Part shown: in pieces, positions 1 to 33,676 of the stretch
How positions within the stretch are numbered: the stretch's first letter is position 1
How the letters are laid out: each line of letters opens with the position of its first letter
Assembly: GCA_011620315.1 (NCBI GenBank)
Contig: WOZO01000135.1
Location: forward strand, 1-33,676
Direction: 5' to 3'
Length of the DNA stretch: 33,676 bases
From: Sideroxydans sp.
GTDB lineage: Bacteria; Pseudomonadota; Gammaproteobacteria; Burkholderiales; Gallionellaceae
Notes under the pieces: generated by a model
What the model was told of the DNA's origin: nothing
What the model saw: only the letters and a program-made list of their open reading frames with translations
Database searches by the model: none
Made by a program: the position numbers and the translations under genes

Positions 1-1
1 A

Positions 2-265
2 GGTATCAATGTGCGCGTGGTTTCGATGCCTTCCACCAACGTGTTCGACAAGCAGGATCAGGCCTACAAGGATAGTGTGCTGCCCAAGGGCATCAAGCGC
101 GTGGCCGTCGAAGCGGGTGTCACCGGCGGTTGGTACAAGTACGTGCTGGACGGCGCGGTGGTCGGCATGGACACCTTCGGCGAGTCCGCTCCGGCACCGG
201 AACTGTTCAAGCACTTCGGCTTTACCACAGAGAACGTGGTCAAGGCCGTCAAGTCGGTGCTGTAA
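2..265 (+). CDS. tkt: Transketolase, C-terminal fragment
   Basis: Only the last 87 codons lie in the window, and the frame is open at the left edge. The fragment reads as the C-terminal domain of transketolase: a RVVSMPS strand, [14 protein letters not shown], a VAVEAG strand, GGWYKYV, then [18 protein letters not shown] and a final helix ending KSVL. Transketolase moves two-carbon ketol units between sugar phosphates using thiamine diphosphate. In the Calvin cycle it works in the regeneration of ribulose 5-phosphate. The catalytic and cofactor-binding domains would lie upstream, outside the window. The stop codon is 31 bases before gap, on the same strand, which suggests one operon of Calvin/glycolytic genes. 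It could be named cbbT by context; the sequence alone does not separate tkt from cbbT. Confidence 0.93.
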
Positions 266-275
266 AAGTTTTTAA

Positions 276-1298
<1,023 letters not shown>

Positions 1299-1310
1299 TC
1301 CATGTTGAAC

Positions 1311-1334
1311 AAGGGCTGGCACATGCCAGCCCTT
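1311..1334 (+). terminator. Stem-loop between gap and pgk
   Basis: A perfect 10-bp stem (AAGGGCTGGC / GCCAGCCCTT) closes a 4-base loop ACAT right after the gap stop codon. The following bases, TAAGTTT, are a weak U-tract, so this is more likely a leaky terminator or a 3'-end-protecting hairpin than a full stop. It would allow gap to be expressed more than pgk from one operon transcript. Confidence 0.6.
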
Positions 1335-1365
1335 TAAGTTTCAGTCTGCAAGAAGGAAAAAAATC

Positions 1366-2547
1366 ATGTCCGTAATCAAAATGACCGACCTGGATCTGAA
1401 GGGCAAGCGAGTCCTGATCCGTTCTGATCTCAATGTGCCCGTCAAAGACGGCAAGGTGACATCTGATGCGCGTATCAGCGCCTCCATGGCCACCATCAAT
1501 GCCGCGCTGAACGCAGGCGCAAAAGTAATGGTGACATCCCACCTTGGTCGTCCGGAAGAAGGTGTGTTCTCCGACGAGAACTCACTCAAGCCGGTAGCCG
1601 ACGATATCGCCAACAAACTGGGCAAGCCCGTGCGCCTGATCCGCGACTGGATCGACGGCGGATTCGACGTGGCCGAGGGCGAGTTGGTGCTGCTGGAAAA
1701 CTGCCGCTTCAACAAGGGAGAAAAGAAGAGCACCGAAGAGCTGTCCAAGAAATATGCCGCGCTGTGCGACGTGTTCGTGATGGACGCATTCGGCACGGCC
1801 CACCGAGCAGAAGCCTCCACCCACGGCGTGGCCAAGTACGCACCGGTCGCCGCCGCCGGCATTCTGCTGACGCAAGAACTGGAAGCACTGACCAAGGCAT
1901 TGCTCAGCCCGGCACGTCCGATGGTGGCTATCGTCGGCGGCTCCAAAGTCTCGACCAAGCTGACCGTGCTGGAATCGTTGTCCGAGAAGTGTGAACAACT
2001 GGTGGTCGGTGGCGGCATCGCCAACACCTTCATCAAGGCAACCGGCGGAAACGTCGGCAAGTCGCTGTGTGAAGACGACCTGGTTCCGACCGCTCAAGCG
2101 CTGATCGAAAAAATGAAACAACGCGGCGCTAACATCCCCATCGCGGTGGATGTGGTGTGCGGCAAGAAGTTCGACGCCAATGAGTCGGCAGTCCTGAAGG
2201 ACGTGGGCGAAGTGGCGGACGACGACATGATCTTCGACATCGGTCCCAAGTCCGCACAGGAATTGGCCGACATCATCATGAAGGCAGGTACCGTAGTTTG
2301 GAACGGACCGGTCGGCGTGTTCGAGTTCGATCAGTTCGGTGAAGGCACCAAGAAAATCGCCGAAGCGATTGCCAATACCAGCGCATTCACACTGGCCGGC
2401 GGTGGCGACACGATTGCCGCGATCCAGAAGTATGACATATTCGACAAAGTGTCCTACATCTCCACCGCAGGCGGTGCGTTCCTGGAATTCCTCGAAGGCA
2501 AGACATTGCCGGCAGTGGCGATCCTGGAAGAACGCGCAAAGCAGTAA
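1366..2547 (+). CDS. pgk: Phosphoglycerate kinase
   Basis: The product is 393 residues, normal for bacterial PGK. Family motifs are in order: [13 protein letters not shown] near residue 20 (substrate loop), [30 protein letters not shown] around residue 190, WNGPVGVFE in the nucleotide domain, and GGGDTIAAI plus [13 protein letters not shown] near the C-terminus. PGK phosphorylates 3-phosphoglycerate with ATP in the Calvin cycle and runs the opposite way in glycolysis. The start follows AAGAAGGA at a good distance. It is the third gene in the tkt-gap-pgk-pyk-fba series, all on one strand. Nothing is missing or unusual in the protein. Confidence 0.98.
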
Positions 2548-2557
2548 AACGAACGTC

Positions 2558-2592
2558 CCCTGCATCCCCGATGGAGAGAGAGGGGTGCAGGG
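2558..2592 (+). other. Stem-loop between pgk and pyk
   Basis: CCCTGCA-T-CCCC pairs with GGGGTGCAGGG, giving an 11-bp stem with one bulged T and a purine-rich 12-base loop. It lies 10 bases after the pgk stop and ends 28 bases before the pyk start. No U-tract follows, so an RNA-processing or stability role is more likely than termination. This is the second spacer in the operon holding a stable hairpin. Confidence 0.5.
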
Positions 2593-2620
2593 TGGAACGC
2601 TGGAAACAAACAAGGAAATC

Positions 2621-4060
2621 ATGCTGCGCAGAACAAAAATAGTAGCAACCCTGGGGCCCGCAACCAATGACCTCAAGTCTTTGACCGCAATCATTCGGGT
2701 CGGCGTCGATGTTGTGCGTATGAACTTCTCGCACGGTACGGCCGCAGATCATCAAAAACGTGCTGAGATCGTGCGTGCGGCGGCAGCAACAGCCGGTCGC
2801 ACCGTCGGTATCCTCGCCGACTTGCAGGGACCGAAAATCCGCGTACGCAAGTTCGAGAATGACAAGATCATTCTGAAACCGGGCGACTCATTCATTCTGG
2901 ATGCCGCACTGGAAGGTCTGGGCAATCAGCAACGCGTCGGTCTGGATTACAAAGAACTGCCGCAGGATGTGGAGATCGGTACCGTCTTGTTGCTCAACGA
3001 CGGCCTGCTGGAATTCCACGTGACCGGTGTCAAAGGTACGGAAGTGCATTGCACCGTCGTGCGCGGTGGCGTGTTGTCCAACAACAAGGGCATCAATCGC
3101 AAAGGCGGCGGACTCACCGCACCGGCACTGACCGACAAGGACAAGGAAGACATCAAGACGGCCGCGCTGATCAAGGCGGACTTCCTGGCTGTTTCCTTCC
3201 CGCGCTCGGCAGCGGATATGAAGTTGGCGCGAGAACTGATGCACGCCGCTGGAGGCAAGAGTCTGCTGATCGCCAAGATCGAGCGCGCCGAAGCGATCCC
3301 GGTTTTGGGCGAGATCATCGAAGCTTCCGACGGCATCATGGTCGCGCGCGGTGACCTGGCAGTCGAAGTCGGCGATGCGGCCGTACCCGGTCTGCAGAAG
3401 AAGATGATCAAACTGGCGCGCGCCAAGAATCGTCTGGTCATCACGGCCACGCAGATGATGGAATCGATGATCACAGCACCGATCCCGACCAGAGCGGAAG
3501 TTTCCGACGTGGCGAACGCCGTGCTGGACGGAACCGACGCCGTGATGCTGTCGGCGGAAACCGCCGTCGGTGACTATCCGGTCGAGACCATCGAGTCGAT
3601 GGCGCGCATCTGCCTCAATGCCGAGGAAGAGAGCGAAGAAAGCGCGGCGGATCGCCGTCTGGAATTTAACAAATTCAGCCGCATCGATCAGTCCATTGCC
3701 ATGTCCGCGCTGTATGCCGCGTCGCATTTCAAGGTGAAAGCAATCGTTGCCCTGACACAATCGGGATCGACCGCCTTGTGGATGTCGCGTACCAGTGCGG
3801 CAACCCCCATCTTCGCGATGACACCGATGGAAGCCACGCTGAGCAAGGTCACCTTGTTCAGCGGCGTGCATCCGATCGCGTTCGAATCCACCTCGGACGA
3901 CCACTCGGTCACCCTGCGTCAGGCGGAAGACGAATTGCTGCGCCTGAACATGGTGCAGGAAGGCGACCTGATCGTGATGACCGTGGGCGAGGCGATTGGC
4001 AAGGCTGGTCACACCAACACCATGAAGATCGTGCGCGTCGGCGATCATCGTAAGAGCTAA
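2621..4060 (+). CDS. pyk: Pyruvate kinase
   Basis: The 479-residue product has the normal length and the motif order of pyruvate kinase: MLRRTKIVATLGPA at the N-terminus, MNFSHG near 34-39, ADLQGPKIRV, KGINRKGG, the signature LLIAKIERAEAI, IMVARGDLAVEVG (Mg and phosphoenolpyruvate site), ATQMMESMI and PTRAEVSDVANAVLDG with MLSAETAVGDYPVE. It converts phosphoenolpyruvate and ADP to pyruvate and ATP. The ATG at 2621 is chosen because it follows AAGGAA and begins exactly at the family N-terminus; the longer open frame reaching back into pgk has no such support. In this cluster the enzyme sits at the branch where fixed carbon leaves the cycle towards pyruvate and biosynthesis. The C-terminal domain (about residues 350-479) looks complete. 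Confidence 0.97.
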   Translation: MLRRTKIVATLGPATNDLKSLTAIIRVGVDVVRMNFSHGTAADHQKRAEIVRAAAATAGRTVGILADLQGPKIRVRKFENDKIILKPGDSFILDAALEGLGNQQRVGLDYKELPQDVEIGTVLLLNDGLLEFHVTGVKGTEVHCTVVRGGVLSNNKGINRKGGGLTAPALTDKDKEDIKTAALIKADFLAVSFPRSAADMKLARELMHAAGGKSLLIAKIERAEAIPVLGEIIEASDGIMVARGDLAVEVGDAAVPGLQKKMIKLARAKNRLVITATQMMESMITAPIPTRAEVSDVANAVLDGTDAVMLSAETAVGDYPVETIESMARICLNAEEESEESAADRRLEFNKFSRIDQSIAMSALYAASHFKVKAIVALTQSGSTALWMSRTSAATPIFAMTPMEATLSKVTLFSGVHPIAFESTSDDHSVTLRQAEDELLRLNMVQEGDLIVMTVGEAIGKAGHTNTMKIVRVGDHRKS

Positions 4061-4089
4061 TGTTTTGTAATTAATATCAGGAGGAAATA

Positions 4090-5154
4090 ATGGCACTCGT
4101 ATCCTTGCGTCAACTACTCGATCACGCGGCAGAAAACAACTACGGCCTGCCGGCGTTCAACGTCAACAACCTGGAGCAGGTCAAGGCCATCATGGAAGCG
4201 GCCGATGAGACCAACAGCCCGGTGATCATGCAGGGTTCCGCCGGCGCGCGCAAATACGCGGGCGAGCCGTTCCTGCGCCACCTCATCGAAGCGGCTGTGG
4301 AAATGTATCCGCACATCCCTGTCGTGATGCACCAGGACCACGGCGCATCGCCGGCAGTCTGCATCAACGCCATCAAGTCCGGCTTCTCCAGCGTGATGAT
4401 GGACGGCTCGCTGATGACCGACGGCAAGACGCCTTCTTCTTTCGAGTACAACGTCAACGTCACCCGTAGCGTGGTAGAAATGTCGCACGCAGTCGGCGTT
4501 TCCGTCGAAGGCGAACTGGGTTGCCTGGGTTCTCTGGAATCCGGCCACGGCGAAAAGGAAGACGGCCACGGCGCCGAAGGCGTTCTGTCCCACGACCAGT
4601 TGCTGACCGACCCGAACGAAGCAGCCGAGTTCGTCAAGCTGACTCAGGTTGACGCTTTGGCTATCGCTATCGGCACCAGCCACGGTGCCTACAAGTTCAC
4701 CAAGCCGCCCACAGGCGACACGCTGGCGATCAGCCGCATCAAGGAGATCCACGCACGTATCCCCAACACCCACCTGGTGATGCACGGTTCTTCTTCCGTG
4801 CCGCAAGAGTGGCTGGAGATCATCAACCAGTTCGGCGGCGCGATGCCACAGACTTACGGCGTGCCGGTCGAAGAGATCGTCGAAGGCATCAAGCACGGCG
4901 TGCGCAAAGTGAACATCGACACCGACCTGCGCATGGCCTCCACCGGCGCGACCCGCCGTTACCTGGCGCAAAACCCCAAGGACTTCGATCCGCGCAAGTT
5001 CCTGGCCGAAACCACCAAGGCGATGAAGGCGATCTGCAAGGCACGTTACGAAGCCTTCGGTTCCGCAGGCCAAGCCGGCAAGATCAAGCCGATCGCGCTG
5101 GACGCCATGGCGATGCGTTACATCAAGGGCGAACTGAACGCGATCGTGAAGTAA
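4090..5154 (+). CDS. fba: Class II fructose-1,6-bisphosphate aldolase
   Basis: The 354-residue product is a class II, zinc-dependent aldolase of the type found in Calvin-cycle clusters (often named cbbA). Visible landmarks are [21 protein letters not shown] at 80-87 with Asp83 as the likely proton donor and His84 as a zinc ligand, [20 protein letters not shown] with a further zinc-ligand His, VMHGSSSVP, and [11 protein letters not shown] in the phosphate-binding part. It condenses dihydroxyacetone phosphate with glyceraldehyde 3-phosphate, and with erythrose 4-phosphate to sedoheptulose bisphosphate. A strong ribosome site AGGAGG precedes the start. It is the last gene of the operon, closed by the terminator that begins 22 bases after its stop. 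Confidence 0.97.
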
Positions 5155-5175
5155 TCCTTCGCAACAGCGAGCAAT

Positions 5176-5201
5176 AAAAAGCGACCTTCGGGTCGCTTTT
5201 T
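5176..5201. terminator. Bidirectional rho-independent terminator, fba / cbbR
   Basis: AAAAAGCGACC and GGTCGCTTTTT form a perfect 11-bp stem around the stable tetraloop TTCG. An A-run on one side and a T-run on the other make it work in both directions, for fba on the plus strand and cbbR on the minus strand. The cbbR stop codon (5200-5202) overlaps the end of the hairpin. Confidence 0.93.
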
Positions 5202-6102
5202 ATTGGCCGGTCGTTTGCGACTGCACGATCAGGTATTTCTCAAATTCCACGACGGCAGCCGACGAGCGCTTATCCTTGCGCTGCACGATGTACCAGTGCC
5301 GCACGATGGGAAAACTATCCACATCGAGGATGACTAGGCGTCCCGTTTCGAGTTCAAGCTCGATACCGTGGCGGGAGATGATGCCCACCCCCATACCGGC
5401 CTGCACCGACTGCTTGATCGCCTCATTGGTATCCATCTCCATGTGCGTCGGCAAGGGGAGTTGGTGGCCGGCAAAGTAGCGCTCGACCACACCGCGCGTA
5501 CCCGAGCCCAGTTCGCGCAACAGGAAAGTCTCCCTGGCAAGCTGGTGCGCCTGGATATGTACACTGCCGGCCAGGGCATGCGAGGGCGCGGCGATAACCA
5601 CCATCGGATTTTGCAAGAACGGCTTGGCGACCATCTCGGTCCCGGCTGGTGGTTGGCCCATGATGGCCAGATCGGCGATATTCTCGGAAAGCTGTTTGAG
5701 CACAGCATCGCGGTTGGCGACAGAAAGCGCGACTTGAATGCCGGGGTGCAGCTGGATGAAGCTCGCCAGCAATTGCGGCATGAAGTAGTTGGCCGTGCTG
5801 ACCACCGCGATGTTCAGCTTGCCGCGTTCCATGCCCTTCATCGCATCGAAGCTGGATTCCATCTCCTGCATCAACTGCAATATGGCGCGCGAATAATGCA
5901 TCAGTTCGCGGCCGGCTTCGGTCAGGAACAGGCGCTTGCCGGCTTGTTCGAACAGGGGGATTCCGATAGTCTGCTCCGCCTGCTTGATCTGCATGGAAAC
6001 GGCGGGTTGCGACAGGAAAAGCTCTTCCGCAGCACGCGAGTGACTCAAGTGACGCGAGACACTTTCAAAGACCTGCAGCTGGCGAAGCGTGAGTGACAAC
6101 AT
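5200..6102 (-). CDS. cbbR: LysR-type regulator of the Calvin cycle genes, CbbR
   Basis: The 300-residue product starts with a LysR-type winged helix-turn-helix: LTLRQLQVFE, then SRAAEELFLSQPAVSMQIKQAEQ, then IPLFEQAGKRLFLTEAGREL. The remaining two thirds form the periplasmic-binding-protein-like effector domain (about residues 90-295). Calling it CbbR rests on its position, divergent from cbbM, on the T-N11-A sites in the shared 129-base spacer, and on close family character of the N-terminus. CbbR proteins activate cbb operons in response to metabolites such as RuBP, phosphoenolpyruvate or NADPH, depending on species; the effector here is unknown. The ATG at 6102 has no strong ribosome site, which fits low, autoregulated expression. 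The 3' end runs into the shared terminator. Confidence 0.93.
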   Translation of the reverse strand: MLSLTLRQLQVFESVSRHLSHSRAAEELFLSQPAVSMQIKQAEQTIGIPLFEQAGKRLFLTEAGRELMHYSRAILQLMQEMESSFDAMKGMERGKLNIAVVSTANYFMPQLLASFIQLHPGIQVALSVANRDAVLKQLSENIADLAIMGQPPAGTEMVAKPFLQNPMVVIAAPSHALAGSVHIQAHQLARETFLLRELGSGTRGVVERYFAGHQLPLPTHMEMDTNEAIKQSVQAGMGVGIISRHGIELELETGRLVILDVDSFPIVRHWYIVQRKDKRSSAAVVEFEKYLIVQSQTTGQ

Positions 6103-6121
6103 GATGGTCAGAATTCTAGTT

Positions 6122-6158
6122 CATAAGCAATGCTTATGGTAGCGATAAAAATATTTGA
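6122..6158. promoter_or_regulatory. CbbR operator: two T-N11-A half-dyads
   Basis: The cbbR-cbbM spacer holds a perfect inverted repeat CATAAGCA-A-TGCTTATG (6122-6138), containing TAA-N7-TTA (6124-6136). A second TAA-N7-TGA site is at 6146-6158. Both fit the published CbbR consensus TNA-N7/8-TNA, and they are 22 bp apart start to start, about two helix turns, so they face the same side. The first looks like a high-affinity recognition site and the second, nearer cbbM, like the activation site. A TTGACT at 6155-6160 overlaps the second site and may serve as a -35 element; no convincing -10 was found. Confidence 0.75.
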
Positions 6159-6231
6159 CTATTATTTATGATGGTGCGTGCGTACAGTGCATGCCGTTGC
6201 AAGAACAACTAATCGACAAGAGGAGAAAACA

Positions 6232-7644
6232 ATGGATCAATCGAATCGTTACTCAAATCTGAATCTGAAAGAAGCGGATCTGATCGCTGGTGGCAAGCAC
6301 CTGCTGGTGGCATACAAGCTCATTCCTGCCAAAGGTTATGGTTTCCTGGAAGTGGCCGCTCACGTAGCAGCCGAATCCTCTACCGGCACCAACGTGGAAG
6401 TTTCCACGACCGATGACTTCACGCGCGGCGTCGATGCGCTGGTGTATGAAATCGATGAAACAGCCTTTGGCGATGACCAGGTCAAGGGCGGCGGTCTGAT
6501 GAAGATCGCCTATCCGGTTGAGTTGTTCGATCCGAACCTGACCGATGGCACTTACAACATCTCCCACCTGTGGTCCCTGATCCTGGGTAACAACCAAGGC
6601 ATGGGCGACCATCAGGGTCTGCGCATGCTGGACTTCCTGGTGCCCGAGTGCATGATGAAGCATTTCGACGGCCCGTCCGCCAACATCAGCAACCTGTGGA
6701 AGGTGCTGGGTCGCTCTGAGACCGACGGCGGATACATCGCCGGCACCATCATCAAGCCGAAACTGGGTCTGCGTCCCGAGCCTTTCGCCAAGGCATGCTA
6801 CGACTTCTGGCTGGGTGGCGACTTCATCAAGAACGATGAGCCGCAAGCCAACCAACCGTTCTGCCCGATGGAAGTGGTCATGCCCAAGGTGGCAGAAGCC
6901 ATGGACCGCGCACAGCAGGCAACCGGCCAGGCCAAGCTGTTCTCGGCCAACATCACCGCCGACTATCACAAGGAAATGATCCACCGCGGCGAGTTCGTGC
7001 TGGAAACTTTCGCCAAGTACAACTCCGCCGACCACGTTGCATTCCTGGTCGACGGTTTCGTGACCGGCCCGGCTGGTGTGACCACCTGCCGCCGTGCATT
7101 CCCGGATACCTTCCTGCACTTCCACCGCGCAGGCCACGGTGCGGTGACTTCCTACAAGTCGCCGATGGGTATGGATCCGCTGTGCTACATGAAGCTGGTG
7201 CGTCTGATGGGTGCTTCCGGTATGCACACCGGCACCATGGGTTACGGCAAGATGGAAGGCCACGGCAAGGAAACCGTGCTGGCATACATGCTGGAACGCG
7301 ACGAGTGCCAAGGGCCTTACTTCTACCAGAAGTGGTACGGCATGAAGGCCACCACCCCGATCATCTCGGGCGGCATGAACGCACTGCGCCTGCCGGGCTT
7401 CTTCAAAAACCTGGGCCACGGCAACGTGATCAACACCTGCGGCGGCGGCTCCTTCGGCCACATCGACAGCCCGGCAGCCGGCGGTATCTCGCTGGGTCAG
7501 GCTTACGAGTGCTGGAAGTCCGGCACCGATCCGATCGAATATGCCAAGACTCACAAAGAGTTCGCACGTGCTTTCGAATCCTTCCCGAAAGACGGCGACA
7601 AGCTGTTCCCGGGCTGGCGCGAAAAGCTGGGCGTACACAAGTAA
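6232..7644 (+). CDS. cbbM: Ribulose-1,5-bisphosphate carboxylase/oxygenase, form II
   Basis: The 470-residue product is a form II RuBisCO. Visible active-site parts: Glu48 in AAESSTGTN, Lys175 in [20 protein letters not shown] with the carbamylated Lys200 and metal ligands Asp202 and Glu203, the general-base His298 in HFHRAGHG, loop-6 Lys340 in MGYGKMEG, and SGGMNAL and CGGGSFGH for phosphate binding. It fixes CO2 onto ribulose bisphosphate; form II has low CO2/O2 specificity and suits low-oxygen, high-CO2 places. The ATG at 6232 follows AGGAG and matches the family start MDQS; the longer GTG start at 6178 is not supported. Compared with recalled Rhodospirillum rubrum and Thiobacillus sequences there is an extra stretch of about nine residues around 76-90, rich in Gly and Asp. 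A terminator follows directly. Confidence 0.98.
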
Positions 7645-7672
7645 GCTCAGGCAGCATCGCAGCACTAAAACG

Positions 7673-7700
7673 CGCCCCCACACGTTGGGGGCGTTTTTTT
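7673..7700 (+). terminator. Rho-independent terminator after cbbM
   Basis: CGCCCCCA and TGGGGGCG form a perfect 8-bp stem with a 5-base loop, followed by seven T. It lies 28 bases after the cbbM stop and 58 bases before the cbbQ start. Since no clear promoter is visible before cbbQ, partial read-through would give much more CbbM than CbbQ/CbbO. Confidence 0.9.
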
Positions 7701-7757
7701 CCAGACGCACAAGACCGCAACAAGGTTGCGGGCATGCGTCGAACCAAGGAGTTCGCT

Positions 7758-8561
7758 ATGGATAACAAGGAACAATACAAGGTCCACAAAGAGCCGTTCT
7801 ACCAGGCGCAAGGTGACGAAGTCGCGCTGTACGAAGCGGCCTACAACGCCCGCCTGCCGGTGATGGTGAAAGGCCCGACCGGCTGCGGCAAGTCGCGCTT
7901 CATCGAATACATGGCATGGAAGCTCAACAAGCCGCTGATCACCGTGGCCTGCAACGAGGACATGACCGCATCCGATCTGGTCGGCCGCTATCTGCTCGAT
8001 GCCAACGGCACGCGCTGGCTGGACGGTCCGCTCACCGCCGCCGCCCGCATCGGCGCGATCTGCTATCTGGATGAAGTGGTAGAAGCGCGCCAGGACACCA
8101 CCGTGGTGATCCACCCGCTGACCGACCACCGCCGCACCCTGCCGCTGGACAAAAAGGGTGAATTGATCGAAGCGCATCCCGATTTCCAGCTGGTGATCTC
8201 GTACAACCCCGGCTACCAGAGCTTGATGAAGGATCTGAAGCAATCCACCAAGCAGCGTTTCACGGGCTTCGAGTTCGACTACCCGAGCGCGGCATTGGAA
8301 GCGGAGATTCTGTCCAGGGAAACCGGGCTGGACGTGGTGATCTGCGGCAAGCTGGTGCAGATCGGCCAGGCCGCACGCAACCTGAAAGGTCACGGCCTGG
8401 ATGAAGGCATCTCCACGCGGCTGCTGGTGTATGCAGCCACGCTGATCAAGAATGGGGTCGATGCCAAAGCCGCCTGCCGTATGGCGATGGTGCGTCCGAT
8501 CACCGACGACGCGGACATCCGCGACACGCTTGATCACGCGATTGACGCCTCGTTCGCCTGA
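7758..8561 (+). CDS. cbbQ: RuBisCO activase AAA+ subunit CbbQ
   Basis: The 267-residue product is a MoxR-type AAA+ ATPase. Walker A is GPTGCGKS at 39-46 with Lys45; Walker B is ICYLDE at 101-106 with Asp105 and Glu106. A sensor-like ISYNPGYQ is near 148-155, and STKQRF near 163-168 may carry the arginine finger. The C-terminal helical part (about 190-267, with GLDEGISTRLLVYAA) is the CbbQ/NirQ/NorQ lid. CbbQ forms hexamers and, together with CbbO, uses ATP to strip inhibitory sugar phosphates from RuBisCO. The ATG at 7758 follows AAGGAG. It sits directly between cbbM and cbbO, which fixes the function as CbbQ rather than NorQ/NirQ. Confidence 0.96.
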   Translation: MDNKEQYKVHKEPFYQAQGDEVALYEAAYNARLPVMVKGPTGCGKSRFIEYMAWKLNKPLITVACNEDMTASDLVGRYLLDANGTRWLDGPLTAAARIGAICYLDEVVEARQDTTVVIHPLTDHRRTLPLDKKGELIEAHPDFQLVISYNPGYQSLMKDLKQSTKQRFTGFEFDYPSAALEAEILSRETGLDVVICGKLVQIGQAARNLKGHGLDEGISTRLLVYAATLIKNGVDAKAACRMAMVRPITDDADIRDTLDHAIDASFA

Positions 8562-8594
8562 ACGCGGGGCGATGCGAACTACAGGGGCTGATCG

Positions 8595-10868
8595 ATGACG
8601 GAAGCCGCGACCGACAGAAGCGAAGAGACCGCGAAATACTGGGAGCAACTGGGTTGCAGATTCTCCCTGGTGGATGCTGTCTTTGATGAGTGTATGAAGG
8701 AGGCAAAGGCCCTGCTGTCGGCGGGAGGGCTGGAAGCCTACATCGAGAACGCACGCTTCATCGGCAAGATGGGGCGCGGTGCCGAACCCTTGCTGGTCTA
8801 TCTGGAAGAAGCGCCGGGCGTGGCTGCCATCGTGGGCGAACATGCGCTGATCGAACTGCGCGAGTTCGCGAACTACATGTCCACGCATACCAACTTCAAG
8901 GCGATCGTGCCGTTCCTGCAGACCAGCGGTGCAGTCGCGCGCCGTTTGCATGGCAGCAAGATGTTCAAGCAATACATCGAGCTGGTGCGCGACATGCTGG
9001 ACAAGACTTCGGGCTCCGTGCACGGGCACCACACGACCTTCCCCAGCCCCGGACTGCCGGAACTGCTCAAGCAGGCACCGCGCCTGCTGGGTGTGTTGTC
9101 GCTGCAGGGATTACGTAACTGGGTCGAATACGGCATCAAGTACTACAACAATCACCCTGAGCGGCAGGAAGAATACTTCCGGCTGGAATCGGCGGATGCG
9201 ATCGCGGTCATGCAGCGCGAACGGCACGGCACTTTGCTGGTGGACAACGAGCGCAAACTGGACAGTTACATCCGCGCGCTGTGGAACGATAGCGACTACC
9301 TCATCCCGTATTCGGTCGACATCGATGAGCTGCACAAGCCGATGCCCTATTACACCGATGATGGCATCCGTTTGCCGGATGTATACGACGATGCAGAGGG
9401 CGTTTCGGGAATCGACCGCTACCGCGCCGCGCTGGCGCACATGGCTGCCCACCGCCGCTGGTCGCAAAAGATGATCGTGGACAACTGGAGCCCCTTCCAG
9501 CGCGCCAGCGTGGAAGTGTTCGAGGATTCCCGCGTGGAATATCTGGCTTGCCGGAAATATCCGGGTTTGCGCAAGCTGTTGCTGGCACTCCATCCCGTCC
9601 CGAAAGAAGCAGACCTGCAGTTAGAGGAGCAGGGTATCTCGGTGTTCAGGCTCAGGCTGGCCTTGTTGTCGCGCGCCATCCTCGACCCTGAATTCCAGTA
9701 CGAGAATGTGCACGTCAAAGAATTCGTCAAACGCTTTCACGAGCTAATGGCAAAGGGCGAATCGAGCAGCGCAGAAATGTCATCTGTCGCGCTGGCGTTC
9801 ATTGCCCGCATACGCGGCCAGCGCGATCTGACGGCAACAATGTATTTCGACAACACCGAAGTTGGCTATCGCGATGACAACCGCCATCTGTGGATCTACA
9901 TCGAAGAGAGCGACGAGGACGAGATGTTCGAACATCTCGACAAGCGCCAGACCACGGAAGAAGAACTGAACGGTCTGCCACCGCGCCACTACGATGAATG
10001 GGACTATAACGCGCAGAACTATCGCCCGGACTGGGTGAGTGTGTATGAGACCCTGCACCCGCGCGGCAACCCCGCCAAGATCGACGACCTGCTGCTCAAG
10101 CACAGCAAGGTGGCCAAACGGTTGAAGGCCATGCTGGAACTGCTCAAGCCGCAGGACAAGGTGCGTATCCGCTATCAGGAAGAAGGCTCCGAACTCGATC
10201 TGGATGTCGCGATCTGTTCGCTGATCGATTTCAAGAGCGGTTCATCGCCCGACCCGCGCATCAACATGTCGCACCGTACCGACGGCCGCAGTTTCGCCGT
10301 CACATTGCTGCTCGACCTGTCGCAGTCGCTCAGCGAAAAGGCGTCCGGCAGCCAACAGACCATTCTCGAATTGAGTCAGGAAGCAGTGTCACTATTGGCC
10401 TGGTCGGTGCAGCAGGTCGGCGACTCGTTCGCCATCGGCGGCTTCCATTCCAATACCCGGCACGATGTGCGCTACTACCACATCAAGGGTTTCAACGAGC
10501 CTTGGGGAGACGAAGTGAAGTCGAGATTGGCCGAGATGCAGGCAGGCTATTCCACCCGCATGGGCGCAGCGATGCGCCACGCCGGTCATTATCTGAAGAC
10601 GCAACAGGCTGATAAGAAACTGATGCTGATCCTGACCGACGGCGAGCCGGCGGATATCGACGTGCACGATCCGCAATTGCTGATCCACGATGCCAAACAG
10701 GCGGTGCGGGAGTTGGACAGAGACGGCATCTACACCTACTGCATCAACCTCGATCCCAAGGCGGATGAATATGTTTCCGACATCTTCGGCAAGCAATACA
10801 CTATCTTGGATAACGTGACCCAGCTGCCGATCAAGCTGCCGGAGCTGTTCATCGTCCTGACCAAATAA
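8595..10868 (+). CDS. cbbO: RuBisCO activase adaptor subunit CbbO (VWA protein)
   Basis: The 757-residue product has a long alpha-helical N-terminal region and a C-terminal von Willebrand A domain. The metal-ion-dependent adhesion site is visible as DLSQS (Asp574) in LLLDLSQSLSE, and as the Thr-Asp at about 681-682 in LILTDGEPADID. An acidic stretch (EESDEDEMFEHLD, about 436-448) lies before the VWA part. CbbO binds RuBisCO through the VWA metal site and docks the CbbQ hexamer, together forming the CbbQO activase. The start is ATG 8595, 33 bases after cbbQ; only a weak purine-rich site precedes it, so translation may depend on cbbQ. Length and layout agree with the CbbO/NorD family. Confidence 0.95.
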   Translation: MTEAATDRSEETAKYWEQLGCRFSLVDAVFDECMKEAKALLSAGGLEAYIENARFIGKMGRGAEPLLVYLEEAPGVAAIVGEHALIELREFANYMSTHTNFKAIVPFLQTSGAVARRLHGSKMFKQYIELVRDMLDKTSGSVHGHHTTFPSPGLPELLKQAPRLLGVLSLQGLRNWVEYGIKYYNNHPERQEEYFRLESADAIAVMQRERHGTLLVDNERKLDSYIRALWNDSDYLIPYSVDIDELHKPMPYYTDDGIRLPDVYDDAEGVSGIDRYRAALAHMAAHRRWSQKMIVDNWSPFQRASVEVFEDSRVEYLACRKYPGLRKLLLALHPVPKEADLQLEEQGISVFRLRLALLSRAILDPEFQYENVHVKEFVKRFHELMAKGESSSAEMSSVALAFIARIRGQRDLTATMYFDNTEVGYRDDNRHLWIYIEESDEDEMFEHLDKRQTTEEELNGLPPRHYDEWDYNAQNYRPDWVSVYETLHPRGNPAKIDDLLLKHSKVAKRLKAMLELLKPQDKVRIRYQEEGSELDLDVAICSLIDFKSGSSPDPRINMSHRTDGRSFAVTLLLDLSQSLSEKASGSQQTILELSQEAVSLLAWSVQQVGDSFAIGGFHSNTRHDVRYYHIKGFNEPWGDEVKSRLAEMQAGYSTRMGAAMRHAGHYLKTQQADKKLMLILTDGEPADIDVHDPQLLIHDAKQAVRELDRDGIYTYCINLDPKADEYVSDIFGKQYTILDNVTQLPIKLPELFIVLTK

Positions 10869-10888
10869 GCAAAAGAAGGAGAGCAAGC

Positions 10889-11407
10889 ATGCAACTCGCA
10901 TCCAATGGCAAGGTACTGGTAGGCATCCTCACCGGCAGCCCCAACGACCTGCCCACCGTCGTCAAAGTACGAGACACCCTGTCCGAGCTCGGCATCGCCA
11001 GCGAGATCGTAGTGGCCTCGGCGCACCGTACGCCGGACAAAGTGCTCGCCTACATCGACCGCGCGCACAAGGAAGGCGTGCAAGTGCTGATCGGCTGCGC
11101 CGGTATGGCCGCGCACCTGGCTGGCGTGATCGCCGGACACACCCGCTTGCCGGTGATTGGTCTGCCGCTGTCCGGCGGCGTTGTGTCCGGTCTGGATGCC
11201 CTGCTGGCGACGGTGCAGATGCCGCCCGGCGTGCCGGTTGCGACGGTGGCGGTGGACGGCGCGAAGAACGCCGCCATGCTGGCCGCGCGCATCCTGGCGC
11301 TAAAATACCCCGAGATCAATCAGGCGCTGGAAGATGCGGCGAAAAAAGAACGTGCCCGCTACGAGCAGAGCGCAGATGAAGCACTGGCCAAATTGGCCGG
11401 AAAATAA
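10889..11407 (+). CDS. purE: N5-carboxyaminoimidazole ribonucleotide mutase (PurE)
   Basis: The 172-residue product is a single-domain PurE. GSPND at 16-20 replaces the more common GSDSD/GSKSD loop. The catalytic His46 lies in SAHRTP (44-49), AGMAAHLAG is at 71-79, and VQMPPGVPV near 109-117 is typical. PurE interconverts N5-carboxy-AIR and CAIR in purine synthesis; in class II enzymes AIR is carboxylated directly with CO2. The Arg of SAHRTP points to class I, but no purK, the usual partner, is in the window. A good ribosome site (AAGGAGA) precedes the ATG, 20 bases after cbbO, so it is probably co-transcribed with the activase genes. A second purE elsewhere in the genome cannot be excluded. 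Confidence 0.92.
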
Positions 11408-11507
11408 GCAAGCACAGCAATATCCGGTGCCAAATAGTCATAGAGTAGCCGGGGAGAAAACTGTAAAATCCGCAAGTTGAATGAATTTATAAAAGAGGAG
11501 AGCAGCA

Positions 11508-12509
11508 ATGAGCAAGAGTTTGGTTCAGTTCATCATCGAAGAACAACGTCAGATCCCGGGTGCAACCGGCGACTTCACCGGCCTGATCAGCGACATCGTA
11601 TCCGCCTGCAAACAGATCGCGCATGACGTGAACAAGGGCGCGCTGATCGGCGTGCTGGGTTCCGCAGGCAGCGAGAACGTGCAGGGCGAGACACAGAAGA
11701 AGCTCGACATCATCACCAATGAAGTGTTCATCAAAGCCAATGAATGGGGCGGTCATCTGGCAGCCATGGCATCCGAAGAGATGGACGACATCTACGAGAT
11801 CCCCAAGCAGTACCCGCGCGGCAAGTACCTGATCACTTTCGATCCGCTGGACGGCTCTTCCAACATCGACGTGAACATCTCCGTCGGTACCATCTTCTCC
11901 ATCCTGCGTTGTCCTGAAGGCGTGACCAATCCGACTGCTGCCGACTTCATGCAGCCCGGCACCAAGCAAGTATGTGGTGGCTACGCACTGTACGGCCCGA
12001 ACACCATGATGGTGATCACCACCGGCCACGGCGTGAACGGCTTCACACTGGACCGCGACGTCGGCGATTTCTTCCTGACACACCCGAACATGACCATCCC
12101 GGAAGACACCGCCGAGTTCGCCATCAATATGTCCAACCAGCGTTTCTGGGAAGCACCGGTACAGAAGTATGTCGACGAGTGCATGAAGGGCAAGGACGGC
12201 GGTCGCGAGAAGAACTTCAACATGCGTTGGGTCGCTTCCATGGTGGCTGAAGTTCACCGCATCCTGACCCGTGGCGGCATCTTCATGTATCCGTTCGACA
12301 CCAAGGATCCGAGCAAGCCGGGCAAACTGCGTTTGATGTACGAAGCCAACCCGATGTCCTTCATCGTGGAACAGGCCGGCGGCATGAGCTCCACCGGTCG
12401 CGAGCGCATCATGGAACTGCAACCCACAGGCCTGCACCAGCGCGTACCGGTCATCCTCGGCTCGAAGAACGAAGTCGAGCGTGTGGTCGCTTACCACAAA
12501 GGCGCGTAA
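11508..12509 (+). CDS. fbp: Fructose-1,6-bisphosphatase, class I
   Basis: The 333-residue product has the class I FBPase signature. Metal ligands are Glu90-Glu91 (MASEEMDD) and [10 protein letters not shown] at 112-121 (Asp112, Asp115). The substrate loop [19 protein letters not shown], followed by G, lies near 276-295. It hydrolyses fructose 1,6-bisphosphate to fructose 6-phosphate, an irreversible step of the Calvin cycle and gluconeogenesis. The start follows GAGGAG. The 100-base spacer after purE contains TAAAAT at 11464-11469, a possible -10 without a good -35, so the gene may have its own promoter. Class I enzymes act on fructose bisphosphate; no separate sedoheptulose bisphosphatase gene is seen here. 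A GC-rich hairpin follows the stop. Confidence 0.97.
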
Positions 12510-12521
12510 TTTCGCGAATGG

Positions 12522-12541
12522 CGCCCCCGGCAACGGGGGCG
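12522..12541 (+). other. GC-rich stem-loop after fbp
   Basis: CGCCCCCG and CGGGGGCG pair perfectly over 8 bp around a GCAA tetraloop, 13 bases after the fbp stop. Only TT follows, so it is a poor intrinsic terminator. It may protect the fbp message end or reduce read-through into purC. Confidence 0.55.
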
Positions 12542-12580
12542 TTGTCACGTCTGCAATATGTTGAAACCAATGAGGTCATC

Positions 12581-13465
12581 ATGACTGCCCTGCACGAATC
12601 CAATCTACCCAGCCTGAAATTCCTGCATCGCGGCAAAGTGCGCGACCTGTACGAAGTGGATGCGAACCATCTGCTGATCGTGCAGACCGACCGCCTGTCC
12701 GCGTTCGACTTCATCCTGCCCACGCCGATCCCCGGCAAGGGCGAGGTGCTGACGGCGGTGTCGAATTTCTGGTTCAAGAAGTTGGGTCATGTCATTCCCA
12801 ACCACGTGTGCGGGATCGATCCGGAATCGGTGGTGAAGACCGACGCCGAAAAGGCCCAGGTGCGCGGTCGCGCCTTCGTCACCAGGAAGCTCAAGCCGCT
12901 GCCCATCGAAGCCATCGTGCGCGGCTATCTGGTCGGTTCCGGCTGGAAGGATTACAAGAAGACCGGTGCGGTATGCGGTATCGAATTGCCCGCCGGTATG
13001 CAGGAAGCGCAGAAGCTGCCGCAGGCATTGTTCACGCCGTCCACCAAAGCCGCAGTGGGCGACCACGACGAGAACATCTCGTTCGAGGAAGCCAAGAAGT
13101 TGCTGGGTGCAGATATGGCCGAACAGGTGAAGAACGCCACACTGGCGCTATACACCGAAGCGGCGGAATACGCCCTGACACGCGGCATCATCATCGCCGA
13201 TACCAAGTTCGAGTTCGGCACTGATGACGATGGCAAGTTATATTTGATCGACGAAGCGCTGACGCCGGACTCCTCGCGCTTCTGGCCGGCCGACCAGCAT
13301 CAGGTCGGCAGCAACCCGCCCAGTTTCGACAAGCAGTTCATTCGCGACTGGCTGGAAGCATCGGGCTGGAACAAGCAACCGCCGGCACCGTCGGTTCCCG
13401 CCGACATCCTGCAAAAAACATCGGACAAATACCGCGAAGCACAGCGGCTGCTGACAGGCGCATGA
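12581..13465 (+). CDS. purC: Phosphoribosylaminoimidazole-succinocarboxamide synthase
   Basis: The 294-residue product is SAICAR synthase of the longer (about 300 residue) type. Motifs: [13 protein letters not shown] near 14-26 (nucleotide loop), [54 protein letters not shown] and [15 protein letters not shown]. It joins aspartate to CAIR using ATP, the step directly after PurE. The ATG at 12581 matches the family start; a longer frame begins inside the preceding hairpin and is not supported. The stop overlaps the start of the carbonic anhydrase gene as ATGA, indicating translational coupling. Confidence 0.97.
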
Positions 13466-14100
13466 TCAATCCGGCAGATCTGATCAAGGGATTCCACCGT
13501 TTCCGGGAGCAACATTTCACGGACGACGATGCTTTGTACCATCAGCTGGTGCATGAAGGGCAAACGCCGAAGATACTGGTGGTCGCCTGCTGCGATTCGC
13601 GCGTCGATCCGGCGCTGGTGCTCGATTGCGCGCCGGGCGACCTGTTCGTCATCCGCAACGTCGCCAATCTGGTGCCGCCCGACGAAAACCGCATCGGCGG
13701 TCGCCACGGTACCAGTGCCGCGCTGGAATACGGCGTGAAGACGCTGGGTGTGGAGCATGTCATCGTGCTGGGTCACGCACATTGCGGCGGCATCCAGGCA
13801 TTGATGAGAGGCTCGGCCACAGTAGACGGACAGGAATCCTTCATCAGCAGCTGGATGCGGCTGGCAGAACAAGCGCGCAACAAGGTATTGCAAGACATGC
13901 CGGATGCACCGAGTAAAGTGCTGGAACGCGCCTGCGAACAGCAGGCCATCCTCAGTTCACTGGATAATCTGATGAGCTTCGACTGGATACGCGAACGCGT
14001 TGAGGATGGTCGGTTGACGCTGCACGGATGGTATTTCGATATTGAACACGGACAGTTGCTGCAGTACCAGGCAGACAACTGCCGTTTCAATGCGATGTGA
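13462..14100 (+). CDS. can: Beta-class carbonic anhydrase
   Basis: The 212-residue product is a beta carbonic anhydrase. Zinc ligands are Cys43 (CCDSR at 43-47, with the Asp45-Arg47 pair), His105 and Cys108 (GHAHCGG). [11 protein letters not shown] and the [17 protein letters not shown] strand are typical. It interconverts CO2 and bicarbonate in the cytoplasm. Its start overlaps the purC stop (ATGA), and it follows the RuBisCO, activase, purE and fbp genes, so a role in inorganic carbon supply is likely. No signal peptide is seen. Its stop is immediately next to the stop of the convergent DUF4124 gene, with no terminator between them. It is shorter and simpler than carboxysomal types and looks like the Can/CynT group. 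Confidence 0.96.
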
Positions 14101-14706
14101 TCACTGCCCTTCTTTCAATGGGGGCAATCCCTTCAGTTCACGATAGCGCGCCTTGTCGGCGGCGTACCTTTCCTTAACGGCATCCAGCTCTTCATTGCTC
14201 GTATTCAAATCAGTCTGAAATTTGTCGATGCGTTGTTGCGCTTCAGCAAGGTCTTCCTCCAGAGACTTTGGAATCTTGCGCTTTTGCGCAACGATACGGT
14301 CCCGCTCCTGCTGCAGGCTGACAAGGTTCTCGTTGGCTGACTTGAGCAGCGTGGTGTAGCTGCTGATGCGGGCTTCGACCTGCTGCAGGTTGCGGTCACG
14401 CGCCAGATCGATCTCGGTATCGGAACTGTAGGTGTTGATCAGGGCGTTATCGTGCCGTTCTGCCTGTATCTGCTCATCTGTCTTCATGGTTTGCAGGCCG
14501 GGCGTATTACGGGAGGATTCCCGCTCTTGCAGGCGTCCTTTTTCCAACGTTTGCATGTCGCGGTTGGCATAGCGGGGCGGAATGGTTTCGCCATAGTGCG
14601 TGGTGCCGTTCTCGTCCACCCACTTGTACAGCTTGGCTTCGGCATTCAGCGATACAGCAGCCAGCAAAACCGCCATACCCAACAACGCTTTCGAATTCTT
14701 CATCAT
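14101..14706 (-). CDS. DUF4124 domain protein with coiled coil, exported
   Basis: The 201-residue product begins with a signal peptide ([19 protein letters not shown], likely cut after AEA at about 24). A DUF4124-like segment follows: [20 protein letters not shown] at about 25-44. The rest (about 75-190) is charged and heptad-rich, with many Gln, Glu, Lys and Leu, and looks like a long coiled coil. The family is periplasmic or envelope-associated, with no established function. The start ATG overlaps the pyrE stop, so the two genes are translated together from the minus strand, although no shared pathway is evident. An alternative start is the next codon, also ATG. Confidence 0.85.
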
Positions 14707-15344
14707 TTCACCCCGTATCGGTCACGATAAGTTTGAACCGCTTGCAGATTCTGCACCAAGTCCACCTGCCCCTGCAAATAACCGAGCAGATCATCCAGCG
14801 CCGCGATGGAGACAACCGGCAGGCCGTAATCGCGTTGCACTTCCTGCACCGCCGACAACTCGCCCTGCCCCCGCTCCATGCGATCCAGCGCGATCACCAC
14901 GCCGCACGGTGAGGCACCCGCCGCGCGGATAAGTACGATGGATTCGCGCACCGATGTGCCGGCCGAGATCACATCGTCGATGATCAGCACTTTTCCAGCC
15001 AGCTTCGCACCCACCGTGTTGCCGCCCTCGCCGTGGTCCTTGGCCTCCTTGCGGTTGAAGCAATATGGCACCTTGCGCCCCTGCTCCGCCAGCGCGATGG
15101 AAGTACCCGCTACCAGCGGGATGCCCTTGTAGGCAGGGCCGAACAGCATATTGAACTCCAAGCCGGAGGCAAGGATGGCCTGTGCGTAGAACTGGCACAG
15201 CTCGCGCAGCGCAGCGCCGTCCTGGAACAGGCCCGAATTGAAGAAATAAGGCGACAGGCGCCCGGCCTTGGTCTGGAACTCACCGAAGCGCAATACCTTT
15301 TGCGCGACGGCGAAGCGGATGAAATCCTGGCGATATGCATGCAT
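14703..15344 (-). CDS. pyrE: Orotate phosphoribosyltransferase
   Basis: The 213-residue product matches PyrE in length and order: [60 protein letters not shown] (catalytic loop), and the PRPP-binding motif [16 protein letters not shown]. It transfers phosphoribose from PRPP to orotate to give OMP in pyrimidine synthesis. The start is taken as ATG 15344 because it gives the family N-terminus; the open frame extends further upstream across the promoter region. It is divergent from the exonuclease III gene and followed by the overlapping DUF4124 gene. Confidence 0.96.
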
Positions 15345-15377
15345 GGGAAGAATGGAGAAGAGTTGAACAGTGCGGCC

Positions 15378-15385
15378 ATTATAAT
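15378..15385. promoter_or_regulatory. Symmetrical -10 element, pyrE / xth divergent promoter
   Basis: The palindrome ATTATAAT reads TATAAT on both strands, in the 78-base spacer between the two divergent starts. It would place transcription starts roughly 25-35 bases before each gene. The -35 matches are poor on both sides (CTGTAA on the minus strand at a 17-base spacing), so this is a candidate only. Confidence 0.5.
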
Positions 15386-15422
15386 GCCCGCCACCCCAGA
15401 TTACAGAAGACGCACCCACGAT

Positions 15423-16190
15423 ATGCGAATAATCACCCTCAACCTCAACGGCATCCGCTCCGCCTACAACAAAGGCCTGCTCGAATGGTTCGGCAAGCAG
15501 GACGCCGACGTCCTCTGTGTGCAGGAGCTCAAGGCCCAGCAAGCCGACATGACGCCGGACATGATTGCCCCATTCGGCTACCACGGTTATTTCCACTATG
15601 CGGAGAAGAAGGGCTATAGCGGTGTCGGCATTTACAGCAAGACCAAGCCGGACAACGTCATCGTAGGCCTGGGTATTCCCGAGTTCGACATGGAAGGCCG
15701 TTATATTGAAGCGCAGTTTGGTAATCTAAGCGTGGTCTCGCTCTACCTGCCTTCCGGCTCCAGCGGTGAAGAGCGCCAGGCTGTGAAATTCAAATTTCTT
15801 GATTCATTCATGCCGCACATGGTGGCCTTGAAGCAGAGTGGCCGCGACGTCATCGTCTGCGGTGACTGGAACATCGCCCATACCGAAAAGGACCTGAAGA
15901 ACTGGAAAGGTAACAAGAAGAACTCCGGCTTCCTGCCCGAAGAGCGTGCATGGATCAGCGCGCTACTCAACGAAGTAGGCTTCGTCGACGTGTTCCGCAA
16001 ACTGCATCCCGAACTAGAGGCTTACACCTGGTGGTCGAATCGCGGTCAGGCTTGGGCCAAGGACGTGGGGTGGCGTCTGGATTACCAGATCACCACACCC
16101 GGTATCGCGGAAAAGGCGATCAATACGGGTATCTACAAAGAACAACGCTTCAGCGACCATGCGCCGTTCATGGTGGATTACCAAGACTGA
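15423..16190 (+). CDS. xth: Exodeoxyribonuclease III (AP endonuclease)
   Basis: The 255-residue product belongs to the ExoIII/ExoA exonuclease-endonuclease-phosphatase family. Visible sites: LNLNGIRSA at 6-14 (Asn7), VQELKAQQ with the metal-binding Glu35, [20 protein letters not shown] (Asp and Asn), [18 protein letters not shown], and the C-terminal catalytic SDHAPF. It cuts DNA at abasic sites and degrades 3' ends during repair. The ATG at 15423 gives the exact family N-terminus; upstream codons in the same frame belong to the promoter region. The region after the stop holds repeats. Confidence 0.96.
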
Positions 16191-16193
16191 GCT

Positions 16194-16225
16194 GTAGGTT
16201 GGGAGGAGCGCAGCGATACCCAACA
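16194..16225. repeat. REP-like palindrome after xth
   Basis: GTTGGG (16198-16203) and CCCAAC (16219-16224) form a stem around a GGAGCGCAGCGATA-type loop, in the context TGTAGGTTGGG...CCCAACA. This resembles intergenic palindromes common in many proteobacteria with the GTAGGTTGGG/ACCCAAC pattern (recalled, not searched). It lies 3 bases after the xth stop and could also end transcription or protect the message. Confidence 0.6.
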
Positions 16226-16257
16226 ATGAAATTTGAGGTTATGCGCCGCAGGGTTTC

Positions 16258-16874
16258 AAAGTCAAAATCGTCGGGGGTTGCCCGACAGCAAGTTACTTTC
16301 TTTTGCTTCGCCAAAAGAAAGTAACCAAAGAAAAGGCGACCCTGGTTTGCCGCCCACTACGTGGGTCCCCTGCGTTGCTCGAACGGTCGGGCCTCCTCAT
16401 AAACTCGCACGATCCGCTACGCGGCCACGTGCTCAAACATATTCGTCGGACTACCCCCGCTCGTCCTGCGCTACTCGGCGGCGCTCAAGGGAATGAAAAT
16501 CCACTACGGTTTTGTGTGCGCTTTGCGCACGCTTCTTTTTGTTTGGCGATGCGGGCAAAGCCCGCATCGCGGGGTTGGGGCTTGGTTTTGGGTTGGGGTT
16601 TTGAATTTCCTCCCCTGTGCGCCGCCGAGTAGCGGAGGCGGGTCAGGTGATGTCGGCGAGGACTGTCTGAGCGCGTAGCGGGAGTTCCGCAGCCGCCTGA
16701 CCAGTCGACAACAAGCCGCTTAGCGGCTTGTTGCGGCGAAGACTAACCTTTAGGTTATGTCGTAGCCAACAACGCAGGGGACCCCGTAGGGGCGGCAAAC
16801 CGGGGGCGACTTCTTTTGGTTACTTTTCTTGGCAAGACAAGAAAAGTAACTTGCTGTCGGGCAACGCCCGACGG
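16258..16874. repeat. 0.6-kb repeat element with long inverted arms
   Basis: The 746-base gene-free stretch 16191-16936 is mostly one element. The left arm (about 16268-16377) and right arm (about 16770-16874) are imperfect inverted copies, about 105-110 bases each. Each arm holds a strong hairpin: 16292-16325 (14-bp perfect stem, loop CTTCGC) and 16819-16850 (13-bp stem, loop GCAAGA), next to a smaller TCGGG/CCCGA stem. The middle has more perfect hairpins: 16546-16570 (11 bp, loop AAA), 16516-16530 (6 bp, loop TTT), 16710-16732 (10 bp, loop TTA) and 16744-16757. No transposase or plausible gene is present; short open frames cross it without ribosome sites. A further copy of the arm occurs at the right window edge. 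Function unknown. Confidence 0.8.
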
Positions 16875-16936
16875 TTTTTACTTGGAACCATGCGGCGTAA
16901 TGCACGTTGGCTATTGCGCCCGCGGGCTACCCAGGC

Positions 16937-17176
16937 TCAGCGCATTTTCGACAATACAAAGCTTCTCGAACTTGCGGATTTTTCATACTTGATCTCGATG
17001 CCGCGAGCAACTAATTCGGCAATGACAAATTTCTGAACTAATCCAATTCGCGTTGTTACTCCGCCCACTGCTTCAGCAGTCTCCTTTGCCGTAAACTTCC
17101 GAGGAAATATTTTTGTTTGACTAGCCATACTTTCGAGAAATTCAATTACCTTATTTTGAAGTTCAACATCTTTCAT
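16937..17176 (-). CDS. Small hypothetical protein
   Basis: I do not recognise this protein. From ATG 17176 it has 79 residues; a GTG at 17188 would add four. It begins MKDVELQNKVIEFLESM, continues with KFTAKETAEAVGG and GLVQKFVIAELVARGIEIKYE, and has a basic, Ser-rich end. The helix pattern with a short strand near the C-terminus resembles a small winged-helix fold, but no motif proves it. It is downstream of the lipoprotein gene on the same strand with only a short gap, so the two are probably co-transcribed. Base composition is AT-richer than the surrounding core genes, like the lipoprotein gene, which suggests recent acquisition. It abuts the 0.6-kb repeat. Confidence 0.6.
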   Translation of the reverse strand: MKDVELQNKVIEFLESMASQTKIFPRKFTAKETAEAVGGVTTRIGLVQKFVIAELVARGIEIKYEKSASSRSFVLSKMR

Positions 17177-17197
17177 CGAATATCTCACGCATAAAAA

Positions 17198-17752
17198 TTA
17201 CTTGCCACATCGCGCAACACACTCTTCGTGTTGAGAAAGTCGTACAACGAGCTTTTCACTCACAGTCTTTCCGTTGATGAGTGCAGTAAGGTATATCCCG
17301 CGTTCACCTTCGCCGAGGGTTTCATGCATCCACCCACCATATTTACCAGTTTCAAACGAAACCAAATTATTTGGCCAAACAGTTTTTGTGAGCTTCCCAT
17401 TTTCAAAAATGACATCCGGCGGCTTTGGATTGTTCCTATCACGATAGACTATTCCTTCAAACATGAAGCCACCAGAAGATTGCCCATCGGCAATATAAAG
17501 CGTCTTATTCCAGTCAAGTTCAATATTATTCTTTGACTTGTTATGAATGACTAGAACGAAGCTAGTACATTTACTGAAATATAGTTCGTTTGTACAAACG
17601 GGCGTAATTTCGGCTGTGTAGTACTCGTTGCTAACTTTTGAAGTTGCTGGATTACTTTTCCATTCGGATTGATAGACAGGCCCTGTGGCACAACCAGCAA
17701 GCAATAGAACAATAGCTGAAGAAAGTGCAATTAAAGCATTCTTGTAATTCAT
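17198..17752 (-). CDS. Putative lipoprotein, function unknown
   Basis: The 184-residue product has a type II signal peptide: a basic start (MNYKNALIALSSA), a hydrophobic core and the lipobox LLAG-Cys21. The mature part is hydrophilic, with predicted beta strands (YYTAEITPVC, SFVLVIHNKSKNNIELDW, GFMFEGIVY, IYLTALINGKTVSEKLVVRL) and four further Cys residues: a nearby pair (VCTNELYFSKC) and a C-terminal pair (ECVARC), which could form disulfides. This looks like an immunoglobulin-like beta sandwich in the envelope, but I do not recognise a named family. A strong ribosome site AAGGGAG precedes the ATG. The gene is clearly AT-richer than its core neighbours. It is divergent from the XRE regulator gene, which may control it. 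Confidence 0.75.
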   Translation of the reverse strand: MNYKNALIALSSAIVLLLAGCATGPVYQSEWKSNPATSKVSNEYYTAEITPVCTNELYFSKCTSFVLVIHNKSKNNIELDWNKTLYIADGQSSGGFMFEGIVYRDRNNPKPPDVIFENGKLTKTVWPNNLVSFETGKYGGWMHETLGEGERGIYLTALINGKTVSEKLVVRLSQHEECVARCGK

Positions 17753-17850
17753 CTAATTTTCTCCCTTAGATAGCGTACTGAAACTCAATTGAAATTTTCA
17801 AACAGTGCATTCCAGCTCTGCTATTGCAGGATGCACTTCAAAAAAGAGAC

Positions 17851-17882
17851 TAACCCGTTTTGGGATAACCCGCAACGGGTTA
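17851..17882. promoter_or_regulatory. Candidate operator of the XRE regulator
   Basis: TAACCCG (17866-17872) and CGGGTTA (17876-17882) form a perfect 7-bp inverted repeat with spacer CAA. A third TAACCCG half-site in direct orientation is at 17851-17857, 15 bases upstream. The cluster ends 13 bases before the XRE start codon and lies in the spacer shared with the divergent lipoprotein gene. This fits an autoregulatory site. Confidence 0.5.
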
Positions 17883-17895
17883 TTACTCTGGCTGG

Positions 17896-18189
17896 ATGCC
17901 CAGTTCATTGCACAGCGCTGACTACCAACTATTTCGTTCGATGCTTATCGAAGCGAGAGTTGCTTCAGGATTGACGCAGATGCAGATTGCAGAGAGTTTG
18001 TCCAAGCCGCAAAGCTATATTTCAAAATACGAACGAGGGGAAAGAAGGCTGGATTTTCCAGAGTTTGTGGAGCTGGCTGAAATTTTAGGAATTGAGGTGG
18101 TTTCGTTTGTCAAAAACTATCAAGCGGCACGGGCTTCTTCAAAAGTGCAGAAGATTCGACAGCCAAAAAAGCTGCTTAGGGGTTCGTAG
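17896..18189 (+). CDS. XRE-family helix-turn-helix regulator
   Basis: The 97-residue product is a single-domain Cro/C1-type DNA-binding protein. The helix-turn-helix spans about 17-70: LIEARVASGLTQMQIAESL, then KPQSYISKYERGERRLDFPEF and VELAEILGI. A basic tail (SSKVQKIRQPKKLL) follows. No ribosome site stands out before ATG 17896; ATG 17941 (MLIEARVASG) is an alternative that would still keep the domain. It is divergent from the lipoprotein gene, and the palindrome just upstream is a likely target. Its 3' end overlaps that of the convergent permease gene by 14 bases. No toxin partner is visible next to it, so it is not called an antitoxin. Confidence 0.83.
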   Translation: MPSSLHSADYQLFRSMLIEARVASGLTQMQIAESLSKPQSYISKYERGERRLDFPEFVELAEILGIEVVSFVKNYQAARASSKVQKIRQPKKLLRGS

Positions 18190-19432
18190 ATTTTGCTTCA
18201 TTCCACGGTGCCACCTTCAACAACAACACCATCCCCGGCACCGCCAACACCACACACAGCAGAAAGAACATCGTCCATCCCATCCCTTCCACCAGCCATC
18301 CCGTCGCCGCATTGGCGAAAGTACGCGGTATCGCCATCAAACTGGTGAACAGCGCGAACTGTGTAGCGGTGTAAGCTGGGTGAGTGGTGCGGGCGATGAA
18401 GGCGACGAAGGCGACGGTGCCAAGGCCGACGCCTAGTGCTTCCATGCCGATGACGATGGCGAGCTGGGTGCGTTCGGCGACGCCGATGGTGTCGAAGTGT
18501 CCGTGCGAGGCGAGCCAAGCGAAGCCGAAGATGGACACGATCTGCACCACGCCGAACAACCACAGTGCGCGATTGATACCAATCTTCACCATCCATAGTC
18601 CGCCGATCATGCCGCCGATGATGGAGGGCCACAGGCCGGCGTTCTTGGCGATAAGGCCGATGTCGGTCTTGGAGAATCCCATGTCGAGGTAGAACGGTGT
18701 CGCCAGCGCGGTGCACATGCTGTCGCCGAGTTTGTAGAACAACAGGAAGGCCAGCACCAGCAGTGCGCTGTTCCAGCCTTTGCGCGTGATGAACTCGTGG
18801 AACGGTTCCACCACCGCTTCGCGCAGCGTCTTGGGCGGCGAGGCGCGGTGCGGTTCTTTTACCATCAGCGTCATGGCGACGCCGGGCAGCATGAACAATG
18901 CGGTGATGATGAACACCCAGTCCCAAGCCAAGTGGTCGGCGAGGATGAGTGAGAGCGAGCCGGGTACCAGACCGGCGACGCGGTAGGCGTTAACGTGGAT
19001 GGCATTGCCCAAACCCAGCTCGACATCGCCCAGCAATTCGCGCCGATATGCGTCGAGCGCGATGTCCTGCGTGGCGGAGAGGAAGGCGAGCAGCGTGCAG
19101 AAAAGCACGATGGCGGTCATCTCAGTTTGCGGAGAGAAGCCACCTAAGGATGCGATCACCGCCAGCAATCCGACTTGTGTCAGCAGCATCCAGCCACGGC
19201 GACGACCCAGCACGGGCAGCACGTAGCGATCAAGGAAGGGTGACCACAGGAACTTCCAGGTGTAGGGGAATTGAATCAGCGCAAACAGGCCGATGGTCTT
19301 GAGGTCGATCTGTTCACTGCGCAGCCAAGCGGGCACGAGATTGAACAGCAGGAACAGCGGCAGACCGGAAGCGAAACCCGTGAACACGCATATCAACATG
19401 CGCTTGGTGAAGAGTTGTTGCCAGACGGTCAT
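18176..19432 (-). CDS. ampG: AmpG-like muropeptide permease (MFS)
   Basis: The 418-residue product is a major facilitator with about 12 membrane segments. The N-terminus (MTVWQQLFTKRMLICVFTGF, then ASGLPLFLL) and the motifs FPYTWKFLWSPFLDRY, LGRRRGW and LSATQDIALDAYRREL are characteristic of AmpG. AmpG imports anhydro-muropeptides from the periplasm for peptidoglycan recycling and influences beta-lactamase induction where ampC/ampR exist. A large cytoplasmic loop (KEPHRASPPKTLREAVVEPF) lies mid-protein. The ATG at 19432 follows GAAGG, and the palindromic element ends only 11 bases upstream of it. Other MFS functions are possible, but the motif set fits AmpG best. Confidence 0.88.
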   Translation of the reverse strand: MTVWQQLFTKRMLICVFTGFASGLPLFLLFNLVPAWLRSEQIDLKTIGLFALIQFPYTWKFLWSPFLDRYVLPVLGRRRGWMLLTQVGLLAVIASLGGFSPQTEMTAIVLFCTLLAFLSATQDIALDAYRRELLGDVELGLGNAIHVNAYRVAGLVPGSLSLILADHLAWDWVFIITALFMLPGVAMTLMVKEPHRASPPKTLREAVVEPFHEFITRKGWNSALLVLAFLLFYKLGDSMCTALATPFYLDMGFSKTDIGLIAKNAGLWPSIIGGMIGGLWMVKIGINRALWLFGVVQIVSIFGFAWLASHGHFDTIGVAERTQLAIVIGMEALGVGLGTVAFVAFIARTTHPAYTATQFALFTSLMAIPRTFANAATGWLVEGMGWTMFFLLCVVLAVPGMVLLLKVAPWNEAKSTNP

Positions 19433-19442
19433 TTAAAAGCCT

Positions 19443-19583
19443 TCACCACAGAGACACAGAGACACAGAGAAAAGCGAGGATCAAAAGCGATAATTGCCGG
19501 AGAACTACTGTGGCGTGTACAGGTGGAAAAACTGCGGGTATTTAGCTTTTGAAGTTCTCTGTGTCTCTGTGTCTCTGTGGTGA
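19443..19583. repeat. 141-bp palindromic element with CAGAGACA tandem units
   Basis: The two ends are a perfect 29-bp inverted repeat (19443-19471 and 19555-19583) built of the tandem unit CAGAGACA on one side and TGTCTCTG on the other. A second inverted pair, TCAAAAGC (19481-19488) and GCTTTTGA (19545-19552), lies inside. It fills the spacer between metW and ampG. No open frame of note is inside. It looks like a non-autonomous miniature element or large hairpin. Similar CACAGAGACACAGAG strings are widespread in bacterial genomes as far as I recall. Confidence 0.85.
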
Positions 19584-19601
19584 GTGGGTTTTGAGACATA
19601 C

Positions 19602-20204
19602 TTAAACTTCCCGCTTGAAGCGGTATGCCGCCACGCTGCCACGCAGGTTGGGCAGCAGGTTCACATCACCGCTTTCATTCATCACATGACGCCCAAGGAT
19701 GCCGATGTTGAGGTGCTTGCACAGCAGTTCGAAGTCGTTCAACGTGCACAGATGCACGTTGGGTGTGTCGTACCACTCGTAAGGCAAAATCTTGGAGACA
19801 GGCATATGGCCTTGCATGATCTGCAAACGGTTCTTCCAGTAACCGAAGTTGGGGAAGCTGATGATGCCCTCGCGGCCTACGCGCACGATCTCATTCATCA
19901 AAGCTTCGGTGTGGCGAGTCGCTTGCAGCGTCTGCGACAGGATGACGAAGTCGAAAGACTGATCTTCGAAGTCGGCGAGACCGCTATCCAGATCATTCTG
20001 GATCACGTTCACCCCATTGGCGATGCAGGTAGCGATCTTCTTGTCACTGATCTCCACGCCGTAGCCGCGCACGTTTTGCGTCTCGCGCAGGTAGCGCAGC
20101 AAGCTGCCGTCGCCACAACCGAGGTCGAGCACGCTGGAACCCTGCGGTATCCAAGCGGCAATGGCGGCGAAATCCGGGCGCGACTCGATGATGGATGTAT
20201 TCAT
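19602..20204 (-). CDS. metW: Methionine biosynthesis protein MetW
   Basis: The 200-residue product is a class I SAM-dependent methyltransferase-fold protein of the MetW family. SAM-binding motif I is VLDLGCGDGSLL at about 25-36; GYGVEISDKKI, VIQNDLDSGL and FDFVILSQTLQATRH follow, then ISFPNFGYWKNRLQIM, which is typical of MetW. MetW works with MetX in homoserine acylation; its exact chemistry is not settled here. ATG 20204 is chosen because of the strong site GGAGG 7 bases before it; a longer frame reaching towards metX has no such support. In many genomes metX and metW overlap or touch; here a 109-base spacer with a GTCCGC/GCGGAC hairpin separates them. Confidence 0.95.
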   Translation of the reverse strand: MNTSIIESRPDFAAIAAWIPQGSSVLDLGCGDGSLLRYLRETQNVRGYGVEISDKKIATCIANGVNVIQNDLDSGLADFEDQSFDFVILSQTLQATRHTEALMNEIVRVGREGIISFPNFGYWKNRLQIMQGHMPVSKILPYEWYDTPNVHLCTLNDFELLCKHLNIGILGRHVMNESGDVNLLPNLRGSVAAYRFKREV

Positions 20205-20256
20205 CGGTACACCTCCGATAAAGACGATGCATTCATCAGATATAGGCGCTGTCGGT

Positions 20257-20276
20257 GTCCGCAAGCATTCGCGGAC
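20257..20276. other. Hairpin in the metX-metW spacer
   Basis: GTCCGC (20257-20262) pairs with GCGGAC (20271-20276) around 8 bases. The remainder of the spacer (20205-20313) contains a short GGAGCAGG-type direct repeat and no gene. No T-run follows on the minus strand, so it is not a clear terminator. Confidence 0.35.
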
Positions 20277-20313
20277 GGTCGTCTCCCCACTGCGCGGGGC
20301 CCCTGCTCCCTGC

Positions 20314-21447
20314 TCATACTTGCACCTCCACCGCCACGCGTTCAAGATAGTTACGCATCACCGCGAAATACTGTTCGTCCTGCATCAGGAAAGAATCGTG
20401 GCCGTGCTGCGAAGTGACCTCGGCGTAGCTCACGTTGCGTTTGTTATGCAACAGCGCTTTCACGATCTCGCGCGAACGGTCCGGCGAGAAGCGCCAGTCA
20501 CTGGAGAACGACACCACCAGATAGTTCGCTTGCACGTTGGAAAAAGCGCGCGCCAGATTGTGTTCGGTGTGTTGTGCCGGGTCGAAATAATCCAGCGCCT
20601 TGGTCATCAGCAGATAAGTGTTGGCGTCGAAGTACGCGGCGAACTTGTCGCCCTGATAGCGCAGATAGGATTCGACCTCGAACTCGATGTCGTAACCGTA
20701 TTTGTATTCGCCCGAGCGCAGGCCGCGGCCGAACTTGCCCGCCATCGCATCGTCCGAAAGATAAGTGATGTGGCCCAGCATGCGCGCCAAGCGCAAGCCG
20801 CGCGTCGGTACCACGCCGTGCTGATAGAAATCACCGTTGTGGAAATCCGGATCGGTGAGGATGGCGTTGCGCGCCACATCGTTGAACGCGATGTTCTCGG
20901 TGGTCAGATGCGGTGCGGTGGCGATAGCCAACACATTGCGCACACGATCAGGATAAGTGATCGCCCATTGCATCGCCTGCATGCCACCCAGGCTACCGCC
21001 GATGATGGCGGCGAATCGATGGATACCGAGAAGATCAGCCAGACGTGCTTGCGAATGCACCCAGTCTTCCACTGTCACCATCGGGAAGCTCGAACCGTAT
21101 TGCTTGCCGGTGACAGGATCAATGCTCGAGGGACCGGTAGAGCCGTGACAGCCGCCGAGGTTATTTAGGCCGATGACGAAGAATTTGTTGGTATCGACAG
21201 GTTTGCCGGGGCCGATCATGTTGTCCCACCAGCCGATGTTCTTCTCATCATCGGCATAACTGCCGGCGACATGGTGGTGGCCGGACAGTGCGTGACAGAC
21301 CAGGATGGCGTTCGACTTGTCGGCATTCAATGTGCCGTAGGTCTCGTACATCAGCTCATAGCGCGGCAGCACTTTGCCGCAGCTGAAATTCAGCGGCTCT
21401 TCAAAGGTTGCGCGTTGCGCGCTGACGATTCCAACAGATCCTGACAA
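20314..21447 (-). CDS. metX: Homoserine O-acyltransferase MetX
   Basis: The 377-residue product is an alpha/beta-hydrolase-fold homoserine acyltransferase. Landmarks: [46 protein letters not shown], the nucleophile Ser152 in [11 protein letters not shown], the acid Asp in [13 protein letters not shown] and the catalytic His in SQHGHDSFL. It acylates homoserine (acetyl or succinyl; the donor cannot be read safely here) as the first committed step of methionine synthesis. The start is TTG 21447: it gives the family N-terminus SVGIV, and GGGAG lies just upstream; no in-frame ATG fits. The leader carries a SAM-II-like aptamer and a terminator-like hairpin, so expression should fall when SAM is plentiful. 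metW follows. Confidence 0.95.
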
Positions 21448-21466
21448 AACAAAACTCCCAAAACAA

Positions 21467-21496
21467 AACCCGCTCAGCTTGAAGCTAGAGCGGGTT
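21467..21496 (-). terminator. Terminator-like hairpin in metX leader
   Basis: Read on the minus strand, AACCCGCTC pairs with GAGCGGGTT (9 bp), with inner complementarity AGCTT/AAGCT, and is followed by TTGTTTT. It lies between the SAM-II-like aptamer and the metX ribosome site (GGGAG). It starts right where the aptamer tail ends, so it is a good candidate for a riboswitch expression platform that stops transcription. Confidence 0.7.
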
Positions 21497-21498
21497 AT

Positions 21499-21553
21499 CT
21501 CGCTTTAGCTGGAATGTTTAACGTGCCCCGCAAGCTGATCTCAAATCGGCACG
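21499..21553 (-). promoter_or_regulatory. SAM-II (SAM-alpha) riboswitch aptamer, metX leader
   Basis: On the minus strand the leader reads, in order: P1 strand CGTGCC (21553-21548), GATTTGAGATC, AGCTTGCGG, P1 partner GGCACG (21527-21522), TTAAACATTCC, AGCTAAAGCGAG. This keeps the hallmarks I recall for SAM-II: GAUUUG at the start of the P1 loop, GCUUGC before the closing strand, CACGUUAAACA straight after it and GCUAAAG in the tail. The loop and tail can pair over 4-5 bases (GCUU with AAGC, or CUUGC with GCGAG), as the family pseudoknot requires. SAM-II binds S-adenosylmethionine and typically controls metX/metA. The position, 52 bases before the TTG start, is as expected. Confidence 0.82.
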
Positions 21554-21559
21554 GGACGA

Positions 21560-21588
21560 AGTGTCCGTGTTTTGTCACAGGCTGTCAA
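21560..21588 (-). promoter_or_regulatory. Candidate metX promoter
   Basis: TTGACA on the minus strand (21588-21583) is followed after 17 bases by GACACT (21565-21560), a weak -10. A start about 7 bases on would fall almost exactly at the first P1 base of the riboswitch, which supports the assignment. Confidence 0.5.
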
Positions 21589-21751
21589 TTTCGGCGCAGT
21601 GACGGTGCAAAAAACCATGGTGCAAAAATGAAACAGATGCACAGCCGTAACAAAGCTGCAACAAAGGGACGGCATCATCCGCACCCAGTTCTTTCGGCGC
21701 CTGACCGTGAAGAGCCAAGTGCAGTTATTTTTCTAACGTTAAGGAGTAACC

Positions 21752-22741
21752 ATGAAACAAAAACTGATCGCACTGGCAATCGCCTCTGCCCTCTCCGCAC
21801 CGGCTTTCGCCGACAACGCAAACGTTACCGTTTACGGTAAGGCAATCCTGACAATCGAACAGCATGACGCAGGTGGCTCGGCTTCCAGCGTGACGCGCGT
21901 GAACACCAATGCTTCGCGCTTCGGTGTTAAGGGTAGCGAAGATCTGGGTGATGGCCTGAAAGGCCTGTTCCAGTATGAAGTCGAGATGGATGCGGACGGC
22001 AGCGCCGGCAATGGCATGGGCAAGACACGCAATAGCGGATTCGGACTGGAAGGCGAATTCGGTAAGGTCGTGCTGGGTATCTGGGATACGCCGTTCAAGG
22101 TCGCTCACAACAAGATCGAACTGTTCGACAACACTACCGAATGGTCGGCCACCAAAGTGATCGGCAATTCCAATGCTACAAAATGGAACAATCGCCAGAA
22201 GAACATGATTCAGTACTGGACTCCCAAGATGGGGGGGCTGCAAGCAGCATTCATGTACAGCCCGGACGAAGCCAAAACGGCAACAAAGGACGCCAGCATC
22301 ATGTCCATGTCAGCCACTTACGCTGATGATGCAGTCTACGCGGCAGCTGCGTACGAGAGCCATGCTGATGTGGTAGTCGGTACAACTGACAGCGCATTCC
22401 GTCTGGTCGGCAAGTATGATCTGGCGGACGCATGGGTCGGCGCAATGTACGAGAGCATCAAAACCAACACCAGTGCAACGGCCAGCGTAACTGGCAACAA
22501 CGCCGAATTGGTTGGCGGTATCGCACTGGGCGCTAGCAGCATCGCACTCAGCTACGCCAAGGCAGGTTCTACAGCTGCCGCAGGCGTAGCAGCCAACGAT
22601 GTGAACCAAGCGGCAATCAAGTACGCTTACAAGTTCTCCAAGCGTACGGAAGGTTTCCTGGCATATGCATCCAAGAAAACCAACGGCGCAACCAGCGTGA
22701 CAGCAACCACTTTCGGTGGCGGCTTCCTGCACTCGTTTTAA
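21752..22741 (+). CDS. Gram-negative porin (outer membrane)
   Basis: The 329-residue product has a signal peptide (MKQKLIALAIASALSAPAFA, cut before DN at 21). It then shows the betaproteobacterial porin pattern: NVTVYGKAILTIE as the first strand, SRFGVKGSEDLGDGLKGLFQYE, SGFGLEGEFGKVVLGIWDTPF, and a C-terminal strand ending in Phe (GGGFLHSF), the BAM recognition signal. About 16 amphipathic strands can be placed. It should form trimeric diffusion channels. It is at the short end of the family (often 340-400), with short Ala/Thr/Ser-rich loops in the last third. The ribosome site AAGGAG is strong. The upstream spacer is shared with metX, and a strong terminator follows. Confidence 0.93.
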   Translation: MKQKLIALAIASALSAPAFADNANVTVYGKAILTIEQHDAGGSASSVTRVNTNASRFGVKGSEDLGDGLKGLFQYEVEMDADGSAGNGMGKTRNSGFGLEGEFGKVVLGIWDTPFKVAHNKIELFDNTTEWSATKVIGNSNATKWNNRQKNMIQYWTPKMGGLQAAFMYSPDEAKTATKDASIMSMSATYADDAVYAAAAYESHADVVVGTTDSAFRLVGKYDLADAWVGAMYESIKTNTSATASVTGNNAELVGGIALGASSIALSYAKAGSTAAAGVAANDVNQAAIKYAYKFSKRTEGFLAYASKKTNGATSVTATTFGGGFLHSF

Positions 22742-22762
22742 GCTGACTTCGGTCCGCCTGTA

Positions 22763-22806
22763 GCAAAATAAAAGCGGGCGCCTTCGGGTGCCCGCTTTTA
22801 TTTTGC
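22763..22806. terminator. Bidirectional terminator, porin / ptsI
   Basis: A 20-bp stem with one G-T pair (GCAAAATAAAAGCGGGCGCC with its partner) closes on the TTCG tetraloop. The A/T-rich stem ends give a U-run in either direction, serving the porin and the convergent ptsI gene. Confidence 0.93.
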
Positions 22807-22816
22807 AGCGAAACAT

Positions 22817-24544
22817 TTAGAGCGCGTTCAGCTTGTCCATCAGCTCGCGGATCTTGAGCGGATCGTCCGCGCGCAGGATCCTTTGCACCAACGGCCCGAT
22901 CTCCGGCAGGCTGGTGGTGAGGATGCGCTGCTTGGCACCCAGCAATTGCGCGGGATGCATGGAGAACTGGCGCAGGCCGATGCCCAGCAGCAAACGCGTA
23001 TAGATCAATTCGCCCGCCATCTCGCCGCACACCGAGACCGGAATATCGGCCTTGTTCGCGGTGCCGATCACGTGCGACAGCAATTCCAGGATCGCCGGAT
23101 GCAGCGGGTCGTACAGATGCGCGACTTCCTCGTCGGTGCGGTCGATGGCCAGCGTGTACTGGATCAAGTCGTTGGTGCCGATGGACAGAAAATCCAGCTT
23201 CTTGATGAAGGCACCCAGCGCCAGTGCGGCGGCCGGAATCTCGATCATGCCGCCGATGGGTATGTCTTCGCGGAAAGGGATGTTCTGCGCGCTCAGTTCC
23301 TGTTTAACCGAATCGATCAGCTGCAGGGTCTGATTGATCTCCGAAGCGCCGGACAGCATGGGCACCAGAATTTTCAGATTGCCGTACACCGATGCGCGCA
23401 GCAGCGCGCGCAACTGGGTGCGGAACAACTGCGGTTCGGCCAGACACAGGCGGATCGCGCGCAAGCCCAGCGCCGGGTTGCTGGCGACACGGGTTACACC
23501 CTTGAGCTGCTTGTCGGCACCCAGATCGTAAGTACGGATGGTGACCGGCTTGTCCTTCAAACCTTGCAGCACGGCGCGGTAGGCCTGGTACTGCTCTTCC
23601 TCGTCGGGCAGGTCGTCGCGGTTGAGGAACAGGAACTCGCTGCGGAACAGGCCGACACCGTTGGCACCGTTGTCCTTCACCTGCTGCACATCGGTCGGCA
23701 TCTCGATGTTGGCCATCAGGTCGATCACCGTACCGTCCAGCGTGTTGGCGCGCGCGGTCTTCAGGCGTTTCAGCTTCTGGCGTTCCAGCTGCCATTCGCT
23801 CTGGCGCAGTTTGTATTCGGCCAGCAGATTCTTGTCCGGGTTGACGATGACCACGCCCTGGCCGCCGTCCACGATCAGCATGTCGCGGTCTTTGACCAGC
23901 TCGCGCGCGTGATGCAGACCGACGATACATGGCGTGTTCAGACCGCGCGCCACGATGGCGGTGTGCGAGGTGGCGCCGCCGAGGTCGGTGAGGATGGCGC
24001 AGAACTGTTGCGGCTTGAGCTGGATCAGGTCGGCCGGGCTGACATCGTGCGCGACCAGCACCATCTCGGTGTCGTGCTGCGGCGTCGGCGGCACATGGCC
24101 GGGATGGCCGCCAAGCACCTTGAGGATGCGCTCCACCACCTGGATCACATCGGTCTTGCGCTCGCGCAGATAGGCATCGTCGAACGCTTCGAACTGGGCG
24201 ACCAGTTCGTCCATCTGGGTTTTCAGCGCCCACTCGGCATTGCAACTCTCGGCTTTCACCATCTCGCGCGCGGCGTGGCTGATGTGCTCGTCGCCGAGGA
24301 TCATCAGGTGCAGATCGAGGAAGGCGTCGAACTCGGCCGCCGCCAATTGTGGCCTGTGCGTACGCAGGTCGGTCAGTTCTTCGCGCGTCGCATGCAGCGC
24401 CGCATCGAGCCGCGCGATTTCTTCATCCACCAGATGCTTGGGCAGTACATAGTGCGAAACCTCAAGCGAGGCATGCGACACCAGATGCGCGCGGCCGATG
24501 GCGATGCCGCTGGAGACAGGGAGTCCGTGGATAGCGAACGTCAT
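22817..24544 (-). CDS. ptsI: Phosphoenolpyruvate-protein phosphotransferase (PTS enzyme I)
   Basis: The 575-residue product is enzyme I without extra domains. It starts MTFAIHGLPVSSGIAIGRAH. The HPr-binding helical part follows, the phosphorylated His194 is in LGGATSHTAIVARG, and the PEP-binding barrel shows GLFRSEFLFLNRDDLP, IRTYDLGADKQ, NPALGLRAIRLCL, SIGTNDLIQYTLAIDR and the catalytic Cys in VSVCGEMAG. It moves phosphate from PEP to HPr. No GAF domain is present, so it is PtsI rather than PtsP. ATG 24544 follows GAGG, which belongs to one end of an inverted-repeat-bounded spacer. It is last in the gshA-apbE-EIIA-HPr cluster and lacks any sugar permease nearby, which points to a regulatory PTS. 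Confidence 0.96.
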   Translation of the reverse strand: MTFAIHGLPVSSGIAIGRAHLVSHASLEVSHYVLPKHLVDEEIARLDAALHATREELTDLRTHRPQLAAAEFDAFLDLHLMILGDEHISHAAREMVKAESCNAEWALKTQMDELVAQFEAFDDAYLRERKTDVIQVVERILKVLGGHPGHVPPTPQHDTEMVLVAHDVSPADLIQLKPQQFCAILTDLGGATSHTAIVARGLNTPCIVGLHHARELVKDRDMLIVDGGQGVVIVNPDKNLLAEYKLRQSEWQLERQKLKRLKTARANTLDGTVIDLMANIEMPTDVQQVKDNGANGVGLFRSEFLFLNRDDLPDEEEQYQAYRAVLQGLKDKPVTIRTYDLGADKQLKGVTRVASNPALGLRAIRLCLAEPQLFRTQLRALLRASVYGNLKILVPMLSGASEINQTLQLIDSVKQELSAQNIPFREDIPIGGMIEIPAAALALGAFIKKLDFLSIGTNDLIQYTLAIDRTDEEVAHLYDPLHPAILELLSHVIGTANKADIPVSVCGEMAGELIYTRLLLGIGLRQFSMHPAQLLGAKQRILTTSLPEIGPLVQRILRADDPLKIRELMDKLNAL

Positions 24545-24737
24545 AAATACCTCGCTAAATCTACTGCGCACATCGATTGCGGCGTTGCGCGGTGCTGGTT
24601 ACGGCATAACGCGCTTTGCGCATGAGCCTTCACCGAAACTGCGTTTTCGAAATCCTCATGCACTGTATGTTCACTCCGGATTCTGCGCGCCGTGCGCCTT
24701 GCACTCGAAGTGCTCGCTACGATTTTTCGAGGTATTT
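24545..24737. repeat. Hairpin-rich spacer bounded by 17-bp inverted repeats
   Basis: The spacer between ptsH and ptsI begins with AAATACCTCGCTAAATC (24545-24561) and ends with GATTTTTCGAGGTATTT (24721-24737); the two match in 15 of 17 positions as inverted repeats. Inside are small palindromes: GTTA/TAAC and GCGC-TTT-GCGC near 24600-24620, and GCACT-CGA-AGTGC at 24701-24713. On the minus strand the left end supplies GAGG and the bases up to the ptsI ATG. It looks like a small inserted element that became the ptsI translation start region. No credible gene is inside. Confidence 0.6.
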
Positions 24738-24747
24738 GCCACATTGA

Positions 24748-25017
24748 TTATTCTCCCTCGCCGAAATAGTCATTGATCAGTGCCAGCAATGCGCTCATCG
24801 CTTCGTCCTCGCGCTCGCCGTTGGTCTCGATGCTGATCGATGAGCCTTTGGCTGCGGCCAGCATCATCACACCCATGATGCTCTTGGCGTTGATGCGTTT
24901 GCCGTTGCGCGACAGCCAGACTTCGCAGGGGAACTGCGAGGCGAGCTGGGTCAGTTTGGCGGATGCCCGGGCGTGCAAGCCGAGCTTGTTGATGATCTGT
25001 GCGTCCTGATTCTGCAT
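24748..25017 (-). CDS. ptsH: Phosphocarrier protein HPr
   Basis: The 89-residue product is HPr. His15, in NKLGLHARAS, is the residue phosphorylated by enzyme I. Ser46 in NAKSIMGVMML is the site used by HPr kinase where present. Length and fold are normal. It passes phosphate from enzyme I to EIIA proteins. It is 9 bases downstream of the EIIA gene, with AAGGTAA before its ATG. The gap to ptsI is filled by the inverted-repeat-bounded spacer. The regulatory Ser suggests an HprK elsewhere in the genome, as in many betaproteobacteria; none is in the window. Confidence 0.96.
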   Translation of the reverse strand: MQNQDAQIINKLGLHARASAKLTQLASQFPCEVWLSRNGKRINAKSIMGVMMLAAAKGSSISIETNGEREDEAMSALLALINDYFGEGE

Positions 25018-25026
25018 TGGATTACC

Positions 25027-25416
25027 TTATTCTTCACCCATGGTGACGATACATTCGCGACCGCCTTCCAGCGCGATCTGAGCCAGTTCGGGCATATTCT
25101 TGTTAGGGTGGCATACCACGCGCAACAGCATCGGCAGGTTCACCCCCGCCACGCCCATGATGTGTTCCTTGCGGCACAGTTGCCGCGCGACATTGCTGGG
25201 CGTGGCGCCGAAGATGTCGGCCAGGATCAGCACGCCGTTGCCGTTGTCCAGTTGCCGGATGAGTTCATGACCTTCGGCCAGTTTCTGCTGCGGGTCGTCG
25301 TCGGCATACACCGACAATACTTTCACGTTCTCCGGCGTCTTGCCCAGCACATGGGCGACGCAATCCACCAGACTCTCACCCAGCGCGTTGTGCGCGACCA
25401 CCAATATGCCCGCCAT
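25027..25416 (-). CDS. PTS EIIA component, mannose family
   Basis: The 129-residue product is a stand-alone EIIA of the mannose class. The phospho-accepting His9 is in GILVVAHNALGESL; LIRQLDNGNGVLILADIFGATPSN and GVAGVNLPMLLRV are typical. It should receive phosphate from HPr. No IIB, IIC or IID genes are in the cluster, so it is probably a signalling output rather than part of a sugar importer; its partner is unknown. Its start overlaps the stop of the preceding small membrane protein by one base (TGATG), and ptsH follows closely. Confidence 0.93.
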   Translation of the reverse strand: MAGILVVAHNALGESLVDCVAHVLGKTPENVKVLSVYADDDPQQKLAEGHELIRQLDNGNGVLILADIFGATPSNVARQLCRKEHIMGVAGVNLPMLLRVVCHPNKNMPELAQIALEGGRECIVTMGEE

Positions 25417-25616
25417 CAGATGACTCCCAGGATTCGTGCGAATAACAAGGCGGTAGCCAATAACACCAGCCAGCCGTAACGCAACAACCAGCCAAGCGCA
25501 CGCGTCTTGAACGCGTCGTTGGCATTCTCTTCATCCACGATACCGCGTATCTGCTGCAGCGCGCGATGCGCCTCGCTGCGCTGTATGTTCTCTTGTACAG
25601 GGTCTTTATCGTTCAT
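25416..25616 (-). CDS. Small single-pass membrane protein
   Basis: I do not recognise a named family. The 66-residue product has a charged N-terminal half (MNDKDPVQENIQRSEAHRAL, a likely helix) and one membrane segment at about 41-62 (LGWLLRYGWLVLLATALLFA). Its ATG overlaps the apbE stop (ATGA) and its stop overlaps the EIIA start, so it is embedded in the operon and very likely real. Its position between ApbE and EIIA suggests a membrane anchor or regulator, but that is only inferred from place. Confidence 0.72.
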   Translation of the reverse strand: MNDKDPVQENIQRSEAHRALQQIRGIVDEENANDAFKTRALGWLLRYGWLVLLATALLFARILGVI

Positions 25617-26662
25617 GGCTCGATAGAAGTGACTGTCTTGTCATCGCTGAATTTTAGACGCTTCTGCATGGATTCAGTGAGGTGCGCCTTGCCTTCCGCG
25701 TCGATCAGTAGCGCGTCGGTCTGGTGCATGCTGCGCACTGCGGCGCGCCATCCGGCCACGCCGGCGATGAAGATAGGTTTGGAGGTCACGTCGGACAACA
25801 GGCCCGCGCGCTCGCCGCGCGCCAGCAAGGTCACCGCCTGCACACCCTGTACCGGCTGGCCGGTGCGCGGATCGAGCAGATGGCAATAGCGCTTGCCGCC
25901 CAGTTCGAAATAACGCTGGTAATCGCCGGAAGTGCCGACCGCCTCGCTGTCATGCAATTCAAGCGTGGCAATGGCACCCGGTTTGCGCGGATGCTGGATG
26001 CCGATATGCCACGGCCGCTTGCCGTGCGTGCCCAGCGCGATCACATTGCCGCCGATGTTGATCAGCGCGTTGGAAATGCCTTGATCCTGCAGCAATGCCA
26101 CCGCGCGATCCAGCGCATAGCCCTTGGCGTAACCGCCCAGATCGACCATGACGGCAGGGTTTTTGCTGCCGACCTGTTTTTCGGATGAACCGGCGACGGG
26201 TGGGTGATAGTACAGATCCGTCATTTGCGGATTCGCCTTGAGCAGCGCCGCAACCTTTTTCTCATCCGGCAGCAGCGGCTGGAAGGTGTCCGACTGAAAG
26301 CCCCAGATCTTGATCAGCCCACCGATGGCCGGATTGAAAGTGCCGCCCGACTGGATCGAGAACTGCGCCGCATCACGCAACAGGGCCACCAGCTCGGGAG
26401 ATGCCGCTCGTGTCTTGCCACGCGCGATCGCATCGTTCACCGACGACAAGGCCGAGGGTTGCCAAGCATGCAGCATATCGTGCAGACGCTGGAACTCGCC
26501 CATCACCGCAGCCGCGCCCTGGCGTGCCTTGGCTTCCTCCTCGCCATAGATGCTGACCTCGACGATGGTGCCGAACACATAGGCTTGTTCTTGATAGAGC
26601 GGTTCCTTGCCGCAGCCGGTGAGCAGAACCAGCACAAGCAACAGTGCGGAGAAAGTCCTCAT
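25613..26662 (-). CDS. apbE: FAD:protein FMN transferase, lipoprotein
   Basis: The 349-residue product is ApbE. A lipobox (VLLTG-Cys17) marks it as a lipoprotein facing the periplasm. FAD-binding and catalytic parts follow: MLHAWQPSALSSVND, GGTFNPAIGGLIKIWGF, VDLGGYAKGYALDRAV, LINIGGNVIALG, AVGTSGDYQRYF and HLLDPRTGQPVQG. ApbE attaches FMN covalently to Thr/Ser of proteins such as Nqr and Rnf subunits; none of these targets is in the window. The ATG at 26662 shares one base with the gshA stop (TGATG); the TTG one codon earlier is possible. Coupled to gshA upstream and the small membrane protein downstream. Confidence 0.94.
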   Translation of the reverse strand: MRTFSALLLVLVLLTGCGKEPLYQEQAYVFGTIVEVSIYGEEEAKARQGAAAVMGEFQRLHDMLHAWQPSALSSVNDAIARGKTRAASPELVALLRDAAQFSIQSGGTFNPAIGGLIKIWGFQSDTFQPLLPDEKKVAALLKANPQMTDLYYHPPVAGSSEKQVGSKNPAVMVDLGGYAKGYALDRAVALLQDQGISNALINIGGNVIALGTHGKRPWHIGIQHPRKPGAIATLELHDSEAVGTSGDYQRYFELGGKRYCHLLDPRTGQPVQGVQAVTLLARGERAGLLSDVTSKPIFIAGVAGWRAAVRSMHQTDALLIDAEGKAHLTESMQKRLKFSDDKTVTSIEP

Positions 26663-27933
26663 CAAGCGGTCAGTTCTTCCAGTTCGATGGACGCCGCCAG
26701 CAGCGCCAGACGCGCCACCACGCCGTAGGCATAGAAACGGTTCGGCGTATCGTCGGGCGCGCAGTCCGGGTTGGGGACGGTGCAGCAGGACTCGAACGCC
26801 AGCGGCACGAAATGCATGCCGGGCGCGTTCAGGTTCTCGTCCACGCCGCGCCCGGTGTGCACGCGGTAGAAGCCGCCGACCACGAAGTGATCGACCATGT
26901 ACACCACCGGTTCGGCCACCGCCTCGTTGATCTGCTCGAAGGTATACACGCCCTCTTGCACCAGCACATCGGACACCGACAGTCCTTCCTTCACCACCGC
27001 CATCTTATTGCGCTGCTTGCGGTTGAGGTCGCGTACCTCGCTGGCATCCTTCACGGTCATGATGCCCATGCCGTAGGTGCCCGCATCCGCCTTCACGATC
27101 ACGAACGGCTCTTCCTTCACGCCGTACTGCGCATATTTGACGCGCATCTTCTGCAGCACCATATCCACTTTGGCGGCCAGACACTCCTCGCCGGTGCGCG
27201 CGTGGAAATCCACCTCGCCGCACACATCGAAATAGGGATCGATCAGCCACGGGTCGATGCCCAGCAGCTGCGCGAAGTCCCGCGCGACGCGCGAATAAGC
27301 CGCGAAATGGCGCGACTTGCGGCGCGTGGTCCAGCCGCCCTCGAGCGGCGGCAACACATTCTGTTCCAGATTGCGCAACAGATCGGGCACGCCCGCCGAC
27401 AGGTCGTTGTTCAGCAACACCACGCAGGGATCGAAATCGCCGATCAGCAGCCGGTTGCCCTTGCGCGTGATCGGCTCCAGCGTGAGCACGTTGCCGTCGG
27501 CCAGTTCGATGTCCGTGGCTTGGGTGATCTCCGGCAGCAGGCTGCCGATGCGCACGTTCAAACCGGACTGGCGCAGCATGCGCACCAGCATCGCCACGTT
27601 CTGCAGATAGAACTGGTTACGTGTGTGGTTTTCCGGGATCAGCAACACGCCGCGCGCCTCGGGGCAGATCTTCTCGATCGCGCTCTGCGCGGCATGGATG
27701 CACAGCGGCAGGAAATCGGGGTTCAGATTGTTGAAGCCGCCGGGAAACAGATTGGTATCCACCGGTGCCAGCTTGAAGCCGCTGTTGCGCAGATCGACCG
27801 AGGCATAGAACGGCACCGTGTGCTCCAGCCACTGGGTGCGGAACCAGCGTTCGATGTCGGGCTGCTTGGCCAGGAAACGCTGCTCCAGATCGAGCAGCGG
27901 GCCTTTGAGTGCGGTGGTGAGATGGGGAACCAT
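26662..27933 (-). CDS. gshA: Glutamate-cysteine ligase, ferrooxidans-type
   Basis: The 423-residue product belongs to the proteobacterial GshA group first defined from Acidithiobacillus ferrooxidans (TIGR02049-like), not the E. coli type. Recognisable parts: HTVPFYASVDLRNSGFKLAP, DTNLFPGGFNNL, LIPENHTRN, EGGWTTRRKSRHF, FVIVKADAGTYGMGIM (ATP-grasp-like) and VVGGFYRVHTGRG. It makes gamma-glutamylcysteine for glutathione. A gshB gene, often next in related genomes, is absent here; apbE takes its place. The start follows AGG at ATG 27933. It is the first gene of the overlapping series that ends with the PTS genes. Confidence 0.92.
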   Translation of the reverse strand: MVPHLTTALKGPLLDLEQRFLAKQPDIERWFRTQWLEHTVPFYASVDLRNSGFKLAPVDTNLFPGGFNNLNPDFLPLCIHAAQSAIEKICPEARGVLLIPENHTRNQFYLQNVAMLVRMLRQSGLNVRIGSLLPEITQATDIELADGNVLTLEPITRKGNRLLIGDFDPCVVLLNNDLSAGVPDLLRNLEQNVLPPLEGGWTTRRKSRHFAAYSRVARDFAQLLGIDPWLIDPYFDVCGEVDFHARTGEECLAAKVDMVLQKMRVKYAQYGVKEEPFVIVKADAGTYGMGIMTVKDASEVRDLNRKQRNKMAVVKEGLSVSDVLVQEGVYTFEQINEAVAEPVVYMVDHFVVGGFYRVHTGRGVDENLNAPGMHFVPLAFESCCTVPNPDCAPDDTPNRFYAYGVVARLALLAASIELEELTA

Positions 27934-28016
27934 GATTAACCTGCGGGAAACGATGCGGGCATTCTAGCCGATTTGATACGGGTCAATTAGGATGTGAGGC
28001 GTGTTTTAGGATCGAT

Positions 28017-28715
28017 TTACTCGGGCAAACGGTCGCGCAAGGCATCGCGCTCGAACCACCATTTGCCGTCGACCAATGCCTCCACCACGGTCGCCAGACG
28101 CGGCAGGAAGATTTGCGGATCGCGCAGTTGCAGGTGGTTGAGCCAGCGGTCCAGCCCTTCCTGATCTTGCACGTTGCTGTGGCGCCGGGCGACCATGGCG
28201 ATCAGGTTGTTCACCAGAAAACTCTGGCTCTCGTGCTGGTCATCGTCGGCGCGTAGATCGACCACATAACGCGCGGTAATTGCCGCCACCGCCGCGCCGT
28301 CCGAATCGTTCGAGGTCTCATCCACTACATGGATCAGCATGGCCACGGTCAGTTCGGGATCGACCGGGAAGGTGACCGACAGCCAGATGCCCATGCCCAG
28401 CGCAGCCAGCGAATCCGGCTGCCGGGCCTGGAACAGCACGTCGCAGGCTTCCACCGCGTCCGCCCAGGCTTCCTGCTGCATGCAGGTGAAGAACGCCTCG
28501 CGTGCGATGTCCCACGCTTCCTTGTGGCGGCCCAGTGCGTTCAGCAGTTCGGCGACGTCGAGCTGCAACCTTGCACGCGGCAATGGCTCGGCTACCGCTG
28601 CAAGCGCTTGCAGCACCTCGGCGAGTTGCTTCTTCAGCGCGGCGCGCTCCTCCGCGCTCAGTCCGTCGTTGCTGTCGTTGACGAGTTTGGTGATGTTGAT
28701 GGTCTGCTCTTGCAT
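28017..28715 (-). CDS. Hypothetical helical-repeat protein
   Basis: I do not recognise this 232-residue protein. It has no signal peptide or membrane segment. It begins MQEQTINITKLVNDSND, then shows repeated amphipathic helices (LSAEERAALKKQLAEVLQAL, ARLQLDVAELLNALGRHKEA, DAVEACDVLFQARQ) resembling tetratricopeptide-like pairs, followed by an acidic middle and a C-terminal WFERDALRDRLPE. A cytoplasmic scaffold role would fit, but nothing proves it. No clear ribosome site is seen before ATG 28715. It is divergent from ybiT with a 108-base spacer, and separated from gshA by 83 bases without a terminator. Confidence 0.75.
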   Translation of the reverse strand: MQEQTINITKLVNDSNDGLSAEERAALKKQLAEVLQALAAVAEPLPRARLQLDVAELLNALGRHKEAWDIAREAFFTCMQQEAWADAVEACDVLFQARQPDSLAALGMGIWLSVTFPVDPELTVAMLIHVVDETSNDSDGAAVAAITARYVVDLRADDDQHESQSFLVNNLIAMVARRHSNVQDQEGLDRWLNHLQLRDPQIFLPRLATVVEALVDGKWWFERDALRDRLPE

Positions 28716-28823
28716 GATCGGTTCGAAGGTCGTTCAGGTGAGGCGGCAGTGTAAACCAGCCGCCGGCGGATCGAACCCTGCTGTCAGTGGTAGAATGCGC
28801 GCCTTCGAAAATAAGGCAGTCCC

Positions 28824-30419
28824 ATGTTATCTACAGCAAATATCACCATGCAGTTCGGCGCCAAGCCGTTGTTCGAGAACGTCTCCGTCAAATTCGGCGA
28901 CGGTAACCGTTACGGTTTGATCGGTGCCAACGGCTGCGGCAAATCCACCTTCATGAAGATCCTCGGTCGCGATCTGGAGCAAAGCTCGGGCGAAGTCATG
29001 CTGGACAAGGGCGAGCGCCTCGGCAAACTGCGTCAGGACCAGTTCGCCTATGAAGACAACCGCGTGCTGGACGTGGTGTTGATGGGGCATGATGAGATGT
29101 GGGAAGCGATGAGCGAGCGCGATGCGATCTACGCCAATCCCGATGCTTCCGAAGAAGACTACATGCGCGCCGCCGATCTGGAAGCGACCTTCGCCGAATA
29201 CGACGGCTATACCGCCGAGGCGCGCGCGGGTGAACTGTTGCTGGGTCTGGGCATCGATATCGGATTGCACCAGGGACCGATGAGCGCGGTCGCGCCGGGC
29301 TTCAAGCTGCGCGTGCTGCTGGCGCAGGCACTGTTCTCCAATCCCGACATCCTGCTGCTGGACGAGCCGACCAACAACCTGGACATCAACACCATCCGCT
29401 GGCTGGAAAACGTGCTCAACGCGCGCAACAGCACGATGGTGATCATCTCCCACGACCGCCACTTCCTGAACAGCGTGTGCACGCACATGGCCGATTTGGA
29501 TTTCGGCAAGATCACCGTCTATCCGGGCAACTACAACGACTACATGCTGGCTTCCACGCAGGCGCGCGAGCAACAGTCGTCAGACAACGCCAAGGCCAAG
29601 GAAAAGGTCGCCGAACTGAAAGCCTTCGTGGCGCGTTTCTCGGCCAACGCCTCCAAGGCCAAGCAGGCCACTTCGCGTGCGCGCCAGATCGACAAGATCA
29701 AGATCGAGGACATCAAGCCTTCCAGCCGCCAGTATCCCTTCATCCGCTTCGAATACGACGAGCGCGACAAGCTGCACCGTGTCGCGGTGGAAGTCGAGAA
29801 GATGGCCAAGGGCTACGACAAGATGTTGTTCTCCAACGTCAACTTCCGCATCGACGCGGGCGAGAAAGTGGCCATCATCGGCCCCAACGGTATCGGCAAG
29901 ACCACCCTGCTGCGCTGTTTGGCGGGCGATCTGGAGCCGGATACCGGCACCATCAAATGGGCGGAAAAAGCCAAGCCCGGTTACTACGCGCAGGATCATG
30001 CGCACGACTTCGCCGAAGACAAAGGGATGATGGAATGGATGACCGACTGGCGCGGTCCGGGCGATGACGACCAGGTGGTGCGCGGCACGCTGGGCCGTCT
30101 GCTGTTCTCCGGCGACGACGTGAAGAAGAAGGTCAAGGTGCTGTCCGGCGGCGAGAAGGGCCGTATGCTGTTCGGCAAGCTGATGCTGGCCAAACCCAAC
30201 GTGCTGCTGATGGACGAACCGACCAACCACATGGACATGGAAGCCATCGAATCGCTCAACACCGCGCTCGACCTGTTCAAGGGCACGCTGATCTTCGTGT
30301 CGCATGACCGCGAGTTCGTGTCATCGCTGGCCACGCGCATCATCGAGATCTCCGACAAGGGTGTGAACGACTACCACGGCACATACGAGGAATTCCTGCG
30401 CGACCAGATGGTGGAGTAA
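28824..30419 (+). CDS. ybiT: ABC-F ATPase YbiT
   Basis: The 531-residue product has two ABC ATPase domains joined by the ABC-F linker and aligns from end to end with my recollection of E. coli YbiT. Domain 1: Walker [10 protein letters not shown], Walker [13 protein letters not shown], with the ABC signature replaced by [11 protein letters not shown], as in YbiT. The linker (about 245-310) contains [21 protein letters not shown]. Domain 2: GPNGIGKTT, signature [24 protein letters not shown] proteins act on the ribosome E site to regulate or rescue translation; they have no membrane domains. The upstream TAGAAT at about 28791 is a possible -10. murI follows after 7 bases. Confidence 0.94.
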
Positions 30420-30426
30420 GGGAACG

Positions 30427-31248
30427 ATGGATCAAGTGGGAAACGATACAAGGACCATTGGCGTATTCGATTCCGGCGTAGGCGGACTGTCAGTCCTGCA
30501 TCACATCCGCGACACATTGCCAGAAGCCAGGCTGGTCTACGTCGCCGACTCCGGCCATGTGCCCTACGGCGGCAGGTCGGCAGCCTTCATCGAAGCACGT
30601 GCCATGGCGCTCACACGCTTCCTGCTCAGCCAGGGCGCGGAGGCCATCGTCATCGCCTGCAACACCGCCACCGCCGCCGCCGCCCTGCCCTTGCGCAAAC
30701 AATTTAGCAAGATCCCTTTCATCGGCATGGAGCCTGCCATCAAGCCGGCAGTCGCCGCGACCCAAAGCAACGTGGTGGGCGTGCTGGCGACGGTGGGCAC
30801 GCTGGAGAGTGCGCGTTTCGCCGCGTTGCTGGAAAAATACGCCGGCAGTGTGAAGATCGTCACCCAGGGTTGCCCCGGTCTGGTGGAGGTGGTCGAGCGC
30901 GGCGATCTGCACAGCGTCGAAGCGCGGCGGCTGGTGGAGCGCTACACCGCGCCGCTGCTGCAAGCGGGCGCGGACACTTTCATCCTCGGTTGCACCCACT
31001 ATCCTTTCCTCGCGCCGCTGATCCGCGAAGTGGTGGGCGGGCAGATCGCCCTGATCGATACCGGTGCCGCCGTCGCCCGCGAACTCAAACGCCGCGTCGA
31101 TACCGAGCTGCCGCCGCGCGTGAAGCTGGGTGAAGTCGGCAACGAGACCTTCCACACCAGCGGTGATGTGGCGCGCGCCACGCGCATCGTGTCCCAATTG
31201 TGGGGGGCGGATGCCGTGGTCGAAGCGCTGCCGCTGGTGTTCCGCTAG
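30427..31248 (+). CDS. murI: Glutamate racemase
   Basis: The 273-residue product has the glutamate racemase pattern: GVFDSGVGGLSVL at 12-24 (Asp15), YVADSGHVPYGGRS, the first catalytic Cys78 in IACNTATAAA, and the second Cys189 in LGCTHYPFL. It converts L- to D-glutamate for peptidoglycan. The start at ATG 30427 follows AAGGGAA, overlapping the end of ybiT, so translation is probably coupled. With ampG it is one of two cell-wall genes in the window, though far apart. Confidence 0.96.
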   Translation: MDQVGNDTRTIGVFDSGVGGLSVLHHIRDTLPEARLVYVADSGHVPYGGRSAAFIEARAMALTRFLLSQGAEAIVIACNTATAAAALPLRKQFSKIPFIGMEPAIKPAVAATQSNVVGVLATVGTLESARFAALLEKYAGSVKIVTQGCPGLVEVVERGDLHSVEARRLVERYTAPLLQAGADTFILGCTHYPFLAPLIREVVGGQIALIDTGAAVARELKRRVDTELPPRVKLGEVGNETFHTSGDVARATRIVSQLWGADAVVEALPLVFR

Positions 31249-31256
31249 GCGGTGCA

Positions 31257-31460
31257 ATGGCCCGGCCAGCCGACAGCAAACCCGCCGCGCAGGAGCCGAA
31301 CTGCAACGCGTGCATGTTCTTCTACATCACCTACGAAGCCCACTTCCGCTACGGTTGCCGCGCGCTGGATTTCAAAAGCCAGCGCCTGCCCATGCTGGAC
31401 GTGCTGGAAGCCTCGGGCCAGCTGTGCCAGTTCTTTCAGCGCAAACCGTTCCGTCCCTAG
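31257..31460 (+). CDS. Small conserved four-cysteine protein
   Basis: A 67-residue product starts at ATG 31257, eight bases after the murI stop. It has four Cys: CNAC near 16-19, YGC near 33, and LCQFF near 57, in the pattern CNACMFFYITYEAHFRYGC, then ALDFKSQRLPMLDVLEASG and QLCQFFQRK. I recall similar short proteins (C-x2-C...YGC-A-x-GFKS...C-x-x-F) in several proteobacteria without assigned function. The Cys set could bind zinc or an iron-sulfur centre. Tight spacing after murI supports co-expression. There is no strong ribosome site, which lowers certainty. Confidence 0.72.
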   Translation: MARPADSKPAAQEPNCNACMFFYITYEAHFRYGCRALDFKSQRLPMLDVLEASGQLCQFFQRKPFRP

Positions 31461-31524
31461 CTGTCGCTGCGTTCCCGCAAGGGATATCCGTTAGAATCCG
31501 CGCACTGACATCAGGAGTCATTGC

Positions 31525-32379
31525 ATGACCACGCATCGCTATACCCTCACCATCTCCTGCCCGGACCGCTCCGGCATCATCGCCGCCGTCACCGGCTTCA
31601 TCGCCGAACACGGCGGTTTCATCACCGAGGCGAGCTATCACACCGAACAGGAAGCGCAGCGCTTCTTCATGCGCCAGGAGATGCGCGCCGATTCATTGCC
31701 GTTCGATGCGGCGACCTTCCGCGAGAAGTTCAAAGCGCTGGCGGACGGATTCAACATGACCTGGCAGCTGACCGACTCGGCCAACAAGAAGCGGTTGGTG
31801 GTGCTGGTGAGCAAACAGGACCATTGTCTGGACGACCTGCTGCATCGCTGGCGCAGCGGCGAGTTGCAGGTGGACATCCCCTGCATCCTCTCCAACCACG
31901 AAGACCTGCGCAGCTTCGTCGAATGGCACGGCATCCCGTTCATCCATGTCGACATGAACGGCGACAAGGAAGCAGCGTTCCAGCACATCGCCGCCCTGTT
32001 CGACCAACACCAAGGCGATGCCATGGTGCTGGCGCGCTTCATGCAGATCCTGCCGCCGTGGCTGTGCCAGCGTTATCCCGGCCGTGTCATCAACATCCAC
32101 CACAGCTTCCTGCCCTCCTTCGTCGGTGCCAAGCCCTACCATCAGGCCTACCAGCGCGGCGTAAAGCTGATCGGCGCCACCTGCCACTACGTCACCGACG
32201 AGCTGGACGCCGGCCCCATCATCGAGCAGGACACGGTGCGCATCGACCACGGCGACACGCCGGACGATCTGGTGCGCTACGGGCGCGATATCGAGAAGAC
32301 CGTGCTGGCGCGCGGCCTGCGTTACCATGTGGAGGACCGCGTGCTGGTGTGCGGCAACAAGACTATCGTGTTCCGCTGA
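31525..32379 (+). CDS. purU: Formyltetrahydrofolate deformylase
   Basis: The 284-residue product has an N-terminal ACT domain (YTLTISCPDRSGIIAAVTGF, residues 6-80) and a C-terminal formyltransferase-fold domain. The catalytic triad is Asn190 and His192 in VINIHHSFLPSF and Asp228 in ELDAGPIIEQD. It hydrolyses 10-formyl-tetrahydrofolate to formate and tetrahydrofolate, balancing one-carbon pools and supplying formate for PurT where used. The start follows CAGGAG. TAGAAT at about 31492 could be its -10. The following 179 bases before the kinase hold no gene or clear signal that I can see. Confidence 0.96.
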   Translation: MTTHRYTLTISCPDRSGIIAAVTGFIAEHGGFITEASYHTEQEAQRFFMRQEMRADSLPFDAATFREKFKALADGFNMTWQLTDSANKKRLVVLVSKQDHCLDDLLHRWRSGELQVDIPCILSNHEDLRSFVEWHGIPFIHVDMNGDKEAAFQHIAALFDQHQGDAMVLARFMQILPPWLCQRYPGRVINIHHSFLPSFVGAKPYHQAYQRGVKLIGATCHYVTDELDAGPIIEQDTVRIDHGDTPDDLVRYGRDIEKTVLARGLRYHVEDRVLVCGNKTIVFR

Positions 32380-32558
32380 TATATCGGCGAAGTGCGACTT
32401 GGCGCGGCAAGCGACCGGCACATCCAGCATCACCGCGTGCACGTGTCGCCAGTCGCCAGCAAGGCTGTAAAACGACATCAAGCGTGAAACTAATCCGGTG
32501 ACGCCCACTCTATGGTTCCGTCGAAACAAACTGCAGATCTCCGGAATTCCACTAGCGC

Positions 32559-33536
32559 ATGTCAGTAAGCCCTCCCATCCTCCGTATCGGCCCCTATTCC
32601 ATCGTGCGCGAACTGGGCGAAGGCGCGACCTCCAACGTCTATCTCGCCCTGCGCGACGGCTCCTACGCCTCGGTCGCGCTCAAGCAACTGCGCCGCGCCA
32701 GCCAGTCCGAGCTGCACAAATCCATGTTCACCGCCGAGGTCGAACTCGGTCACAAGATGCAGCACCGCAACATCGTGCGCGTCATCGACGCCGACCTGAA
32801 CGAGCCGACCGGTGCCTATCTGGTGATGGAATACATCAACGGCAAACCGCTGGACCGGCACGACAAAGTCGAGAATTTGCTGCCATTGGACAAGGTGCTC
32901 TCCGTCACCGCACAGGTTGCGGAAGCTCTGAAATACGCCGCCGAGATGGGCGTGGTGCACCGCGACGTCAAACCCGGCAACATCATCCTCATGCCCAACG
33001 GCGTCGCCAAACTGGCCGACTTCGGCTGCGCCATCCCGGTCAGCGAGATGGGTGCCGTGGTGGCCGGCAGCCTGGCCTATATGTCGCCGGAACAGATCGA
33101 AGGCGAGGCGCTGGATGCGCGCTCGGACATCTACTCGCTGGGTGCCGTGCTGTATCGTCTGCTCACCGGCCACCACACCTTCGAAGCGGACAACCAGTTC
33201 GACGCCCGCATCGCGATCCTGAACTTCCCCATCACCCCCATCGACACCTGGCGCAAGGCGCTGCCCAAAGTGCTCACCGACGTGGTCGAACGCGCCATGC
33301 AAAAGAACCCAGCCGAGCGCTATGCGAACTGGGATGAATTCATCGCCGACCTGGCTAAGGCGATACAACTGATCGAACAAAGCGACTACGACATGGACTT
33401 GTACCGCGGCTTCAGTATGAACACACAGGCCGAGTTGTCGAACTACATGTCCCAATCACGGGTGTTCTCGCGCAGCGTGTTTTCGAGGAGCGGGTTTTCC
33501 AGGAGTACGGTGCCGGATACTTATGGGGGCGGGTAG
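32559..33536 (+). CDS. Hanks-type serine/threonine protein kinase
   Basis: The 325-residue product is a soluble protein kinase. All key residues are present: glycine loop GEGATSNVY at 20-28, Lys42 in VALKQ, catalytic HRDVKPGN (Asp136, Lys138, Asn141), DFG at 154-156, and SLAYMSPEQ followed by DARSDIYSLGAVLYRLLTG. The kinase domain ends near 275. There is no membrane segment or PASTA domain. The C-terminal tail has period-5 units, SRVF-SRSVF-SRSGF-SRSTV at 300-318, unusual for bacterial kinases and rich in possible phospho-Ser sites. No phosphatase or FHA partner is next to it in the window. The ATG at 32559 has only a weak ribosome site, but gives the normal N-terminus. Confidence 0.93.
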   Translation: MSVSPPILRIGPYSIVRELGEGATSNVYLALRDGSYASVALKQLRRASQSELHKSMFTAEVELGHKMQHRNIVRVIDADLNEPTGAYLVMEYINGKPLDRHDKVENLLPLDKVLSVTAQVAEALKYAAEMGVVHRDVKPGNIILMPNGVAKLADFGCAIPVSEMGAVVAGSLAYMSPEQIEGEALDARSDIYSLGAVLYRLLTGHHTFEADNQFDARIAILNFPITPIDTWRKALPKVLTDVVERAMQKNPAERYANWDEFIADLAKAIQLIEQSDYDMDLYRGFSMNTQAELSNYMSQSRVFSRSVFSRSGFSRSTVPDTYGGG

Positions 33537-33547
33537 CGCTGTTTCAG

Positions 33548-33584
33548 TTCCCTCTCACTCCGGGGGAGGGCTAGGGTGGGGGAG
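33548..33584. repeat. Short GC-rich repeat after the kinase gene
   Basis: CCCTCTC pairs imperfectly with GGGAGGG, followed by CTAGGGTGGGGGAG. Strings of the form CCCTCTCCC...GGGAGAGGGCTAGGGTGAGGG are common intergenic repeats in proteobacteria, as I recall. The kinase stop is 12 bases upstream, so it may also act as a transcript end. Confidence 0.5.
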
Positions 33585-33609
33585 CGCTCTTGGATTTCCC
33601 TCTTAACTT

Positions 33610-33676
33610 CAAAGTCAAAACCGTCGGGGGTTGCCCGGCCGCAAGTTACTTTTTCTTGCGTCGCCAAGAGAAAGTA
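33610..33676 (+). repeat. Third copy of the inverted-arm repeat, cut by the window edge
   Basis: From TTCAAAGTCAAAA onwards this stretch matches the left arm of the 16.3-kb element (about 16255-16322) with a few differences. It includes CGTCGGGGGTTGCCCG and the hairpin TTACTTTTTCTTG / CAAGAGAAAGTA. The window ends inside the copy, so its full length is unknown. Confidence 0.85.

Follow-up and report, generated by a model that had tools for sequence, protein, structure and literature searches.

By its sequence, the leader of metX in a Sideroxydans sp. genome is a genuine SAM-II riboswitch, and we propose, with a probability of roughly 0.85, that it turns metX (and metW with it) off through transcription termination. 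The element lies on the minus strand of the window, the whole stretch of 33,676 nucleotides that we analyzed, where it precedes the methionine-pathway gene metX and then metW. In the proposed switch, the two strands of the P2 pseudoknot (strands a and b) have complements within the terminator (a' and b'). The aptamer, the terminator, the complementarities between them and their conservation among relatives were all computed (Table 1).

A covariance search of the window against all 4227 Rfam families gave a single match above a gathering threshold. This match was to RF00521 (SAM-II, or SAM_alpha) on the minus strand (21562-21488), with a score of 40.3 bits against a threshold of 36 and an E-value of 6.9e-6. 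SAM-V (RF01826) gave no gathering-threshold match in the whole window. A first-pass annotation had assigned the leader to the SAM-II class, and the covariance score upholds that assignment. The parts it had named (P1, GATTTG, GCTTGC, GCTAAAG, the 9-bp hairpin, GGGAG and the TTG start) were all found in place on the minus strand. The element has a P1 helix with the GAUUUG loop and GCUUGC, and the predicted P2 pseudoknot strands GCUUGC and GCUAAAG are both present and invariant in 47 aligned metX leaders, in which the core letters are fixed and the linkers and terminator vary. By analogy with the solved SAM-II and SAM-V structures (PMC6061858), GATTTG would supply the third strand of the SAM pocket. 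We collected 248 leaders, 140 from Gallionellaceae and 108 from outside the family (mostly the better-scoring among the matches listed), with L140 excluded. Strand a was found as CAGCTTGC in 234 of these leaders, and all nine letters of strand b (GCTAAAGCG) in 212.

Table 1. Features of the metX leader and downstream genes, with positions in the window.
Feature	Positions	Strand	Remarks
-35 box TTGACA	21583..21588	minus	letters; TTGAC conserved in relatives
putative weak -10 box GACACT	21560..21565	minus	17-nt spacer
SAM-II (SAM_alpha, RF00521) match	21488..21562	minus	40.3 bits, gathering 36
P1 5' strand CGTGCC	21548..21553	minus	letters and RF00521 match
GATTTG, predicted third strand of SAM pocket	21542..21547	minus	RF00521 match; invariant in 47 aligned leaders
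strand a, P2 5' strand CAGCTTGC (RNA core CAGCUUG)	21530..21537	minus	invariant in 47-row alignment
GCTTGC	21535-21530	minus	letters
P1 3' strand GGCACG	21522..21527	minus	letters and RF00521 match
strand b, P2 3' strand GCTAAAGCG (RNA GCUAAAGCG)	21501..21509	minus	invariant in 47-row alignment
GCTAAAG	21509-21503	minus	letters, within strand b
intrinsic terminator hairpin, 9-bp outer stem	21467..21496	minus	dG about -19.5 kcal/mol
terminator 5' arm AACCCGCTC	21496-21488	minus	letters
b', terminator 5' arm and loop CGCTCTAGC (RNA CGCUCUAGC)	21484..21492	minus	proposed antiterminator partner of b
a', terminator 3' arm CAAGCTG (RNA CAAGCUG)	21475..21481	minus	complement of strand a
terminator 3' arm GAGCGGGTT	21475-21467	minus	letters
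U-rich tract TTGTTTT	21460..21466	minus	letters
ribosome site GGGAG	21455..21459	minus	letters; outside aptamer and terminator stem
metX, TTG start 21447-21445	20314..21447	minus	NCBIfam NF047916 MetX, 676.7 bits, cut-off 560
metW open frame	19602..20345	minus	TIGR02081, 266.2 bits, cut-off 189.5

SAM-II was detected at E <= 0.001 in 108 of 150 Gallionellaceae genomes (50 pass the curated threshold) and in none of 14 control genomes. Across Burkholderiales, 117 of 250 genomes match RF00521, 48 of them above threshold, and the matches fall in 60 of 120 genera. The metX-type aptamer pattern recurred in 60 stretches of named genomes; 41 of these are labeled Gallionella, Sideroxydans, Sideroxyarcus, Ferriphaselus, Gallionellaceae or Gallionellales, and 19 carry broader labels. 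These labels fit the Gallionellaceae host that the first-pass annotation had assumed. Within the family, P1 of the type GTGCC/GGCAC precedes metX in 47 of 49 leaders (two unclassified) and the type GCGCC/GGCGC precedes metZ in 82 of 91 (nine unclassified), with no cross-over. The two types differ by one pair, U-A to C-G, which is the only paired change noted between the sets. The same genome contains a second SAM-II element (L002; contig C177, 23098-23175, minus strand), which scores 31.6 bits, below threshold, and is the sole other RF00521 match in the whole genome. It has the same terminator platform, and the N-terminal part (119 residues) of the frame behind it matches O-succinylhomoserine sulfhydrylase, metZ. 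We rejected the reading of the 42 RF00521-negative Gallionellaceae genomes as losses of SAM-II, since 15 of 16 that we examined keep the core before metX. All 16 have metX, and the 15 cores lie directly before it, eight in the standard shape and seven with an inserted hairpin. In the remaining genome (G017, locus L314), inspection by eye found no SAM-II in the approximately 140 bases upstream of metX on its contig. With that one exception among the 16, the core is kept in orthologous leaders, as the first-pass annotation would have it.

The identity of metX as the target was confirmed by its NF047916 score (676.7 bits versus 560). For metW, the TIGR02081 match covers residues 56-244 only, so the true start is probably further in. 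A weak promoter had been proposed to start the RNA near P1, and TTGACA-N17-GACACT is indeed present; as a hexamer pair it is weak, and the placement of TTGAC is conserved. A generic promoter scan of the window did not detect it because of the weak -10 box. TTGAC starts 34-36 bases 5' of P1 in 47 of 49 Gallionellaceae metX-type leaders (shuffled rate 0.01), and it occurs 28-40 bases before P1 in 87 of 91 metZ-type leaders and 64 of 108 leaders from outside the family; the placement controls gave shuffled rates of 0.008-0.018. The -10 position in relatives has the consensus GGAaACT, with GAAACT or GATACT in some. A promoter just 5' of P1 is usual in the SAM-II class (Corbino 2005, PMC1273637). 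Upstream of the promoter, a direct repeat of TTTTTGCACC (window 21604-21613 and 21619-21628, minus strand) sits between metX and a divergent porin gene.

Between P2 and metX lies a predicted intrinsic terminator, a hairpin followed by a U tract, and both are conserved. This agrees with the earlier claim that a terminator adjoins the aptamer tail: the 9-bp hairpin and U tract are present in the window and conserved in relatives. The hairpin was not detected in a generic terminator scan of the window, because that scan takes loops of 3-8 bases only. By script, 235 of the 248 leaders have a hairpin with a U tail. The other 13 comprise six with a long inserted hairpin, four of translational type, two that are imperfect (L235 and L276, in hairpin or tail by eye) and one that is incomplete (L112, cut by a contig end). 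The six inserted hairpins, all in metZ-type leaders (L032, L036, L039, L079, L105 and L135), are near-identical, about 60 bases long and placed in the terminator loop; they are perhaps a mobile repeat.

Four pairs of the terminator stem have changed on both sides in the 47-row metX alignment, where 91.1% of the helix's cells are paired. For P1 and the terminator together, 93.0% of cells are paired and 15 carry double changes; none of 500 shuffles reached either value. For the covariation score 24 shuffles did so, for the number of pairs with a double change 215 and for the number of further pair types 494. The inner five pairs of P1 are invariant within the metX set, and 9 of 47 leaders lack the outer pair. 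Of the paired changes looked for among related leaders, those in the terminator stem are borne out at four pairs, but P1 shows almost none in the metX set.

Transcription control is our best reading of the metX leader. The earlier judgment that it is likely gains support from the conservation of the terminator and the complementarities of the P2 strands. SAM binding, the order of folding, formation of a:a' and the OFF logic in the cell are the steps that we infer. The RNA would start at or just 5' of P1. When SAM is low, P2 would not be held, and b would pair with b' once the 5' arm of the terminator is made, giving an antiterminator; a could also pair with a', and polymerase would read on into metX. 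When SAM is high, a and b would be locked as P2 around the ligand, leaving b' and a' free to form the terminator and stop transcription before the ribosome site. The exchange would thus set P2 (a:b) and the terminator (b':a') against an antiterminator (b:b', possibly with a:a'). Because the terminator is more stable than the antiterminator at full length, such a switch must be kinetic.

Between strand b (GCUAAAGCG) and b' (CGCUCUAGC), 8 of 9 pairs can form, and CAAGCUG in the terminator 3' arm complements strand a (CAGCUUG). Across the 47 metX leaders, 87.6% of b:b' cells are paired, compared to 26-43% when the strands are slid, and 85.3% of a:a' cells are paired, compared to 10-41%. Because neither strand a nor strand b varies in the metX set, covariation with the terminator is impossible there, and we set it aside as a proof of a:a' and b:b'. 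In nascent folding of the window's leader, b:b' is the minimum free energy structure from base 71, once b' is made; it shifts register at bases 80-83 and gives way to the terminator at base 86, once the whole 3' arm has been made. If a and b are withheld from pairing, as P2 would do, the terminator is the sole strong downstream hairpin. We then counted leaders with an antiterminator prefix fold (at least four of six core pairs) among distinct terminators of at most 60 bases. The fold appeared in 40 of 43 metX-type, 60 of 61 metZ-type and 54 of 96 outside-family leaders, and loop-shuffled controls gave rates of 0.23, 0.46 and 0.18, respectively. Outside the family, at least one leader has the fold in 22 of 27 families, and 42 of the 96 leaders lack it.

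A gapless score placed the complementarity of a and b above that of loop shuffles by 24.7 and 29.7 SD for metX-type leaders, 15.6 and 27.6 SD for metZ-type leaders, and 13.0 and 19.1 SD outside the family. Taking one leader per genus (39 leaders) gave 11.4 and 12.3 SD, and one per outside family (27 leaders) gave 8.0 and 11.0 SD; in all of these comparisons the loop shuffles also destroy pairs inside the terminator itself, and the effect of relatedness is removed only in part. Single leaders reached p < 0.05 for a or b in 43 of 43 metX-type, 59 of 61 metZ-type and 59 of 96 outside-family cases, and in 24 of 39 and 16 of 27 leaders of the one-per-genus and one-per-family sets. Complementarity ranks without composition control were rejected, because GC-rich windows pair with any CCCG arm, and were replaced by shuffled queries and shuffled terminator loops. 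With query composition controlled, the P2 strands are the most complementary windows of the aptamer in all three groups. The best window is strand a for metX-type leaders (mean z -2.9; b -2.4) and strand b for both metZ-type (-1.8; a -1.4) and outside-family leaders (-1.7; a -1.1).

These rankings bear on another way of gating the same terminator. Behind a SAM-II aptamer, some other antiterminator could form, for example between GCGGG after strand a and the CCCGC arm, with the P2 matches reflecting common descent or self-complementarity of the terminator. Windows containing GCGGG are as complementary as the P2 strands before composition control, and Leyn et al. 2014 (PMC4239095) speculated on GC-rich regions. 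However, the P2 strands lead in all three groups once composition is controlled, and individual terminators keep one complement where the other is lost. The b complement is carried by 128 of 133 Gallionellaceae terminators. Three of the five that lack it (L009, L060 and L067) retain a full 8-base a complement, GCAAGCTG; L026 has neither complement, and L141 is a script mis-call. Conversely, L047 and L053 have a different terminator stem (CCCAGTC) and no a', but a perfect b complement, CGCTTTAGC. We therefore consider a separate antiterminator unlikely.

Of the 248 leaders, 14 have a strand a other than CAGCTTGC; none of the 14 belongs to Gallionellaceae, and 10 have a terminator. By eye, the only clear matching change among the 10 is in L154, where strand a is GGATTGC and the terminator contains CGCAATC. 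L292 has an altered strand a and retains a six-base complement. The other eight (L161, L169, L254, L256, L265, L269, L290 and L293) do not fit, and we rejected compensation in strand a.

A translational SAM-II switch, in which SAM-bound P2 masks the ribosome site and the hairpin is incidental, seems less probable still. The solved metX SAM-II RNA is translational (PMC6061858, PMC10907184), and four leaders from one other family (L155, L249, L251 and L257) lack a terminator and have GCTAAAGAGGTC a few bases before ATG. In the window, however, GGGAG lies outside the aptamer and downstream of the terminator, and 235 of the 248 leaders have a terminator by script, with 6 more recognized by eye. 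The four exceptions carry AGAGGT, which resembles a ribosome site, in the P2 tail adjoining the ATG, and they are predicted to be a translational SAM-II type within the same order. Finally, a decayed aptamer blind to SAM, next to an attenuator that acts constitutively, is very improbable: the RF00521 score is just 4.3 bits over threshold, but the core letters stay invariant in 47 aligned leaders while the linkers and terminator vary.

The SAM-II class, its terminators and its presence in beta-proteobacteria were published in 2005 and 2007, so the novelty first implied for a terminator after SAM-II in a betaproteobacterium is weak. Corbino 2005 (PMC1273637) includes Bordetella bronchiseptica in its alignment and describes a putative terminator separating P2 from the gene in many SAM-II members. 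The elements of that account share P1, the P2 pseudoknot, a promoter near P1, putative terminators and methionine genes with the window; the window differs in its beta-proteobacterial host, its metX target and the explicit two-P2-strand antiterminator proposed here. For bacteria of the window's class, transcription attenuation was already predicted in the 2007 account, and its available portion gives no SAM-II antiterminator sequence and calls the mechanism not established. The metZ SAM-II of Sinorhizobium meliloti, associated with the RZ sRNA, is likewise predicted to terminate on SAM (2022, PMC9373788), and an observed sRNA of about 100 nt fits the terminated length. It shares a predicted SAM-induced terminator with the window, but its host is an alpha-proteobacterium. 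SAM-V (RF01826; Huang and Lilley 2018, PMC6061858) has a closely similar pocket and pseudoknot, but is translational and has a helix P3.

A further precedent is the metXZ element of Leyn 2014 (PMC4239095). In that report SAM_alpha is given only from Rhizobiales and Rhodobacterales; for beta-proteobacteria the authors describe a "novel" element upstream of metXW or metZ that has a pseudoknot and a terminator, and they speculate on an antiterminator. Host group, metXW and metZ targets, pseudoknot, terminator and speculated antiterminator all correspond to what we find. The element was presented as new, and its comparison with SAM-II here goes by the description, consensus letters apart. Because RF00521 matches are widespread in the family and order, many with low scores, the metXZ element is very probably an unrecognized SAM-II riboswitch. 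Its identity was perhaps missed since many copies fall below the Rfam threshold, which 50 of the 108 matching family genomes pass. We found no account of a two-P2-strand exchange in the available text of the literature searched on SAM-II antiterminators and metXZ, though one may exist.

Two kinds of relatives go undetected by Rfam. In genus g12, seven metX leaders (L311, L316, L317, L321, L323, L324 and L325) carry an additional hairpin, like P3 of SAM-V, that lies after P1 and before the 3' strand of P2; by eye it shows one paired change (L321 versus L324). At E <= 1, cmscan gives no Rfam match for any of the seven, and no match is listed for them to RF01726, the family named "SAM-II long loops" in PMC2864571. 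A conserved SAM-II-like RNA (L326-L337), GAKTTAAYNNACAACTTGCRG ... CCGCTAAAGCG, occurs exactly in 29 of 250 Burkholderiales genomes and 13 of 120 genera, and the reversed pattern had no match in the 250 genomes. Among 21 sequences of this metK leader RNA, P1 changes on both sides and P2 has one compensated pair (21 cells, 0 of 500 shuffles). A model built for it (R1) has metK downstream in 17 of its 30 best hits (L338-L367); of the other 13, BLAST places a small unknown frame behind four, and nine are unclassified. Rfam, including RF00521, did not find the metK RNA in eight loci at E <= 1, and we found no description of it in the available text of the literature on metK riboswitches of Burkholderia and betaproteobacteria. 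In a small search the R1 model picked up every one of the seven P3-bearing leaders as well as the aptamer in the window (27.5 bits), and so the metK RNA, the P3-bearing leaders and SAM-II look like one superfamily. Over the window's whole genome, R1 found only the metZ copy.

Other leader arrangements were seen. Twelve leaders (L148, L237, L238, L243, L263, L267, L270, L278, L282, L287, L291 and L235) are tandem, with SAM-II followed by a second SAM-II-like aptamer. By eye, 10 of the 12 precede a small frame starting MFDC or MYDC, the exceptions being L148 and L243, and one such frame gave no Pfam match. A SAM-V candidate in L148 was rejected, as it is below threshold and elsewhere in the locus. 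Below-threshold matches to the sRNA Bp2_287 (RF02424) lie opposite the SAM-II leader in L237, L243, L267, L282, L287 and L291, and Bp2_287 may be an antisense reading of such leaders. By NCBIfam, SAM-II precedes metK in L153 and metH (a partial frame) in L166; the gene downstream of L232 and L236 looks by eye like metK.

A broader picture is tentative and, in our estimate, a little short of even odds: beta-proteobacterial SAM-II would work by strand exchange, with terminators built from complements of both P2 strands of which lineages keep either or both, and would belong to a wider, largely unrecorded group that includes the P3-bearing metX leaders and the Rfam-missed metK leader RNA. For the metX leader itself, a transcriptional platform is most likely, with a putative but well-supported antiterminator. 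The complementarity of the terminator to both P2 strands points to a definite mechanism for the switch, and it provides a concrete, testable antiterminator for transcription-acting SAM-II switches.
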